Source: Maritimibacter harenae (GTDB lineage Bacteria; Pseudomonadota; Alphaproteobacteria; Rhodobacterales; Rhodobacteraceae). From it: 64,000 bases of DNA. The notes under the pieces were generated by a model that saw only the letters and a program-made list of their open reading frames with translations, ran no database searches and was not told where the DNA came from. This document shows positions 1-64,000 of this stretch, in pieces. Numbering within the stretch: position 1 is the stretch's first letter; each line of letters opens with the position of its first letter. Made by a program: the position numbers and the translations under genes. The stretch covers positions 58,599 to 122,598 of the forward strand of contig NZ_WTUX01000010.1 of assembly GCF_009882975.1 (NCBI RefSeq), read 5' to 3'.

Positions 1-14
1 AATTTTCGCGGATC

Positions 15-42
15 GGGTGGCGCGGATCGCGCCGCGCCACCC
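15..42 (-). terminator. Candidate terminator hairpin after the thiolase gene
   Basis: An 11-bp perfect inverted repeat (15-25 and 32-42, GC-rich arms, 6-nt loop) lies just beyond the stop of the minus-strand acetyl-CoA acetyltransferase gene. There is only a short AAAATT tract further downstream on that strand, so the intrinsic terminator call is tentative. Confidence 0.45.
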
Positions 43-49
43 GGGGACT

Positions 50-1225
50 TCAGAGCCGTTCGATCGCGATGGCGATGCCCTGGCCGCCGCCGATGCACAT
101 GGTGATCAGCGCTTTCGAGCCGCCGATGCGCTCAAGCTCGTACATCGCCTTCACGGTGATGATCGCACCGGTCGCGCCGACCGGGTGACCCAGCGCGATC
201 GCGCCGCCGTTCGGGTTCACGCGGGCCGGGTCGAACTTCAGCTCCTTGGACACCGCCAGCGCCTGCGCGGCGAAGGCTTCGTTCGATTCGATCACGTCGA
301 AATCGTCGGCCTTGAGCCCGGTCTTCTCCATCAGCGTCTGCACCGCCGGGATCGGGCCGATGCCCATCACCTCGGGACGCACGCCGGCATGGGCATAGCC
401 CAGCACGCGGAACTTCGGCGTGAGACCGGCCTTCTCGGCCGCCTCGGCCCGGGCGAGCACGATGGCCGCGGCCCCGTCGTTGATGCCCGAGGCGTTCCCG
501 GCGGTCACGCTGCCGTCCTTCTTGAACACCGGGCGCAGGCCCGCGAGCGCCTCCAGGCTGGTCTGCTTCGGGTGCTCGTCGGTGTCGAACATCACCGTGT
601 CGCGCTTCACCTTCACCTCGACCGGAACGATCTGGTCCTTGAAGTAGCCTTCGGAGATCGCCTTGGCCGCGCGTTCCTGGCTCTGCATCGCGAAGGCGTC
701 CTGTTCGTCACGGCTGATGCCGCATTCGGCGGCCACGTTCTCGGCGGTGACACCCATGTGGCCGGTGCCGAACGGGCAGTTCAGCGCGCCCAGCATCATG
801 TCCTGCGCGCCGGCATCGCCCATTTTCTGACCCCAGCGGGCCTGCGGGAGGATGTAGGGCGACCGGCTCATCGCCTCGGCCCCGCCCGCGACGCCGAAAT
901 CGGCATCGCCCAGCATCAGCGACTGGGTCACCGACACGATCGCCTGCGCGCCCGAGCCGCACAGCCGGTTCACGTTCATCGCGGGCGTCGAGTCGGGAAT
1001 GCCCGCGTCGATCGCCGCGACGCGGCTCAGGTACATGTCGCGCGGTTCGGTGTTGATCACGTGACCGAAGGCGACATGGCCGACTTGGCCTCCTTCGACC
1101 CCGGCGCGTGCCAGCGCCTCTTTCGCCGCCGTCGCGCCCAGCGTGATCGGCGGGGTGCCCGCGAGCGATCCACCGAACGTGCCGATGGCGGTGCGCGCAC
1201 CGCCCAGAATTACGATATCCGTCAT
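50..1225 (-). CDS. Acetyl-CoA acetyltransferase (thiolase)
   Basis: This 391-residue protein is a full-length type II (biosynthetic/degradative) thiolase. It condenses two acetyl-CoA to acetoacetyl-CoA, or cleaves 3-ketoacyl-CoA, in the cytoplasm. Visible motifs are the nucleophilic Cys89 in NRLCGSG, the GHPVGATGA histidine block near residue 345 and the C-terminal CIGGGQG cysteine near residue 378. Family members feed polyhydroxybutyrate synthesis or ketone/amino-acid catabolism, and which applies cannot be decided here because no phaB or CoA-transferase is adjacent. A MarR gene lies 61 bp upstream on the same strand and may control it. The ATG is preceded by a GAGGACGAGGA ribosome-binding region. 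Confidence 0.93.
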   Translation of the reverse strand: MTDIVILGGARTAIGTFGGSLAGTPPITLGATAAKEALARAGVEGGQVGHVAFGHVINTEPRDMYLSRVAAIDAGIPDSTPAMNVNRLCGSGAQAIVSVTQSLMLGDADFGVAGGAEAMSRSPYILPQARWGQKMGDAGAQDMMLGALNCPFGTGHMGVTAENVAAECGISRDEQDAFAMQSQERAAKAISEGYFKDQIVPVEVKVKRDTVMFDTDEHPKQTSLEALAGLRPVFKKDGSVTAGNASGINDGAAAIVLARAEAAEKAGLTPKFRVLGYAHAGVRPEVMGIGPIPAVQTLMEKTGLKADDFDVIESNEAFAAQALAVSKELKFDPARVNPNGGAIALGHPVGATGAIITVKAMYELERIGGSKALITMCIGGGQGIAIAIERL

Positions 1226-1286
1226 GGTTTGATCCTCGTCCTCTCCTGGTTCGCGCCGACCATCTGCCTCTGGCCCGGAATGTCCA

Positions 1287-1742
1287 TCAGAACGTTCCGT
1301 CAGCCGGATCCCTCTCCCGCGTCCGCGCCGTCAGCAGCCCGACCGCTTCGCGGAACGCATCGTACTTCTCGCCCAGAACCTCGCGCAGCTCTTCGTCATA
1401 GGCCTGGGCGATCGGCGCCAGCGTGTCGATCATCTCGCGCCCCTTCTCCGTCAGGGTGAGCTGCACGAGCCGCCGGTCGGTCTCGTTGACCACCTTCTTG
1501 ACATAGCCGTTCGCCTCGAGCCGGCTCGCCGCCCGGCTCACCTTGGGCTTGTCCATGCCGACGCGCCGGGTGATCTCGCGCACGGAGACCGCGTCCTCCT
1601 GGCTCAGGTGGGCCACGACGCGCCATTCCGCGACGGTGATCCCGTACCGCTCCCGGTAATGATACGAAAACCCGGCGCTCACCGCGCGCGACAGTTCGTT
1701 GAGCTGGTAGGGCAGAAATGTCTCAAGATTGAAGTCCGTCAC
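1287..1742 (-). CDS. MarR-family transcriptional regulator
   Basis: A 151-residue winged-helix regulator. The central segment (VREITRRVGMDKPKVSRAASR) is the recognition-helix region, followed by the wing (ETDRRLVQLTLTEKG) typical of MarR proteins, which dimerise and bind palindromic operators and often respond to small aromatic or acyl ligands. I chose the GTG at 1742 because an AAGGA lies 7 nt upstream and the protein then starts at family-usual length. An upstream ATG at 1808 would add 22 residues that look non-conserved. It lies directly upstream of the thiolase gene on the same strand and divergent from an MFS permease, so either could be its target (inference). Confidence 0.85.
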   Translation of the reverse strand: MTDFNLETFLPYQLNELSRAVSAGFSYHYRERYGITVAEWRVVAHLSQEDAVSVREITRRVGMDKPKVSRAASRLEANGYVKKVVNETDRRLVQLTLTEKGREMIDTLAPIAQAYDEELREVLGEKYDAFREAVGLLTARTRERDPADGTF

Positions 1743-1858
1743 GTCCCATCCTTTTTCGCGGACTATGGCGTGAAGCCACCGCGCACTGCAAGCGCCGGGC
1801 CTTGCCATCCCCGGGGCTTTCGGGCCATGTGACCCGACGCAAACGGGAGGAGGACCAG

Positions 1859-3046
1859 ATGCGCGCCGGTATCGTTACCCTTGTTGTGGCTTATGTTTTG
1901 AGCCAGTTCTACCGCGCCTTCCTGGCGGTCATGGCCCCCGTCCTGAACGCAGATATCGGTGCCACGCCCGAGGATCTGAGCCGTGCCTCGGGCCTGTGGT
2001 TCCTGGCCTTCGCCGCGATGCAGATCCCGGTCGGCTGGCTCCTGGACAACGTCGGGCCCAAGCGCACGGCCTCGGTCCTCTTCGCGCTGGGCGCGGCCGG
2101 CGGCGCGGCGGTCTTCGCCGTGGCGCAGGGGCCGCTGCACGTGCTGATCGCGATGGGGTTGATCGGGGCCGGGTGTTCGCCGGTCCTCATGGCCAATTAT
2201 TTCACTTTCGCACGCGTGTTCGAACCGCGCGTCTTCGGCACGCTCGCGGGCGTGGTGCTGGGCGTGGGGACCTTCGGCAACGTCGTCGCGTCCTACCCGA
2301 TGGCCTGGGCGGTCGAGAACCTGGGCTGGCGCGAAACCATGTTCGCCCTGTCCGCGATCAGCCTTGTGGTCGCCATCGTGATCTGGGTGCTCGTGCAGGA
2401 TCCGCCGCCGCTGGCCGCCAAGCCGGGCGAGAAGAAGGGATCGGTCCTGACGCTGCTGGCCATTCCGGCGCTCTGGTTCATCTTCCCGATCCAGATCATC
2501 AACTACGCCCCCGCCGCCGGCCTGCGCGGGCTCTGGGCGGGGCCCTATCTCGAGGATGTCTTCGGCATGTCCGCCAACGGGATCGGGGTGGTCACGCTGA
2601 TCATGGCGCTGGCGATGATCGCGGGCAATTTCCTCTACGGCCCCGCCGACCGGTTCTTCGGCACCCGCAAGTGGGTGATCTTCTTCGGCAACCTGATCGC
2701 GGCGGCCTGCCTGTTCGGCCTCTGGGCCTTCCCGGACGACAGCATCGTCACCACCACGTTGCTCCTGTCGGCGGTAGGCCTCTTCGGCGCGTCCTTCCCG
2801 CTCATCATGGCCCACGCGCGCGCCTTCTTCCCGCCGCACCTGACGGGCTCGGGCGTGACGCTGATCAACCTGATGGGGATCGGGGGCGTGTCGCTGTTCC
2901 AGTTCCTGTCGGGCCGGGTGTACAGCACGGCGAAGGCCGCGAGCGATGCGCCCGCGGCCCCCTATGAAGCATTGTTCATCTTCTTCGGCCTGCCGGTGCT
3001 GGTCGGGACCGCGATCTACGTCTTCAGCCGCGACCGCACCGATTAG
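1859..3046 (+). CDS. MFS transporter
   Basis: A 395-residue inner-membrane permease with about 12 hydrophobic segments and the loop 2-3 MFS signature (WLLDNVGPKR). Substrate is not apparent from sequence. The ATG at 1859 follows an excellent GGGAGGAGG site, so I prefer it over the ATG 57 nt upstream, which would add a charged non-conserved leader. The gene is divergent from the MarR regulator, a common arrangement for regulator-controlled exporters. Its stop overlaps by 4 nt the stop of the convergent RNA helicase gene. Confidence 0.87.
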   Translation: MRAGIVTLVVAYVLSQFYRAFLAVMAPVLNADIGATPEDLSRASGLWFLAFAAMQIPVGWLLDNVGPKRTASVLFALGAAGGAAVFAVAQGPLHVLIAMGLIGAGCSPVLMANYFTFARVFEPRVFGTLAGVVLGVGTFGNVVASYPMAWAVENLGWRETMFALSAISLVVAIVIWVLVQDPPPLAAKPGEKKGSVLTLLAIPALWFIFPIQIINYAPAAGLRGLWAGPYLEDVFGMSANGIGVVTLIMALAMIAGNFLYGPADRFFGTRKWVIFFGNLIAAACLFGLWAFPDDSIVTTTLLLSAVGLFGASFPLIMAHARAFFPPHLTGSGVTLINLMGIGGVSLFQFLSGRVYSTAKAASDAPAAPYEALFIFFGLPVLVGTAIYVFSRDRTD

Positions 3047-4350
3047 GCCGCGCGCCGCCGGCGCTGACGCCGGGGCTTCTGGCCCTGGCCACCCTGCGGC
3101 TTGGCCGATTTCTGCCCCTGGCCCTTGGGCTTGCCGCCCGAATGGGCCTTGCCGCCGCGACGCGGGCCACCGCGCCCGCCGCCTCCGCCACGGTTGCGCT
3201 TCGGCGGTTCCACCTCGGCGGGTTGATCGCCGCCCAGGACCGGGATGTCGATCTTCATGAGCTTCTGGATCTGGCGCAGCAGGCCGATCTCTTCGCCGGT
3301 GACGAAGGAGATGGCGTCCCCGTCCGCCCCGGCGCGCGCGGTGCGCCCGATGCGGTGGACGTAGTTCTCCGGCACTTCCGGCAGGTCGAAGTTGAAGACG
3401 TGGGACACGCCCGGGATGTCGATCCCGCGCGCGGCCACGTCCGTGGCCACCAGAACGCGCGCCGTGCCCTCACGGAACGCGCGCAGCGCACGGTCACGTT
3501 GCCCCTGGCTCTTGTTGCCGTGGATCGAGACCGCCTCGTAATCCGATGCGCAGAGCTGCTTCATCAGCCGCTCGGCACCGTGCTTGGTGCGCGCGAAGAC
3601 GAGCGACAGCCCGTCCGGCTCGTCGGCGAGGTAGGAGGTCAGGAGCGCGACCTTGTCGGACTTGTCGGCCGCCCAGTGCACGCCCTGCGTGATCTTGTCG
3701 GCCGCCTTGCCGGGCGCGGCCACCTGCACGCGGACCGGGTCCGTCAGGTAGGCGCGCGACAGTTCTTCCATCTGTTTCGGCATGGTGGCCGAGAACAGCA
3801 TCGTCTGGCGCGGCGTGCCCAGTTCAGGGGCGATCCGGCGCAGCGCGTGGATGAAGCCCATGTCGAGCATCTGGTCGGCCTCGTCCAGCACCAGGAAGGT
3901 GGCGGAGTCGAGGCGCACCGCGCGGCGGTCCATCAGGTCGATGAGCCGGCCCGGCGTGGCGACGAGGATGTCGGTGCCGCGCGACAGGATCTGCACCTGC
4001 TTGTTGATCGAGACGCCGCCGACGACGGTGTTCACCTTCATCCGCGTCCCCTGGACATAGGTCCGGAGGTTGTCGGAAATCTGGTTCACCAGCTCGCGGG
4101 TCGGCGCAAGGACGAGCGCCTTGACGGCCTTGGGCTCGGGCTTGCCCTGCTGGGTGAGTAGTTGGTGCACGAGCGGCAGGCCGAAGGCGGCCGTCTTGCC
4201 GGTGCCGGTCTGGGCGAGACCCATCACGTCGGTGCCGTCGAGCGCGTGGGGAATGGCCTGCGCCTGGATCGGCGAGGGGGTCTCGTAGCCCGCGGCCCGG
4301 ACGGCGGCGAGCAGTTTCGGGTCGAGCCCGAGATCTTCGAATGTGGTCAT
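3043..4350 (-). CDS. DEAD-box RNA helicase (RhlE-like)
   Basis: This 435-residue ATP-dependent RNA helicase contains the Q motif (SPIQAQAIP), Walker A GTGKT at 49-53, DEAD at 156-159, SAT at 187-189 and the motif VI block HRIGRTARAG near 330. These define the two RecA-like domains that unwind short RNA duplexes in ribosome assembly and mRNA decay. The last 60 residues are a Gly/Arg/Lys-rich tail typical of RhlE-type enzymes and likely bind RNA non-specifically. The start ATG follows GGAAAG. A 362-bp non-coding region separates it from the divergent asd gene. Which RhlE/DbpA/CsdA orthologue it is cannot be fixed from motifs alone. Confidence 0.92.
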   Translation of the reverse strand: MTTFEDLGLDPKLLAAVRAAGYETPSPIQAQAIPHALDGTDVMGLAQTGTGKTAAFGLPLVHQLLTQQGKPEPKAVKALVLAPTRELVNQISDNLRTYVQGTRMKVNTVVGGVSINKQVQILSRGTDILVATPGRLIDLMDRRAVRLDSATFLVLDEADQMLDMGFIHALRRIAPELGTPRQTMLFSATMPKQMEELSRAYLTDPVRVQVAAPGKAADKITQGVHWAADKSDKVALLTSYLADEPDGLSLVFARTKHGAERLMKQLCASDYEAVSIHGNKSQGQRDRALRAFREGTARVLVATDVAARGIDIPGVSHVFNFDLPEVPENYVHRIGRTARAGADGDAISFVTGEEIGLLRQIQKLMKIDIPVLGGDQPAEVEPPKRNRGGGGGRGGPRRGGKAHSGGKPKGQGQKSAKPQGGQGQKPRRQRRRRAA

Positions 4351-4712
4351 ATTGTCTTTCCGCGGTGCATACAGGCACCGCTGTCGGGCGCATCCGCGCC
4401 CTCATCGCTGGGTCACACCGCCCTCGCGACACGGCTCATGCCTGTCACCGTCCGGCGCGAAGCCCCCCGCGTGAAATGGGAACCTGTATCGGGGCCCTTG
4501 GCCCGCCTCGTCCCGACCCTGCTGCATCTTCGTCGTTGGTCGTTGTCGTGCAGCGGCGGCTCACGCGGCCGCGTTCGGGACTTGGCGCATATCGGCCCTC
4601 TCGGCCGTCCTGTCAATGGCCGGTCTTCGCTTTGGTGATCACCGTGCCCTTTCCCCCGGCGCGCTGATCCTGTATCAGCCTCCCGTCTTTGACACCGATT
4701 AAGGAGAGCCAC
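4351..4712. other. Intergenic region between helicase and asd
   Basis: This 362-bp divergent intergenic region shows no convincing gene. It contains a perfect 10-bp palindrome GGTGATCACC (4634-4643) and a GCTGAT-N5-ATCAGC inverted repeat (4663-4679) shortly before asd. Either could be an operator or a chance palindrome. The asd ribosome-binding site AAGGAG is at 4701. Confidence 0.5.
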
Positions 4713-5735
4713 ATGGGCTACAAGGTCGTCGTCTGCGGCGCCACGGGTAACGTGGGCCGCGAAATGCTCAACATCCTGGCCGAGCGCCAGTTCCCCGTGG
4801 ACGAGGTCGCCGCGCTCGCATCGCGCCGGTCCTTGGGCACCGAGGTGAGCTTTGGCGACAAGACGCTCAAGACCCAGGATCTCGACACGTTCGATTTCAC
4901 CGGCTGGGACATGGCGCTTTTCGCGATCGGCTCGGACGCCACGAAGAAGTATGCACCCATCGCCGCCAAGGCGGGCTGCGTGGTGATCGACAACTCGTCG
5001 CTCTACCGCTACGACCCGGACGTGCCGCTGATCGTGCCGGAGTGCAATCCGGACGCCATCCACGGCTATTCCAAGAAGAACATCATCGCGAACCCGAACT
5101 GCTCGACCGCGCAGATGGTCGTGGCGCTGAAGCCGCTGCACGAGCGCGCGAAGATCAAGCGCGTCGTGGTGTCGACCTACCAGTCGGTCTCGGGCTCCGG
5201 CAAGGACGCGATGGACGAACTGTGGGACCAGACCAAGGGCATGTTCGTGCCGGGCCAGGAGGTCGAACCGAAGGCCTACCCGAAACAGATCGCCTTCAAC
5301 GTGATCCCGCAGATCGACGTGTTCATGGATTCGGGCGACACGAAGGAAGAGTGGAAGATGGTCACGGAGACGAAGAAGATCGTCGATCCGTCCATCAAGG
5401 TCACCGCCACCTGCGTGCGCGTCCCGGTCTTCGTGGGCCACGCGGAATCGATCAACATCGAGACCGAGGAATTCCTCGACGAGGACGAGGCGCGGGAGAT
5501 CCTGCGCCAGGCGCCGGGCCTGCTGGTCGTCGACAAGCGCGAACCGGGCGGCTACGTGACGCCGGTGGAATGCGTGGGCGATTTCGCCACCTTCATCTCG
5601 CGTATCCGCCAGGACGTGACCATCGACAACGGTCTGAACTTCTGGTGCGTTTCGGACAACCTGCGCAAGGGCGCGGCGCTGAACGCGGTGCAGATCGCCG
5701 AGCTGCTGGGCCGCGAGGTTCTGAAGAAGGGCTGA
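4713..5735 (+). CDS. asd: Aspartate-semialdehyde dehydrogenase
   Basis: A 340-residue NADPH-dependent enzyme that reduces L-aspartyl-4-phosphate to L-aspartate-4-semialdehyde. This is the branch point towards lysine/diaminopimelate, threonine, methionine and isoleucine. The N-terminal nucleotide-binding motif GATGNVG is at 9-15, and the catalytic nucleophile is Cys130 in NPNCSTAQ. Length is normal for the family. I chose the ATG at 4713 because AAGGAG lies 8 nt upstream; a TTG at 4689 has no such site. It is followed by a hairpin with a T tract, so it is probably monocistronic. Confidence 0.95.
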   Translation: MGYKVVVCGATGNVGREMLNILAERQFPVDEVAALASRRSLGTEVSFGDKTLKTQDLDTFDFTGWDMALFAIGSDATKKYAPIAAKAGCVVIDNSSLYRYDPDVPLIVPECNPDAIHGYSKKNIIANPNCSTAQMVVALKPLHERAKIKRVVVSTYQSVSGSGKDAMDELWDQTKGMFVPGQEVEPKAYPKQIAFNVIPQIDVFMDSGDTKEEWKMVTETKKIVDPSIKVTATCVRVPVFVGHAESINIETEEFLDEDEAREILRQAPGLLVVDKREPGGYVTPVECVGDFATFISRIRQDVTIDNGLNFWCVSDNLRKGAALNAVQIAELLGREVLKKG

Positions 5736-5763
5736 CATCAGCCGCCTTCGATGAGAACGACGT

Positions 5764-5793
5764 CGCCGTCGGGGTCCGCCCCGGCGGCGTTTT
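5764..5793 (+). terminator. Rho-independent terminator after asd
   Basis: An 11-bp GC-rich stem with one G-U pair (5764-5774 with 5779-5789), a TCCG tetraloop and TTTT immediately after. It sits 29 bp past the asd stop codon. Confidence 0.75.
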
Positions 5794-5993
5794 CATGCGC
5801 GGCGCCTGGATCGTGTATCTCCGTCTCCCCGGGTTGGGGATGTGCAGAGCCAACGGTTGGCCTGCTCCGTGCGTCCCCTGGCGTGCAACACGCATGGCGA
5901 TCGGTGAATTGGCGCCGATGCGGGCCTGCGCGCTTCCCGGCGGCCGGACCGCGCGCTAGCGTGCCCGCACCGCAGCTCCAGAAAGGATCAACC

Positions 5994-7616
5994 ATGCGCG
6001 CCACCGTTTCCCTTGTCGCCCTGATCGCGGCCGGCCCGGCCCTGGCCGACACGTTCTATGCCCAGGCCCCGGTGGCCGAGGCTATGATCTACCCGGACGG
6101 AGCGACGCTCACGCTGCGCGCCGAGTTGGAGCTGCCGGCAGGCGAGCACACGCTGATGGTGCCCTACGCCAACCCGGAGCGTACCGGCAGTCTGCCCCGC
6201 ATTGCCGTCTCCGAGGGCGTCAGCATCGGCGCCCTGGGGTTCCGCCGCGGCGTGGTGGCCAATCCACGCGCGCTTTATTCCCCCGCACAGGCGGCGGCCG
6301 CGGCCGAACTGGACGCGGTCGAGGACCGGATCACGGCGCAGCGTGACGCCATCGCCGCGGCGCAGGTGGCACGCGACGCGCTGGAGGCGAAGCTCGCCTA
6401 CATCTCGTCCATCGCAGCGCCGGAGGGGGCCAGCACCGCGGAGATCCTCGAGATCGCCGACCTCGTCGCGGCCCAGACCGCCACGGCGCGCGCCGATCTC
6501 ATCGCCGCCGAGGCCGACCTGCGCCCGCTGGCCGAGGCGCTCGAGGACCTGGAGGCAGAGCGTGCCGCCGCGCAGGCCGCATTGGACCGCCTATCCCCGC
6601 CCGCCGCCGAGAACGACATGCTGACCATCGACATGACGGTGGCCGAGGCCGGACCGGTGGCGTTGGAACTGACCGAACAGAGCCGGTCCGCCGGATGGCG
6701 CGTGGATTACGACCTCGACCTCGACGCGGGCGAGATCGCGCTCGACCGGAAGCTGATCGTGCGTCAGCAGGACGGGCGCAGCTGGAGCGACGTGGCGCTC
6801 ACCCTGTCGACCGCGCGCCCGAGCGACCAGATCGCACCGAGCGAGGTCTACCCGGACCTTGCGGATATCTACGACCCCGAGACGCCGCGCCCGATGCCGC
6901 GCGAACCTATGGCCGAGGCGGACATGGTCGAAGAACGCGCCGCCGGGCTTGCCGTGGCGCCGGCCCCGATGGTCTCGGCGGGGCTCCAGGTCGACGGCTT
7001 GAACGTCTCCTACGTCTACCCCGAGCCCGTGACCATCGCCGCGGGCGAGACCGCCGAGCTCGCGCTCGACACCCTTACCATCCCGGCCACGCCCCGGATC
7101 GAGGCCGCCCCGCGCTGGGACGACACGGCGTTCCTCGTCGCAAGCTTCACCAACGACACCGGTGAGCCGATCCTGCCGGGCAGCGCGAGCCTCATGCGCG
7201 ACGGGCATTTCGTGGGGCGCACCGAGCTGCCGATGATCCCGGCGGGCGCGGATGAGGACCTGGCCTTCGGGCCCGTCGACTCGATCCGGCTCGAGACGAC
7301 GTTCCTGCGCAACGCGGAAGGAGACGCGGGACTGATCAACCGGTCGTCCACCCGGGTGCAGCAGATCACCTTCACGGTCGAGAACCTGTCGGACGACCAG
7401 CAGGACGTGCGCGCGCTTTTCCCGCTCACCTTCTCCGAGAAGGAGGCGCTCGAGGTCGACGTGACCGCGGTGCCCGCGCCGGACGAGACCGACATCGAGG
7501 ACCGGCGCGGCGTCTCCGCCTGGGATCTCGTGCTCGCGCCCGGCGAAACGCAGACGGTCGAGATCACCGTGGAACTCGACTGGCCCGAGGGGAAGGTCCT
7601 GAACTGGGCGCCGTGA
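5994..7616 (+). CDS. Secreted DUF4139/DUF4140 (mucoidy-inhibitor-A-like) protein
   Basis: A 540-residue protein with a clear signal peptide (residues 1-18, cleavage after GPALA-like sequence). It then has an N-terminal beta-rich DUF4140-like segment (about 25-110), an Ala-rich coiled coil (about 95-200), and a long beta-rich DUF4139 domain to the C terminus. Proteins of this architecture are found across bacteria, and the name mucoidy inhibitor A comes from a distant homologue; the biochemical role is unknown. The ATG at 5994 follows GAAAGGA, whereas upstream in-frame ATGs would bury the signal peptide. It is likely a periplasmic or surface protein. I am sure of the architecture and unsure of any function. 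Confidence 0.83.
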   Translation: MRATVSLVALIAAGPALADTFYAQAPVAEAMIYPDGATLTLRAELELPAGEHTLMVPYANPERTGSLPRIAVSEGVSIGALGFRRGVVANPRALYSPAQAAAAAELDAVEDRITAQRDAIAAAQVARDALEAKLAYISSIAAPEGASTAEILEIADLVAAQTATARADLIAAEADLRPLAEALEDLEAERAAAQAALDRLSPPAAENDMLTIDMTVAEAGPVALELTEQSRSAGWRVDYDLDLDAGEIALDRKLIVRQQDGRSWSDVALTLSTARPSDQIAPSEVYPDLADIYDPETPRPMPREPMAEADMVEERAAGLAVAPAPMVSAGLQVDGLNVSYVYPEPVTIAAGETAELALDTLTIPATPRIEAAPRWDDTAFLVASFTNDTGEPILPGSASLMRDGHFVGRTELPMIPAGADEDLAFGPVDSIRLETTFLRNAEGDAGLINRSSTRVQQITFTVENLSDDQQDVRALFPLTFSEKEALEVDVTAVPAPDETDIEDRRGVSAWDLVLAPGETQTVEITVELDWPEGKVLNWAP

Positions 7617-7844
7617 GCCGCGGGCCGCGACAGTTTTCCTAAAATCCTCCGCGCACGGCACGGTTTCGCCGCGGATCGGCGCGATTTGTGGCGAATTCCA
7701 TGCCGAGAGTCCCGGGGTCGGCCGCCAGCCGGCCCCGCGGCGAAGCCTGCATGCCCCCGAGGCACCTGCCGGAGAACCCGACGCTCCCCTATCGAACGCC
7801 CGCCGAGGGCCGCTTTCTTGGCATTGCACAAGGACAGGACCGTC

Positions 7845-8030
7845 ATGACCCGCAAGCTCATTCTTCTTCCCGGCCCCGGACCGGCCAATGCCAATGCGCC
7901 ACGGAGGTTCGACGTCACGCGCAAGGTCGTCGCGCTGGATATCGGTCCCGCGCGCCCCGGCGCCCGCCGCCGGGATCACCGCGTCGTCTTCGCCGCAGGC
8001 CTGGGTCGGGACACGGGCCACCCGGCCTGA
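7845..8030 (+). CDS. Small hypothetical protein (61 aa)
   Basis: A 61-residue ORF with a plausible AAGGACAGG site upstream of its ATG and strongly GC-biased third codon positions, as in neighbouring real genes. The product is basic and Arg/Pro-rich with a short hydrophobic N terminus (KLILLPGPGPANA). No family is recognised. It is the first of five small ORFs in the same orientation ending at a terminator near 9.2 kb. It may be spurious. Confidence 0.4.
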   Translation: MTRKLILLPGPGPANANAPRRFDVTRKVVALDIGPARPGARRRDHRVVFAAGLGRDTGHPA

Positions 8031-8055
8031 TCTGACTTTGCGAGGTGATTTGCCC

Positions 8056-8280
8056 ATGACCCCGGACCGCCCCAAGCCCGCGACTCCTCCGGCCGACCCG
8101 GACGAGCGCATCATCGACCGCATCCGCCGGGGGCGGCTCGCCGCGCTCGCCGTGTTGCCTGCCCGGCGCCCTGCCGGCGATCGGAAGGATCAATCCGCCC
8201 GTCCCACGTTCCACACCTGTCGGCAGCCGGAGCCGGGTCAATGGCCCATCCTGATCCTCACGAATCCCGTCGCCGCGTGA
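8056..8280 (+). CDS. Small hypothetical protein (74 aa)
   Basis: A 74-residue ORF starting 25 bp after the preceding small ORF, with GAGGTGA about 9 nt upstream of the ATG. Residues 16-33 (DPDERIIDRIRRGRLAAL) look like an amphipathic helix with coding-like codon use, while the second half is less convincing. No domain is recognised. Spacing suggests co-transcription with the 61-aa ORF. Confidence 0.42.
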   Translation: MTPDRPKPATPPADPDERIIDRIRRGRLAALAVLPARRPAGDRKDQSARPTFHTCRQPEPGQWPILILTNPVAA

Positions 8281-8499
8281 TTGCGACTCAGGTGTGGCGG
8301 GGGCCATCGCAGGGGCGCATTTCCGGAGGGCTGTTTCGGGGAAGTTGGGCGAAGGTGGGCCGGAAACGCGCAAAACCCGGTCTTTTTCCGTGTCGAAAGC
8401 GTGAAATGTCGCAAAGTTGCCCCATTTGGGCACGTTTCCCGCCCGAATCGCGGCGCAGCTTCGACCTTATCGGAACAGAATGAACAACCAGAGGTGAGA

Positions 8500-8676
8500 A
8501 TGGCTGCCACCACACTTACCCGGAAAGGCGAAACGGTCGTCCGCTTCCTGAAGCCCTTGAAAGGCATAGCGAATCGGGACCGCAACAAACGCCTCCCGGA
8601 GCTGTCCAGCGAAGATATCGAGGTCTTCTTCTCGAACGCGGACAGCAAGACCAAAACGAAAAAACACGCGGCCTGA
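8500..8676 (+). CDS. Small basic hypothetical protein (58 aa)
   Basis: A 58-residue protein with GAGGTGAGA just before the ATG. It has a basic N-terminal half (RKGETVVRFLKPLKG) and a lysine-rich tail (SKTKTKKHAA). It may bind nucleic acid or membrane, but that is inference from charge only. It is the first of three closely spaced short ORFs (58, 59 and 60 aa) that share size and orientation and are followed by a strong terminator, so they probably form one transcript. No known family is recognised. Confidence 0.55.
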   Translation: MAATTLTRKGETVVRFLKPLKGIANRDRNKRLPELSSEDIEVFFSNADSKTKTKKHAA

Positions 8677-8760
8677 CCACCGCCAAAAACAAGACTGACT
8701 GACCAACTCGAACACGGCCGAAAAAACAACAAAACGGCCACTGACCTGGGAACCAAAGAC

Positions 8761-8940
8761 ATGACCAACGTTATCGATTTCGCCGCTTACCGTGCCACCC
8801 GGACTCCGCGTGTCGTCACCCGCGACATGCATCACGACGCCCTGGTGTCGATGTCGAACCGCAAGCCGACGACCCGGTCGCGCTCCGAGGTTCCCCACGT
8901 GACGACCGACGTGCTGGCCACCACCGGCACGGCCTGCTGA
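8761..8940 (+). CDS. Small hypothetical protein (59 aa)
   Basis: A 59-residue ORF beginning MTNVIDFAAYRATRTPR, an opening seen in many small alphaproteobacterial proteins that start with a short IDF-A-YR helix. The rest is polar and Thr/Arg-rich. The site before the start is weak (GGGAACC). It sits 84 bp after the 58-aa gene and 64 bp before the 60-aa gene. The gap before it holds an A-rich segment flanked by GGCCG/CGGCC, possibly a small hairpin. Function unknown. Confidence 0.55.
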   Translation: MTNVIDFAAYRATRTPRVVTRDMHHDALVSMSNRKPTTRSRSEVPHVTTDVLATTGTAC

Positions 8941-9004
8941 GGCCAGCCCCCGAATACCCCGAACTCTACCCCAACCTGCCAACACCCCAATCCGGAGATA
9001 CCCC

Positions 9005-9187
9005 ATGACCCTTCTGGAAAAAGCCCGCGCTGGACGCAAAGCCGCTCTCGCTTCCCTGAACGAAAAGGCTGACACCGACACAGAGATGACGTCGATCTTC
9101 GACTTCGACTTCGAGCCGCCGGCCAAGCCGATCCCGTCGTTCACGTCGGTCCGCAGCGAGGGCAGCCTGGTACGCCTCGCGGCCTGA
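9005..9187 (+). CDS. Small hypothetical protein (60 aa)
   Basis: A 60-residue ORF with CGGAGA 7 nt upstream of the ATG. Residues 1-20 (TLLEKARAGRKAALASLNEK) form a likely amphipathic helix. The middle is acidic and aromatic (SIFDFDFEPPAKP). No recognised domain. It is the last of the small-gene series and ends 19 bp before a strong intrinsic terminator, which supports it being expressed. Confidence 0.58.
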   Translation: MTLLEKARAGRKAALASLNEKADTDTEMTSIFDFDFEPPAKPIPSFTSVRSEGSLVRLAA

Positions 9188-9206
9188 TATCTCCCACCCT
9201 CGCTAG

Positions 9207-9246
9207 GACGGGCGCGGTTGTTCCCTCACCGCGCCCGTCTTGGTTT
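9207..9246 (+). terminator. Rho-independent terminator after the small-ORF cluster
   Basis: A perfect 12-bp GC-rich stem (9207-9218 with 9228-9239), a 9-nt loop and TTGGTTTT afterwards. It closes the plus-strand small-ORF series immediately before the convergent cdsA-like gene. Confidence 0.85.
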
Positions 9247-9253
9247 TCGGGGC

Positions 9254-10201
9254 TCAGGTCACGGCCCAGAAATACCGCACCAGATGGAAGAATACCGGCG
9301 CCGCGAAGATCACGGAGTCGAGCCGGTCGGTGAAGCCGCCATGCCCGGCGGCCAGGTGGCCCCAGTCCTCGACCCCCTTGTCGCGCTTGATCGCGGTCAT
9401 GACGAGCCCGCCGAAAAGCCCCATCACCGTGACGCTTCCCGCCATCGCCGCCGCCTGCCACAGCCCGAACGGGGTGAGCCAGGCCAGCAGGCCCCCCAGC
9501 GCGGCGGCCGAGGCGACAGCGCCCGCGACCCCCTCCCACGTCTTCGACTGTGACAGGCGCGCGGCGACCGGGTGATGCCCGCCCACCGCGCTCCAGGCGT
9601 ATTGAGCCACGTCCGCCCCCTGCACGACGATCACCAGCCACATGATCAGAAGGATCTGCGGCCCGTCCCACCCGGGAATGTCGAGCGTGAGCAGGGCGGG
9701 CACGTGCGAGGCGGCGAAGACCGCCACCATCAGCGCCCATTGGGTTTCCGCCACCCGTGCCAGGAACCGGGTCGTGTCACCGCGCAGCGCGACGAGGATC
9801 GGCATGAACAGGAAGGCATAGACCGGGATGAAGATCTCGTAGAGCCCGTACCAGCCCCGGTAGACCAGCCAGTATTGCAGCGGCAGCACCACGAAGAACG
9901 ACCCCAGCAGCGCGCAATGATCGGCGCGGCTTTTCGACGTGAGGGTCAGGAATTCGCGCAGCGCGGCGAAGGACAGAAGTGCGAAGAGCACGATCATCCC
10001 GCCGCGCCCGAAGAGCGAGGCGAGTGTCAGGAGCACCAGCATCGCCCACCAGGACGTGATCCGGCCGTTCAGGTTCTCGATCGTGGAGTTCGTCCCGTCC
10101 GGCCCGAACCGGCGGCGAAGCATCTCACCCGCCACCGAGGCCACCGAAAGGGCGAGGATGAGCCCGATCACCAGGCGAAGGAACTCGACCGGGGCGCTCA
10201 C
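9254..10201 (-). CDS. Phosphatidate cytidylyltransferase (CdsA family)
   Basis: A 315-residue polytopic membrane protein with about eight hydrophobic segments. The C-terminal CDS signature is visible: Ser/Lys-Arg followed by acidic residues and GHGGFTDRLDS (about 275-300). The family converts phosphatidic acid plus CTP to CDP-diacylglycerol for phospholipid synthesis. Translation begins at a GTG overlapping the TGA of the upstream acyltransferase gene (GTGA), so the two are coupled. It is longer than the usual housekeeping CdsA and is not beside uppS/dxr, so it may be a second paralogue dedicated to this operon (inference). Confidence 0.87.
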   Translation of the reverse strand: MSAPVEFLRLVIGLILALSVASVAGEMLRRRFGPDGTNSTIENLNGRITSWWAMLVLLTLASLFGRGGMIVLFALLSFAALREFLTLTSKSRADHCALLGSFFVVLPLQYWLVYRGWYGLYEIFIPVYAFLFMPILVALRGDTTRFLARVAETQWALMVAVFAASHVPALLTLDIPGWDGPQILLIMWLVIVVQGADVAQYAWSAVGGHHPVAARLSQSKTWEGVAGAVASAAALGGLLAWLTPFGLWQAAAMAGSVTVMGLFGGLVMTAIKRDKGVEDWGHLAAGHGGFTDRLDSVIFAAPVFFHLVRYFWAVT

Positions 10202-10854
10202 GGCGCGTGCTCCGGTTTGAGTTCCAGCAGCGCCGCGCGCGCCCGGGTCAGGAAGTCCGCCTTCGCCTCACCGGCTTCGATGTGGACCGGGGTGCCGAAG
10301 GTGACGGTGCACAGAAGCGGCAGCGGGATCACTTCGCCCTTGGGCAGGATGGCGTTCAGGTTCTCGATCCAGGTCGGCACGAGATCCACTTCGGGGCAGC
10401 GCCGGGCGACGTGGTAGAGCCCCGTCTTGAAGGGCAGCAGGGGATCCGGGCCCATGTTGCGCCCACCCTCGGGAAAGAGGATCAGGCTCGCCCCGTCGTT
10501 CAGGGCCGCGACCATCTTCTCGACCGGGTCCTCGTCGCGGGTCTCCGGATTCCGGTCGATCAGCACGGCGCGGAACACGTCGCGGCCCGCGAAGGCGCGC
10601 AACCGCGACTTGAGCCAGTAATCCGAGGCCGCGACGGGCCGGGTGCGTTCGCGCAGGGCCGGGGGCAGCACCGCCCAGGCGAGCACGAAATCCCCGTTCG
10701 AGGTGTGGTTGGCGAAGTAGATGCGCTGGCGCGGCACCGGGTCCGTTCCGCGCCAGACGGCGCGCGGCGCGGTGATCAGCCGCGCGAACAACACGATCGC
10801 CTGTCCGGCAATCAGCGCGGCGAGGGCCTTCAGTCCGCGCAGCGCCCGGCGCAT
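10198..10854 (-). CDS. 1-acyl-sn-glycerol-3-phosphate acyltransferase (PlsC family)
   Basis: A 218-residue acyltransferase with an N-terminal hydrophobic segment, the catalytic HX4D motif at His50-Asp55 (NHTSNGD) and the glycerophosphate-binding FPEGGR at 127-132. It transfers an acyl chain to lysophosphatidic acid, producing the substrate of the CdsA-type enzyme encoded next. The ATG at 10854 overlaps the stop of the carbonic anhydrase gene as TGATG, so start choice is well supported; longer in-frame extensions run through the carbonic anhydrase gene. The exact acyl acceptor is not provable from sequence. Confidence 0.87.
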   Translation of the reverse strand: MRRALRGLKALAALIAGQAIVLFARLITAPRAVWRGTDPVPRQRIYFANHTSNGDFVLAWAVLPPALRERTRPVAASDYWLKSRLRAFAGRDVFRAVLIDRNPETRDEDPVEKMVAALNDGASLILFPEGGRNMGPDPLLPFKTGLYHVARRCPEVDLVPTWIENLNAILPKGEVIPLPLLCTVTFGTPVHIEAGEAKADFLTRARAALLELKPEHAP

Positions 10855-11504
10855 CAGACCGGCTGGAACGTGTCGGCCCCGGCGTCGTAATACATCAGCC
10901 CGCCCTCGCCGATGTCGTGCCAGAGCCCGTGAAGCGAAAGCTCCTCGGAATTGACGGCTTCCGAGACGAAGGGGAAGGTCATCAGGTTGTCCAGCGACAC
11001 CTTCACCGCTTCCTTCTCCAGGTGGTCGACGCAGTCCTGGCCCGAGTAGGCGTCCTTGATCCGCTGGTAACCGGGCTCGAGGATATCCATCCAGCGGCCC
11101 ACGAAGCTCGATTTCTCGGTCAGTTCGGGGGCGGCCCCCGTTGCCATGTCGTAATACCCGCGCACGCCCCCGCAGGAGCTGTGGCCGATCACGATCACAT
11201 GCGCGACCTTGAGCGCGGTCACCGCGTATTCCACCGCCGCCGAGGTGCCGTGCTGGTTCCCGTCCGGCTGGTAGGCGGGCACGAGGTTGGCGATGTTGCG
11301 GTGAATGAAGAATTCGCCCTGGTCGGCCCCGAAGATCGACGTGACGTGAACCCGGGAATCGCAGCAGGAAATGATCATCGCCCGCGGATGCTGCCCCTCG
11401 CTCGCCAGCCGGCGGTACCAGGCCTTGTTCTCGGAAAAGCTGGTGGCCTTCCATCCCTGGTAGCGTTGGACCAGGTATTTCGGAAGCGGGCGCGCGTGTT
11501 CCAT
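10854..11504 (-). CDS. Beta-class carbonic anhydrase
   Basis: A 216-residue zinc enzyme interconverting CO2 and bicarbonate. The zinc ligands Cys48, His108 and Cys111 and the Asp49-Arg51 dyad are visible in CCDSRV and IGHSSCGG. It is the first gene of an overlapping three-gene operon with plsC and cdsA-like genes. Bicarbonate is needed by acetyl-CoA carboxylase, so supply for fatty-acid synthesis is a plausible reason for the linkage (inference). Confidence 0.93.
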   Translation of the reverse strand: MEHARPLPKYLVQRYQGWKATSFSENKAWYRRLASEGQHPRAMIISCCDSRVHVTSIFGADQGEFFIHRNIANLVPAYQPDGNQHGTSAAVEYAVTALKVAHVIVIGHSSCGGVRGYYDMATGAAPELTEKSSFVGRWMDILEPGYQRIKDAYSGQDCVDHLEKEAVKVSLDNLMTFPFVSEAVNSEELSLHGLWHDIGEGGLMYYDAGADTFQPV

Positions 11505-11644
11505 GCCTCTCCTGTGGCTAGCTGCGGTTAAAGATGTTTAGGCGGCTTTTGCCTGAATTTCGAGGCATTTCCGGGCGCGGCCGAAACCTTTTCTTGACGG
11601 CCTGGTGCCAGTGTCGGTGCGCTTTGAGGGAAAGGGTGAAGCGC

Positions 11645-12022
11645 ATGCATGTCGCGGTGTTGAGCCATGCGGAACCGGTCGTACTGGACCGGGATCAGTT
11701 GGACGTTCTCTATCGCCAACTTGGTCCGGTCGGGGCGGACCGGGTCGTGACCCACGCGCTGGCGGAACTGTCGGCGTTGCTTGAGAGCCTTGCCGGCGAC
11801 TACCGCGCGGGGCGTGTTGCCGAGGTGGCCGGGGGTGCGCGTGCGCTGGCCGCCGTGGCCCAACAGGTGGGCATGCTCAAGCTTGCCCGCGTGGCCCGCG
11901 ACGTGGCCGAACTGGCACGCGGACGGGACGCGGCGGCGCTGGGTGCGGTGATGGCCCGGCTCGACCGGGTCGGGGACCGCTCCATCATCGCGGTCTGGGA
12001 CGAGCCGGGCACCGGGGGCTGA
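11645..12022 (+). CDS. HPt-like helical protein lacking the phospho-histidine
   Basis: A 125-residue mostly alpha-helical protein. Residues 45-115 resemble a histidine phosphotransfer (HPt) four-helix bundle in pattern: the AH-x-LKG-x-A-x-x-x-G position reads GARALAAVAQQVGM, so Arg66 stands where the phosphorylated His would be. The next helix (LARVARDVAELARGRD) matches the usual fourth helix. The ATG at 11645 follows AAAGGG. It lies 69 bp upstream of pepA on the same strand. If the fold assignment is right it is a pseudo-HPt that could bind a kinase or receiver without carrying phosphate. Assignment is by eye and should be treated as tentative. Confidence 0.6.
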   Translation: MHVAVLSHAEPVVLDRDQLDVLYRQLGPVGADRVVTHALAELSALLESLAGDYRAGRVAEVAGGARALAAVAQQVGMLKLARVARDVAELARGRDAAALGAVMARLDRVGDRSIIAVWDEPGTGG

Positions 12023-12091
12023 TCCGGCGTCTCCCGGTTGCAGGTGGCGCGGCACGCGATACTCTGTGCCGGTTCACTGACCGGAGAAACC

Positions 12092-13477
12092 ATGTCCCTC
12101 ACCTTCGCGCCCGCCACCGACGATGCCCTGCCGCTGACCCTTGTCGCCAAGGATGGGGTCGACACCTTCGTCGCCGGATTGTCCAAACCCCACGCCGCCT
12201 GGGTCGAGGCGCACGGGTTCAAGGCCGGGCTCGGCGCGGTGCTGGTGCTGCCGGGGGCGGATGGGGCGCCCGAGGCGGCCGTGGTGGGCCTTGGCGATGC
12301 GAAGGCCCGCGCCCGCCGCCGCTTCGGCACCGCCGCGGCCCGCGCCAAGCTTCCCGCCGGCACCTACCGGCTTGAGACCGACCTCACCGGCCCTGCCCTG
12401 GACGAGGTCTGCCTGGGCTGGCTGCTCGCGGGCTACCGCTTCGACCGCTACGCGAAGAAGCCCGCGCCCAAGGCGGCCCTTGTCGCCCCCCAAGGCGTCG
12501 ACGCGGCCCGCCTGGAAGCGATCGCGGCCGGGGAGGTGCTCACCCGCGACCTGATCAACACGCCCGCGCAGGACTTGGGCCCCGACGAGCTCGAAGCCGC
12601 CGCACGCGACCTGGCCGACCGTTTTGCCGCCACGATCGACGTAACGACCGGTGACGATCTGATCGCGCAGAACTTCCCGATGATCCACGCGGTCGGCCGC
12701 GCCGCCACGCGCGCGCCGCGCCTGATCGACCTCCGTTGGGGGACCTCCGGCCCGACGCTCACGCTGGTCGGCAAGGGCGTGTGCTTCGACACCGGCGGGC
12801 TCGACCTGAAGCCTGCGCCCTCGATGGGGCTGATGAAGAAGGACATGGGCGGCGCCGCCACGACGCTGGGCTTGGCCCGCATGATCATGGCGCTGGACCT
12901 GCCGATCCAGCTCCGCCTTCTGATCCCGGCGGTGGAGAACGCGGTCGCGGGCGACGCCTTCCGGCCCGGCGACATCCTGATCAGCCGCAAGGGGCTGACG
13001 GTCGAGGTGAACAACACGGATGCAGAGGGACGCCTCGTGCTGGCCGATGCGCTCGCACTCGCGGACGAGGAGATGCCGGACCTGCTCGTCTCGATGGCCA
13101 CGCTCACCGGCGCGGCCCGCGTGGCGGTGGGGCCGGACCTGGCCCCGTTCTACGCCACCGACAAGATGGACGCCGACGCCCTGCGCGCCGCCGCGCCGCG
13201 CGTGGCGGACCCCGTCTGGGAGTTGCCGTTCTGGCCCGGCTACGAGCCGATGATCGAACCGGGCATCGCCGATCTCGACAACGCGCCCAAGGGCGGCTTC
13301 GCGGGGTCGATCACGGCGGCCCTCTTTCTCAAGCGTTTCGTGACGGACAGCGAGCGCTACGTCCATTTCGACATCTTCGGCTGGCAACCCAGTGCCGCCC
13401 CGGCCCGCCCGGTCGGCGGCGTGGGGCAGGGGGCGCGCGCGCTTCTCGAGGCGCTGCCCGGGCTGCTCAAGCTGTGA
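12092..13477 (+). CDS. Leucyl aminopeptidase family protein (M17)
   Basis: A 461-residue cytosolic dizinc aminopeptidase that removes N-terminal residues from peptides. The metal ligands are in place: Lys228 and Asp233 (GKGVCFDTGG), Asp251 (KKDMGG), and Asp310 and Glu312 in the signature NTDAEGRLVLADAL, with the catalytic Arg314. GGAGAAACC precedes the ATG. Its TGA overlaps the GTG start of the NlpC/P60 gene, so the two are translationally coupled. This suggests joint work on murein-derived or dietary peptides (inference). Confidence 0.93.
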   Translation: MSLTFAPATDDALPLTLVAKDGVDTFVAGLSKPHAAWVEAHGFKAGLGAVLVLPGADGAPEAAVVGLGDAKARARRRFGTAAARAKLPAGTYRLETDLTGPALDEVCLGWLLAGYRFDRYAKKPAPKAALVAPQGVDAARLEAIAAGEVLTRDLINTPAQDLGPDELEAAARDLADRFAATIDVTTGDDLIAQNFPMIHAVGRAATRAPRLIDLRWGTSGPTLTLVGKGVCFDTGGLDLKPAPSMGLMKKDMGGAATTLGLARMIMALDLPIQLRLLIPAVENAVAGDAFRPGDILISRKGLTVEVNNTDAEGRLVLADALALADEEMPDLLVSMATLTGAARVAVGPDLAPFYATDKMDADALRAAAPRVADPVWELPFWPGYEPMIEPGIADLDNAPKGGFAGSITAALFLKRFVTDSERYVHFDIFGWQPSAAPARPVGGVGQGARALLEALPGLLKL

Positions 13478-14337
13478 CGGACCGGCGGCTTCTCAAGTCG
13501 AACGGGCGTGTCGCCCATGTCTCGCTCGAAGGGCAGGTCGAGGCGGAGCGTTTTTCCGAGGGCACGTGGCACCAGGTCAACGTGACCACCGCCGCGCTCC
13601 TGCGCACCCCCGACGGCCCGCGTGAGCGCGAGCTTCTCACGGGGGATGCCTTCTGCGTGCTCGACATCGAGGGGCGCTTCGCCTTCGGGTTCTCGGCGCG
13701 TGACGGCTACTGCGGCTGGATTTTCGCCGATCTCCTGCGCGAACGGCGCCACCCCACCCACCGGGTCACGGCCGCGCGCAGCTTTCGCAAGGACACGCCG
13801 GACATCAAGACATGGGAGCCGGTGATGCCGCTCTCCTACGGTGCCTGGCTCGAGGTCGTCGAGGAAGGCGAGCGCTGGTCGCGTATCGTGATGCAGGACA
13901 CGCCGTCCGACGACGGGCTGCGCGAATGGGTCGTGCCGAGCGCGCATATCGCGCCGCTCGATGCGCTTTGTTCGGACCCGGTGGCCGAAGTGGCGAAGCT
14001 CATCGGAACGCCATATGTCTGGGGCGGAAACTCGAGTTTCGGGATCGACTGCTCGGGCCTGGTCCAGATCGCGTGGGAAATGTGCGGGACCGCGATCCCC
14101 GCCGACAGCGACCTTCAGGCCAAGGCCGGGGACGCGGCGGACAGCTACCGGCCCGGCGACCTGGTCTTCTGGCCGGGGCACGTGGCGATGGTGGCGGACG
14201 AGACGCGCTTCATCCACGCGAACGCGCATGCGATGGCGGTGTCGTTCGAGGGCATCGCGGAGACGATCGCCCGGATCGAAGCCCAGGGCGAAGGGCCGGT
14301 CACTGCGCACCGGCGGTTCTCACCGGGCGCCGGCTGA
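13474..14337 (+). CDS. NlpC/P60 family cysteine peptidase (C40) with SH3 domains
   Basis: A 287-residue protein with two SH3b-like segments (about 30-95 and 100-165) followed by an NlpC/P60 domain. Its catalytic triad is visible as Cys193 (GIDCSGLVQ), His236 (PGHVAMV) and His248. The family cleaves gamma-D-glutamyl-diaminopimelate or related peptide bonds of murein. No signal peptide is evident, so it may act on muropeptides in the cytoplasm, as dipeptidyl-peptidase VI-type enzymes do. The GTG start overlaps the pepA stop (GTGA), which fixes the start and couples translation with the aminopeptidase. Confidence 0.9.
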   Translation: MTDRRLLKSNGRVAHVSLEGQVEAERFSEGTWHQVNVTTAALLRTPDGPRERELLTGDAFCVLDIEGRFAFGFSARDGYCGWIFADLLRERRHPTHRVTAARSFRKDTPDIKTWEPVMPLSYGAWLEVVEEGERWSRIVMQDTPSDDGLREWVVPSAHIAPLDALCSDPVAEVAKLIGTPYVWGGNSSFGIDCSGLVQIAWEMCGTAIPADSDLQAKAGDAADSYRPGDLVFWPGHVAMVADETRFIHANAHAMAVSFEGIAETIARIEAQGEGPVTAHRRFSPGAG

Positions 14338-14346
14338 GCGGCCCGG

Positions 14347-14682
14347 TCAGTCGACCGGCCGGATCAGCTTGCGTTCCAGCACCCGCAGCACGGTGCGCAG
14401 GTCGGACCCGCGCTTGAGGACCTGGCCGTCCATCCCGATCACTGCGTACTGCCCCTGGCGGCCGCGCAGTTTCGGGCGCTTTTCGATTCGGTAGAGCGGG
14501 TTTTCGGCGGCCCGCCGAAACACCGCGAAGACCGCGACGTCCTTCAGGAAACTCATGCCGTAATCGCGCCATTCGCCGGCCGCGACCATGCGACCGTAGA
14601 GGCCGAGGATCACGTTGAGCTCCTTGCGGTCGAAAGCGACCTTGTCGTCGATATTGCGGGGAAACGGTGTGGGCGCGTTCAT
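14347..14682 (-). CDS. DUF2794 family protein
   Basis: A 111-residue conserved alphaproteobacterial protein. The family-defining block is clear: FDRKELNVILGLYGRMVAAGEWRDYG, then FRRAAENPLYRIEKRPKL and a C-terminal RVLERKL. Function unknown. The ATG at 14682 gives the usual length; an upstream ATG at 14748 would add an unconserved leader. It is convergent with the NlpC/P60 gene. Confidence 0.88.
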   Translation of the reverse strand: MNAPTPFPRNIDDKVAFDRKELNVILGLYGRMVAAGEWRDYGMSFLKDVAVFAVFRRAAENPLYRIEKRPKLRGRQGQYAVIGMDGQVLKRGSDLRTVLRVLERKLIRPVD

Positions 14683-14877
14683 GTTTCGAATGTGCGCAAC
14701 ATGGGCGCGCAAATCAATCCCCGGCGACGCGCGCCGCAATGAGGACACAAAATCACCTGTGGTTTTCCCTACACCGCCCCCAATGGCGCCGTGATTGTCC
14801 GCGAACTTCGAACGCGGAGCGAAAGCTTCCCCGGCGTCGTTTCAACAGCCCCCACCCAGTTTGCGGCGCCGGGATCC

Positions 14878-14905
14878 AAAACCCCACCCTGAGCGGTGGG
14901 GTTTT
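14878..14905 (-). terminator. Intrinsic terminator after mbfA
   Basis: An 11-bp perfect stem (14878-14888 with 14895-14905) with a 6-nt loop; the arms carry AAAA and TTTT so it can work in either direction. It lies 13 bp past the stop of the minus-strand mbfA gene. Confidence 0.75.
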
Positions 14906-14917
14906 GCATGTGCGGGG

Positions 14918-15898
14918 TCATCCCCCGCCGATGAGCGCCCCGGCCGCGAAGACCAGCGCCCCACCCAGCACCACCTGGAACGTGGCCCGGAAGAAGGGCG
15001 TGTCCATGTACTTGTTCTGGATCCAGACGATGGCCCACAACTCGATGAAGACGATGATGATCGCGAGCGTCGTGGCGGTCCAGAAATCCTGGATCAGGTA
15101 GGGCAGGGCGTGGCCCAGCCCGCCGATGGTGGTCATCAGGCCCGAGGCGATCCCGCGCTTGACCGGCGAGCCGCGGCCCGAAAGCTCCCCGTCGTCCGAC
15201 GCGGCCTCGGTGAAGCCCATCGAGATGCCGGCGCCCACGGCGGCGGCGAGACCCACGAGCAGGGTCGTGTGCGGGTCACGCGTCGCGAAGGCGGTCGCGA
15301 AGATCGGGGCCAGGGTGGAGACGGAGCCGTCCATGAGCCCGGCCAGCCCGGGCTGCACCCAGGTCAGGACGAACTGCCGGCGTGCGGCCTGGTCCTCTTC
15401 CTTGCGTTCGTCGCCCCCCAGGTATTTCTCCTCGAGCTGGCTTGCGGTGTCGCTGTGGCTTGCCTCGGCGGCCGCGAGATCGCCCAGGAGCTTGCGCGTG
15501 CTCGCATCCGTCGTGCGGTCGGCGGCCTTGCGGTAGAACTGTTCGGCCTGACGCTCCATCTCGCGCGCTTCGGCGCGCATGCGTTCGAGCCCGAGGTTCT
15601 CGATCAGCCAGACCGGCTGGCGGGCATAGTAGCCCGACACGTGCTCGCGCCGGATGAGCGGGATCACTGTCCCGAAGCGGCGCGTGTGCTCCTTGATGAG
15701 CCACTGGCGATGGTGGTCCTCTTCCTCGGCCATCTCGTCGAACACCTTGGCCGAGGCCGGGAAGTCGGCGCGCAGGCGTTCGGCGTACTGCCGGTAGATG
15801 CGTGCGTCGTCCTCTTCGTTCGAGATCGCGAGCGCGAGGATTTCCTGTTCGGACAGGTCCGAGAAACGACGACGGGAAAGAGACAGGCCGGGGATCAT
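14918..15898 (-). CDS. mbfA: Membrane-bound ferritin / iron exporter MbfA (Er-VIT1 fusion)
   Basis: A 326-residue protein joining an N-terminal ferritin-like (erythrin/rubrerythrin-type) domain (about 10-160) with carboxylate/His iron ligands (EEDDARIYRQY, EEEDHHRQWL) to a C-terminal VIT1/CCC1-type membrane domain (about 185-326, four to five hydrophobic segments). MbfA of rhizobia and Agrobacterium exports iron and protects against iron and peroxide stress; this protein has the same domain order. The ATG at 15898 follows AGGTG. A perfect 15-bp palindrome lies 14 bp upstream of the start and resembles the Irr box known for mbfA genes. Confidence 0.87.
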   Translation of the reverse strand: MIPGLSLSRRRFSDLSEQEILALAISNEEDDARIYRQYAERLRADFPASAKVFDEMAEEEDHHRQWLIKEHTRRFGTVIPLIRREHVSGYYARQPVWLIENLGLERMRAEAREMERQAEQFYRKAADRTTDASTRKLLGDLAAAEASHSDTASQLEEKYLGGDERKEEDQAARRQFVLTWVQPGLAGLMDGSVSTLAPIFATAFATRDPHTTLLVGLAAAVGAGISMGFTEAASDDGELSGRGSPVKRGIASGLMTTIGGLGHALPYLIQDFWTATTLAIIIVFIELWAIVWIQNKYMDTPFFRATFQVVLGGALVFAAGALIGGG

Positions 15899-15911
15899 GG
15901 CAACACCTGAT

Positions 15912-15926
15912 TTGGAATGATTCCAA
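15912..15926. promoter_or_regulatory. Irr (ICE)-box-like palindrome upstream of mbfA
   Basis: TTGGAAT-G-ATTCCAA is a perfect 7+1+7 inverted repeat between mbfA and the divergent region. The known Irr-binding ICE motif has the form TTTAGAA-N3-TTCTAAA, and this site has the same geometry (TTGGAA-N3-TTCCAA) with a G for A change in each arm. Position (14-28 bp before the start codon) suits repression of mbfA by Irr under low iron. The match is inferred, not tested. Confidence 0.6.
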
Positions 15927-15972
15927 GTTAGTCGGCTGCGCGCCGGACGCAAGCCCCCGAACTGTCGCAGTT

Positions 15973-16680
15973 TCAGTCGACGCGGCGGATGTACATGTGG
16001 TTGCCTTCGCGCTTGGTCTCGAACCGCTTGGTGTCGCGCACCAGGTCGGACAGCTTCGCGCGGCCATAGGTGCGCGTGTCGAAGTCGCGGTTGTCGGCCT
16101 GGATCGCCTGGCCGACCTGGCCCAGCTGGAACCATTCGCCGTCCTGGTCGATCTTCTCGATGGCGTTCAGGATGAGCGGCAGGGCGTCCAGCACGTCACG
16201 CTTGCCCTTCTTCTTCTGGGCGGGCTTCTCGGGTTCCTCCTCGTCGACGAGGTTCTCGATCATCACGAAACGCGAGCAGACGTTGCGCAGGCTTTCCGGC
16301 GTCTTGCCCTCGCCGATCCCGATGACGGTGAGGCCCTGTTCGCGGATACGGTTGGCGAGCGAGGTGAAGTCGCTGTCCGAGCTCACCAGAACGAAGCCGT
16401 CGAACCGCCCGGTGTGCAGAAGGTCCATCGCGTCGATGACCAGCCCGATGTCGCTGGCGTTCTTGCCCTTGGTGTTCGCGCTGTCCTGGTGGGCGACCAT
16501 GCCCAGCTCCTGGACCTTGGATTTCCACGGCGCCAGACGCTGCGAGGACCAGTCGCCGTAGACCCGGCGCAGGGCCGGTTCGCCGTAGCTGGTGACTTCC
16601 TTCAGGATCGCGTCGGCGAAGCGGGCGGGGATGTTGTCGGCGTCGATGAGGACGGCCAGGAGGGGATTGGAATTTGCCAT
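15973..16680 (-). CDS. NYN-domain protein with C-terminal OST-HTH/LOTUS-like domain
   Basis: A 235-residue protein. The N-terminal NYN (PIN-like nuclease) domain shows the catalytic-type acidic residues in LIDADNIP (Asp13, Asp15), in SDIGLVIDAMDLL and in SSDSDFTSLA. After a charged linker (EEEPEKPAQKKKGKR), residues about 160-235 form a small winged-helix of OST-HTH/LOTUS type. The family (LabA/DUF88) is thought to process or bind RNA. It stands alone, divergent from nothing obvious, and its target is unknown. Confidence 0.87.
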   Translation of the reverse strand: MANSNPLLAVLIDADNIPARFADAILKEVTSYGEPALRRVYGDWSSQRLAPWKSKVQELGMVAHQDSANTKGKNASDIGLVIDAMDLLHTGRFDGFVLVSSDSDFTSLANRIREQGLTVIGIGEGKTPESLRNVCSRFVMIENLVDEEEPEKPAQKKKGKRDVLDALPLILNAIEKIDQDGEWFQLGQVGQAIQADNRDFDTRTYGRAKLSDLVRDTKRFETKREGNHMYIRRVD

Positions 16681-16731
16681 GGCGCGACCCTAGTCTTCTG
16701 GCCGCGCCGGCGACAGCCCGAAAGTGCACCT

Positions 16732-17802
16732 TCAGAAATTCGTCGCCTGCCGCAGGAACGCCCGCCGCGCCGCGCGCGAGTGCTTCAGGATGAAACCGAT
16801 GGTGGCAAGCGCGTAGGGCACCAACGGGTGGCCCGAGGTGACGGGACGCCGGGCACGCTCGGTCTCGCGGATCGTCTTGGCCCCTTCGCGGTGGCGCGCG
16901 GTGCCGTATTCGGCGATTTCGCCGGTCGCGATCGCTTCGGCGGCCGCGACCGCGTCCAGCATTCCCAGGTTCATGCCGCGCCCGCCCACCGGCGAATGGC
17001 AATGCGCCGCGTCGCCGGCCAGCAGGACGCGGCCCCGGACATAGTCCCGCGCCTGCCGGATCGAGATCGTGAAGGGGGCGGTGCGCCGCACATGCGTGAC
17101 CTCGATCGGGAACGGCAGGCCCTCGAGCGCGTCCTTGCGCCCGGCGATGATCCGCGTGCGTGTGGGGCCGATGGGAATCGCGATGGTGACTCCCGTGCGC
17201 CGGTCGCCGGGGTCGATGAACACCCGGTGCGGGTCGAAGTCGCCGCCCACGTCAACGTCGGCGATCGACCAGTCGCCGGGCACGTCGTAACCTTCGTAGG
17301 CGATGCCGAGCGCCTCGCGCGTCGGCGAATGGACCCCGTCGCAGCCGATCACGTGGTCGAACCGCTCCTCGGTCCCCCCGAAGCGCCCCGTGACCCCGTC
17401 CGCGTCCTGTTCGAGCCACTCGAAGGCGGCGCCGAACCGAATCTCGCCCCCCAGCCGTTCAACGACCTTGCGGAGAAGCTCTTCCGTCCGGTCCTGCGGC
17501 AGGGCAAGGATGCGGCGATCCGGGGCGACGGCGTCGGACATGTCGACGTGGCCCAGCACCCGGCCCCGCACGGAAAGCTGGATGCGCTCGACGACGAGCG
17601 ATTCCTGCACGATTTCGTCCGCCGCCCCCAGTGCCGCGAGCGCGCGCACCGTGGGCGGCAGGATCCCCACCGCCCGCGACAGGTTCGAGGCCGTGTCGCG
17701 CTTTTCGATCACCCGGACGGGCAGGCCGCGCCGGGCCAGTCCGATGGCGGCGGTGAGCCCCGTGGGGCCCGCGCCGACGACGAGGGTCTCGCCGCGTGCC
17801 AC
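16732..17802 (-). CDS. FAD-dependent monooxygenase (PHBH family)
   Basis: A 356-residue flavoprotein with the N-terminal dinucleotide-binding motif GAGPTGLTAAIGLARRG (11-27), the DG-type motif (CDGVHSPTREALG) near 165 and the FAD ribityl motif GDAAHCHSPVGGRGMN near 275. The family hydroxylates aromatic or polyketide-like substrates with NAD(P)H and O2; the substrate cannot be inferred. It ends with a basic helix. The upstream channel-like gene on the same strand stops 29 bp before it, so they may share a transcript, though no functional link is obvious. Confidence 0.87.
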   Translation of the reverse strand: MARGETLVVGAGPTGLTAAIGLARRGLPVRVIEKRDTASNLSRAVGILPPTVRALAALGAADEIVQESLVVERIQLSVRGRVLGHVDMSDAVAPDRRILALPQDRTEELLRKVVERLGGEIRFGAAFEWLEQDADGVTGRFGGTEERFDHVIGCDGVHSPTREALGIAYEGYDVPGDWSIADVDVGGDFDPHRVFIDPGDRRTGVTIAIPIGPTRTRIIAGRKDALEGLPFPIEVTHVRRTAPFTISIRQARDYVRGRVLLAGDAAHCHSPVGGRGMNLGMLDAVAAAEAIATGEIAEYGTARHREGAKTIRETERARRPVTSGHPLVPYALATIGFILKHSRAARRAFLRQATNF

Positions 17803-17831
17803 GGGTCAGCCGCGCCCGAGGGCCACGGCCC

Positions 17832-18632
17832 TCATGCCGTGCCGCCCGCGCGTTTCGAGATGTCGTAATGCTCCGCCCATCGTTCGAGGTCCTCCAGGCC
17901 GTCGAATTCCCCGATCAGCATGAACCGCCCAAGGATGCGGTCCATCGCCTCCCGTGTCTCGCCGCTGCTGCGACGATACAACCGTGCCAGCCCCCCGGGC
18001 AATCTCATGCGCGGATCGGGATGGCTGTAGAACAGCGCGAAGGGGGCGGAGTTGATGGCGCAGACGAGGCTCGCGACCTGGGGCAGGACGTTGGACGACA
18101 GATCGTCCTCCTGTTCCCGCATGGCGTCCGCGTAGGTGAGGAGCGACCGACCGGAAACAACCGTCTGCGTGGTCGAGAGGATGAAGCTCACCGAGAGGGT
18201 CAGCACGACCATGCCCGTGACGGCGGCCAGGACGCCCAGGATCGCGGGCCCGATCCCGTTGGCCATGCTGATCCCGCCGCCCAGCGTCGACAGCATGTGA
18301 CCGGCGTGGGACAGGGTTCCGAAGAAGGTGGCGGGAACCTCGCTGTCCTGGCGCACGACACCCGGTTCGAAGGAGTGAAGCACCAGCGTCCAGCCCAGCC
18401 AAAGCCCCGCGACCCACCAGAGCGCCACGACGCCCATGCAGAGCGGCCCGACGGCATGATATTTCCACGACCAGTCGGGCAACTGGCGGTTCAGCGCGAA
18501 GAGCCCGCGCGCCAGCCGGTGCGAGACGAAGGAATAGACGTTCGTCCCGATGGTGGTGAACATGAAGTCGCTGAACACGTAGCCGATGATGGCCGCGCCG
18601 GCGACGAGTTCCAGAATGGCTGTGGCGCTCAT
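17832..18632 (-). CDS. Two-TM potassium-channel-like membrane protein
   Basis: A 266-residue membrane protein with hydrophobic segments near 8-28, 61-86 and 128-153 and a re-entrant-loop-like stretch at 100-125, followed by a cytosolic helical domain. The order (outer helix, pore loop, inner helix) resembles Ion_trans_2 channels, but the selectivity-filter position reads STLGGG in place of TVGYGD. Ion selectivity is therefore doubtful. The ATG at 18632 follows a strong GGAGGA; an upstream ATG at 18668 is less likely. Confidence 0.68.
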   Translation of the reverse strand: MSATAILELVAGAAIIGYVFSDFMFTTIGTNVYSFVSHRLARGLFALNRQLPDWSWKYHAVGPLCMGVVALWWVAGLWLGWTLVLHSFEPGVVRQDSEVPATFFGTLSHAGHMLSTLGGGISMANGIGPAILGVLAAVTGMVVLTLSVSFILSTTQTVVSGRSLLTYADAMREQEDDLSSNVLPQVASLVCAINSAPFALFYSHPDPRMRLPGGLARLYRRSSGETREAMDRILGRFMLIGEFDGLEDLERWAEHYDISKRAGGTA

Positions 18633-18666
18633 GGGTCCTCCGGTCACTGGTGTGTGTCGGAAGCAC

Positions 18667-18700
18667 AACGGCCGGACACCGCATCGCGGTTCCGGCCGTT
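18667..18700 (-). terminator. Candidate terminator after formaldehyde dehydrogenase gene
   Basis: A long hairpin: outer 10-bp arms (18667-18676 with 18691-18700) enclosing an inner 5-bp stem with a 3-nt loop and a single bulged C. It lies 20 bp past the minus-strand adh stop; the T tract is weak. Confidence 0.6.
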
Positions 18701-18719
18701 CCGTAAGCGCGTCAGGGGA

Positions 18720-19850
<1,131 letters not shown>

Positions 19851-19954
19851 GATGAGGCTCCAAAATGCGTATTTCGGCCGGCAGTCTGGGCGAGAATTCG
19901 CGGCAGTTCAATTCCGCAACTTGTGTGGAGGCATGAGACCTTTATCTAGGTTTC

Positions 19955-20227
19955 ATGTTCAAACTGGCCATGATTCCGCTTCTCGCCCTCACCCTGGTCG
20001 CCTGCCAGGAAGAAGAGCAGGAAGACGACGCGGCCGAGGAGACCTGCGGCGCGGCGGCGCTTCAGGAACTCGTCGGCACGGATGTTGCCGAGCGTCCGGA
20101 CCTCGAACCCGATACGGATCTCAGGATCATCGAACCGGGGATGGCCGTCACGATGGATTACCGCGCCGACCGGCTGAACATCGAGGTCGACGAGGCGGGG
20201 CAGGTCACGAAGGTGTATTGCGGATGA
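19955..20227 (+). CDS. I78-family peptidase-inhibitor-like lipoprotein
   Basis: A 90-residue lipoprotein. The lipobox LVAC puts the lipidated Cys at 17. After an acidic linker the mature part shows the I78 inhibitor pattern (CGAAALQELVG ... RIIEPGMAVTMDYRADRLNIEVDEAGQVTKVYCG), with two conserved cysteines and the terminal C-G. The family inhibits serine proteases such as those of the S1 type; whether this one does is unknown. Its stop overlaps the start of a paralogue (ATGA). Confidence 0.82.
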   Translation: MFKLAMIPLLALTLVACQEEEQEDDAAEETCGAAALQELVGTDVAERPDLEPDTDLRIIEPGMAVTMDYRADRLNIEVDEAGQVTKVYCG

Positions 20228-20496
20228 AGACATTCGGATTTGTTGTCGCGGCGGGCCTGACGCTGGCCGCCTGCGGCTCGACCACCGTGCGCCACGACCC
20301 GACCGGGGAGCTGGGCATCTGCCCGGCACCCGCGTTCCAGGAGTTCGTGGGCCAGCCGTTCAAGTCCACCCGGATCGAATGGCGCGACCTGCGCGTGATC
20401 AGGCCCGGCGACATGGTCACCGAGGATTACGTGCAGAGCCGGCTGAACATCGACCTCGACGAGGACGGTGTCATCACACGGATCTGGTGCGGCTGA
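20224..20496 (+). CDS. I78-family peptidase-inhibitor-like lipoprotein (paralogue)
   Basis: A 90-residue lipoprotein with lipobox LAAC (Cys17), paralogous to the preceding gene. It has the same CPAPAFQEFVG ... RVIRPGDMVTEDYVQSRLNIDLDEDGVITRIWCG layout and equal length. The ATG overlaps the upstream TGA, indicating coupled translation. The two copies differ widely in sequence, so the duplication is old or both have different targets. Confidence 0.82.
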   Translation: MKTFGFVVAAGLTLAACGSTTVRHDPTGELGICPAPAFQEFVGQPFKSTRIEWRDLRVIRPGDMVTEDYVQSRLNIDLDEDGVITRIWCG

Positions 20497-20560
20497 GGAC
20501 GTCCGTTCACGGGCTTGCGACAGCGGCGGACTCGACTCGGCCCGCCCGACTCGCGTATGA

Positions 20561-20575
20561 GAACATTAAGTGAAC
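20561..20575 (+). promoter_or_regulatory. LexA (SOS) box upstream of imuB
   Basis: GAAC-ATTAAGT-GAAC is a perfect match to the alphaproteobacterial LexA operator GAAC-N7-GAAC (GTTC-N7-GTTC on the other strand). It lies 22 bp before the preferred imuB start codon, where LexA would block the promoter. Confidence 0.85.
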
Positions 20576-20597
20576 ATACGTGCTGCTGCCGCCTGCC

Positions 20598-22247
20598 ATG
20601 CCTGCCAAACGCCACCTGTCGCTCTGGTTTCCCCGCCTCGCCGCCGAGCGGTCGATGCGGCTCGACCGGGGCCTGCCGCCCGGCCCCTTCGTGGTGGTCG
20701 AGGATCAGCGCGGCGCGCAGGTCATCGTCTCCATGAACGCCGAGGCGCAGGCGGCGGGGCTCACCGCCGGCCAGCCGCTGCGCGATGCCCGCGCCATGTG
20801 CCCGGGCCTTGCCTCGCGCCCGATCAACCGGGTGACCGAGGCGACCTTCCTCACCACGCTCAGGCGCTGGGCGGGCCGGTTCAGCCCCTGGGTGTCGGAA
20901 GAGGCGCCGGACGGGCTCGTGCTCGACATCACCGGCTGTGCCCACCTCTTCGGCGGGGAAGAGGCCCTGGCCGAGGAGATCGACCGGGATTGCGCCCGGC
21001 TGGGCCTGACCGTGCGGCTCGGGCTGGCCGACACGCGCGGCGCGGCCTGGGCGCTGGCGCGGTTCTCGGGCGAGACGGGGGGCGGCCACCGCTCCGGCGA
21101 TGCCATCGACCAGGAAGCCCGCGCGACCCGCTCGCGCGCGGTGAAACGCCGGCACTGGACCCGTGGCGGCGCGGCGCCGAAACCCCGCACCACGGCACAG
21201 GCGCCCCGGATCGCGCCGGTGGGCCAGACCCGTCAGGCCATCGGTCCGCTGCCCGTCGCCGCGCTCCGGCTCGACCCCGAAGCGATCGAGGGGCTCAGCC
21301 GGCTGGGGCTGCGCCGGATCGAGGACCTGTTCGGCACGCCGCGCGCGGGGCTCGCCCGCCGCTTCGGGCGCCACATGGTGCAACGGCTGGACCAGGCGCT
21401 CGGGGTCGAGCCCGAGCCGGTCTCGCCCGCCCGTCCGCCGGTGCGCTTCGCGGTGCGCATGGGGCTGCCCGAACCCATCGGGCTGGAAGAGGATCTCCTG
21501 GCCTGTTTCGACCGGCTGCTGCCGGAATTGTGCGACCGGCTCACCCGGGCCGGGCGCGGGGCGCGGCAGGTGCGTGCCGAGTTCTCGCGCGCCGATCACA
21601 CCATGCAGGCGGTCGAGGCGGGGCTGGCCCAGCCCTCGGCCGATCCGCACCGCATCCGTCCGCTGCTGGCGATGAAGCTGCCGGACGTGGACGCGGGCTT
21701 CGGGATCGACGCGGTGCGGCTGGTGGCCACCCGGCACGAGCCGGTTCACGCCGTCCAGCACCGCGGCCATCTCGAGGCCGGCGAACAGGTCGCCAACCGG
21801 GGCCCCGGCGCGGCCCTGGACGACCTCCTCGGGCGCATCGGCACCCGGCTTGGGCTTGAGGCGATGACCCGGCTGCACCCGGCCGAAAGCCACATCCCCG
21901 AGAAGGGGGCGAACGTGGTGGCGGCGGTCTTCACCTCCGCCGCCACCGACTGGGCCAAGCCTGCGCGCGAGCGGCCGCTGCGGCTCTGGCCGCCGGAGCC
22001 GGTGATGATCCCGGACGTGCCGCGCCTGCCCGAGAGCTTCCGCTGGCGGGGGCGCGACCACCGGGTGATGCGCGCCACCGGCCCCGAGCGGATCGCGCCG
22101 GAATGGTGGCTGGACGATCCCAACTGGCGCAGCGGGCAGCGCGATTACTGGATCGTCGTGACCGAACGGGGAGAGCGGCTGTGGCTCTATTTCGCCCACG
22201 GCGCGGCGAAAAGCGCGGGCTGGTTCTGCCACGGCGCCTTCGCATAA
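20598..22247 (+). CDS. imuB: ImuB-type Y-family DNA polymerase homologue (catalytically inactive)
   Basis: A 549-residue protein of the ImuB branch of Y-family polymerases. The N terminus reads HLSLWFPRLAAER where active DinB has HIDMDAFFASVE, and the palm region has LVLDITGCAHLFGGE where active enzymes have the SxDE catalytic pair. The polymerase metal ligands are therefore missing, as expected for ImuB, which acts as an adaptor for DnaE2 in SOS mutagenesis. I prefer the ATG at 20598 (family-like MPAKRHLSLW start) over a GTG at 20580. A LexA box lies just upstream. imuA and dnaE2, its usual neighbours, are not adjacent: an I78 gene precedes and a transporter follows. Confidence 0.85.
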   Translation: MPAKRHLSLWFPRLAAERSMRLDRGLPPGPFVVVEDQRGAQVIVSMNAEAQAAGLTAGQPLRDARAMCPGLASRPINRVTEATFLTTLRRWAGRFSPWVSEEAPDGLVLDITGCAHLFGGEEALAEEIDRDCARLGLTVRLGLADTRGAAWALARFSGETGGGHRSGDAIDQEARATRSRAVKRRHWTRGGAAPKPRTTAQAPRIAPVGQTRQAIGPLPVAALRLDPEAIEGLSRLGLRRIEDLFGTPRAGLARRFGRHMVQRLDQALGVEPEPVSPARPPVRFAVRMGLPEPIGLEEDLLACFDRLLPELCDRLTRAGRGARQVRAEFSRADHTMQAVEAGLAQPSADPHRIRPLLAMKLPDVDAGFGIDAVRLVATRHEPVHAVQHRGHLEAGEQVANRGPGAALDDLLGRIGTRLGLEAMTRLHPAESHIPEKGANVVAAVFTSAATDWAKPARERPLRLWPPEPVMIPDVPRLPESFRWRGRDHRVMRATGPERIAPEWWLDDPNWRSGQRDYWIVVTERGERLWLYFAHGAAKSAGWFCHGAFA

Positions 22248-22286
22248 GCCGTGGCAGCCCGGCGCGCGCCATGCTAACGGCGTTTC

Positions 22287-23210
22287 ATGCTCGCCGTATT
22301 CATTCAGACGCTTCCGTTCTTCGCCGTCATCGGGCTTGGCTACCTCGCCGGGCGCACCGGGTTCTTCAGCGAAGCCGCCACCGCGGCGCTGACCAAGTTC
22401 GTGTTCTACTTCGCCCTGTCGGCGATGCTCATGCGGTTCTCGGCCAACCTGAACCTCGCCGACGTGATCGACTGGCCCTTCGTCTGGGCCTACCTGATCG
22501 GGACCTCGGCGATCTACCTCGTGGCCACCGCCGTAGCACTCGTGCGCCGCATCGGGGTCGAGGAAACGGCAATCGAGGCGCAGACGGCCGTGATCGGCAA
22601 CACGGGGTTCCTGGGCGTGCCCATGCTGGCGCTGCTCTTCGGCGAAGAGGCGATCGGGCCGGTCATGCTCTGCCTCGCCGTGGACCTTGTCGTCTTCTCG
22701 TCGCTGATCGTGATCCTGATCACGGGCTATCGCGACGGGCGCGTGAGCCCGCGCATCCTGGGCACAGTGGCGCTGGGGCTTCTCAAGAACCCGATGATCG
22801 TGTCGATCGTTGCCGGTTTCGCCTGGTCGGCGACGGGCTGGCCGCTGCCGGGCCCGGTGAACGAAGTGCTGGTGCTTCTCGGGGCCGCCGCAACGCCCGG
22901 CGCGCTCTTCGCCATCGGCGCGTCGCTGGCGTCCAAATCGGCCGAGCGGTTGTCGATCGCGGTCTGGTTGACCTTCTGCAAGCTGATCCTGCACCCGGCG
23001 GCGGTGGCCGTCATGGCGCTCGTGGTGTTCAGCGTCGACGCCTTCTCGGCCAAGGTCATGATCTCGGCCGCGGCCCTGCCGGTGGCGGGCAACGTCTTCA
23101 TCCTCGCCCAGCACTACGGCGTGGCACCCACGCGCGTGTCGGCCTCGATCCTGGTTTCGACCGCGCTCTCCGTGCTCACGGTGGCCGCGGTCATCGCCTG
23201 GGTCAGCTGA
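22287..23210 (+). CDS. AEC family transporter (auxin-efflux-carrier type)
   Basis: A 307-residue inner-membrane protein with about ten hydrophobic segments and the family's N-terminal pattern (FFAVIGLGYLAGRTGFFS) and the C-terminal PVAGNVFILAQHYG motif. AEC permeases export or import organic anions such as malonate or malate; the substrate cannot be told here. It starts 39 bp after imuB and ends 3 bp before the convergent hypothetical gene. Confidence 0.88.
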   Translation: MLAVFIQTLPFFAVIGLGYLAGRTGFFSEAATAALTKFVFYFALSAMLMRFSANLNLADVIDWPFVWAYLIGTSAIYLVATAVALVRRIGVEETAIEAQTAVIGNTGFLGVPMLALLFGEEAIGPVMLCLAVDLVVFSSLIVILITGYRDGRVSPRILGTVALGLLKNPMIVSIVAGFAWSATGWPLPGPVNEVLVLLGAAATPGALFAIGASLASKSAERLSIAVWLTFCKLILHPAAVAVMALVVFSVDAFSAKVMISAAALPVAGNVFILAQHYGVAPTRVSASILVSTALSVLTVAAVIAWVS

Positions 23211-23213
23211 GGG

Positions 23214-23582
23214 TCAGTCGAAGGGGCATTCCGGGGGCAGGGGCATCTGGCAGCCGTCCCCGTCGAAGGCGATGAGGAAACCGGGCGCGCCGCGCCGCCA
23301 CGGGGTCGCGGCATCGGGAATCACCCGAAGCGCGCCGGCCACGTCGCAGATTCCGCCTGCCTCGCGCACCTGCCAGCCCTGCGTCATCGCGAGGTCGATC
23401 ACCGAGTCGCGCCGGATGCAGCCCGAAAGCGAAGCTGCCGCGTGATATTCCGCAAGCTCCCGGTAATACTCGAGCCGCATCTCCGCGCGCTCCTTGTCGA
23501 GCCAGGACTTGAGCCCCACCAGCGAGACCACCCCGAGCGCGCCCAGCGTCAGGAACCGCCTGACGAGCGCGATCGGGTTCAC
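23214..23582 (-). CDS. Hypothetical protein with N-terminal membrane anchor
   Basis: A 122-residue protein with one hydrophobic segment (about 5-24) followed by a charged helix (LDKERAEMRLEYYRELAEYH) and a Cys-containing domain with four cysteines (SGCIRRD, GGICDV, GDGCQM, PECPFD). These could form disulfides if the domain is periplasmic. The GTG start at 23582 overlaps the thymidine kinase stop as GTGA, so the genes are coupled. I do not recognise the family. Confidence 0.65.
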   Translation of the reverse strand: MNPIALVRRFLTLGALGVVSLVGLKSWLDKERAEMRLEYYRELAEYHAAASLSGCIRRDSVIDLAMTQGWQVREAGGICDVAGALRVIPDAATPWRRGAPGFLIAFDGDGCQMPLPPECPFD

Positions 23583-24160
23583 CGGTCGCCCATTTCCGCG
23601 CGCCAATGCTTGCGGCACAGGCTCACGTAGGTCTCGTTCCCGCCGATCTGCACCTGGTCGCCGGCGGTCATCACCTTGCCGGTCTCGTCCTGGCGCACCA
23701 CCATCGTGGCCTTCTTGCCGCAATGGCAGATCGTGCGCACCTCGCGCATCTCGTCGGCCAGCGCGAGAAGCGCGGCGGAGCCGGGGAAGAGGTTGCCCTG
23801 GAAATCGACCCTGAGACCGTAGCACATGACCGGCACGCGCAGATCGTCGACCGCGCGGGCGAGCTGCCACACCTGGTCTTCGCTCAGGAACTGCGCCTCG
23901 TCGATGAACACGCAGGCGATCGGCCCCTCGGCCTTGCGCGCCTCGATCTTGGCGAACAGGTCCTCGCCGGTGTCGAAGGTGTCGGCCGGGGTGCCGATGC
24001 CGATCCGCGATCCGATCGTGCCTTCGCCCGCGCGATTGTCGAACCGCGCGGTGATGAGGTAGGTCTCCATCCCCCGTTCACGGTAGTTGTGCGACGCCTG
24101 CAGCAGCAGCGTCGACTTGCCCGCGTTCATGGTGGAGTAGTGGAAATACAGCTTCGCCAT
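23579..24160 (-). CDS. tdk: Thymidine kinase
   Basis: A 193-residue type II thymidine kinase that phosphorylates thymidine to dTMP with ATP for nucleoside salvage. The P-loop (MNAGKSTLLL, Lys15), the DEAQF lid-associated acidic motif near residue 88, and the zinc-finger cysteines (ICHCGKKA and CRKHW) are visible. Length and order match bacterial Tdk. The start is the first in-frame ATG with the expected MAKLYFHYSTMNAGKS N terminus. Confidence 0.95.
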   Translation of the reverse strand: MAKLYFHYSTMNAGKSTLLLQASHNYRERGMETYLITARFDNRAGEGTIGSRIGIGTPADTFDTGEDLFAKIEARKAEGPIACVFIDEAQFLSEDQVWQLARAVDDLRVPVMCYGLRVDFQGNLFPGSAALLALADEMREVRTICHCGKKATMVVRQDETGKVMTAGDQVQIGGNETYVSLCRKHWRAEMGDR

Positions 24161-24201
24161 GGCGCCGGATTAGCCCGCCGCCCCCCGGCGATCAAGCCGC
24201 C

Positions 24202-24462
24202 TCACCACCCGTCGCGCATATGGTCGAACAATGCCTTGTTCGGGCACAGCGAAGGCGCTTCCCGCGCCCCGCCCGCGTGATCGTCCAGCCAGATGTCGCA
24301 GCCGCCGGGATCGGCGCAGCCGCCACAGCGCTCGACCGCCCGGTCGAGCTGGCGCCGCGACACGATCCGCGCCTCGTATTCGGCGCCCAGGTTCAGGCCC
24401 AGCGTCTCGGCCATCCGGGCCATCGCCGCGGGCATGCGCGGCATGTCTGAATTGTCTCTCAT
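24202..24462 (-). CDS. DUF6455 family protein
   Basis: An 86-residue small protein typical of Rhodobacteraceae. It carries a Cys-rich segment CGGCADPGGCDIWL and a fourth Cys in LCPNKALF, a plausible metal or Fe-S ligand set, though this is not established for the family. The ATG at 24462 is placed 7 nt after GGGAGGT; an in-frame GTG 9 nt upstream overlaps that site and is unlikely. Role unknown. Confidence 0.78.
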   Translation of the reverse strand: MRDNSDMPRMPAAMARMAETLGLNLGAEYEARIVSRRQLDRAVERCGGCADPGGCDIWLDDHAGGAREAPSLCPNKALFDHMRDGW

Positions 24463-24564
24463 CGTCTTCACCTCCCCGGCCGATCATCCCGGTCTGGCGG
24501 GCGCGCGCCTTGATCCGAGTCAAATCGGGCTGGCGAATCCGCGCGGGGAGGGTAGGCTGGGGTC

Positions 24565-24822
24565 ATGTTTACCATCGAACATGACTTCGACGCGACCGTG
24601 GTCACCCTTGTCGACGAGGGCGAAGAGGGGTCTTCGCATCTCAAGGAAGACGTGATCATCAATGCCTTCGAGGATTGCGTCACCGTCGAGCAGCTGGAAC
24701 CCACGACCGACCGCGTGCAGGTCGTCACGCTTTCGATGAGCCAGCTGCGCGATCTCGCCGCCGCGCTTGATCTGCCCGAAGGGGTCTACCGGCTTGCCCG
24801 GTCAGAGGACATCAAGGGCTGA
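24565..24822 (+). CDS. Small acidic conserved hypothetical protein
   Basis: An 85-residue acidic protein (MFTIEHDFDATVVTLVDEGE ... VQVVTLSMSQLRDLAAALDLPEGVYRL), apparently one alpha/beta domain without cysteines or membrane segments. The coding bias matches neighbours and the start is the only plausible ATG. Convergent with the DUF167 gene, 7 bp apart. Function unknown. Confidence 0.7.
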   Translation: MFTIEHDFDATVVTLVDEGEEGSSHLKEDVIINAFEDCVTVEQLEPTTDRVQVVTLSMSQLRDLAAALDLPEGVYRLARSEDIKG

Positions 24823-24829
24823 GGCCCCG

Positions 24830-25087
24830 TCAGCCGACCCGGAAGACCTTGTCACGCGAGGTCGCCCCGCGCACCAGCGTGAGCTCGGACTTCGCCACCC
24901 CGAGGGCACGCGCCAGCAGCTTGGTCACCGCCGCGTTCGCCTTACCGTCCTCCGGCACGGCCGTGACCCGGATCTGCAGCCCGCCGTCCCCGGTCACGTC
25001 GATGCTGTCGCGGGATGCGCGGGGGGTCACGCGCACCGCGATCTCGGCCCCGGGCCGGGCCATGTGAGAGAGCTCACCCTTCTTCAT
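24830..25087 (-). CDS. DUF167 (YggU) family protein
   Basis: An 85-residue protein with the DUF167 signature: VRVTPRASRDSI near the N terminus, the VPEDGKANAAVTKLLA core, and VRGATSRDKVFRV at the end. Structures of the family show a small alpha/beta fold, and its biochemical role is unknown. A second in-frame ATG at residue 9 is also possible as start. Confidence 0.87.
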   Translation of the reverse strand: MKKGELSHMARPGAEIAVRVTPRASRDSIDVTGDGGLQIRVTAVPEDGKANAAVTKLLARALGVAKSELTLVRGATSRDKVFRVG

Positions 25088-25184
25088 GCTTCCCTGTCGC
25101 CCGCCCTTGGCCCGGGATCAACCCGCCCCCTGTTGACGCCAGCGTGAAAAGTGCCGACATGCAGGAAGCGAACAGGAGACCCCA

Positions 25185-25763
25185 ATGCCCGATCCGAACA
25201 AAGCCGCGCTCGATTTTCTGCTCACCCGCCGGTCCCGCCCGGCCAAGACGCTGAAAACCCCGGTCCCGGATCGCGAGGCCCTGGGCCCGATCCTGACCGC
25301 CGCCGCGCGCACGCCGGATCACGGCAAGCTGGAGCCGTGGCGCTTCATCGTGCTGGAGAAGGCTGCGCTCACCCGGCTGGCCGAGATGGTCCCGGCCCGG
25401 GGCGAGGCGCTGGGGATCGAGCCGGAGAAGATCGAGAAGTCGCGGCGCCAGTTCGCCGACGCGGATCTTGCCGTGGCGGTCGTGGCCTCGCCCGTCGATT
25501 CCGAGAAGGTGCCGCAGGTCGAACAGCTCTATTCCGCGGGCGCCGTCTGCCTGTCGCTTCTCAACGCGGCGCTGGCCGCGGGATGGGGCGCGAACTGGCT
25601 GTCGGGCTGGCCCAGCCACGACGCGCAGTTCGTGCAGTCGGGCCTTGGCCTTGCCGCCCACGAAAGCATTGCCGGGTTCGTGCATATCGGCACCGAATCC
25701 GTCGCCCCGCCGGAGCGCCCGCGCCCCGACCTCGAAGCCAAGACCATCTGGATGGACGCATGA
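25185..25763 (+). CDS. Nitroreductase family protein (YdjA-like)
   Basis: A 192-residue FMN-dependent oxidoreductase. The FMN-binding start TRRSRPAKTLKTPVP and RTPDHGKLEPWRF and the C-terminal GWGANWLSGWPS / AGFVHIGT blocks are typical of the YdjA-like branch. It has AGGAGACC before the ATG. Its TGA overlaps the start of an EI24-type membrane protein gene (ATGA). Confidence 0.9.
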   Translation: MPDPNKAALDFLLTRRSRPAKTLKTPVPDREALGPILTAAARTPDHGKLEPWRFIVLEKAALTRLAEMVPARGEALGIEPEKIEKSRRQFADADLAVAVVASPVDSEKVPQVEQLYSAGAVCLSLLNAALAAGWGANWLSGWPSHDAQFVQSGLGLAAHESIAGFVHIGTESVAPPERPRPDLEAKTIWMDA

Positions 25764-26458
25764 TTTTCAACGATTTCCTGAAAGCGCTGGGGCAGCTCGG
25801 CGACCGCCGGTTCCGCAAGGTTCTGCTCATGGGGCTGGGCCTGACCATCGCGCTTCTCGCGGGGATCACGATCGTGCTCGTCGTGCTGATCGGTCTTCTG
25901 TTCCCCGAGACCATGAGCCTGCCGTGGATCGGCGACGTCAACTGGCTCGACTCCGTCGCCAGCTGGGCCATCGTGGGCATCATGCTGGTGCTTTCGCCCT
26001 TCCTGATGGTCCCCGTCGCCGTCGCCTTCCAGGGCATCTTCCTCGACGAGGTGGCCGACGCCGTCGAGGCCAAGCACTACCCGTCGCTTCCGCCCGCCGG
26101 GGATGTGTCCATCCTCGATGGCCTGCGTGACGCGTCCTCGCTCATCGTCGTGACCATCGTGATCAACATCATCGCCCTGATCCTGTCCTTCTTCATCGGC
26201 CCGCTCGCCCCGATCCTGTTCTGGATGGTGAACGGCTACCTGCTCGGCCGGGAATACTTCTCGATGGCCGCGATCCGGCGTGAAGGGCTCGAAGGCTCCA
26301 AGCGTCTGCGTCGCAAGTACGGCACGCAGGCCTGGATCGCGGGCACGCTGATGGCGATCCCGCTGACCATCCCGCTGGTCGGTCTCATCATGCCGGTGAT
26401 CGGCGCGGCCACCTTCACGCACATGTATCACCGCGTCTCCGGTTCGCCGACGCGCTGA
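25760..26458 (+). CDS. EI24/CysZ-like membrane protein
   Basis: A 232-residue membrane protein with about four to five hydrophobic segments and a conserved soluble loop (AFQGIFLDEVADAVEAKHYP, then REYFSMAAIRR), typical of EI24-domain proteins. CysZ homologues transport sulfate, but many members are uncharacterised and no sulfur genes are adjacent here. Translation is coupled to the nitroreductase gene by an ATGA overlap. Confidence 0.82.
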   Translation: MIFNDFLKALGQLGDRRFRKVLLMGLGLTIALLAGITIVLVVLIGLLFPETMSLPWIGDVNWLDSVASWAIVGIMLVLSPFLMVPVAVAFQGIFLDEVADAVEAKHYPSLPPAGDVSILDGLRDASSLIVVTIVINIIALILSFFIGPLAPILFWMVNGYLLGREYFSMAAIRREGLEGSKRLRRKYGTQAWIAGTLMAIPLTIPLVGLIMPVIGAATFTHMYHRVSGSPTR

Positions 26459-26461
26459 GTC

Positions 26462-26926
26462 TCAGGCGAGAACCGCCCAGAGCGCGTGCAGCGCCATGTA
26501 GATCACGATCAGCGACCCGATCGTGTAGAACGTGGCGCGCACCTCGTGCCGCTGTTTCGTGACATAGGCCACGAAATGCGCTGCCCGCGCGGCGACGAAG
26601 CCGAAAAGCAGCACCTGCGCCAGCCACAGGGCGGGCGCGGTCAGTACGAAAAGCGCGCCCGCGACCCAGAACGCCGGGATGTTCTCCAGGTCGTTGCGAT
26701 GCATCCGACGCGAGCGGTCCACGTAATCGTCGATCTCGAGCTGGGCCTTGTCGGGCGCGCGGTTGAGCGGCCCGGGGATCAGGTCCTCGGGGTTCACCAG
26801 CCCCGCGCCGGACTTCATCATCCGGTAGACCGTCATCCAGCCCTGTCCCATCACCTTCAGCGCCATGAGCGCGGCGGCGACCACGTAGGTCGCGAGAAGC
26901 GGGTCCGAGAGGTCGAGCGTCGGCAT
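26462..26926 (-). CDS. MAPEG family membrane protein
   Basis: A 154-residue four-helix membrane protein of the MAPEG class (microsomal glutathione S-transferase-like), with the RxxRxHRNDLEN-type signature (RSRRMHRNDLENIPAF) and RAAHFVAYV. Some members conjugate glutathione to electrophiles or reduce lipid peroxides. The ATG at 26926 follows GAGGAGG; an upstream in-frame ATG would run through the operator region. It is divergent from a TetR regulator, with two identical operators between them. Confidence 0.85.
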   Translation of the reverse strand: MPTLDLSDPLLATYVVAAALMALKVMGQGWMTVYRMMKSGAGLVNPEDLIPGPLNRAPDKAQLEIDDYVDRSRRMHRNDLENIPAFWVAGALFVLTAPALWLAQVLLFGFVAARAAHFVAYVTKQRHEVRATFYTIGSLIVIYMALHALWAVLA

Positions 26927-26962
26927 GTCTGTCCTCCTCGTGGTGCGGCGGTAACCGACTTT

Positions 26963-26979
26963 ACTTACCACTGGTAAGT
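26963..26979. promoter_or_regulatory. TetR-type operator O1
   Basis: ACTTACC-ACT-GGTAAGT, a 7+3+7 inverted repeat between the divergent MAPEG and TetR genes. The core TTACCACTGGTAA is the exact reverse complement of the core of O2. Confidence 0.8.
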
Positions 26980-26985
26980 CTTGTA

Positions 26986-27002
26986 GCTTACCAGTGGTAA
27001 GC
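26986..27002. promoter_or_regulatory. TetR-type operator O2
   Basis: GCTTACC-AGT-GGTAAGC, a second 7+3+7 inverted repeat, centred 23 bp from O1 and ending 22 bp before the TetR start codon. Two copies suggest cooperative binding and autoregulation. Confidence 0.8.
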
Positions 27003-27024
27003 ACGTCAAGACCCGGGAGGCCAA

Positions 27025-27597
27025 GTGGCACGACAGGACACCAGCGCGCAGATTCTCGACATCGCCCGTGACATCCTTTCGCAGGAGGGCGCCGGGACCC
27101 TGTCCTTCGACGCGATCGCGCGGCGGTTGGGGAAGTCGAAGCAGGCGGTGCTTTATTGGTACCCGTCCAAGCACGCCCTTCTGGCCGCGCTCTACCTGCC
27201 GTGGCTCGAGGCCGAGGCCGATACGGCCGTCGCGGCCATTGACGGGGTCGAGGCGACGCCGGACGCGGTCCGGGCCTTCGTGCGGGCAGTCGCTGCGTTC
27301 CACCTGGCCGACCTCGACCGTTTCCGGCTCATGTACCTTGCCCCGCAGACCCAGCGCGGCACGCGAAGCGACGGCGTGGCCGCGCAGGTGCCGCTGGTCA
27401 CCGACCGGCTCTATGGCGCCCTGGCGGAGAGGCTCAAGGGTCCGCGCGCGCGGGCCGAGGCGACGGCGATCCATGCCGCGGTTCTTGGCGTGGTGATGAT
27501 GGTGGCGCTGGGTGAGGCGGTCGAAGACCCGCTCAAGCACGACGCCGAAACGCTGGTCACGGCGCTCGCCGACCGCCTGGCCAGGCAGGCGGCCTAG
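27025..27597 (+). CDS. TetR/AcrR-family transcriptional repressor
   Basis: A 190-residue regulator with an N-terminal HTH (ILDIARDILSQEG ... FDAIARRLGKSKQAVLYWYPSKHALL, residues about 9-51) and a helical ligand-binding domain. The GTG start follows GGGAGG. It is divergent from the MAPEG gene across two identical palindromes, so it most likely represses that gene and itself until an effector binds. The effector is unknown; a glutathione-reactive electrophile or lipid peroxide would fit MAPEG. Confidence 0.9.
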   Translation: MARQDTSAQILDIARDILSQEGAGTLSFDAIARRLGKSKQAVLYWYPSKHALLAALYLPWLEAEADTAVAAIDGVEATPDAVRAFVRAVAAFHLADLDRFRLMYLAPQTQRGTRSDGVAAQVPLVTDRLYGALAERLKGPRARAEATAIHAAVLGVVMMVALGEAVEDPLKHDAETLVTALADRLARQAA

Positions 27598-27875
27598 TTC
27601 GGCACGCGTTCGCCGAGGTAGCCGTTCCAGTCGAGCATATCCACGGTGATCACGCCGGATATGATGATTCCCGCGCAGACGATCCAGATCGGCAGCGCCC
27701 AGAGCGTGGCGATCCACATGGTGCGCCCAAGCTTGAAATCGGACGGGGCGCCTTCGTGCGTGCCCGGCACGACCTCGCCGTCCTCGCCCTGCGTGCGCAA
27801 CTGGATGGGCAGCACGATGAACATGGTCATGAACCAGATCACCACGAACAGCACGGCACCGCCGGTAATGGACAT
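27594..27875 (-). CDS. DUF1467 family membrane protein
   Basis: A 93-residue protein with two hydrophobic segments (about 5-24 and 52-77) and a short polar loop (RTQGEDGEVVPGTHEGAPSDF) characteristic of DUF1467, a family commonly found next to methylmalonyl-CoA epimerase in alphaproteobacteria. The ATG at 27875 overlaps the mce stop (TGATG). Role unknown. Confidence 0.85.
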   Translation of the reverse strand: MSITGGAVLFVVIWFMTMFIVLPIQLRTQGEDGEVVPGTHEGAPSDFKLGRTMWIATLWALPIWIVCAGIIISGVITVDMLDWNGYLGERVPN

Positions 27876-28279
27876 CAGACTTGCTCCAGTTCGATCAGGC
27901 AGCCGTTGAAGTCCTTCGGATGCAGAAACAGCACCGGCTTGCCGTGGGCGCCGATCTTGGGCTCGCCGGAGCCCAGGACGCGCGCGCCCTCTTCCTTCAG
28001 CTTGTCGCGGGCGGCGAGGATGTCGTCCACCTCGTAGCACATGTGGTGGATGCCGCCCGACGGGTTCTTTTCCAGGAACCCATTGATCGGGCTGTCCTCG
28101 CCCAGCGGGTAGAGCAGTTCGATCTTCGTGTTCGGCAGATTGATGAACACCACCGTGACGCCGTGGTCCGGCTCGTCCTGCGGGGCGCCGACATCGGCGC
28201 CGAGCGTGCCCGCATATTGCGCGGCGGCGGCCTCAAGGTCCGGCACGGCGATGGCCACGTGGTTCAGGCGTCCGATCAT
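27875..28279 (-). CDS. mce: Methylmalonyl-CoA epimerase
   Basis: A 134-residue VOC-fold metalloenzyme that interconverts (2R)- and (2S)-methylmalonyl-CoA in propionyl-CoA assimilation and the ethylmalonyl-CoA pathway. Conserved pieces are LNHVAIAVPDLEAA at the N terminus, a GIHHMCYEVDD metal/acid motif in the middle and KDFNGCLIELEQV at the end. The ATG at 28279 gives the family length; a longer frame upstream is not conserved. Coupled with DUF1467. Confidence 0.93.
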   Translation of the reverse strand: MIGRLNHVAIAVPDLEAAAAQYAGTLGADVGAPQDEPDHGVTVVFINLPNTKIELLYPLGEDSPINGFLEKNPSGGIHHMCYEVDDILAARDKLKEEGARVLGSGEPKIGAHGKPVLFLHPKDFNGCLIELEQV

Positions 28280-28415
28280 GTCGCTCTCCCTCTCGACAAC
28301 GCCTCGCTTATGCCGAAGGCCCTGTGGCCATGCAAGGCCGGCGCGAATTCGTCGCAGGCACGTTAACGCGAGATTCATCGAATCCGTGCTTCAATAGTGC
28401 GGAAAGGAGAGGCTC

Positions 28416-29099
28416 ATGTTTCAGGATCTCACCCTCGCACGGGAAAGGCCGACGGCCCGGGAACCCCTGCGCGGGTCCACGGTGCTGGTCGTCGAGGACA
28501 GCCGCTTCGCGTCGGAGGCCGTGCGCCTGCTGTGCGTGCGCTCCGGGGCGCGGGTGCGCCGCGCCGATTGCCTGACCTCGGCCTCCCGCCACCTGCGGGT
28601 CTACCGGCCCAGCGTCGTCATCGTCGACATGGGCCTGCCCGACGGATCCGGGCGCGACCTGATCGCGGAGCTCGCCGGGGCCACGCCGCGCGTGCCGGCC
28701 ATCCTGGGCTTCTCCGGCGATCCATCGGCGGAACCGGGCGCACTCGCGGCGGGCGCGGACGGCTTCCTGACGAAACCCATCGAAAGCCTCGCGGTCTTCC
28801 AGGCGACCGTGCTCGACGCGTTGCCGCCCGGGGACCGGCCGGGTGGGCCTCATGTCGCTCCGCTCGAAGAGGTGCAGCCGGACGCCGCGCGGTTGACCGA
28901 GGATCTGCTCAGCGCCATCGACCTGTTGGACGGGGCGAGCAGCGCGTCGGACTATGACTACCTCGCCCATTTCCTGCATGGCCTCGCGCTCTCGGCCCAT
29001 GATGGTGAACTGACCGCAGCGGTGGAGGCGATCCGGGAGGATCGGATCGACGAGGTCGAGGCGCTTCTCAAACGCAGACTCGGATTGCCGATGTCTTGA
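28416..29099 (+). CDS. Response regulator with receiver domain and short C-terminal helical domain
   Basis: A 227-residue protein. The receiver domain (about 22-135) has the acidic Glu27-Asp28 pair, the phospho-acceptor Asp71 (VIVDMGLPDGSG) and Lys120 (FLTKP). No DNA-binding output domain follows. Residues 157-223 are helical, and LAHFLHGLALSAHDGELTAAVEAI looks faintly like an HPt helix with His185 at the phosphorylated position. It may be a phosphorelay intermediate. No kinase is adjacent. GGAAAGGAGAGG lies upstream of the ATG. Confidence 0.75.
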   Translation: MFQDLTLARERPTAREPLRGSTVLVVEDSRFASEAVRLLCVRSGARVRRADCLTSASRHLRVYRPSVVIVDMGLPDGSGRDLIAELAGATPRVPAILGFSGDPSAEPGALAAGADGFLTKPIESLAVFQATVLDALPPGDRPGGPHVAPLEEVQPDAARLTEDLLSAIDLLDGASSASDYDYLAHFLHGLALSAHDGELTAAVEAIREDRIDEVEALLKRRLGLPMS

Positions 29100-29100
29100 T

Positions 29101-29826
29101 CTATTCCCTACGCTTCAGCATGGGGTCATCGGCGACGCGCACCAGTCGGGTAAGGTCGGACAGCCGTTCCTTCTGGCGGCCAGACGCGTCGAAATTGGCC
29201 GGGGCGAGCCAGACGCGGAACGCTTCGCGCAGCGCCGGCCAGTCGCCGTCGGTGATCGCGAACCACGCCGTATCCCGGTTGCGCCCCTTCACCACCATGT
29301 GCTGGCGAAACACACCTTCATAGCTGAACCCCAACCGCTGCGCCGCCCGGCGCGAGGCGAGATTGCGCGAATCGCATTTCCACTCCACGCGCCGGTAGCC
29401 CGCCGACACCGCCCAATCCATCAGCAGGTGGATCGCCTCGGTCGCCACGCGGCTTTTCTGCAGCGCGGGCGAAAAGACGATAGTCCCGATCTCGATTGTC
29501 CCCATCTCCGGCTTGATCCGCATCAGCGCGCAGAGCCCGAGCGCCCGGCCGTTGGTCCGGTCCCGGACGGCGAAATAGACCCGGTCCTCCGCTTCGACCG
29601 CTGCGCGCATCCAGCGATGAAAGGCGGATTGGGCCGAGAAGGGGCCGATCGACAGGAAATCCCACAGGGCAGGGTGCCCGTCGTAGGCGGCGAAGAGGTC
29701 GCTCGCGTCCCGCCCGGCGTCGAGTGGCGTGAGCGCGGCGTAGTCCCCGGTCAGCGACAGACGGCCGGGCAGGGGCGGCGGCGCCCAGCCCGTCACGGTC
29801 GGTCCCGGCCCGGTGTTGTCGGTCAT
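29101..29826 (-). CDS. GNAT family N-acetyltransferase
   Basis: A 241-residue RimJ/RimL-type acetyltransferase: motif B/A elements FSPALQKSRVATEAIHLLMDWA and the ECDSRN-type strand (VEWKCDSRNLASRRAAQRLGF) that binds acetyl-CoA are clear, then YEGVFRQHMVVKGRNRDT. The family acetylates protein N termini, polyamines or antibiotics; the substrate here is unknown. AAGGGGGA precedes the ATG. Convergent with the response-regulator gene. Confidence 0.88.
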   Translation of the reverse strand: MTDNTGPGPTVTGWAPPPLPGRLSLTGDYAALTPLDAGRDASDLFAAYDGHPALWDFLSIGPFSAQSAFHRWMRAAVEAEDRVYFAVRDRTNGRALGLCALMRIKPEMGTIEIGTIVFSPALQKSRVATEAIHLLMDWAVSAGYRRVEWKCDSRNLASRRAAQRLGFSYEGVFRQHMVVKGRNRDTAWFAITDGDWPALREAFRVWLAPANFDASGRQKERLSDLTRLVRVADDPMLKRRE

Positions 29827-30002
29827 GCGCGTCCCCCTTGCGTCCCGTGCCTACCGGTACGGCGCGCGGCCTGTCGCTGTAAATCCCCGAAACCGTGCCA
29901 TTCCCGGCATCGGCTTTGCGCAATTCCGCCGCATTTGCCCGCCATCTTTCCCCAAGTCGCGAAGAGCGCCGCATGGGGTGGCGCGAAATCGGGAGAGGAA
30001 AC

Positions 30003-30182
30003 ATGCAGAAGATGTTCGAACGCTTCACCACCCAGGACGCCGGCAATGTCGTCGTGGACTGGATGGTTCTGGCGGCCGGCATCGCGCTGATGATCACCTC
30101 CGTCGCGCTCACCCTGACGGGCGAGCCCGGCACCGATGCAGCGGCCGCCCCGGCCCAGGTGGAGGATTACCGCGCGGGCTGA
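30003..30182 (+). CDS. Small Flp-pilin-like membrane protein (59 aa)
   Basis: A 59-residue protein with one hydrophobic helix (about 15-40). FTTQDAGNVVVDWMVLAAGIALM resembles the Flp/TadE-type pilin start (DE-x-G-x-x-x-x-EYxLxxAGI), with Asp19 where Flp pilins have the conserved Glu after the cleavage Gly. GAGAGGAAAC precedes the ATG. No tad genes are near, so it may be an orphan pilin-like or simply a small membrane protein. Confidence 0.6.
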   Translation: MQKMFERFTTQDAGNVVVDWMVLAAGIALMITSVALTLTGEPGTDAAAAPAQVEDYRAG

Positions 30183-30317
30183 GCAAATTCGATTGCGAGG
30201 GACGACGGCGCGGTTCTGGCAGGGACCGCGCCGTTTCCGTTTCGGGGCCGGTCGCGGAACCAGCGCCGCCTCCGGGGCGTTCCGGTGGCAACCGGCAAAG
30301 CGACGAAAGGAGCAGCC

Positions 30318-30794
30318 ATGCCATCGATCTACGACGCGATCATCGCGGACCATGAAAAGCACCGCGATCTTCTCGATCGGATCGCCGCCACCGAGGGCGA
30401 CACCCCCGAGCGCCGACGCGCCTGGAACGCCTTCTACTGCGACATCAAGAGCCACTCGGCCGCCGAGGAAGAGGAATTCTACGCGGTCCTGATGAAGCAG
30501 ACCTGGGGGCAGGACGCCGCCCGCCACTCGGTCGCGGAGCACCACGAGATGGACGAGATCGTGGACGAACTGAACGAGGCCGACATGTCCTCGCCCGGCT
30601 GGCTGCAGCGTTTCAAGACGCTCAAGCACGACTACGAACACCACATGGAAGAGGAAGAGAACGAGGTTTTCACACGCGCCAAGAAGGTCGTCGGCGAAGA
30701 GGACAACGACGCCTACGGCAAGCGGTTTCTCGACCGGAAGGACAAGGAACTCGGGCTGGTCCAGAAGAAGAAGGCGGACCACCTTGAGGATTGA
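30318..30794 (+). CDS. Hemerythrin-domain protein
   Basis: A 158-residue four-helix hemerythrin HHE protein with the di-iron ligands in helices: DHEKHRDLL (His12 onwards), SHSAAEEEEFY, EHHEMDEIVDEL, and HDYEHHMEEEENEVF. The family binds O2 or stores/senses iron, and bacterial HHE proteins are often linked to nitrosative stress. GAAAGGAGC precedes the ATG. A strong terminator follows. Confidence 0.88.
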   Translation: MPSIYDAIIADHEKHRDLLDRIAATEGDTPERRRAWNAFYCDIKSHSAAEEEEFYAVLMKQTWGQDAARHSVAEHHEMDEIVDELNEADMSSPGWLQRFKTLKHDYEHHMEEEENEVFTRAKKVVGEEDNDAYGKRFLDRKDKELGLVQKKKADHLED

Positions 30795-30817
30795 GGTCTA
30801 AAGGTGCACTTCAATCG

Positions 30818-30852
30818 GAAACGCCCGCTCTTTCGAGCGGGCGTTTCTTTTC
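30818..30852 (+). terminator. Strong Rho-independent terminator
   Basis: A perfect 12-bp stem (30818-30829 with 30836-30847), a 6-nt loop and TTTT after it. It closes the hemerythrin gene and lies at the end of the convergent aspS, so it may serve both. Confidence 0.85.
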
Positions 30853-30855
30853 GTG

Positions 30856-32634
30856 TCAGTCGCGCGGCTGGTCGATGACCCTGAGCGACAGCTCGCGCAG
30901 CTGTTCGTTGGAGGGTTCCGACGGCGCGCCCATCATCAGGTCCTCGGCGCGCTGGTTCATCGGGAACATCATCACTTCGCGGATGTTGTCCTCGTCGGCG
31001 AGCAGCATGACGATCCGGTCGATACCGGCCGCGCAGCCACCGTGCGGCGGGGCGCCGTATTGGAAGGCGCGCGCGAGACCGCCGAAGCGCTTCTCGACCT
31101 CTTCGGCGCCGTAGCCCGCCTTCTCGAACACCTTGAACATCACGTCGCGCTTGTGGTTGCGGATCGCGCCCGAGATCAGTTCGTAGCCGTTGCAGGCCAG
31201 GTCGTACTGGTAGCCCAGCACCGACAGCGGGTCGCCCTCGAGATCCTCGAGATTCTGGGGCATCGAGAACGGGTTGTGCGAGAAGTCGATCTCGCCGGTC
31301 TCCTCGTCCGCCTCGTACATCGGGAAATCGACGATCCAGCAGAACGCGAAACGGTCCTTCTCGGTCAGCCCGAGCTCTTCGCCGATCACGTCGCGCGCGC
31401 GTCCCGCCACCCGTTCGAAGCCATCGGGCTTGCCGCCCAGGAAGAACGCCGCGTCACCGACGCCAAGACCCAGCTGCTGGCGGATCGCCTCGGTCCGTTC
31501 CGGGCCGATGTTCTTGGCAAGCGGCCCGGCCGCCTCCAGCCCGTCCGCGCCGTCGCGCCAGAAGATGTAGCCCATCCCCGGCAGGCCCTCTTTCTGGGCG
31601 AAGCTGTTCATCCGGTCGCAGAACTTGCGCGACCCGCCGCCCGGGGCGGGGATGGCGCGGATCTCGGTCCCTTCCTGCTCGAGCAGCTTGGCGAAGATCG
31701 CGAAGCCCGAGCCGCGGAAATGTTCGCTCACGACCTGCATCTTGATCGGGTTGCGCAGGTCCGGCTTGTCGGTGCCGTACCACAGCGCCGCGTCCCGGTA
31801 GGAGATCTGCGGCCAGACATCGTCCACCTTGTGGCCACCCGCGAATTCCTCGAACACGCCCTGCACGACCGGCTGGATCGTATCGAACACGTCCTGCTGC
31901 TCGACGAAGGACATCTCCATGTCGAGCTGGTAGAAATCGGTCGGCGACCGGTCAGCGCGCGGATCTTCGTCCCGGAAACAGGGCGCGATCTGGAAATACT
32001 TGTCGAAACCCGACACCATGATGAGCTGCTTGAAGAGCTGCGGGGCCTGCGGCAGCGCGTAGAACTTGCCGGGATGCAGACGCGAGGGGACGAGGAAGTC
32101 GCGCGCACCCTCGGGCGAGGAGGCCGTGATGATCGGCGTCTGGTATTCGCGGAAGCCCTGGTCCCACATCCGTTTGCGCATACTGGCGATCACGTCCGAA
32201 CGCAGCGTGATGTTGCGCTGCATCTCCTCGCGGCGCAGGTCGAGGTAGCGATAGCGCAGGCGCGTCTCTTCCGGGTACTCCTGGTCGCCGAAGACCATGA
32301 GCGGCAGCTCGTCGGCCGCGCCGAGCACCTCGAGGTCCTCGATGAAGACCTCGATCTCGCCGGTGGGCAGCTTCGGGTTCACGAGGCTCTCGTCCCGCGC
32401 GAGGACCTTGCCATCGATACGAATGCACCATTCGGCGCGCACCTTCTCGACCTCGGCGAAGACGGGGGAATCGGAATCGGCCAGGACCTGGGTCATGCCG
32501 TAGTGGTCGCGCAGGTCGATGAACAGCACGCCGCCGTGATCGCGCACGCGGTGCACCCAGCCCGACAGGCGCACGGTATCGCCCACGTTGGCCTTTCTCA
32601 GATCAACACAGGTATGGCTGCGATAGGCGTGCAT
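30856..32634 (-). CDS. aspS: Aspartyl-tRNA synthetase
   Basis: A 592-residue class II aminoacyl-tRNA synthetase of bacterial type. It has an N-terminal OB-fold anticodon-binding domain (about 1-105), motif 2 ([22 protein letters not shown]) and motif 3 ([14 protein letters not shown]) of the catalytic core, and the inserted GAD domain in the middle (about 295-410). It charges tRNA-Asp; whether it also charges tRNA-Asn cannot be settled without the tRNA-dependent amidotransferase content of the genome. Length is standard. Confidence 0.97.
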
Positions 32635-32887
32635 GGTGTGTCCTCGGGGTCGATTTCAGTCCGCGCCGATACACATGCCCGAACGGGTGAAGTCAAGCCC
32701 GCGGGCCGGTTTTGACCGCGTGCGAACCCCTTTGTGCCGATCGAAACCTTTACAGGATGGAAATTTTTGAAAAAAATATCCCCAAGGAGTGCGCGTGTGG
32801 CGAAAACCCGCGCCCGCGCGCCGGGGTGGGACATGACTTTGTTTGTGAATGCCAACCGGATGGGAGCGGTTGGTCGTGGAGCCGAAT

Positions 32888-34132
32888 ATGTGGACTGCTT
32901 TGCTTGACACGATGCTGTCCTGGTTTTTCAAGACCGGGACGCTGAACGTGACTTTTCCGGACGGATCGACCAAGAGCTATGGCGCGGGAAGCCCCGAGGC
33001 CCATGTGCGCATAAAGGACGGGCGGATCATCCGCCGCCTCGTGATGCAACCCGAGCTCGCCCTGGGCGAGGGCTACATGGACGGATCGATCGAGATCGAC
33101 GACCTGCGCGGGTTCTTCAAGGTGGCCCTTCCGTCGGTCGTGAACGCCGAGCGGCCGTGGTTCCAGCGCCCGCTGGACGCGACGAAGCAGACCTTCCGCA
33201 AGCTCGCCCAGTCCAACAACATCCTCAAGGCCCGCAACAACGTCGCGCATCACTATGACCTTTCGGGGGAGCTCTACGACCTCTTCCTCGATGCCGACAA
33301 GCAATACAGCTGCGCCTATTTCGCCCGGGACGACATGACGCTGGACGAGGCGCAGGAGGCCAAGAAACACCACATCGCCCACAAGCTGTGCCTGAAACCG
33401 GGGATGAAGGTGCTCGACATCGGCTGCGGCTGGGGCGGCATGGGCCTCACGCTCGCCCGCGATTATGGGGCGCATGTCGTGGGCGTCACCCTGTCCAAGG
33501 AGCAGCACGCCATCGCGGTCAGGCGCGCCGAGGAGGCGGGGCTGTCGGACAAGTGCGATTTCCGCATCCAGGACTACCGCGACGTGACCGAGACCTTCGA
33601 CCGGATCGTGTCGGTGGGCATGTTCGAACACGTGGGCGTGCCATATTACGACGAGTATTTCGGCAAGGTGAAGGAGCTGCTGTCCGACGACGGGCTCGCG
33701 CTCATCCACACGATCGGGCACGTGGGGCCGCCGAACTATTCGGACCCGTGGATGGTGAAATACATCTTCCCGGGCGGCTATTCCCCTGCGCTCAGCGAAA
33801 TGCAGGCCTCGGTCGACCACCACCGGCTCTACACCCAGGACATCGAGGTATTGCGCACGCATTACTCCAAGACCCTGGGCATGTGGCACGACCGGTTCAT
33901 GGAGAAGGCCGACAAGGCGCGCGAACTCTACGACGAGCAATTCGTGCGCATGTGGCGGTATTACCTTCTGTGCATGGAAGCGGCCTTCATGGTCGGCAAT
34001 TTGCTCGTCTACCAGGTTCAGATCGGCAAGCACTTGGCCGCGGCCCCGGTGACGCGCGACTACCTGTATCCCTACAAGGGCGAAAAGGCCGCGAAATCGA
34101 AGTCGGGCAAGTTCGTGGAGGCAGCCGAGTAG
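32888..34132 (+). CDS. Cyclopropane-fatty-acyl-phospholipid synthase family protein
   Basis: A 414-residue SAM-dependent methyltransferase. The SAM motif VLDIGCGWGGMG, the catalytic-type Cys in QYSCAYF, the EHVG glutamate and HTIG histidine, and the C-terminal RMWRYYLL are conserved with Cfa. Enzymes of this class methylate the double bond of unsaturated acyl chains of membrane phospholipids to cyclopropanes. In Rhodobacter sphaeroides a related protein (UfaM) instead makes methyl-branched furan-fatty-acid precursors, so the product here is open. The ATG at 32888 is preceded by GTGGAG. A close paralogue follows 266 bp later. Confidence 0.87.
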   Translation: MWTALLDTMLSWFFKTGTLNVTFPDGSTKSYGAGSPEAHVRIKDGRIIRRLVMQPELALGEGYMDGSIEIDDLRGFFKVALPSVVNAERPWFQRPLDATKQTFRKLAQSNNILKARNNVAHHYDLSGELYDLFLDADKQYSCAYFARDDMTLDEAQEAKKHHIAHKLCLKPGMKVLDIGCGWGGMGLTLARDYGAHVVGVTLSKEQHAIAVRRAEEAGLSDKCDFRIQDYRDVTETFDRIVSVGMFEHVGVPYYDEYFGKVKELLSDDGLALIHTIGHVGPPNYSDPWMVKYIFPGGYSPALSEMQASVDHHRLYTQDIEVLRTHYSKTLGMWHDRFMEKADKARELYDEQFVRMWRYYLLCMEAAFMVGNLLVYQVQIGKHLAAAPVTRDYLYPYKGEKAAKSKSGKFVEAAE

Positions 34133-34237
34133 GCGGCTTGGGCCTGCGAGGGCTTGATGTCGCGATGCCGCAAATGCTGACCGCGGCGCGGCGGCGCATG
34201 TATCTGATTTCTAACGAAAAAACCTGCATGTCGAAAA

Positions 34238-34265
34238 CCACTTTTCCGGAAAACCGGAAAAGTGG
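34238..34265. repeat. Palindromic repeat copy 1 (CCACTTTTCCGG type)
   Basis: 12-bp arms CCACTTTTCCGG and CCGGAAAAGTGG enclose AAAA. The same arm sequence recurs at 40370-40412 in another intergenic region. It may act as a transcription terminator-like hairpin, but no clear T tract follows. Confidence 0.75.
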
Positions 34266-34398
34266 AATACGGCTGCGCCCCTGAAAGCGGGTCCAACGAC
34301 ACGCCGGCCACGTCCAAAAGGTATTTCACGTATCGACTTGGCCTTCGCGAGCCACACCTCTAGGCTGTGCGCAAACGAACAAAAGAGCGGGACAGGAC

Positions 34399-35595
34399 AT
34401 GTTTGCAGGCACGCTCAGGCGCATGCTGGGGCGACTGGTGCGCGATGGCGATCTTGCCGTCACGTGGCCGGACGGGGTGACCAATACATACGGCGACGGC
34501 ACCGGCACGCGGGTGCATCTGAAGATCACCGATCCGGGGCTTCTGTCGCGGCTGATGCGCAACCCCGAACTCGCGCTGGGCGAGGGGTACATGGAAGGCG
34601 GCCTCACGATCGAGGACGACGACCTGACCGGGTTCCTTCGCCTGATCGCCCGAAACGCCCGCGACAACGGCAGCGGCCGCTTTTCGGCCGCGGCGGCGGC
34701 GGCGCGCACGGGGCTGCGCCGGATCGCGCAGCACAACCCGCTCTCGGTCGCCAAGCGCAACGTCGAGGTGCATTACGACCTGCCGACCGAGCTCTACGAC
34801 CTCTTCCTCGACGCCAACCTGCAATACACCTGCGGCTATTTCCGCGACCCGGATATGGACATCGACCAGGCGCAGGTCGCCAAGATGGACCATATCGGGA
34901 AGAAGCTGATGATCGAGCCGGGGATGCGCGTGCTCGACATCGGCTCCGGCTGGGGCGGGCTGTCGATCCACCTGGCCAGGACCTTCGGGGCGCAGGTCAC
35001 CGGTGTGACCCTGTCGAAAGAGCAGCTCGCCGAAGCCGAGAAACGGGCCGAGGCGGCGGGCGTGGCCGACAAGGTCACCTTCCGGCTCGAGGATTACCGC
35101 GATCTCGACGAGACTTTCGACCGCGTGGTCGTCGTCGGCATGATGGAACACGTGGGCCAGCCGCAATACCCTGTGTTTCTCAACCAGATCGCCCGCGTGC
35201 TCGACCCGAAGGGCATCGCGCTGGTCCACACCATCGGGCGCACCACGCCGCCGGGCCAGACGTCACCCTTCATCCACAAGTACATCTTCCCCGGCGGTTA
35301 TATCCCGGCCCTGTCCGAGGTCATGACGGAGGTCGAGAAGACCGATCTCCTGCCCACCGACATCGAGGTGTGGCGCGACCATTACATCCGCACGCTCCAG
35401 GCGTGGAAGGACAAGTTCGAGGCCAACGTGGACGCGGTGCGCGAGATGTTCGACGAGCGTTTCGTGCGGATGTGGCGCTATTACCTCACAGCCTCGGAAA
35501 TGAGCTTCGCCGAGCTGGGGCTGGTCATCTTCCAGATCCAGATGGCCCATGATCAGCATGCCGTGCCCACGAACCGCGAGTATCTCTATCCATGA
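34399..35595 (+). CDS. Cyclopropane-fatty-acyl-phospholipid synthase family protein (paralogue)
   Basis: A 398-residue paralogue of the preceding enzyme with the same N-terminal domain (WPDGVTNTYGDG ... NPELALGEGYMEG), SAM motif VLDIGSGWGGLS, catalytic-type Cys in QYTCGYF, MEHVGQ and HTIGRTTPP. Both copies keep all key residues, so both are probably active. Its stop overlaps the GT87 gene (ATGA). The tandem suggests stepwise or condition-specific modification of membrane lipids (inference). Confidence 0.87.
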   Translation: MFAGTLRRMLGRLVRDGDLAVTWPDGVTNTYGDGTGTRVHLKITDPGLLSRLMRNPELALGEGYMEGGLTIEDDDLTGFLRLIARNARDNGSGRFSAAAAAARTGLRRIAQHNPLSVAKRNVEVHYDLPTELYDLFLDANLQYTCGYFRDPDMDIDQAQVAKMDHIGKKLMIEPGMRVLDIGSGWGGLSIHLARTFGAQVTGVTLSKEQLAEAEKRAEAAGVADKVTFRLEDYRDLDETFDRVVVVGMMEHVGQPQYPVFLNQIARVLDPKGIALVHTIGRTTPPGQTSPFIHKYIFPGGYIPALSEVMTEVEKTDLLPTDIEVWRDHYIRTLQAWKDKFEANVDAVREMFDERFVRMWRYYLTASEMSFAELGLVIFQIQMAHDQHAVPTNREYLYP

Positions 35596-36836
35596 CGCGT
35601 CAGGCCCCGATCGCCATTCTGATTGCCGCGATCTGGGCCGCCGTCACCCTGTATCTCAACTACGGGACCTGGAAGCTCGACCTCACCGCGCTCTACTACG
35701 CGGCCCGGTCGTGGGACGCGGGCCTCACGGACCTGCTCTACGATCCCGGCCCGCTGACCTACCTGGTCACGCCGCCCCGGGCCTGGACCGACTGGGCCTT
35801 GGCCGAAGGTTGGGCCGACCCCACTTTCACCCCCTATCTCTACCCGCCGCTCATCGCGGTGGCGCTGGCCCCGGTGGCCGCGCATGTGTCGGCGGCGGCC
35901 TTCTTCAACGGGGCGGTCGTCGCCTTCGCGGCCGCAACCGTCTGGATGGTGTGGCTGTCCTGGCGACTGCTCGACGTCCGGCGCCTCGGGCCCGCGGCCT
36001 GGGCGGCGGTGTCGTTCCTACTTCTGATCGCGACCGCGCCCGGCTACATGTCGTTCTGGTTCGGCCAGCCCCAGATCCTCGTCTCCGCCATCACGCTTGC
36101 CGCCTTCGTGGCGCTGGCCCGGGGGCATGACCTCCGCGCCGGCGCACTTCTGGCGCTGGCCGCGGCGGCCAAGCTGTCGCCCGCGCTGCTGGTCGTGATC
36201 TTCGTCATGGAACGCCGCTGGCGCGCGCTGGGCTGGTTCGCATGCGTGGGCGGCGCGCTGGGCCTCGCGTCCCTCCTGCTCGCAGGCTGGCCGCTTCATG
36301 CGGAGATGCTGACCAAGCTCGCCCTGATCGAGGAGCGGGTGCTTCTGAGCCACATCGTCGTGACGCTGGAACTGGTGCTCTACCAGCTTGGAGAACTCGC
36401 GGCAGGTGGCGGGTTCTTCGACATCAAGACCGCGCGCATGGTGATGGAGCCGGCCTGGATCACCTGGACCGTGCGCGGGTTCCTGGTCGCCGCCACGCTC
36501 GCCACGTGGTGGCTCACGCGCGGCCTGTCCGACCGGCCCCGGATCTGGACCCGCCTGCTGGCGATGCTCCTGATCACGCTGCTCGCCAACCCGCTGGGCT
36601 GGGTCCACTACCTGATCCTGCCCATCGCGATGATGCCGGGGCTTTTCGAGCTGATCGATCGGCGGGCGGCCACGCTTGCCACCGCCGCCTTCGTTCTGCC
36701 GCTGTCGCTTCCGGTCTTCATGGCGGTGGCCGACGTGCCCTATGGCAGCTCGATCCAGCTGGGCCTCTACCTTGCCGCCTGCCTCGCCCTTCTCGGCGTG
36801 CTCGCGGCGCGCGCGCGGCACGGGCCGGATCACTAG
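35592..36836 (+). CDS. GT87 family (DUF2029) membrane glycosyltransferase
   Basis: A 414-residue membrane protein with about ten hydrophobic segments. The early DFTALYYAAR-like stretch (KLDLTALYYAARSW) and YLYPPLIAVAL, then FGQPQILVSA and AAKLSPALLV, are the GT87/DUF2029 pattern. Relatives use polyprenyl-phosphate-mannose as donor for lipid glycans, but the sugar and acceptor here are unknown. It is translationally coupled to the second CFA synthase gene, which hints at a shared role in envelope lipid remodelling (inference). Confidence 0.83.
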   Translation: MTRQAPIAILIAAIWAAVTLYLNYGTWKLDLTALYYAARSWDAGLTDLLYDPGPLTYLVTPPRAWTDWALAEGWADPTFTPYLYPPLIAVALAPVAAHVSAAAFFNGAVVAFAAATVWMVWLSWRLLDVRRLGPAAWAAVSFLLLIATAPGYMSFWFGQPQILVSAITLAAFVALARGHDLRAGALLALAAAAKLSPALLVVIFVMERRWRALGWFACVGGALGLASLLLAGWPLHAEMLTKLALIEERVLLSHIVVTLELVLYQLGELAAGGGFFDIKTARMVMEPAWITWTVRGFLVAATLATWWLTRGLSDRPRIWTRLLAMLLITLLANPLGWVHYLILPIAMMPGLFELIDRRAATLATAAFVLPLSLPVFMAVADVPYGSSIQLGLYLAACLALLGVLAARARHGPDH

Positions 36837-36948
36837 GGGATTTTCGCCTGCGGCCTCTTGCCCCTGCGCGCCCCATCTCTATAACCCACGACAATTTGCG
36901 GACAGGTGAGAATCCGGGTCCGCTGGGCGACGGCCAAGGGGTGACGCG

Positions 36949-39900
36949 ATGCCGAAGAGAACCGATATCAAGTCGATCATGATCATCGGGGCGGGCCCCA
37001 TCATCATCGGGCAGGCCTGCGAATTCGACTATTCCGGTGCCCAGGCCTGCAAGGCGCTGCGCGAAGAGGGTTACCGGGTCATCCTGGTGAACTCGAACCC
37101 GGCCACGATCATGACCGACCCCGGGCTGGCCGATGCCACCTACATCGAACCGATCACCCCGGACATGGTCGCCAAGATCATCGCCAAGGAAAAGCCGGAC
37201 GCGCTTCTGCCCACGATGGGCGGCCAGACCGGGCTCAACACGGCGCTGGCGCTTGCCGACATGGGCGTGCTGGACGAGTACGGGGTCGAGCTGATCGGTG
37301 CCAAGCGAGAGGCCATCGAGATGGCCGAGGACCGCAAGCTTTTCCGTGAAGCGATGGACCGGCTGGGCATCGAGAACCCGCGCGCGACCATCGTCTCTTC
37401 CCCGAAGCTCGACAACGGCAAGTACGACATCAAGGCGGGCGTCGCGAACGCGATGGACGTGCTCGACGACATCGGCCTGCCCGCCATCATTCGGCCCGCC
37501 TTCACGCTGGGCGGCACCGGGGGCGGCATCGCCTACAACCGCGACGAGTACGAGTATTACTGCCGCTCGGGGCTCGAAGCCTCGCCCATGTCGCAGATCT
37601 TGGTCGATGAATCGCTGCTGGGCTGGAAAGAATTCGAGATGGAGGTCGTGCGCGACAAGGCCGACAACGCCATCATCGTCTGCGCCATCGAAAACGTGGA
37701 CCCGATGGGCGTCCACACCGGCGATTCCATCACCGTCGCGCCCGCGCTTACGCTGACCGACAAGGAATACCAGATCATGCGCACGCACTCGATCAACGTG
37801 CTGCGCGAGATCGGGGTGGAAACCGGCGGCTCCAACGTCCAGTGGGCGGTGAACCCCGACAACGGCCGCATGGTCGTGATCGAGATGAATCCGCGCGTGT
37901 CGCGCTCGTCCGCGCTGGCGTCGAAGGCGACGGGTTTCCCGATCGCCAAGATCGCGGCCAAGCTCGCGGTCGGCTACACGTTGGACGAGCTCGACAACGA
38001 CATCACCAAGGTGACGCCGGCCTCGTTCGAGCCGACCATCGACTACGTCGTCACCAAGATCCCGAAGTTCGCCTTCGAGAAATTCCCGGGCTCGGAGCCC
38101 TACCTCACCACCGCGATGAAATCGGTGGGCGAGGCGATGGCGATCGGGCGCACGATCCATGAATCGCTTCAGAAGGCGCTGGCCTCGATGGAATCCGGCC
38201 TGACCGGCTTCGACGAGGTCGAGATCGAGGGCGCGCCGGACAGGGCCGCCGTGATCGCGGCGCTGTCCAAGAAGACGCCGGACCGGATGCGCACCATCGC
38301 CCAGGCCATGCGCCACGGGCTTTCGGATGACGACATCTTCGGTGTCACGCAGTTCGACCCGTGGTTCCTGGCCCGCATCCGCGAGATCGTCGAAGCCGAG
38401 GACCGCGTGCGCCATGACGGCCTGCCGGTGACCGAAGAGGGCTTGCGCGCGCTCAAGATGATGGGCTTCTCCGATGCCCGCCTTGCCGCGCTGACCGGCC
38501 GGGACGAGGCCAACATCCGCCGGGCGCGCCACAACCTGGGCGTCACCGCCGTGTTCAAGCGGATCGACACCTGCGCGGCCGAGTTCGAAGCCCAGACGCC
38601 CTACATGTATTCCACCTACGAAGCCCCGATGATGGGCGAAGTGGAATGCGAAGCGCGGCCCAGTGACCGCAAGAAGGTGGTCATCCTCGGCGGCGGTCCG
38701 AACCGGATCGGGCAGGGGATCGAGTTCGACTACTGCTGCTGTCACGCCTGCTTCAGCCTGACCGACGCGGGCTACGAGACCATCATGGTCAACTGCAACC
38801 CCGAGACCGTGTCGACCGACTACGACACCTCGGACCGCCTGTATTTCGAACCGCTGACCTTCGAGCACGTGATGGAAATCCTGCGCGTCGAGCAGGAGCG
38901 CGGCTCGCTGCACGGCGTGATCGTCCAGTTCGGGGGCCAGACGCCGCTGAAGCTGGCCAACGACCTGCACGATGCGGGCATCCCGATCCTGGGCACCTCG
39001 CCCGACGCGATCGACCGGGCCGAGGACCGCGAGCGGTTCCAGGACCTGGTGAACAAGCTCGACCTCAAGCAGCCCAAGAACGGCATCGCCCATTCCGACG
39101 AGGAAGCGCTGGAGATCGCCGATGAGATCGGCTTCCCGCTGGTGATCCGCCCCTCCTACGTGCTGGGCGGGCGCGCGATGGAGATCGTGCGCGACATGGA
39201 CGGTCTCAAGCGCTACATCCGCGATGCGGTCGTGGTGTCGGGCGACAGCCCGGTGCTGCTCGACAGCTACCTCTCCGGCGCGGTCGAGATCGACGTGGAT
39301 GCGCTCTGCGACGGCCAGACGGTCCACGTCGCGGGCATCATGCAGCACATCGAGGAGGCCGGCGTGCACTCCGGCGACAGTGCCTGTTCGCTGCCGCCCT
39401 ATTCGCTGCCGGCCGACATCATCGACGAACTCAAGCGCCAGTCCGAAGCGCTCGCGCTCGAGCTGGGCGTCGTGGGGCTGATGAACGTGCAGTTCGCCGT
39501 GAAGGACGGCGAGATCTACCTCATCGAGGTGAACCCGCGCGCCTCGCGCACCGTGCCCTTCGTGGCCAAGGCCGTGAACTCGCCCATCGCCTCGATCGCC
39601 GCGCGCGTGATGGCGGGCGAGCGGCTGGAGAATTTCACCCTGATCGACCCGCTGATCGACAAGTTCGCGGTGAAGGAAGCGGTGCTGCCCTTCGCGCGCT
39701 TCCCGGGCGTCGACACGCTGCTGGGCCCGGAAATGCGGTCGACCGGCGAGGTGATGGGATCGGACAAGTCCTTCGCCCGCGCCTTCCTCAAGGCGCAGCT
39801 GGGGGCGGGCACGATGCTGCCGACCGAGGGCAACGTGTTCTTCTCGATCAAGGACGACGACAAGACCGACCTGATGGCCGAGACCGCACAGATCCTGAAG

Positions 39901-40218
39901 GACCTGGGCTTCACCATCATGGCGACCGCGGGCACGGCGAAGTTCCTCAACGAGTCCGGGATCGAGACCGAGGTGGTGCGCAAGCAGTACGAGGGCGGCC
40001 GGACGATCGTGGACATCATGAAGGACGGGCTCGTCCAGCTGGTGATGAACACGACCGAGGGCGCACAGGCGGTCGAGGACAGCCGGTCGATGCGCTCGGT
40101 CGCGCTCTACGACAAGATCCCCTACTTCACCACCGCCGCGGCCAGCCACGCCGCCGCGCGCGCGATGAAGTCGCGGGACGAGGGCGAGTTGGGGGTCGAG
40201 GCGCTTCAGGGCGCGTGA
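36949..40218 (+). CDS. carB: Carbamoyl-phosphate synthase large subunit
   Basis: A 1089-residue enzyme that makes carbamoyl phosphate from bicarbonate, ammonia (from the CarA glutaminase) and two ATP, for pyrimidine and arginine synthesis. Two ATP-grasp halves (about 1-410 carboxyphosphate domain, 560-945 carbamate-phosphorylation domain), an oligomerisation linker and a C-terminal MGS-like allosteric domain (about 950-1089) are all complete. carA is not adjacent here. AAGGGG precedes the ATG, and a strong terminator follows. Confidence 0.97.
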
Positions 40219-40246
40219 CCTGAGCGGCGACCTGTGACAGATCGAC

Positions 40247-40276
40247 GGGCGGCCCGGTGGGCCGCCCTTCCTTTTT
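40247..40276 (+). terminator. Rho-independent terminator after carB
   Basis: A 9-bp GC stem (40247-40255 with 40259-40267), a 3-nt loop, then TTCCTTTTT. Confidence 0.87.
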
Positions 40277-40369
40277 GGGTCGTTCTTGGTCGGTCGGGTT
40301 TCCGGCTCATTTACGATTGGCGCCGGCGGGGCTTTCGCAACGCATTGAAAACGCGCCCTTTCCCGAAAA

Positions 40370-40412
40370 CCACTTTTCCGGTTTTCCAGTTTTCCGGTTT
40401 TCCGGAAAAGTG
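40370..40412. repeat. Palindromic repeat copy 2 with TTTTCCGG/TTTTCCAG units
   Basis: Arms CACTTTTCCGG (40371-40381) and CCGGAAAAGTG (40402-40412) flank further TTTTCCAG and TTTTCCGG units. The first 12 bases are identical to the left arm of the copy at 34238. Confidence 0.75.
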
Positions 40413-40574
40413 AAAAACGCGTTCGGCCCGTTGTCGCCCGACGCCGCGCCCGTCGGCTCTCCCGCGAGGCCCGCGACATCACCCCGGTGCGCCCCGATCC
40501 GCGAATGTCGATTCGAGCCTTCCAAATGTCGCGCCCCGGGCGTCGGTCGCGCGCCAAAGGCGTAGGCTCGGCAC

Positions 40575-41978
40575 ATGTTCATATCGGTCTTCGACATCTT
40601 CAAACACGGCATCGGCCCCTCGTCGTCGCACACGATGGGCCCGATGGTGGCCGCGAACCGCTTCCTCGATGCGCTGCGCCACGGCGAGCGGATTCCCGGG
40701 GCCGACGAGGTGGCCGCCCTTACGATCAGCCTGCACGGATCGTTGGCCTGGACCGGCAAGGGCCACCATTCGGACCGCGCCGTGATCCTCGGGCTCCTCG
40801 GCGAACGGCCCGAAACGATGGACCCGGACGGGGCCGACGCGCTCATCGCGCGGCTGGGCAAGGCACGGCGGCTCATGCCCGAAGGCCTGCCCCCCTTGCG
40901 CTTCGACCCTGCCACGGACCTTGTCTTCGACTTCGGCCCGCCGCTCGAACACCATGCCAATGGCATGATTTTCCGCGCCTTCGACGCGGCCGGGCGCCCT
41001 TACATGACGATCCCGTATTTCTCGGTCGGGGGCGGTTTCGTGGCGACCGAGGCCGAGCTGAAGGCCGAGCACGACACGTCGCTCTCCGACCAGAAGCGCG
41101 CGCGGGGCTATCCACATCCCTTCGGGACGGCGGCCCAGATGCTCGAGATGGGCCGGACCTCGGGCCTCTCCATCGCGCAGATGAAGCGCGCGAACGAAGA
41201 GGCGCACGGTCGCGACGACCTCGATCAAGGGCTCGACGCGCTGGCCGACGCGATGATGGCGTGCATCGACCGGGGCTTCTCGCTCGATGGCGTGCTGCCC
41301 GGCGGGCTCAACGTGAAACGCCGCGCCCGCAAACTGCATGAGGAGCTGACCGCGCAGCGCTTCTCCAACCGCAACGCGCCGCACGTGGTGAACGACTGGA
41401 TCTCGGCCTACGCGATGGCGGTGAACGAGGAGAACGCGGCGGGTGGCCGTGTCGTCACCGCGCCGACCAACGGGGCCGCCGGGACGGTGCCGGCCGTCCT
41501 GCGTTACTGGCGCGATCACATGGCCGACGCGGTGACGGACGAGAAACGGCGCGATTTCCTGCTCACGGCGGCCGCCATCGGCGGGCTGATCAAGGCCAAT
41601 GCCTCGATCTCGGGCGCCGAGGTGGGTTGCCAGGGGGAGGTCGGCTCGGCCGCGGCGATGGCCGCCGCGGGTCTCTGCGCGGCCCTGGGCGGGACGAACG
41701 AACAGGTGGAAAATGCCGCCGAGATCGCGCTCGAACATCACCTCGGGATGACCTGTGACCCGGCCAAGGGGTTGGTGCAGGTGCCCTGCATCGAGCGCAA
41801 CGCGATGGGGGCGATCAAGGCGGTGTCGGCGGCGTCGTTGGCCCTGCGCTCGGACGGCGAGCACATCCTGCCGCTCGACAATTGCATCGAGGTCATGCTG
41901 CAGACCGGCCGTGACATGGACGTGCGCTACAAGGAAACCTCGCAGGGCGGCATCGCGGTCAACCTGCCGGAATGCTGA
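40575..41978 (+). CDS. sdaA: L-serine ammonia-lyase (serine dehydratase)
   Basis: A 467-residue single-chain iron-sulfur L-serine deaminase producing pyruvate and ammonia. N-terminal beta domain with the family's [20 protein letters not shown] start, and C-terminal alpha domain with Fe-S cysteines in GCQGEVGSA and [13 protein letters not shown]. Length fits the fused SdaA form. The protein is oxygen-sensitive in related systems because of the 4Fe-4S cluster. It ends 9 bp from the convergent rimO gene. Confidence 0.95.
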
Positions 41979-41987
41979 CGGGGTCGC

Positions 41988-43355
41988 TCAGACGAGCCGC
42001 CCCCAGAGGTCGTATTCGCCCGCCTCGTCCACTTCGACCGTGACGATCTGGCCGGGCGTGAGCACCTCGTGCCCCTCGTCGATGAAGAGGCAACCGTCGA
42101 TCTCCGGCGCGTCGGCCTTGGTCCGGCAGGTGGCGGCGTCTTCCTCGACCTCGTCGACGATGACCTCGATGGTCTTGCCTACCTTGGCCGCGAGCTTGGC
42201 CTCGGAAATCGCCTGCGCCTTCTCCATGAACCGGTGCCAGCGCTCGTCCTTGATCTCTTCGGGCACGTGGTCGGGCAGGGCGTTCGACCGCGCACCGTCC
42301 ACGTTCTCGTACTTGAAGCATCCGACGCGGTCGAGCTGCGCCTCGTCGAGCCAGTCGAGCAGGACCTGGAACTCCTCCTCGGTCTCGCCGGGGTAGCCCA
42401 CGATGAAGGTCGAGCGCAGGGCGATGTCCGGGCAGATCTCGCGCCACGCGGCGATCTCGTCCAGCGTCTTCGCGGCCGCCGCGGGGCGCGCCATGCGCTT
42501 GAGCACACCGGGGTCGGCGTGCTGGAACGGGATGTCGAGATAGGGCAGCACCAGCCCCTCGGCCATCAGCGGGATGAGCTCGCGCACATGCGGGTAGGGG
42601 TAGACGTAGTGCAGCCGCACCCATGCGCCCAGGCTCCCGAGATCACGGGCGAGGTCGGTGATATGCGCCCGGTGCCCCTTCTCCTCGGCATAGCGCAGGT
42701 CGAGCCCATAGGCGGACGTGTCCTGCGAGATGACGAGCAGCTCCTGCACCCCCGCCTCGACCAGCTTCTCCGCCTCGCGCACCACGGCATGGGCCGGGCG
42801 CGACTGGAGCTTCCCGCGCATGTCGGGGATGATGCAGAACTTGCAGGCGTGATTGCAGCCCTCGGAAATCTTGAGATAGCTGTAATGGCGCGGGGTGAGG
42901 CTCACGCCGCGCGCCGGCAGCAGGTCCACGAAGGGGTCCGGGCTGGGCGGCACGGCGCCGTGGACCGCGTCCAGCACCTGCTCGTATTGGTGCGGCCCCG
43001 TCACCGCCAGCACGGTGGGATGCGCACCGGTGATGTAGTCCGGCTCGGCGCCAAGGCAGCCGGTCACGATCACCTTGCCGTTCTCGGTCAGCGCCTCTCC
43101 GATCGCCTCCAGGCTCTCGGCCTTGGCGCTGTCGAGGAAACCGCAGGTGTTCACGATCACCGCGTCTGCGCCGCTGTAGTCCGGGCTGATCGCGTAGCCT
43201 TCCGCGCGCAGCCGCGTCAGGATGCGTTCGCTGTCGACCAGCGCCTTGGGGCAGCCAAGGCTGACCATGCCGATCTTCGGCTGGCCGGGGCGCAGCTCTT
43301 CGCGGATGCGGGCACGGGCAAGGTCGGGGCGCAGATCGGGCGGGTTCGCGGACAT
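41988..43355 (-). CDS. rimO: Ribosomal protein S12 methylthiotransferase RimO
   Basis: A 455-residue radical-SAM enzyme that adds a methylthio group to an aspartate of ribosomal protein S12. The N-terminal auxiliary-cluster cysteines are Cys35, Cys71 and Cys100; the radical-SAM CX3CX2C is Cys167, Cys171 and Cys174 ([12 protein letters not shown]), followed by the C-terminal TRAM domain. Order and length match RimO, and MiaB is excluded by the [12 protein letters not shown] start. Confidence 0.95.
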
Positions 43356-43448
43356 GGGGGCGCTATACGCTGTGGCGGGCGTTTGGAAAAGGGGCCATGC
43401 GCGGCGCGGCCCGGCCCGATCGGCGGGCCGGCGCCGGGGGCCGGGGGA

Positions 43449-44039
43449 TCAGCGTTTGCGGTCGCGGCGCGAGGACATCGGCTGGAACGCCACGCCCACG
43501 TGCGCCTCGCAGTAAGGCTTGCCCGCCTGCACCGGCAGGCCGCAGAACCAGAAATCCTCGGTCGCCGGGTCGCCGATGGGCCATTTGCAGGTCCGCTCGG
43601 TCAGTTCGAGGAGCGACAGCTTCTTGGCGGATTTCTCGATCTCGGACACCTTCTTGAGCGCCTCGGCCGGAATCTCGTTCGCGCTGGGCTGCGGCGGCAG
43701 CGGCTGGCCGGCCGGGATGATCTGTTTGCGGGCCGGCGCGGCGGGTTTCGGATCCGGCGCGGCCTCTTCGGCCTCGGGGGCCGGCTCCGGCTTGGGATCG
43801 GCCTTCTTCGGCGCGGGCTTCTTCGCGGCCGCGGGCTTGGCGGCGGGCTTTTCCTTGGCCGGCGCCTTCGCGGTCGTGGCGGCGCCCCCGGCAGCGCGGT
43901 TCGACAGGCCCAGACGATGCACCTTGCCGATCACCGCGTTGCGGGTCACGCCGCCCAGTTCCTTGGCGATCTGGCTCGCCGACTGGCCTTCGGACCACAT
44001 CTTCTTCAGGAGTTCGACTCGTTCGTCAGTCCAGGACAT
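43449..44039 (-). CDS. gcrA: GcrA cell cycle regulator
   Basis: A 196-residue alphaproteobacterial regulator. The N-terminal HTH (MSWTDERVELLKKMWSEG ... VTRNAVIGKVHRLGLS) binds promoters methylated by CcrM at GANTC and interacts with sigma-70 RNA polymerase in Caulobacter. A long Ala/Lys/Pro-rich linker (about 52-125) precedes a conserved C-terminal Cys/His-containing domain (CKWPIGDPATEDFWFCG ... YCEAHVGVAF). Expanded linker length is common in Rhodobacterales. Confidence 0.95.
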   Translation of the reverse strand: MSWTDERVELLKKMWSEGQSASQIAKELGGVTRNAVIGKVHRLGLSNRAAGGAATTAKAPAKEKPAAKPAAAKKPAPKKADPKPEPAPEAEEAAPDPKPAAPARKQIIPAGQPLPPQPSANEIPAEALKKVSEIEKSAKKLSLLELTERTCKWPIGDPATEDFWFCGLPVQAGKPYCEAHVGVAFQPMSSRRDRKR

Positions 44040-44398
44040 CGCGTTTCCTCGTGGGCCCGGCTGGGGCCGTCTTTAGCGTAGGCGCGCATTCTAGCCACCA
44101 TGCGCGAGGTTACAAGGTGAAGGGCGCTATATGGAGCAACCGGGCGCGTGTTTCAACCATCCTGCGCGTGCTCCGGGGCCTTCGAAACGCGCTCTTCCGG
44201 CACGTCGATGTCCGGAGCATGGACAAACCGGCATTCCCCCGCTAACAGGCAGGCATGATCGAACGGAACCGCCTTTTCGCCTGTCGACGTCGCCGCCTGC
44301 GCGCCTGACGTCTTTTTCCGTTCACCCAAGCCCCCCTAAATCGTTGACACCGGCCCGCCCTTGCGGCACCCAAAGGCCTCTTTTCGAAGGATGTTGCC
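44040..44398. other. Intergenic region between gcrA and argD
   Basis: This 359-bp divergent region carries no gene I can support. A TTGACA-like hexamer at 44344-44349 could be the -35 element of argD, with no convincing -10. No RNA structure was recognised. Confidence 0.5.
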
Positions 44399-45577
44399 AT
44401 GATCCCGTCCGTTCTGCCGACCTACGCGCGCGCGAAACTGAACTTCGTCAAGGGCGAGGGCAGCTGGCTGATCGAGGCGGGCGGCGAGCGATACCTGGAC
44501 CTGGGCGCGGGCATCGCCGTGAACGCGCTGGGCCATGCCAACCCGGACCTGATCGGCGCGCTCACCGCGCAGGCGCACAGGCTGTGGCACGTCTCCAACC
44601 TTTACGAGATCCCGGGGCAGAAGAAGCTGGCCGACAAGCTGGTCAATGCCTCCTTCGCCGACACCGTGTTCTTCACCAATTCCGGCACGGAGAGCGCCGA
44701 GCTCGCGATCAAGATGGCGCGCAAGTACCATTACGACCGGGGCGACACCGAGCGGGTGGAGATCATCACCTTCTCCGGCTGCTTCCACGGCCGCTCGACG
44801 GGCGCCATCGCGGCCTCGGGCGCCGAGAAGATGGTCAAGGGCTTCGGGCCGCTCATGCCGGGCTTCGTCCATCTCGACTTCGGTGATCATGACGCGCTGC
44901 GCGCGGCCGTCACCGACAAGACCGCCGCGATCCTGATCGAACCGATCCAGGGCGAGGGGGGCATCCGCACGGTGCCCGACCAGTGCCTCAAGGGGCTGCG
45001 CGACCTGTGCGACGAGACCGGGACGCTTCTGATCTTCGACGAGGTGCAGTGCGGCATGGGCCGGACCGGCAAGCTTTTCGCCCATGAATGGGCCGGCGTG
45101 TCGCCCGACATCCTGATGTCGGCTAAGGGCATCGGCGGGGGCTTCCCGCTGGGGGCGGTGCTGGCGACCGAGGATGCGGCCTCCGGCATGGTGGTGGGCA
45201 CCCACGGCTCGACCTACGGGGGCAACCCGCTTGCAATGGCCGTGGGGTCGAAGGTGATGGAGATCCTCACCGGCAACGGCTTCCTCGACGACGTGAACCG
45301 CCGGGCGGGGCTTCTGCGCCAACGGCTCGAGGGCCTGGTGGGCGCGCATCCGGACATCTTCAAGGGCGTGCGCGGGTCCGGCATGATGCTGGGCCTCGAA
45401 TGCAAAGTGGCACCCGCGGACGTGGTGGCCGCCGGGTATGAGGCGCATGTGATCCTGGTGCCCGCTGCCGACAACGTCGTGCGGCTTCTGCCGCCGCTCA
45501 ACATCACCGAGGAAGAGATCGCCGAGGGCGCGGACCGGATCGACGCCGCCGCGACCGCGCTGGAGGGGACCAAATGA
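44399..45577 (+). CDS. argD: Acetylornithine aminotransferase
   Basis: A 392-residue PLP enzyme of aminotransferase class III converting N-acetylglutamate-semialdehyde to N-acetylornithine (arginine synthesis), and able to act in lysine synthesis. PLP lysine is Lys243 ([13 protein letters not shown]), with [15 protein letters not shown] and [12 protein letters not shown] typical of the class. It overlaps argF by 4 nt (ATGA), forming an arginine operon. Confidence 0.95.
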
Positions 45578-46500
45578 AACATTTCCTGGACATCAACGCC
45601 ACCGACCCGGCCGACCTGCGGCGCATGCTGGACGAGGCGCACCGGATCAAGGCCGCCCGCAAGGGGCAGGACAAGGGCGTGCCCGACGATGAGCAGGCGC
45701 TGGCCGGCAAGGTCGTGGCCCTGATCTTCGAAAAGCCCTCGACCCGGACCCGCGTGTCCTTCGACGTGGGTGTGCGCCAGATGGGCGGCGAGACGCTGGT
45801 GCTCTCGGGCTCCGAGATGCAGCTGGGCCACGGGGAGTCGATCCCGGACACCGCGCGGGTGCTCAGCCGCTACGTGGACCTGATCATGATCCGCACGTTC
45901 GAGGAATCGGCGCTCCAGGAGCTGGCCGAGTTCGCCGACGTGCCCGTGATCAACGGCCTCACCAACCGCACCCACCCGTGCCAGATCATGGCCGATATCC
46001 TCACCTACGAAGAACACCGCGGCCCCATCGCCGGAAAGAAGGTGGTCTGGGTCGGCGACGGCAACAACGTCTGCGCGAGCTTCATCCACGCCGCCGGGCA
46101 GCTGGGCTTCGACCTGACTTTCACGGGGCCCGAACGGCTCGACCCCGAGCGTGAAGCCGTCGAGGAAGCGCGGGCCAAGGGCGCCGACATCGTGATCGAG
46201 CGTGACCCGCACGAGGCGGTGAAGGGCGCGGACCTCGTGGTGACGGACACCTGGGTGTCGATGCACGACGCGCCCTCGACCCGTGAACGCCGGCACAACA
46301 TGCTGCGCGCCTACCAGGTGAACGAGCGGCTCATGGCCCAGGCGGGCGCGGAGGCGCTGTTCATGCATTGCCTGCCGGCCCACCGGAACGAGGAAGTCAC
46401 CGACAGCGTGATGGACGGCCCGCAATCCGTGGTGTTCGACGAGGCCGAGAACCGGCTCCACGCCCAGAAGGCCATCATGCGCTGGTGTCTCGACGTCTGA
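45574..46500 (+). CDS. argF: Ornithine carbamoyltransferase
   Basis: A 308-residue enzyme that forms citrulline from ornithine and carbamoyl phosphate. Carbamoyl-phosphate-binding FEKPSTRTR is near residue 50, ornithine-binding [15 protein letters not shown]-like and the [11 protein letters not shown] motifs are present. It lies in an operon with argD, and uses the product of CarAB encoded elsewhere in the window. Confidence 0.96.
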
Positions 46501-46509
46501 GCCGGGGCG

Positions 46510-47328
46510 TCAGCTGCCCAGCTTCTTGTGGACTTCGTCGAGGTCGATGTCCCCCACCGGCAGCTTGTTGGCGGGGTTGTCGAAGTCGTATCTGAAGAGC
46601 CGGAAATCGCGGTGGTAGATTTCCCACATCAGGTGCATCGAGAGATCGTCGAAGTATTCCTCGACCGGGTGCGCGCGCTCGGGCCCGTGAACGGCGCTTT
46701 CGTTGAAGCGCGGGATCGCCGTCAGGTCCACCTCGTGCGGCGTCTTCACCCGGTCCAGCACCGTCTTCATCCCGTCGTCGAAGGCCTCGGTCCAGAAGAT
46801 GTGGTCATAGGTCCCGCCGTTCAGGATGAAGGTCGAGATGTGGCCCGACATGGCCGACCAATGGATGTCCGGGTCCATCGGGCGGCGGAACCGGATCGTG
46901 TCGCGCGCGAACAGGAGGAACCGGCGGAACGATTTGATCTGGTCGAATTCGAAGCCGTTCTCCGGGTCGCCCACCTCGACCCCGTATTTCTGGACGAGTA
47001 GTGGGACCAGGTTGTTGCGGTAACGGTTCCCGTTGCGCTGGATGCCGCAGATCTTGTCGAAGAACGAGGACAGGATCCGCGCGTACGGGTTGCGCACGGC
47101 GGTGAAGGCGAAGCTCTCGTGGGCCTTCACGTTCCGGGCGATCCTGTCCTGGTTCTCTTCCTGCGCCCACTTGTAGATGCCGTCCTGCGCGTCGTGGATG
47201 TCGCCGTCGTAGAAGCTGCCGTGGTCGGAGTAATACATGATCTGACCGATGGTGGAGCAGGCGCATTTGGGCACGACCCGATACACCATGCTTTCGGTCT
47301 CGGTCATCCAAACCCCGGGAAAGCCCAT
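46510..47328 (-). CDS. Sulfotransferase family 2 protein
   Basis: A 272-residue putative PAPS-dependent sulfotransferase. The 5'-phosphosulfate loop is VPKCACSTI (19-27) and the 3'-phosphate-binding motif is RNPYARILSSFF (79-90). Family 2 members usually sulfate carbohydrate chains. It is divergent from a Core-2/I-branching-type glycosyltransferase, so a sulfated surface glycan is a reasonable idea (inference). The gene is short of a strong ribosome-binding site; GAGGAGG lies about 14 nt before the ATG. Confidence 0.85.
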   Translation of the reverse strand: MGFPGVWMTETESMVYRVVPKCACSTIGQIMYYSDHGSFYDGDIHDAQDGIYKWAQEENQDRIARNVKAHESFAFTAVRNPYARILSSFFDKICGIQRNGNRYRNNLVPLLVQKYGVEVGDPENGFEFDQIKSFRRFLLFARDTIRFRRPMDPDIHWSAMSGHISTFILNGGTYDHIFWTEAFDDGMKTVLDRVKTPHEVDLTAIPRFNESAVHGPERAHPVEEYFDDLSMHLMWEIYHRDFRLFRYDFDNPANKLPVGDIDLDEVHKKLGS

Positions 47329-47373
47329 GCTGTGCCGCTCGCCTCCTCAGCTGCGCCCCGCGGTCGGGATCAT

Positions 47374-47401
47374 TTTGTTTGAAACGAAAAAAGCAAACAA
47401 A
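47374..47401. promoter_or_regulatory. AT-rich inverted repeat in divergent intergenic region
   Basis: TTTGTTTG (47374-47381) and CAAACAAA (47394-47401) form an 8-bp inverted repeat around 12 bp, between the divergent sulfotransferase and glycosyltransferase genes. The area is A/T-rich, unlike the rest of the window. It may be an operator or promoter element. Confidence 0.45.
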
Positions 47402-47470
47402 CCCTGTCATTTCAATGCTTCGTTACGATAAGCATGTCTAGATCCCGCTTGGACAAAGCTGCGAACCGCA

Positions 47471-49048
47471 ATGGCCAAAATCGCCTTCATCCTTTTGTGT
47501 CACAAGGACCCAAAGGCCGTCATCGACCAGGCGCAGCGGCTGACCGCCGCGGGCGATTACATCGCGATCCATTTCGACGCGCGCAGCCCGCGCGCGGAGT
47601 ACGAGATGATCCGCGCCGCGCTGGCCGACAACGTCTCTGTCACCTTCGCGAAGAAGCGGGTCAAATGCGGCTGGGGGGAATGGTCGCTGGTCGAGGGCAC
47701 GCTGCGCGCCGTGGAGGCGGCCCTCGAGGCGTTTCCGCGCGCCACGCATTTCTACATGGTCTCGGGCGATTGCATGGCAATCAAGTCGGCCGAATACGCG
47801 CACGAGTTCCTCGACGCTCACGAGGTGGATTACATCGAGAGCTTCGACTTCTTCGAAAGCGACTGGATCAAGACGGGCCTGCGCGAGGACCGCCTGATCT
47901 GGCGTCACTGGTTCAACGAGCGCAGCCACAAGGGGCTGTTCTACGCCTCGATGAACCTGCAGAAGCGCCTCGGGCTCGAACGGGAGCCGCCGGTCGACAT
48001 CCAGGTCATGATCGGATCGCAATGGTGGTGCCTGCGACGCCGCACGATCGAGCGGATCATGGACTTCGTGCGCGAGCGGCGCGACGTGGTGCGCTTTTTC
48101 TCGACCACCTGGATTCCGGACGAGACGTTCTTCCAGACTTTGGTGCGCCACCTCGTTCCCGACGCCGAAATCATGTCGCGCACGCTCACTTTCCTGATGT
48201 TCACCGACTACGGAATGCCGGTGACGTTCTACAACGACCACTACGACATGCTCCTGTCGCAGGACTACCTGTTCGCGCGCAAGATCAGCCCCGACGCGCA
48301 AGAGCTCAAGCGCCGGCTGGGCGCGCTCTATGCCTCGGACCGGACCGACTTCAAGATCTCGAACGAAGGTCGCAGCCTGTTCGAGTTCCTCACGGAACGG
48401 GGCCGGATCGGCCAGCGCTTCGGCGAGCGGTTCTGGGAATCGGAGGCGACGCTGGGGCGCGACCGCGAGCTTCTGATCGTGGTCGCGAAGAAATGGCACG
48501 TGGGCAAGCGGCTGCTCCAGCTCGTGCGCGAGAAGACCAACATCCCCGCGATCGACTACCTCTTCGACGAGGAGGGGACGCCGCTTCCCGACCTGGGCGG
48601 TATCCAGGCCTCGATCGAGAAGCGCACCCGGCACCGCCGCGCGCTCATGCGGATGCTGTTCGACTACTACCAGACCGACCGGCTCGCCATCGGGATGGAC
48701 CCGGGCGATCTCGAGCTCATGCGCGATTTCGACACCGACCGCTCGCGCACCCGTTTTCTCGAGATCGAGACGGAGTTCTCGGACGACTGGATCCTGGGCC
48801 ACGCCCTGCGCGTGGGACTTGCGGGCGAGACCACCCCGCAGGACGCGATCGACCGGCTGGTGCCCACGATCCGGCAGGACTTCTTCTACGAATCCGATCG
48901 TATCCGCGACGAGGGCTTCGCCGACCTGCACGTCCTGCGCGAAAACGCGAGCGCGGAAGAGCGGGCCCAGGCCCTTGCCAAGTTCCTGGCGATCCCTGAA
49001 GAAAGGGCCGTGGATATCGCAACGACCGAAGACTTCTTCAGCGACTGA
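47471..49048 (+). CDS. Core-2/I-branching enzyme-like glycosyltransferase (GT14; DUF5928/DUF5927)
   Basis: A 525-residue protein. The N-terminal half (about 1-290) resembles beta-1,6-N-acetylglucosaminyltransferases of family GT14 (IAFILLCHKDP ... HFYMVSGDCMAIKS ... WIPDETFFQTL), and the C-terminal half (about 300-525) matches the DUF5927-type extension found in Rhodobacterales. The enzyme probably adds a sugar to a surface glycan; donor and acceptor are unknown. No transmembrane segment is clear. It is divergent from a sulfotransferase. Confidence 0.8.
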   Translation: MAKIAFILLCHKDPKAVIDQAQRLTAAGDYIAIHFDARSPRAEYEMIRAALADNVSVTFAKKRVKCGWGEWSLVEGTLRAVEAALEAFPRATHFYMVSGDCMAIKSAEYAHEFLDAHEVDYIESFDFFESDWIKTGLREDRLIWRHWFNERSHKGLFYASMNLQKRLGLEREPPVDIQVMIGSQWWCLRRRTIERIMDFVRERRDVVRFFSTTWIPDETFFQTLVRHLVPDAEIMSRTLTFLMFTDYGMPVTFYNDHYDMLLSQDYLFARKISPDAQELKRRLGALYASDRTDFKISNEGRSLFEFLTERGRIGQRFGERFWESEATLGRDRELLIVVAKKWHVGKRLLQLVREKTNIPAIDYLFDEEGTPLPDLGGIQASIEKRTRHRRALMRMLFDYYQTDRLAIGMDPGDLELMRDFDTDRSRTRFLEIETEFSDDWILGHALRVGLAGETTPQDAIDRLVPTIRQDFFYESDRIRDEGFADLHVLRENASAEERAQALAKFLAIPEERAVDIATTEDFFSD

Positions 49049-49058
49049 CAGGGATCAC

Positions 49059-49436
49059 ATGGCCTACGAATACGACGACCAGAACATCTTCGCGAAAATC
49101 CTGCGCGGCGACATACCCAACGACACGGTGCTGGAGACCGACCACAGCCTGGCCTTCAACGACATCGCCCCGCAGGCCCCGGTCCACGTGCTGGTGATCC
49201 CGCGCGGCCCCTACATCACCTGGGACCAGTTCTCGGCCGAAGCGAGCGATGCCGAGATCATCGACTACACGCGCACGATCCAGCAGGTGATCGACAAGCT
49301 CGACCTCGCCCCCGGCGCGGGCGGGCAGGGTTATCGCCTGATCGTGAACTCCGGCGAGGCGGCGATCCAGGAAGTGCCGCATCTTCACACCCATATCCTG
49401 TCGGGCCGGCGTCTTGGCCGGATGTTGCCGCGCTGA
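49059..49436 (+). CDS. HIT family nucleotide-binding protein
   Basis: A 125-residue histidine-triad protein; His108, His110 and His112 form the HxHxHxx motif (VPHLHTHILSG). HINT-type members hydrolyse AMP-lysine or related adenylylated compounds. It begins 10 bp after the glycosyltransferase stop; the preceding CAGGGATC region is a plausible ribosome-binding site. The gene is a normal-length stand-alone HIT. Confidence 0.92.
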   Translation: MAYEYDDQNIFAKILRGDIPNDTVLETDHSLAFNDIAPQAPVHVLVIPRGPYITWDQFSAEASDAEIIDYTRTIQQVIDKLDLAPGAGGQGYRLIVNSGEAAIQEVPHLHTHILSGRRLGRMLPR

Positions 49437-49496
49437 CCCCTTGTGGCCGTGACACCCGCTGATATTTTGACAGGACCAGAAACGAGGCGAGACCCC

Positions 49497-49676
49497 ATGA
49501 CGACCCAGGCCCCCGAGACCAAGGTGGTGGACAAGAAGAAGATTGCCTGCGACGGCGGTGGACCGGCCAGCGGCCACCCGCGCGTCTGGCTGACGATCCC
49601 CGATGACGTGGGCTACGTCGAATGCGGGTATTGCGACACGAAATACGTTCACAAGGATTTCGCGGACCAGCAGTGA
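49497..49676 (+). CDS. zf-CHCC zinc-finger protein (NDUFS6-like)
   Basis: A 59-residue zinc-binding protein with Cys18, His27, Cys43 and Cys46 in CDGGGPASGHPRVWL and ECGYCDTKYV, the zf-CHCC pattern of the complex I subunit NDUFS6. In alphaproteobacteria this is an accessory complex I subunit. The ATG at 49497 follows the ACGAGGCGAG region and gives the usual length. It ends 25 bp before polA. Confidence 0.9.
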   Translation: MTTQAPETKVVDKKKIACDGGGPASGHPRVWLTIPDDVGYVECGYCDTKYVHKDFADQQ

Positions 49677-49701
49677 CGCGTCCACGATCCAGGGGGTGAG
49701 G

Positions 49702-52503
49702 ATGACATTCGGCAAAGGGTGCCATCTGCACCTCATCGACGGCTCGGCGTTTATCTTCCGGGCCTACCACGCGTTGCCGCCGCTCACGCGCAAGTCCGAC
49801 GGGCTGCCCATCGGGGCGGTCGCGGGCTTCTGCAACATGCTGTTCAAGTCGGTCGAGGACGCCAAGGGCGACGACGCGCCGACCCACGTGGCGGTCATCT
49901 TCGACTATTCCGGCAAGTCGTTCCGCAACGATATCTACCCGGACTACAAGGCCAACCGCCCCCCGGCGCCCGAGGACCTCGTCCCGCAGTTTCCGCTGAC
50001 GCGCGATGCCACCCGCGCCTTCAACATCGCCTGCATCGAGCAGGAGGGGTTCGAGGCCGACGACATCATCGCCACCTATGCCCGCCAGGCGCGCGAGCTT
50101 GGCGGTCGGGTGACCATCATCTCGTCGGACAAGGACCTGATGCAACTCGTCGGCGGCGGCGTCGAGATGCTCGACGCGATGAAGAACAAGCGGATCGGGA
50201 TCGAGGGGGTCGAGGAGAAGTTCGGTGTCGGCCCCGACCGGGTCGTGGACGTTCAGGCGCTGGCCGGTGACAGCGTGGACAACGTGCCCGGCGCTCCGGG
50301 CATCGGGGTGAAGACCGCCGCGCTTCTCATCAACGAATTCGGCGATCTCGAGACGCTTCTGGAGCGTGCGGAAGAGATCAAGCAGCCCAAGCGCCGCCAG
50401 ACCCTGATCGAGAAGGCCGACCAGATCCGGATGAGCCGGGACCTGGTACGGCTCGACGATCACGTGCCGCTGGAATTCGACCTCGATACGCTCGAGCTGC
50501 GCGACCCGGAGCCCGAGACGCTGCTTCCCTTCCTCGCCTCGATGGAATTCCGGTCGCTGTCCAAGCGCATCGCCGACCAGCTGGGTGTCGAGCCCGTCGA
50601 CATCCCAGAAACCTCGGGGGGTGAGAGCGCGCCGGAAGCCGCCGCGCCGGAATGGCCCGAGATCGACCCCGAGAAATACGAATGCGTGCGCAATGCCGAG
50701 GCGCTCGACCGGTGGGTTGCGCTGATCCGGGACCACGGCTTCGTGGCGGTGGACACCGAGACGAATTCGCTCAACGAAATGCAGGCGGAGCTCGCCGGCA
50801 TCTGCCTGGCCGTGGTGCCGGGCGAGGCGTGCTACATCCCCGTGGGCCACAAACAGGGCGAGGGCGACGGGTTGTTCCAGAACGACGCGCTGGCCGAGGG
50901 GCAACTGCCGCTGGACGACGTGCTGGCCGCGCTGAAGCCGGTGTTCGAGGATCCCGCGATCCTCAAGATCTTCCAGAACGCCAAGTACGACACCAAGATC
51001 TTCCGCCGCTACCGCATCGACGTCGCCCCGATCGACGACACGATGCTGATGTCCTACGCGATGTTCTCGGGCATCCACAACCACGGGATGGACGCGCTGG
51101 CCGAGCGCTACCTCGGCCATATCCCGATCCCGATCAAGTCGCTGCTGGGCACCGGCAAGAGCGCGATCACCTTCGACAAGGTGAAGATCGACGAAGCGGT
51201 CAAATACGCGGCCGAAGACGCGGACATCACGCTGCGGCTGTGGAAGCTCTTCAAGGCCCGCCTGCACCGCGAGAAGGTGACGACCGTCTACGAAACGCTC
51301 GAGCGCCCGCTGGTGCCGGTGCTCGCGGCGATGGAGATGAACGGCGTGCAGGTCGACCGCGACACGTTGAGCCGCATGTCCAACGCCTTCGCCCAGAAGA
51401 TGGCCGGGCTCGAGGCGGAGATCCACGAGCTGGCGGGGGAAAGCTTCAACGTGGGCTCGCCCGCCCAGCTGGGCGAGATCCTGTTCGAGAAGATGGGCTT
51501 CGAGGGCGGCAAGAAGGGCAAGTCGGGCAAGTACTCGACACCTGCCGACGTGCTCGAGGACCTGGCCGCCCAGCACGACCTGCCCGCGCGCGTGCTCGAC
51601 TGGCGGCAATTGTCGAAGCTGAAGTCGACATACACCGACGCGCTCCAGACGCATATCGATCCGGACACGGGCCGGGTGCACACGTCCTATCTTCAGACCG
51701 GGGCCGCGACCGGGCGCCTGGCCTCGACCGACCCGAACCTGCAGAACATCCCGATCCGCACCGAGGAGGGCCGGCGCATCCGCGAAGCCTTCGTGGCGCC
51801 GGAGGGCAAGGTGCTGGTGTCGCTCGACTACAGCCAGATCGAGCTGCGCATTCTCGCCCACGTGGCCGGGATCGAGTCGATGAAGGCCGCCTTCCGCGAC
51901 GGCGAGGACATCCACGCCGCCACGGCGAGCGAGATGTTCGACGTGCCGCTGGACGAGATGACGCCCGAGGTGCGCCGGCAGGCCAAGGCGATCAACTTCG
52001 GCGTGATCTACGGGATTTCCGGCTTCGGTCTGGCCCGCAACCTGCGCATCGAACGGAAAGAAGCGCAGGGGTTCATCGACCGGTATTTCGAGAAATACCC
52101 CGGCATCAAGGAATACATGAACGAAACCGTCGCCTTCGCGAAGGAACACGGCCACGTCTCCACCTTGTTCGGCCGCAAGATCCACACGCCCGAGATCAAC
52201 GCGAAGGGCCCGCACGCGGGCTTCGCGCGCCGGGCCGCGATCAACGCGCCGATCCAGGGCACCGCCGCCGACATCATCCGCCGCGCCATGATCCGCATGC
52301 CGTCCGCAATCGAACGCCTGCCGGTGAAGATGCTGCTACAGGTCCACGACGAACTGATCTTCGAGATCGACGCGGGGGCGGTGGACGACGCGGTCACGGT
52401 GATCCGCGACGTGATGGAAAGGGCTACGGACCCTGCCGTGAAGCTCGACGTGCCGCTGGTCGTGGACGCGGGCCAAGGCGCGAACTGGGCCGAGGCGCAC
52501 TAG
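49702..52503 (+). CDS. polA: DNA polymerase I
   Basis: A 933-residue family A polymerase for Okazaki-fragment processing and repair. An N-terminal 5'-3' exonuclease (about 1-290), a 3'-5' proofreading domain with the active VAVDTETNSL motif, and the polymerase domain with motif A (VSLDYSQIELRI), motif B (RRQAKAINFGVIYGIS) and motif C (QVHDELIFE) are present. The start ATG follows GGGGGTGAGG; an upstream in-frame stretch is not conserved. Its stop overlaps the convergent ArsR gene by 4 nt. Confidence 0.97.
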   Translation: MTFGKGCHLHLIDGSAFIFRAYHALPPLTRKSDGLPIGAVAGFCNMLFKSVEDAKGDDAPTHVAVIFDYSGKSFRNDIYPDYKANRPPAPEDLVPQFPLTRDATRAFNIACIEQEGFEADDIIATYARQARELGGRVTIISSDKDLMQLVGGGVEMLDAMKNKRIGIEGVEEKFGVGPDRVVDVQALAGDSVDNVPGAPGIGVKTAALLINEFGDLETLLERAEEIKQPKRRQTLIEKADQIRMSRDLVRLDDHVPLEFDLDTLELRDPEPETLLPFLASMEFRSLSKRIADQLGVEPVDIPETSGGESAPEAAAPEWPEIDPEKYECVRNAEALDRWVALIRDHGFVAVDTETNSLNEMQAELAGICLAVVPGEACYIPVGHKQGEGDGLFQNDALAEGQLPLDDVLAALKPVFEDPAILKIFQNAKYDTKIFRRYRIDVAPIDDTMLMSYAMFSGIHNHGMDALAERYLGHIPIPIKSLLGTGKSAITFDKVKIDEAVKYAAEDADITLRLWKLFKARLHREKVTTVYETLERPLVPVLAAMEMNGVQVDRDTLSRMSNAFAQKMAGLEAEIHELAGESFNVGSPAQLGEILFEKMGFEGGKKGKSGKYSTPADVLEDLAAQHDLPARVLDWRQLSKLKSTYTDALQTHIDPDTGRVHTSYLQTGAATGRLASTDPNLQNIPIRTEEGRRIREAFVAPEGKVLVSLDYSQIELRILAHVAGIESMKAAFRDGEDIHAATASEMFDVPLDEMTPEVRRQAKAINFGVIYGISGFGLARNLRIERKEAQGFIDRYFEKYPGIKEYMNETVAFAKEHGHVSTLFGRKIHTPEINAKGPHAGFARRAAINAPIQGTAADIIRRAMIRMPSAIERLPVKMLLQVHDELIFEIDAGAVDDAVTVIRDVMERATDPAVKLDVPLVVDAGQGANWAEAH

Positions 52504-52805
52504 GCCACGTCGCGCAGGCGGACCGCCCCGGCCATCGCGAGCGCGCGCGACACGGTCCGCGTGAAGAGGGCGGGCGCGATCCGGTAGCTGACGAAGGCGC
52601 CCTTGCGGATCCGCCCGACGACATGCCCGCGCTCCATTTCCCGCAGGTGGTGGATGAGCGTGGCGTCGGTCAGCCCGGTCGCGGTCTGAAGCGTTCCATA
52701 GCTGGCACCGGTGGCCGGATCGGTCACGAGCAGGCGAAACAGCCTTGCGCGCGTCGGGTGGGACAGGGCGCGAAAGCACGCCGCCATCTGTTCGTCTTCG
52801 GTCAT
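52500..52805 (-). CDS. ArsR-family transcriptional regulator
   Basis: A 101-residue winged-helix regulator with the ArsR pattern ACFRALSHPTRARLFRLLV, GTLQTATGLTDATLIHHLREMERGH and VSYRIAP wing. No metal-ligand cysteines are visible in the usual ELCVCDL position, so it probably senses something other than a soft metal or acts on redox or other cues. The ATG at 52805 follows GGAG. Target unknown; the following intergenic region toward 53.0 kb contains the TTCTAGGA repeats. Confidence 0.85.
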   Translation of the reverse strand: MTEDEQMAACFRALSHPTRARLFRLLVTDPATGASYGTLQTATGLTDATLIHHLREMERGHVVGRIRKGAFVSYRIAPALFTRTVSRALAMAGAVRLRDVA

Positions 52806-52928
52806 CGTGGTCTCCGTGGATGCTGTTTCCTTGCGGAGACCGTGCGGCATTAACCTTGCGAAAGACTTAAGGTTCTTTCGCGCTGAAGCGTTTTTGCCTT
52901 GAGCGAGGTGCAGAAGGCGGCTCGAGTT

Positions 52929-52976
52929 TTCTAGGATTCTAGGATTCTAGGATTCTAGGATTCTAGGATTGTAGAG
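52929..52976. repeat. TTCTAGGA tandem octamer repeat
   Basis: Five perfect tandem copies of TTCTAGGA (52929-52968) and one degenerate copy TTGTAGAG (52969-52976). The end (GGATTGTAGAGAACCGAA) resembles the right part of a hairpin at 59018-59055 (GGATTCTAGAGAAGCGAA), in the same orientation, about 6 kb away. Confidence 0.85.
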
Positions 52977-53339
52977 AACCGAAGCCATGGTTCGCCGCCA
53001 GCGGCTCACCCGATCGCCAGCCCGATCCAGAGCCCCGGATGCGTGGCCGCATGCGCCATCATCCCCGCCTCCAATCCGCGTCGCCAGTAAAGCCAGCCGT
53101 AGAAAACCCCGAGCACGGCGTTGAGCGCCACGGTACGTAGTGTGATCGCCATGTCCAGCGGGATGGTCGCGGCCATCGCGGGCAGGTGCCCCAGGCCGAA
53201 AAGCACGGCGACCCCCGCGATGAGCGCCCAGGCCGCCCCGGCGCGCGGCCGCTCGCCCGACAGCTTCCAGACGACCCAGAACCCGAGGGTCAGCAGGCCG
53301 TAGCGCAGCATCAGCTCCTCGACGATCCCGCCATATGTA

Positions 53340-54842
53340 AGACCGTATGTCCTTCTTTGGCTGGCCTGTGATGGGGTGGTTCGCCCTACACTGACAGCTT
53401 TCAACGAGGGTTGCTCGATGAGCAGGGCCTCAAGCCAGGAGGACGAACCATGCAGGAGAATAGCGAACTTTTCATCGGATTGGATGTGTCGAAGGACAGC
53501 CACGCGGTTGCGGTTGCGGAGGCTGGCCGGAGCGGCGAAGTCAGGTTCTACGGGGAGATTGGAGCGGACGCTGCCTCCGTTCGGCGGTTCGTTCACAAGC
53601 TGGATCGTCCAAACGTACGCCTGCGGTTCTGCTACGAGGCCGGTCCAACCGGCTACGGCCTGAAACGGCAGATCGAGGCACTCGGGCATGACTGCGCCGT
53701 TATCGCACCGTCGCTGATCCCGCGCCGGCCCGGCGAGCGGGTGAAGACGAACCGTCGCGATGCCGTGAAGCTGGCGCGCCTGTTCCGTGCAGGTGAGCTG
53801 ACGGAGATCTGGACACCCGACGAGGCGCACGAGGCGATGCGCGATCTGGTGCGTGCCCGAGAGGCGGCGGTGAAGGACCGGACGCGAAAGCGCCAAGAGA
53901 TCCGATCGTTCCTGCTGCGGAACGGTCTGGTCTATCCCGGCAAGAAGGCCTGGGGAACGAAATACTTCAAGTGGCTTCACGAACTCAGTCTTGCATGGCC
54001 CGCGCAGATCGCGGTCCTGCACGAGATGATCATTGCCGAAACGCAGTGCCGCGAACGGGTGGCGCGGCTGGAGAAGGCGATCGAGGACGCCTTGCTCGAC
54101 TGGCCGCTGGCGCCGGCGGTGGACCGCCTTCAAGCCTTGCGCGGCGTCGGGCTGATCGCCGCGGTCACCTTCATGGTCGAGGTTGGTGACATCCGCCGGT
54201 TCGAGTCGCCGCGGCAGTTGATGGCCTATCTCGGCCTGGTCCCTTCCGAACGCTCCACAGGTGATACCGTCCGCCGCGGCGGCATCACCAAGACCGGCAA
54301 CGCGCGCGTGCGGCGGACGCTGGCCGAGAGCGCATGGACGTATCGCTACCCCGCGCGTGTCGGGAAGAAAGCCTACTTTGCCACGAGGCACATGCCTGAG
54401 GAGGTCAGGGAGACCGCATGGAAGGCGCAGGCGCGCCTGACCAAGCGATACCGCGCCCTGATTGCGCGGGGCAAGCGCAGCACAGTGGCCATCACCGCGG
54501 TGGCGCGGGAACTGGTCGGCTTCATGTGGGCCATCGCCCGGATGGAGCCGATGGAGATCTGATCTGGAGAAACCAGACCGTCCAATCGCGCATGGCGGCG
54601 GGGGCGCGGCAACGACAGGGGAATTCCCGTCAGCGCTTTGTGGCCGGCAACGCCGACGCCCGTTGTAAGAGAGGACCAGCCCCGGACGAATACATGGACA
54701 TGCGGTTCCGACCCGCGCATCAGAGCTTGTTCACCAACGTCCCGAGCCGCGTCCCCACCCCCATGCGCGCTATCACTTCGAGACCGGCCCTTCCCTGCGC
54801 TCGGCGATGTCGCTCGCCTTGGAACTTGACAAAGGACATCAG
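53340..54842 (+). mobile_element. IS110-family (IS1111 group) insertion sequence
   Basis: About 1.5 kb, carrying one transposase gene. Subterminal inverted repeats ATGTCCTT (53347-53354) and AAGGACAT (54832-54839) lie 7 bp and 3 bp inside the proposed ends, the asymmetric layout known for the IS1111 group. No target duplication is seen. The ends were placed so that excision restores the CPBP reading frame; plus or minus 2 bp is possible. Confidence 0.85.
53450..54562 (+). CDS. IS110-family transposase
   Basis: A 370-residue transposase. The N-terminal DEDD/RuvC-like domain begins LFIGLDVSKDSHAVAV (Asp12) and continues with the CYEAGPTGY and KTNRRDAVKLA motifs; the C-terminal IS116/IS110/IS902 domain has LRGVGLIAAVTFMVEVGD and the conserved Ser in the RGGITKTGNARVRRTLAESAW region. 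GGAGGACGAACC precedes the ATG; an ATG 39 nt upstream is an alternative. Full length and without visible frameshifts, so it is probably functional. Confidence 0.93.
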   Translation: MQENSELFIGLDVSKDSHAVAVAEAGRSGEVRFYGEIGADAASVRRFVHKLDRPNVRLRFCYEAGPTGYGLKRQIEALGHDCAVIAPSLIPRRPGERVKTNRRDAVKLARLFRAGELTEIWTPDEAHEAMRDLVRAREAAVKDRTRKRQEIRSFLLRNGLVYPGKKAWGTKYFKWLHELSLAWPAQIAVLHEMIIAETQCRERVARLEKAIEDALLDWPLAPAVDRLQALRGVGLIAAVTFMVEVGDIRRFESPRQLMAYLGLVPSERSTGDTVRRGGITKTGNARVRRTLAESAWTYRYPARVGKKAYFATRHMPEEVRETAWKAQARLTKRYRALIARGKRSTVAITAVARELVGFMWAIARMEPMEI

Positions 54843-55270
54843 AGCGCGGCCACCGCCCCCGCGGGGCCGGGCAGCGTATTGGCGGGCATGTCCCCGTCGT
54901 AGAGCCGAAAGAACAGAAGATCTCCCTGCGCCACCAGGATGCCACCGATCACGCCGGCGACGAGGGGCATCCAGGGCGACGGGAAGCGGGCGTTTTCGCC
55001 CCGCAGCCGGGCGGTGAGCCATGACCGCAGCCCGACGCGGCGTGACAGCCCCACGCCAAGCGCAACGCCGACCACCATCAGGACGGCCGGCTGCACCACG
55101 ACCAGCAGCCGGAGCGTCTCGGCGGGCACATCGGGTGTGTCCGGCAGGCTTGCGAAAAGCGAAACGTCGATCGAGACCGCGAGCGCCGCGATCCCGATCA
55201 GTCCAAGTGCGCACCACGCGGCGAAGGGCTTCATGAAGAACATGCGACCCGTGTGGCGCAATTCCACCTG

Positions 55271-56902
55271 CTAGGCAACGTCCGGATGGTTGTAGCCCTC
55301 GAGCTGCTTGCGCAGGTTCAGTTTCGACACCTTGCCCGTCGCCGTGAGCGGCAGCTCGTCGACCCAGATCACGTCGTCGGGCAGCTGCCACTTGGCGAAA
55401 TGCGGGGCCATCGTATGGCGGATCTCGTCGAGCGACGGCTTCGTTTCGCCGGCGGCCACGGCCACCAGGACCGGGCGCTCGTCCCATTTCGGATGCGCCA
55501 CGCCGATGGCCGCGCAATTGGCGATCCCGGGGTTGGCCAGTGCCGCGCTTTCCAGGTCGATCGAGGAAATCCATTCGCCGCCCGACTTGATCAGGTCCTT
55601 GGAGCGGTCCTGTATCGTCAGGTAGCCATCGGGGTCGATGCTCGCCACGTCACCGGTGCCGAACCAGCCTTCGGCGTCGAAGGCCTTCGCGCTGGCGTCT
55701 TCGTTCTTGTAATAGCCCGAGATGATCGCGTTGCCGCGCACGTAGAGTTCGCCCATCGCCTTGCCGTCATGCGGCTGGCGATTGCCGTCCTCGTCCACGA
55801 TCTTGAGGTCCACGCCGAAGACGCGCCGGCCCTGCTTGGCCTTCACGTCGATCTTCTCGTCGAACGGCAGTTCGGTGACGCGCGGCGGCGTGACGCCGTG
55901 GGTGCCGATCGGCGACATCTCGGTCATGCCCCAGGCGTGGTTCACGTTCACGCCGAGCTTTTCGAATTTCTCGATCATCGGGCGCGGGGCGGCCGACCCG
56001 CCGATCACCACGTCGCCGAATCCCGCGGGCGCGCGGCCCTGGTTCTCGATCTCGGCGAGGAGTCCCATCCAGACGGTGGGCACGCCCCAGGCGGAGTAGA
56101 CCTCCTGTTTGTCCATGAGCTTGAACAGGTTGGGCCCGTCGAGCGCGGGGCCGGGCATGATCAGGTTCACGCCCAGGATCGGGCCGGCATAGGGAAGGCC
56201 CCAGGCATTCACGTGGAACAGCGGGACCACCGGCAGCACGTTGACGCCCTGTCCCAGCGCGCCGCCCATGACGGCGGCGACCATCAGCGCGTGAAGTACG
56301 GTCGAGCGGTTGGAGTAGAGCGCGCCCTTGGGGTTGCCCGTGGTGCCGGAGGTGTAGCACAGGCCCGCCGCCGCGTTCTCGTCGAGTTCGGGCCAGTCGT
56401 AGGTCGTGGGCTGCCCGTCGATCAGCCCCTCGTAGACGAGCACGTCGAGCTTGGTGTCGGGCACGTGATCGTGATCGGTCATCACCACAACGCGCAGGTC
56501 CTTGGGCAGGTGGTCGCGCAGCCCCTCGATGATCGGCAGGAAGGTGGTGTCGACGAAGATCACCTTATCCTCGGCATGCCCGATGATGTAGATCATCTGC
56601 TCGGCCGAGAGGCGCGGGTTGATCGTGTGGCACACCGCCCCGATGCCCGAGATGGCGTAATAGAGCTCGAAATGCCGGTAGCCGTTCCAGGCCAGCGTCG
56701 CCACGCGGTCGCCTTCCTCGATGCCGAGCGCGCGCAGGGCGTGGGCCAGTTGTCCCACGCGGGCGTAGGTTTCACGGTAGGTCGCGCGGTGGATGTCGCC
56801 TTCGGTGCGCACGCTGGTGATCCCGGCATCCGGGTGTGCCTCGGCCGCGTAGTCCAGAATTGAAATGATCGACAACGGCCGATGCATCATCATGCCCTGC
56901 AT
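55271..56902 (-). CDS. Acyl-CoA synthetase (AMP-binding; DmdB/long-chain acyl-CoA ligase-like)
   Basis: A 543-residue adenylate-forming acid-CoA ligase. P-loop YTSGTTGNPKG at 183-193, the A4/A5 region with the GMTEMSPIGT block, GWFGTGDVASIDPDGYL and the C-terminal catalytic Lys in LTATGKVSKLNL are all present. The MQGMMMHRPLSIISIL opening resembles methylmercaptopropionate-CoA ligase (DmdB) and medium/long-chain ligases of marine Rhodobacteraceae; the acid substrate is not certain. The ATG at 56902 follows a strong GGGAGGA. Divergent from an NADP-dependent reductase gene. Confidence 0.87.
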   Translation of the reverse strand: MQGMMMHRPLSIISILDYAAEAHPDAGITSVRTEGDIHRATYRETYARVGQLAHALRALGIEEGDRVATLAWNGYRHFELYYAISGIGAVCHTINPRLSAEQMIYIIGHAEDKVIFVDTTFLPIIEGLRDHLPKDLRVVVMTDHDHVPDTKLDVLVYEGLIDGQPTTYDWPELDENAAAGLCYTSGTTGNPKGALYSNRSTVLHALMVAAVMGGALGQGVNVLPVVPLFHVNAWGLPYAGPILGVNLIMPGPALDGPNLFKLMDKQEVYSAWGVPTVWMGLLAEIENQGRAPAGFGDVVIGGSAAPRPMIEKFEKLGVNVNHAWGMTEMSPIGTHGVTPPRVTELPFDEKIDVKAKQGRRVFGVDLKIVDEDGNRQPHDGKAMGELYVRGNAIISGYYKNEDASAKAFDAEGWFGTGDVASIDPDGYLTIQDRSKDLIKSGGEWISSIDLESAALANPGIANCAAIGVAHPKWDERPVLVAVAAGETKPSLDEIRHTMAPHFAKWQLPDDVIWVDELPLTATGKVSKLNLRKQLEGYNHPDVA

Positions 56903-57045
56903 GAAATCCTCCCTTTTGGTTGTCACGTCCGGTGCTCCTCCGGCACCGTTGGACCGAATCCCCTCCGGCTGACGTGGCGTTTTGCCTTGCGAAACTCCGT
57001 TTCAGCCCAGAGTATTCCCAAGACCTTGGAGGAAGGAAAGCACAA

Positions 57046-58068
57046 ATGTCCATCACAGCAAAACGGATCGTTCTGGCGAAACGCCCGCAGGGCGCGGTCT
57101 CGGCGGAGAACTTCCGGCTCGAATCCCACGAGCTGCCCGACCCGGCCCAGGGCGAGGTGGTCGTGCGGGTGCACGCGATGTCGCTCGACCCCTACATGCG
57201 GGGCCGGATGGATGCGGCGAAGAGCTATGCCAAGCCCGTCGAGGTCGACGACGTCATGGAAGGCGGCACGGTGGGCGAAGTGATCGCCTCGAACGCCGAC
57301 GGGTTCGCCGAGGGCGACATGGTGTTCGGCATGACCGGTTGGTGCGACCACGCCGTGATGCCCGCGAAGGAGCTGCGCCGCGTGCCGGACGGCGTGCCGC
57401 CGACGGCCGTTCTGGGCGTGCTCGGCATGCCGGGCTTCACCGGCTGGTACGGGCTGACCCAGATCGGCCAGCCCAAGGCAGGTGAAACCGTGGTGGTCGC
57501 CGCGGCGACCGGCCCGGTGGGCTCGATGGTCGGCCAGCTCGCCAAGCACAAGGGCCTGCGCGCCGTGGGCATTGCCGGCGGCGAGAAGAAATGCGCCCAC
57601 GCCAAGGAGGTGTTCGGTTTCGACGCATGCCTCGATCACCGCGCCTACGCGGATGCCAAGGAGATGCGCCAGGCCATCGCCGGGGCCTGCCCGGACGGCA
57701 TCGACATCTATTTCGAGAACGTCGGCGGCAAGGTGCTCGAGGGTGTGCTGCCCAACATGAACACCTTCGGCCGGATGCCGGTCTGCGGCGTCATCGCCTG
57801 GTACGACGGCGCAGGGGCGGACGAGCCAAACAAGCTGCCGGCGGCGTGGCGGTCGATCCTGGTCAACCGGCTCACCGTGCAGGGCTTCATCATCATGGAC
57901 CAGTGGGACCGCCTGAACGAGTTCCTGTCCGAGGTCGCGCCGCTCGTGGCCGATGGCACGATCAAGTACACCGAGGACGTGGCCGAGGGGCTCGAGAACG
58001 CGCCGGAGGCCTTCATGTCGATGCTCAAGGGCGGCAACTTCGGCAAGCAGATCGTGAAGGTCGCCTGA
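57046..58068 (+). CDS. NADP-dependent oxidoreductase, MDR family (CurA/LTB4DH-like)
   Basis: A 340-residue zinc-independent medium-chain reductase resembling leukotriene B4 12-hydroxydehydrogenase and curcumin reductase CurA. The NADPH-binding motif is AAATGPVGSMVGQLAK (about 150-165) and the family start SLDPYMRGRM is present. It reduces alpha,beta-unsaturated ketones or aldehydes. Strong GGAGGAAGG before the ATG. Its TGA overlaps the SDR gene (TGATG). Confidence 0.9.
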   Translation: MSITAKRIVLAKRPQGAVSAENFRLESHELPDPAQGEVVVRVHAMSLDPYMRGRMDAAKSYAKPVEVDDVMEGGTVGEVIASNADGFAEGDMVFGMTGWCDHAVMPAKELRRVPDGVPPTAVLGVLGMPGFTGWYGLTQIGQPKAGETVVVAAATGPVGSMVGQLAKHKGLRAVGIAGGEKKCAHAKEVFGFDACLDHRAYADAKEMRQAIAGACPDGIDIYFENVGGKVLEGVLPNMNTFGRMPVCGVIAWYDGAGADEPNKLPAAWRSILVNRLTVQGFIIMDQWDRLNEFLSEVAPLVADGTIKYTEDVAEGLENAPEAFMSMLKGGNFGKQIVKVA

Positions 58069-58841
58069 TGCATTCGCTCTTCGATCTTGCGGGCCAGACG
58101 GCGGTGGTCACCGGTTCGACCAAGGGGATCGGCAAGGCGATCGCCGCCGCCCTGGCCGAGGCCGGGGCGAACGTCGTCATCTCGTCCCGCAAGGCCGACG
58201 CCTGCGATGAAGTGGCGGCGGAGATCAACGAAAAGGGGGGCGGCCGCGCGGTGGCCATCCCCGCCAACATCTCGCGCGACGAGGATCTCGACCGGCTGGT
58301 GGCCGAGACCGAGGCGCAGCTTGGCCCGGTGGACATCCTGGTCTGCAACGCGGCCGTGAACCCCTACATGGGACCGTTCCTGGATACGCCGGACGACGCT
58401 TTCGACAAGACGATCCGCGTCAACGTGCGCGCCAACATGCAACTTGCGCGCCGCGTGGTGCCGGGGATGCAGGCGAAGGGGGGCGGGGCGATCGTGATCG
58501 TGTCCTCGATCGCGGCGTTCAAGGGTTCGAAGCAACTCGGCATCTACGCGGTGACCAAGGCCGCCGATGCGCAGATCGTGCGCAACCTGGCCACGGCCTA
58601 TGGCCCCGACAACATCCGGGTGAACGGCATCGCACCCGCGGTGGTGAAAACCGACTTCGCCCGCGCGCTCTACGAGGACCCGGAGCGCGAAAAGCAGGTC
58701 GCGGGCTCCTATGCGCTCAAGCGCCTGGGCGAGCCGGACGACATCGCGGGCGCCGCGCTCTACTTCGCGTCGCGCGCCGGGGCCTGGACGACGGGCCAGA
58801 CGTTGATCATCGACGGCGGGTGGTCGATCGAGGAGTCGTGA
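58068..58841 (+). CDS. SDR family oxidoreductase
   Basis: A 257-residue short-chain dehydrogenase/reductase. Cofactor motif TGSTKGIG at 15-22, CNAAVNP in place of NNAG, catalytic Ser147, Tyr160 and Lys164 (YAVTK), and C-terminal GQTLIIDGGW. Coupled to the CurA-like reductase, so the two probably act on the same unsaturated carbonyl or hydroxyacyl compound (inference). Confidence 0.92.
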   Translation: MHSLFDLAGQTAVVTGSTKGIGKAIAAALAEAGANVVISSRKADACDEVAAEINEKGGGRAVAIPANISRDEDLDRLVAETEAQLGPVDILVCNAAVNPYMGPFLDTPDDAFDKTIRVNVRANMQLARRVVPGMQAKGGGAIVIVSSIAAFKGSKQLGIYAVTKAADAQIVRNLATAYGPDNIRVNGIAPAVVKTDFARALYEDPEREKQVAGSYALKRLGEPDDIAGAALYFASRAGAWTTGQTLIIDGGWSIEES

Positions 58842-59017
58842 GGGCCGTCCGGGACGGGTGCTGGGGCCTCGGCGTCTCTGGCGTTCAGAAGCCGGAAGAC
58901 GGAGGGCTGTCGCCTCCCGTCCGGGTGCCCTCGGCAATGCAAGCGTGGCGCTGTCGACTGGCGCGGATCCCCGTTATTGGCCGGGGCGGCGTATGGTTCC
59001 GGACCCTGGCGTCTCTA

Positions 59018-59055
59018 CTTCTCTAGAATCCTAGAATCCTAGGATTCTAGAGAAG
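59018..59055. repeat. Hairpin repeat related to TTCTAGGA array
   Basis: A perfect 17-bp inverted repeat, CTTCTCTAGAATCCTAG (59018-59034) with CTAGGATTCTAGAGAAG (59039-59055), around a 4-nt AATC. It is built from the same CTAGGATT unit as the tandem array at 52929. It lies in a 281-bp gene-free stretch between the SDR and MerR genes. Confidence 0.85.
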
Positions 59056-59122
59056 CGAAAGACCGTCGCGCCCAACCCGCAGCCCGAGTGCCCGAAGACG
59101 CACCATGGATGCTGCCCACGCC

Positions 59123-59527
59123 TCAATGATCATGTGCGCAGCTGTCGTGATCACCGAACGCCTCGAGAATGTTGCACTCGTGCCCGGGTCCCCCGTCGCA
59201 GGCCGCCACGATGCGTTCGAGCTCGGCCTCCAGTCTGCGCAGGCGACCGATCCGGGCGCGGATGTCCGAGAGATGGGTTTCGGCGATCTCGTGGGTCTGG
59301 TCGTGGTTCGTCGGGTCCAGCGCCACAAGGGCCCGAATCGCGTCGAGCGACAAACCCAGGTCACGCGCGTGGCGGATGAAGCCGAGCCGATCCAGACCGG
59401 CCCGCGAATACCGTCTCTGGTTGCCAGCGGTGCGCGCCTCGGCTTCCAGGAGCCCGACCTCCTCGTAATACCGGATCGTCGGCACCTTCACCCCGGTGGC
59501 GTGGCTGAGTTCGCCGATTGAAAACAT
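59123..59527 (-). CDS. MerR-family heavy-metal-responsive regulator (CadR/ZntR/PbrR-like)
   Basis: A 134-residue regulator: HTH FSIGELSHATGVKVPTIRYYEEVGLL (2-28), the FIRHARDLGLSLDAIRALV coiled region and a metal-loop/His-rich C terminus with Cys110, Cys118 and Cys130 (CDGGPGHECNILEAFGDHDSCAHDH). The divergent CDF gene has a MerR-type promoter, so it most likely activates efflux of Zn, Cd or Pb. No Cys stands at the 78/79 position; His75 and His79 are nearby, so the exact metal preference is open. Confidence 0.92.
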   Translation of the reverse strand: MFSIGELSHATGVKVPTIRYYEEVGLLEAEARTAGNQRRYSRAGLDRLGFIRHARDLGLSLDAIRALVALDPTNHDQTHEIAETHLSDIRARIGRLRRLEAELERIVAACDGGPGHECNILEAFGDHDSCAHDH

Positions 59528-59540
59528 GCGGAAAAACCCC

Positions 59541-59571
59541 TTGAACCTCTAGTCGCTAGAGGAATTATGTA
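59541..59571 (+). promoter_or_regulatory. MerR-regulated promoter and operator of the CDF gene
   Basis: A -35 TTGAAC (59541-59546) and -10 TATGTA (59566-59571) are separated by 19 bp, the over-long spacer typical of MerR-activated promoters. The spacer holds CCTCTAG-TCG-CTAGAGG (59546-59562), a 7+3+7 palindrome for regulator binding. Confidence 0.87.
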
Positions 59572-59593
59572 GGCGTGGCACAGGGAGAATGCC

Positions 59594-60505
59594 ATGCCGC
59601 ACGATCACCACCACCATCATGTCGACCCGGAAAGCGGCGACCGCGCGGTCGCGGCCGCCGTCGGCGTCAACGTCGCGCTCACGGTTGCCGAGATCGTGGG
59701 CGGTCTCCTGTCCGGCTCCGTCGCCCTGATCGCGGACGCGGTGCACAACCTGTCGGACGCGGCGAGCCTCGCCATCGCCTGGTTCGCGCGGCGCATCGGG
59801 CGGCGGCCGACGGACGAGACGATGACTTTCGGCTACAAGCGGGCCGAACTGGTGGCAGCGCTGATCAACCTCACGACCCTCATCATCATCGGGCTCTACC
59901 TCGTCTACGAGGCGGTGCAGCGCTTCTTCGAACCGGTCGAGATCGTCGGCTGGCTGATGATCTGGGTGTCGCTCTTCGCGCTGGTCGTGGATGCGGTGAC
60001 GGCGTGGCTCACCTACCGCCTGTCCAAGGAAAGCGTGAACATCCGCGCGGCGTTCCTGCACAACGTGGCCGATGCGCTGGGCTCGATCGCGGTGATCATC
60101 ACGGGTGGTCTCATCGTCTGGCTGGGCTGGAGCTGGGCGGACCCGGTCGCCACGCTCCTGATCGCGGGCTACATCCTGTGGATGGCGCTGCGCGAAATCC
60201 GGGGCGTCATCCGCACCCTCATGCTGGGCACGCCGGAGGGGATCGAACCGGACGAGCTCCTGGCCGAGATGGAGCGGATCGAGGGCGTGGACAGCGTCCA
60301 CCATCTCCATGTCTGGCAGATCAGCGAACAGGTCACGTCGCTCGAGGCGCACCTGGTCACGGGGGCCGGCGACCTCGACACGGTCAACCGGCTCAAGTCC
60401 GAGATGCGCGCGATGCTGTCGGACCGCTTCGGCATTTCCCACGTGACGCTCGACACCGAAACGCCGGACGCGGCCTGCGGACATCCGGCCAGGATCGGGG
60501 CCTAG
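59594..60505 (+). CDS. Cation diffusion facilitator (CDF) family transporter
   Basis: A 303-residue metal/proton antiporter with a His-rich N terminus (HDHHHHHV), six TM helices, the metal-binding Asp48, His51 and Asp55 (DAVHNLSD) in TM2 and the HNVADALGS motif of TM5, then a C-terminal cytoplasmic domain (HHLHVWQISE). It exports Zn2+ or a similar divalent metal. Divergent from MerR; controlled by the 19-bp-spacer promoter. Confidence 0.94.
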   Translation: MPHDHHHHHVDPESGDRAVAAAVGVNVALTVAEIVGGLLSGSVALIADAVHNLSDAASLAIAWFARRIGRRPTDETMTFGYKRAELVAALINLTTLIIIGLYLVYEAVQRFFEPVEIVGWLMIWVSLFALVVDAVTAWLTYRLSKESVNIRAAFLHNVADALGSIAVIITGGLIVWLGWSWADPVATLLIAGYILWMALREIRGVIRTLMLGTPEGIEPDELLAEMERIEGVDSVHHLHVWQISEQVTSLEAHLVTGAGDLDTVNRLKSEMRAMLSDRFGISHVTLDTETPDAACGHPARIGA

Positions 60506-60512
60506 GCCGCCG

Positions 60513-61277
60513 TCAGGCCCCCTGCGCCAGGCGCATCCAGTCCAGGCTGTCGCGCGTGTCGGGGGGCGGGTTGTATTCCGCCGACACCCAGCCGCCGTAG
60601 CCGGTTTCGTCCAGCCGGGCGAAGAAGGCCGGGAAGTCGACCGCGCCGGCCACGGGCGCCGTCCGGTCCGGGACGCTCGCCACCTGGATATGCACGGCGC
60701 GATGGCCATGCGTCTCCCACACCGCGTGCCCGTCACCCGTGATCTTCTGGGCGTGGTACATGTCGAACTGGAGGCCCAGGTTCGGGGCCGCGACCTCGTC
60801 GAGGATCTCGGCGGCCAGGTCGAAGTCGTTCAGGAAATACCCCGGCATGTCGACGCCGTTGATCGGCTCGATGGTCAGGCTCAGCTCCGGCGTCTGTGCG
60901 GCCGCCCAGCGGAGGTTCTCGACGAAGGTCGTGCGCGCGAGAAGTCCCGAGGCCTTGCCGGCCATCAGGTGCAGGTGCCGCGCCCCCAGAGCCTCGGCGA
61001 ACCGGCGGGCGCGGGTGAAATCGTGGCGAAACCGCTCGGTCATGCCGGGCACGGCCGCGAACCCCCGCTCGCCGCCCGCCCAGTTGGGCGGCGGCGCGTT
61101 GATCAGCACCATTTCGAGCCCGGCCCTCTCGAGCCGCCGGTTCATCTGCGATACCGCGTCGTCGTAGGGAAACAGGGCCTCCACCCCGCGAAACCCGTGG
61201 TCGGCGGCGGCGGCGAACCGGTCGAGGAACGGGAGTTCCCGGAAAAGGTAGGAGATGTTGGCGGCGAATTTCGGCAT
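60513..61277 (-). CDS. hyi: Hydroxypyruvate isomerase
   Basis: A 254-residue TIM-barrel enzyme interconverting hydroxypyruvate and tartronate semialdehyde in glyoxylate metabolism. MPKFAANISYLFRELPFLDRF start and catalytic Glu137 (TIEPING) and Glu234 (SAEYNPP) match Hyi. It is convergent with the CDF gene. Other glyoxylate genes are not in the window. Confidence 0.9.
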   Translation of the reverse strand: MPKFAANISYLFRELPFLDRFAAAADHGFRGVEALFPYDDAVSQMNRRLERAGLEMVLINAPPPNWAGGERGFAAVPGMTERFRHDFTRARRFAEALGARHLHLMAGKASGLLARTTFVENLRWAAAQTPELSLTIEPINGVDMPGYFLNDFDLAAEILDEVAAPNLGLQFDMYHAQKITGDGHAVWETHGHRAVHIQVASVPDRTAPVAGAVDFPAFFARLDETGYGGWVSAEYNPPPDTRDSLDWMRLAQGA

Positions 61278-61334
61278 GCCCGTCCAATAACGCCCGGGGC
61301 GGTGCGCGCAAAGCCCCCGCGAACGGTGCGAACG

Positions 61335-61363
61335 AAAAAGGCCGGGCGCGCGGCCCGGCCTTT
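61335..61363 (-). terminator. Rho-independent terminator after the OmpA-like lipoprotein gene
   Basis: A 10-bp GC-rich stem (61337-61346 with 61354-61363) and a TTTTT tract on the minus strand (complement of 61335-61339). It closes the minus-strand OmpA gene 19 bp past its stop and separates it from hyi. Confidence 0.87.
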
Positions 61364-61382
61364 CGCGGTGGTTTCGAAACGA

Positions 61383-62018
61383 TCACCCGTTGGGGATGAT
61401 CAGCACCTCGACCCGGCGGTTCTGCTGGCGACCCTCGGCCGTCAGGTTGGACGCCACCGGCTCGCTGTCGCCCTTGCCGATCGCGGTCAGGCGCGCCGCG
61501 CCCACGCCGTTGGCCTGGATCACGCTCTGCACCGCCTGCGCCCGGCGCTGGGACAGTTGCAGGTTGTAGCTGGCCGAACCGGTGTTGTCGGTGTGACCAA
61601 CGACCTTGACCGTCGAGTTGGGATATTCGCGCAGGTTCTCGGCCAGGGCCCGGAGGTCGGGATAGAGCGAGGCCGAGACCTCCGCACTGTCCGTCGCGAA
61701 CAGGATGCCCTGCGGCATGATGACCTTCAGCATCGAACCGGTGTTCACCACCTGGATGCGCGAGTTGTTGAAGCTTGAGCGCAGGTCGCCCGCCTGCTTG
61801 TCGAGCTGGTTGCCGACCATGCCGCCAACGATGGCGCCGCCCACGGCGCCGACCGTGGCCGTGGCCGCCCGGTTGCCCGGGATCGCCGCGCCGAACAGGC
61901 CGCCGAGCGCGGCGCCGGTGGCCGCCCCGGTGGCTTCGCGCTGCCCCATCGTTTCGCAGCCGGCAAGCGCGAGCGCCGAGACGAGTGGCAGTGCCAGCGC
62001 TGGTTTGAGAATCTTCAT
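61383..62018 (-). CDS. OmpA-family lipoprotein with glycine-zipper domain
   Basis: A 211-residue lipoprotein: signal peptide with lipobox ALAGC (Cys21), then a glycine-zipper membrane-associated segment (about 30-75, GAALGGLFGAAIP ... GAVGGAIVGGMVG), then an OmpA-like peptidoglycan-binding domain (about 105-211, VVGHTDNTGSASYNLQLSQRRA and NRRVEV). It likely anchors the outer membrane to murein. AAAGG precedes the ATG at 62018. Confidence 0.92.
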   Translation of the reverse strand: MKILKPALALPLVSALALAGCETMGQREATGAATGAALGGLFGAAIPGNRAATATVGAVGGAIVGGMVGNQLDKQAGDLRSSFNNSRIQVVNTGSMLKVIMPQGILFATDSAEVSASLYPDLRALAENLREYPNSTVKVVGHTDNTGSASYNLQLSQRRAQAVQSVIQANGVGAARLTAIGKGDSEPVASNLTAEGRQQNRRVEVLIIPNG

Positions 62019-62133
62019 GACGTGGACCTTTCCATGGGTACCCGATCTTCGCGGCCCACCATAAGGCCCCGGCGTGACAGGGAAAAGGTGGGGGGCAGCG
62101 GGATCGCGCCGATGGCGGCGTTCCGCTCGAGTC

Positions 62134-62997
62134 TCACGCCTCGTCGCGCGCCGCCTCCCAGGCCAGAAGCGCGCGCTTGACCGGCAGGCCCCAATGATAG
62201 CCCCCGAGCCCCCCGGACTTGCGCAGCGCACGGTGGCAGGGGATGAGCCAGCTTACCGGGTTGCGCCCCACGGCGGTGCCCACGGCGCGCACCGCACGCG
62301 GGTTGCCGACGGCACAGGCCAGCTCGGAATAGGTCGTCACCTGGCCGGAGGGTATGGTGATCAGCGCCTCCCACACCTTGATCTGGAACGGCGCCCCGAT
62401 CAGGTGAAGCCGCGCTTCGCCGGTCCGGTCGAAAGCCGCATCGAGATCGGCGCGCAGCGCCCCCGGATCCTCGACGAAGCGTGCCCCGGGCCAGCGCGAC
62501 CGCATGTCCTCCATCGCCGGTTCGGCCCCCGTTTCGGCGGCGAAGGCCAGCCCGCAAATGCCGCGCTCGGTCGCCATAACCAGCGCCGGGCCGAAGGGCG
62601 AATCGAACCAGCCCCAGCGGATCGTCAGCCCGTCCCCGCCGCGCGCGTACTGGCCCGGCGACATCGCCTCCCACGTCAGGAACAGGTCGTGAAGACGCCC
62701 GCCGCCCGACAGGCCCAGCGACTGGGCGGTCTCCAGCGTCGTGAACTTTTCGCGCAGGAGCGTGCGGGCGTGGTCGAGCGTGAGATATTGCTGGTAGCGC
62801 TTGGGGCTCACACCGGCCCATTTCGAGAAGACGCGCTGGAAATGCGCGGGGCTCATGTCGACCTCGGCCGCCAGCGCCTCGAGCGAAAGCGGCGCCCCGC
62901 CGGCCGCGTCGATCGCCTCGATCGCGCGTCGGATGACGTTGTAGTGATAGGCGCCCTCCGTCTGCTGGTCGGGCCGTGTGAGATCGAGCGCTGTCAT
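62134..62997 (-). CDS. AraC-type HTH fused to methylated-DNA-protein cysteine methyltransferase (Ada-like)
   Basis: A 287-residue protein with an AraC-type HTH (about 20-110, MSPAHFQRVFSKWAGVSPKRYQQ) and a C-terminal O6-alkylguanine-DNA alkyltransferase domain with the acceptor Cys254 in IPCHR. The Ada N-terminal four-Cys methylphosphotriester domain is absent. It should repair O6-methylguanine and might activate its own gene. The ATG at 62997 follows GGAAGGAGG. Divergent from nth. Confidence 0.92.
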   Translation of the reverse strand: MTALDLTRPDQQTEGAYHYNVIRRAIEAIDAAGGAPLSLEALAAEVDMSPAHFQRVFSKWAGVSPKRYQQYLTLDHARTLLREKFTTLETAQSLGLSGGGRLHDLFLTWEAMSPGQYARGGDGLTIRWGWFDSPFGPALVMATERGICGLAFAAETGAEPAMEDMRSRWPGARFVEDPGALRADLDAAFDRTGEARLHLIGAPFQIKVWEALITIPSGQVTTYSELACAVGNPRAVRAVGTAVGRNPVSWLIPCHRALRKSGGLGGYHWGLPVKRALLAWEAARDEA

Positions 62998-63124
62998 CGG
63001 GTGCCTCCTTCCCCGCCAATCTAGGCCCGCGTCGCGCTCCGGGCGACCCGTTTCCTGCGCTTTGCGCGCAATGTGAGAGGCCGACCGGCTTGCGCCCCGG
63101 GGCCAAACCCCCGATACCTGCGCC

Positions 63125-63769
63125 ATGGCCAAGCAAATGGACTACAATACCATCCGCGAGGTGTTCCGCCGCTTCCACGAAGCCGACCCGGAACCCAAGG
63201 GCGAACTCGAGCACGTGAATGCCTACACGCTGGTGGTGGCGGTCGCGCTGTCGGCGCAGGCGACGGATGCGGGCGTGAACAAGGCGACGCGGTCGCTCTT
63301 CAAGGTCGCCGACACGCCCGAGAAGATGCTGGAACTCGGCGAAGAGGGGCTGGTCGGGCATATCAAGACCATCGGGCTCTACCGCCAGAAGGCCAAGAAC
63401 GTCATCAAGCTCAGCCGCATCCTGGTCGATACCTATGGCGGCGAGGTGCCCAATTCCCGCGCGGCCCTCCAGTCGCTGCCCGGCGTGGGGCGCAAGACGG
63501 CGAACGTGGTCCTCAACATGTGGTGGCACTACCCGGCCCAGGCCGTGGACACGCACATCTTCCGCGTGGGCAACCGCACCGGCATCGCGCCGGGCAAGGA
63601 CGTGATCGCCGTGGAACGCGCGATCGAGGACAACGTGCCGGCGGACTACCAGCTCCACGCGCACCACTGGCTCATCCTGCATGGCCGCTACGTCTGCAAG
63701 GCACGCAAACCGATGTGCCCCAACTGCATCATCCGAGACATCTGCCCCTACGAGGAGAAGACCCTGTGA
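63125..63769 (+). CDS. nth: Endonuclease III
   Basis: A 214-residue DNA glycosylase/AP lyase for oxidised pyrimidines. Helix-hairpin-helix LPGVGRKTA with catalytic Lys124, catalytic Asp142 (VDTHIFR), and 4Fe-4S cysteines Cys191, Cys198, Cys201 and Cys207 (C-x6-C-x2-C-x5-C). It overlaps the PfkB gene (GTGA). Confidence 0.96.
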   Translation: MAKQMDYNTIREVFRRFHEADPEPKGELEHVNAYTLVVAVALSAQATDAGVNKATRSLFKVADTPEKMLELGEEGLVGHIKTIGLYRQKAKNVIKLSRILVDTYGGEVPNSRAALQSLPGVGRKTANVVLNMWWHYPAQAVDTHIFRVGNRTGIAPGKDVIAVERAIEDNVPADYQLHAHHWLILHGRYVCKARKPMCPNCIIRDICPYEEKTL

Positions 63770-64000
63770 CCAAACGCTTCAAGGTCGTGGGCATCGGCAA
63801 CGCCATCGTCGATGTCATCACCCAGTCCGACGACAGCTTTCTCGACCTCATGGGGATCGAGAAGGGCATCATGCAACTGGTCGAGAAGGACCGGGGCGAG
63901 CTGCTCTACGGCGCGATGGAGAACCGGGTGCAGGCGCCGGGCGGCTCGGTCGCCAACACGCTCGCGGGTCTCGGCAACCTCGGCCTGTCGACCGGGTTCA
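63766..64000 (+). CDS. PfkB-family (adenosine-kinase-like) sugar kinase, 5' part
   Basis: Only the first 78 codons are in the window. They encode VVGIGNAIVDVITQSDDSFLDLMGIEKGIMQLV and the PGGSVANTLAGLGNLGLSTGF motif, the N-terminal lid and substrate loop of PfkB/ribokinase-type kinases annotated as adenosine kinases in this family of bacteria. A GTG start overlaps the nth stop. The rest lies beyond the window edge. Confidence 0.87.
   Translation, partial: MTKRFKVVGIGNAIVDVITQSDDSFLDLMGIEKGIMQLVEKDRGELLYGAMENRVQAPGGSVANTLAGLGNLGLSTGF

Follow-up and report, generated by a model that had tools for sequence, protein, structure and literature searches.

The window, by which we mean the whole 64-kb stretch of DNA that was analysed, belongs to a Maritimibacter genome of 4.25 Mb in 70 contigs. 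The first-pass annotation had reported five plus-strand open reading frames (ORFs) of 61, 74, 58, 59 and 60 codons in a cluster, and all five, here named o1 to o5, were found at the place and with the length reported. With 58-74 codons they exceed the minimum length used by common gene finders, and the suggestion that standard annotation would overlook them is less well supported. Each ORF is preceded by a purine-rich stretch, the weakest being that of o4, which is consistent with the ribosome-binding sites that had been proposed, and none of the five matched a Pfam family at E values up to 1, in line with the earlier remark that no domain could be recognised. The features of the locus are the following, where A, B and C denote the protein families to which the ORFs are assigned below, and where the neighbouring genes were named from Pfam matches.

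4689-5735: semialdehyde dehydrogenase (asd by inference)
5994-7616: DUF4139/DUF4140 protein, directly upstream of the cluster
7678-7699, plus strand: less strongly conserved block ahead of o1, perhaps a second promoter site
7845-8030, plus strand: o1, 61 aa, family A, upstream copy, divergent in the window genome
8056-8280, plus strand: o2, 74 aa, family B, upstream copy, without the NVVSIFD stretch (in-frame alignment gap)
8422-8455, plus strand: conserved non-coding element of 34 bp, 78 nt upstream of o3, predicted promoter or regulator site
8500-8676, plus strand: o3, 58 aa, family C, best conserved of the five in the window genome
8716-8739, plus strand: small hairpin (GGCCG / CGGCC) with an A-rich loop, between o3 and o4
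8761-8940, plus strand: o4, 59 aa, family A, downstream copy
9005-9187, plus strand: o5, 60 aa, family B, downstream copy, C-terminal VRLAA
9207-9239, plus strand: intrinsic-terminator-like hairpin, 12-bp stem with arms 9207-9218 and 9228-9239
3' of the cluster, minus strand: CTP_transf_1 (cdsA-like) protein
after the cdsA-like protein, minus strand: acyltransferase (plsC-like)
after the plsC-like protein, minus strand: Pro_CA carbonic anhydrase (cah)

The hairpin just beyond the end of o5 had been described as a perfect terminator with a 12-bp stem, and indeed 12 of the 12 pairs form around a loop of 9 nt. Its predicted folding energy is -33.9 kcal/mol (z -6.8), and none of 200 shuffled sequences folded as well. 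A simple terminator scan did not list this hairpin, probably because its loop exceeds the limit of 8 nt used in that scan. When the stem was aligned across relatives, 91.6% of the cells were paired and both sides had changed in 6 of the 12 pairs, a number reached by 17 of 500 shuffles, while the covariation score was reached by none of the 500, a measure that may be inflated by the relatedness of the sequences.

Conservation was examined in eight Maritimibacter genomes, the window's own included, which gave seven relatives' loci for comparison, among them those of M. alkaliphilus HTCC2654 (L015) and M. dapengensis. With o5 as query a match was found in all eight genomes, its own counted. The order asd, DUF4139 protein, small ORFs, cdsA, plsC is kept in 7/7 relatives, and cah comes next after plsC in six of them, the seventh locus (L015) stopping short of cah. 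o2, o4 and o5 are present in 8/8 genomes, o2 of L020 being degenerate, and o1 and o3 in 7/8: o1 is missing from L020, and L021, an assembly that is 81% complete, keeps a 16-codon remnant of o3 with both ends. In the alignments of o1 to o5 homologous residues flank the gaps on both sides, and the gaps therefore keep the frame.

At the codon level, close pairs of genomes other than the window showed an excess of third-position differences in all five ORFs (P 2.6e-3 to 5.8e-9, for pooled pairs of which two have one genome in common). Counted by codon position (1/2/3), there were 56/40/77 differences for o1, 116/94/190 for o2, 40/44/89 for o3, 49/38/80 for o4 and 66/47/111 for o5. As a non-coding control the stretch ahead of o3 was used, and it lacked a third-position bias (P 0.66 and 0.88). 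The uncorrected pN/pS values of o1-o5 ranged from 0.36 to 0.67 between these close pairs, and from 0.41 to 0.61 for o1 among the close relatives themselves. The cluster exceeds chance, because relatives preserve the ORFs along with their order and the terminator, and o1 to o5 are almost certainly genuine, conserved protein-coding genes in an operon. The small-protein operon suggested before is thus backed by both synteny and codon-level conservation. A single shared transcript for all five ORFs is less well supported, since the strongly conserved non-coding element ahead of o3 argues that o1-o2 and o3-o4-o5 are probably two transcription units.

Judged from profile alignments, the five ORFs fall into three families: A (o1 and o4), B (o2 and o5) and C (o3). 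o1 and o4 aligned as paralogues (hhalign, 97.3%), as did o2 and o5 (98.6%), and no similarity was found between the o3 profile and those of o4 and o1 (0.4% and 5%). Family A is characterised by the motifs NVIxFP, NVVSxxxWK and RTxxGVFF, family B by the N-terminal helix KARxxRxxALxxL and by PxFxSxR, and family C by RLPxLxxxxIxxxF. The profiles of A and B have an NVVS-x-x-aromatic stretch in common (63%), which is too short to separate homology from convergence. Above cut-off, none of the three families matched anything in Pfam, NCBIfam, PADLOC or PHROGs, the last searched with the proteins of two relatives. When individual members of the alignments were compared with Pfam, only a few weak single-member matches appeared (best E 0.016). 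In NCBIfam the window's five proteins gave one match of 15.5 bits to an SCO5717-type model, for which the cut-off is 35, and a second search gave no match. A literature search, judged mostly on titles and the openings of abstracts, yielded no paper recognised as describing families A, B or C; an 18-residue Dinoroseobacter peptide is named in PMC7217052. The three families are therefore new to the protein-family libraries searched, and are now defined by motifs, genomic place and an upstream element.

The window's own copies are less constrained than the close relatives are among themselves, with the exception of o3. Against the relatives, pN/pS was 0.77-1.01 for o1, 0.64-0.89 for o2, 0.57-0.97 for o4 and 0.59-0.79 for o5, compared to 0.35-0.56 for o3. 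In comparisons with the window the codon-position signal was weak for o1, o2 and o5 (P 0.012, 0.041 and 0.097), and the differences in o1 were largest at position 1 instead of position 3 (73/42/67). The window branches are long in the trees of o1, o2 and o4. The window's o1 and o2, and to some extent its o4, diverge rapidly and the window lineage looks relaxed; the upstream pair o1-o2 looks dispensable and seems to drift in this genome, because the constraint on both ORFs is weak and the NVVSIFD stretch is gone from o2. These same long branches, high pN/pS values and the loss from o2 could also mean that the whole cassette is a decaying relic without function in the window genome, though functional in relatives. 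This is unlikely, as all five ORFs are intact, o3 is still conserved (pN/pS 0.35 and 0.46 against L015 and L016), o5 keeps six residues that are invariant in an alignment built without it, and the upstream element and terminator are intact as well.

Outside the genus, profiles were needed, because searching the whole family with the single sequences of o5 and o3 yielded next to no matches (2/149 and 1/149 genera, respectively, the own genome counted). The B profile matched in 20/149 genera, its own counted (six of these at E 0.001-0.01), and the A profile in 8/149, two of them weakly. The o3 profile gave two matches outside the genus, one inside a 210-aa frame (G089) and one in a frame with a stop (G001), and both were rejected as weak and unconvincing. 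Among 254 genomes of the order, extended profiles, used at E 0.001 and with the own genome counted, found B in 22 (17/104 genera) and A in 11 (9/104 genera). B is also present in 10 of the 11 A-bearing genomes, the A of the eleventh being weak, and in every locus examined that has a scored A, B follows directly and in the same order. By the measure of these searches the cassette is not a core function, since recognisable copies are missing from the greater part of the family.

The layout with five genes recurs in another genus, G371 (L112:517-8098), where asd, DUF4139, A-B-C-A-B, cdsA and plsC are found in the same order as in Maritimibacter, with over 1 kb separating asd from the DUF4139 protein. 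In the tree of B its first copy groups with o2 (support of the o2 group 0.995) and its second with o5, both nested inside these groups on long branches, and the tree of A gives no resolution. The same layout therefore suggests an arrangement older than the split between the genera. Shorter versions are asd-DUF4139-C-A-B-cah in G360, asd-C-A-B-cah in G228, C-A-B-cah in Psychromarinibacter sediminicola, and C-A-B at another location in G126. The C score is good in G360, as in G371, and weak in G126; the C of G228 and that of Psychromarinibacter were assigned by location and by a few residues. The arrangement asd-A-B is found in G031/G265 and G055/G245, where C was not detected.

In a survey of 80 further genera, 59 had a minus-strand cah no farther than about 4.4 kb from asd. 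Of these 59 intervals, which hold 82 candidate ORFs, 5 contain B-like ORFs, six in all, compared to none among 49 antisense candidates. The asd-cah neighbourhood is thus old, and small genes come and go inside it. In the genus of G026, two tandem B-like ORFs lie between asd and cah (L204:1262-1669), and A was not detected. A DUF4139/DUF4140 relative was present downstream of asd in 17 of the 80 genera, 16 of which lack a recognised small ORF, so that this protein is probably only a neighbour of the cassette. The neighbours of B genes outside asd-cah share no function that could be recognised by sequence alone, with one exception: an ABC-F-like ATPase, recognised by eye, lies near two of them. 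Plasmids contained no match for o5 or for the A and B of G031, and phages and viral contigs none for B. Because of these empty searches, and of the chromosomal place by asd, DUF4139 or cah, the Rhodobacteraceae cassette is probably inherited vertically.

The element ahead of o3 was described by a 34-column matrix built from the seven relatives with the window excluded. This matrix scored 46.2 bits at 8422-8455, and the runner-up site in the 64-kb window scored 6.8. Among 13 A-B loci of other genera, 6 had their best-scoring site upstream of the unit (within 400 nt, coding strand), two of the six belonging to one genus, and these six sites are positioned 80-84 nt before C and 261-267 nt before A. 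With 300 column-shuffled matrices the mean number of upstream sites among the 13 loci was 0.31 and the maximum 3. In the other 7/13 loci the element was not the best site upstream. The RNA of region 8420-8500 folds no better than shuffles (z +0.79). The element is probably a promoter or operator. The weaker block at 7678-7699 resembles the o3 element, and its spacing varies among relatives. A similar stretch was seen upstream of B in L080, from another genus, where A was not detected. An 11-bp direct repeat, CGAAT-N6-CGAAT, is visible upstream of both o1 and o3. An OmpR-type site was rejected, since upstream of o1 the spacing is 11 or 12, and so was a CcrM/GcrA site (the repeat can contain GANTC), since the o3 element of L019 lacks GANTC. 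The o1-type repeat pattern has only two near matches in its own genome, neither of which is at the cluster locus.

The proteins of the three families are predicted to be largely disordered. The AlphaFold model of o5, based on seven sequences, consists of a helix at residues 3-24 (pLDDT about 80) followed by coil (mean pLDDT 68.9), and that of o3, based on six sequences, has a helix at 37-52 and a weak hairpin, the rest being coil (mean pLDDT 68). Within the genus the isoelectric point is 11.4-12.0 for o1 (7/7), 9.7-11.9 for o2 (8/8) and 8.0-10.9 for o3 (seven sequences). The high values of o1, o2 and o3, the sizes of 57-89 aa, and the o3-o4 hairpin with its suggestion of regulation at the RNA level would suit small basic proteins associated with ribosomes or RNA, of the hibernation or stress type. 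Such a role appears improbable, as the pI of o4 and o5 in the genus varies between 5.2 and 10.2, the three profiles gave just two chance-level sequence matches in the PDB (E 0.72 and 0.75), neither of them ribosomal, and a Foldseek search of the PDB with the low-confidence o5 model returned no match. We consider it more likely that A, B and C act by binding a partner, since the proteins are mostly disordered and carry a few short motifs; A and B would probably bind one partner or each other.

The C-termini point to a second property. ClpXP recognises C-termini of the LAA or -AA type, its substrates with ssrA-like ends having this sequence at a free C-terminus. Within the genus, -AA ends were present in 8/8 o5, 7/7 o3, 5/8 o2, 3/8 o4 and 0/7 o1 proteins, compared to 2 in a control set of 52 long window ORFs chosen by base composition. 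In other genera, B adjacent to A ends in -AA in 14/14 cases, C in 3/5, and B without A in 3/8, L028 and L029 being left uncounted, neither of which ends in -AA. Candidate ORFs in the asd-cah intervals are not enriched in such ends (4/82 versus 1/49 antisense). The genome's own tmRNA (ssrA) tag is ANDNRAPVALAA, to which the VRLAA of o5 in the window fits, o2 (-VAA) and o3 (-HAA) partly, and o1 and o4 not. Because of this resemblance to the tag, the B and C members that end in -AA (RLAA in o5) would most likely be ClpXP-type substrates, and if so their action would be brief. Several A, B and C members end otherwise, and thus the degron reading does not fit all of them.

Taken together, the three families are arranged as C-A-B, accompanied in Maritimibacter, and in at least one genus besides, by an extra upstream A-B pair. 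The element ahead of o3 would be a regulated promoter, from which C, A and B may be made together under some condition. We tentatively propose, from motif conservation, disorder and C-termini, that these are co-expressed, partner-binding proteins, some with fast turnover. A fuller version, which we regard as doubtful, is an undescribed regulatory cassette of the Rhodobacteraceae, composed of three co-expressed disordered proteins, two with the common NVVS-x-x-aromatic motif and two often with ssrA-mimicking degrons, that would be switched by a dedicated conserved promoter element and would act in a short pulse on a single cellular partner, the binders competing or cooperating, the A-B pair having been duplicated and having diverged. 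If the degron reading is true, the families would form a natural set of self-limiting regulators.

Small and mostly basic proteins, of which B directly follows every scored A in constant order, which occur as a duplicated pair in two genera, and of which the A-adjacent B carries a degron-like -AA in 14/14 cases in other genera, are also what one might see if A and B formed a toxin-antitoxin-like module with one labile partner and C as an accessory regulator. We think this quite unlikely, since vertical inheritance is suggested by the chromosomal place in several genera and by the empty searches of plasmids for A and B and of phages and viral contigs for B, B occurs without A too, and no match to a toxin or antitoxin exceeded the cut-off in Pfam, NCBIfam or PADLOC. 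Compared to such a module, co-expressed partner-binding proteins remain our preferred reading.

The small hairpin between o3 and o4 has GGCC arms that are invariant in 8/8 genus genomes and a variable loop (z -2.06), and it is followed, before o4, by a CCTGGG stretch that is likewise invariant in 8/8, so a possible role in the translational control of o4 may be considered. That the conserved product is an RNA (a small RNA or attenuator), with the reading frames incidental, would account for this hairpin and the conserved terminator but is extremely unlikely, given the third-position substitutions favoured among relatives in all five ORFs, the protein similarity across genera at the profile level, and an Rfam search of the window that gave no match at gathering score.

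With respect to known systems, the cassette resembles the DUF1127 proteins of Alphaproteobacteria, which are small and occur as several paralogues per genome, Agrobacterium having three (PMC12501420). The Agrobacterium DUF1127 SDPs bind PhoR, so that binding to a protein partner has been shown for them (PMC12501420). None of the window's five proteins matched DUF1127 in Pfam at E values up to 1, and DUF1127 was not among the weak single-member matches of alignments A3, A6 and A7. To our knowledge, the C-A-B cassette with its -AA ends has no DUF1127 counterpart. Roseobacters are abundant in the sea, and few parts of their genomes are as sparsely annotated as the short proteins. A proteogenomic study of Ruegeria pomeroyi dealt with roseobacter genes missed by annotation and had HTCC2654 among the genomes compared (PMC3305630), but the 39 novel CDSs of its Table 1 are 93-590 aa long, and the term 'aspartate-semialdehyde' is absent from its main text. 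The five anonymous mini-ORFs can now be described as three families with a recurring genomic place, with orthologues in M. alkaliphilus HTCC2654. In that genome, the distance from the last small ORF to cdsA is about 1 kb (L015:5211-6256), longer than in the window.
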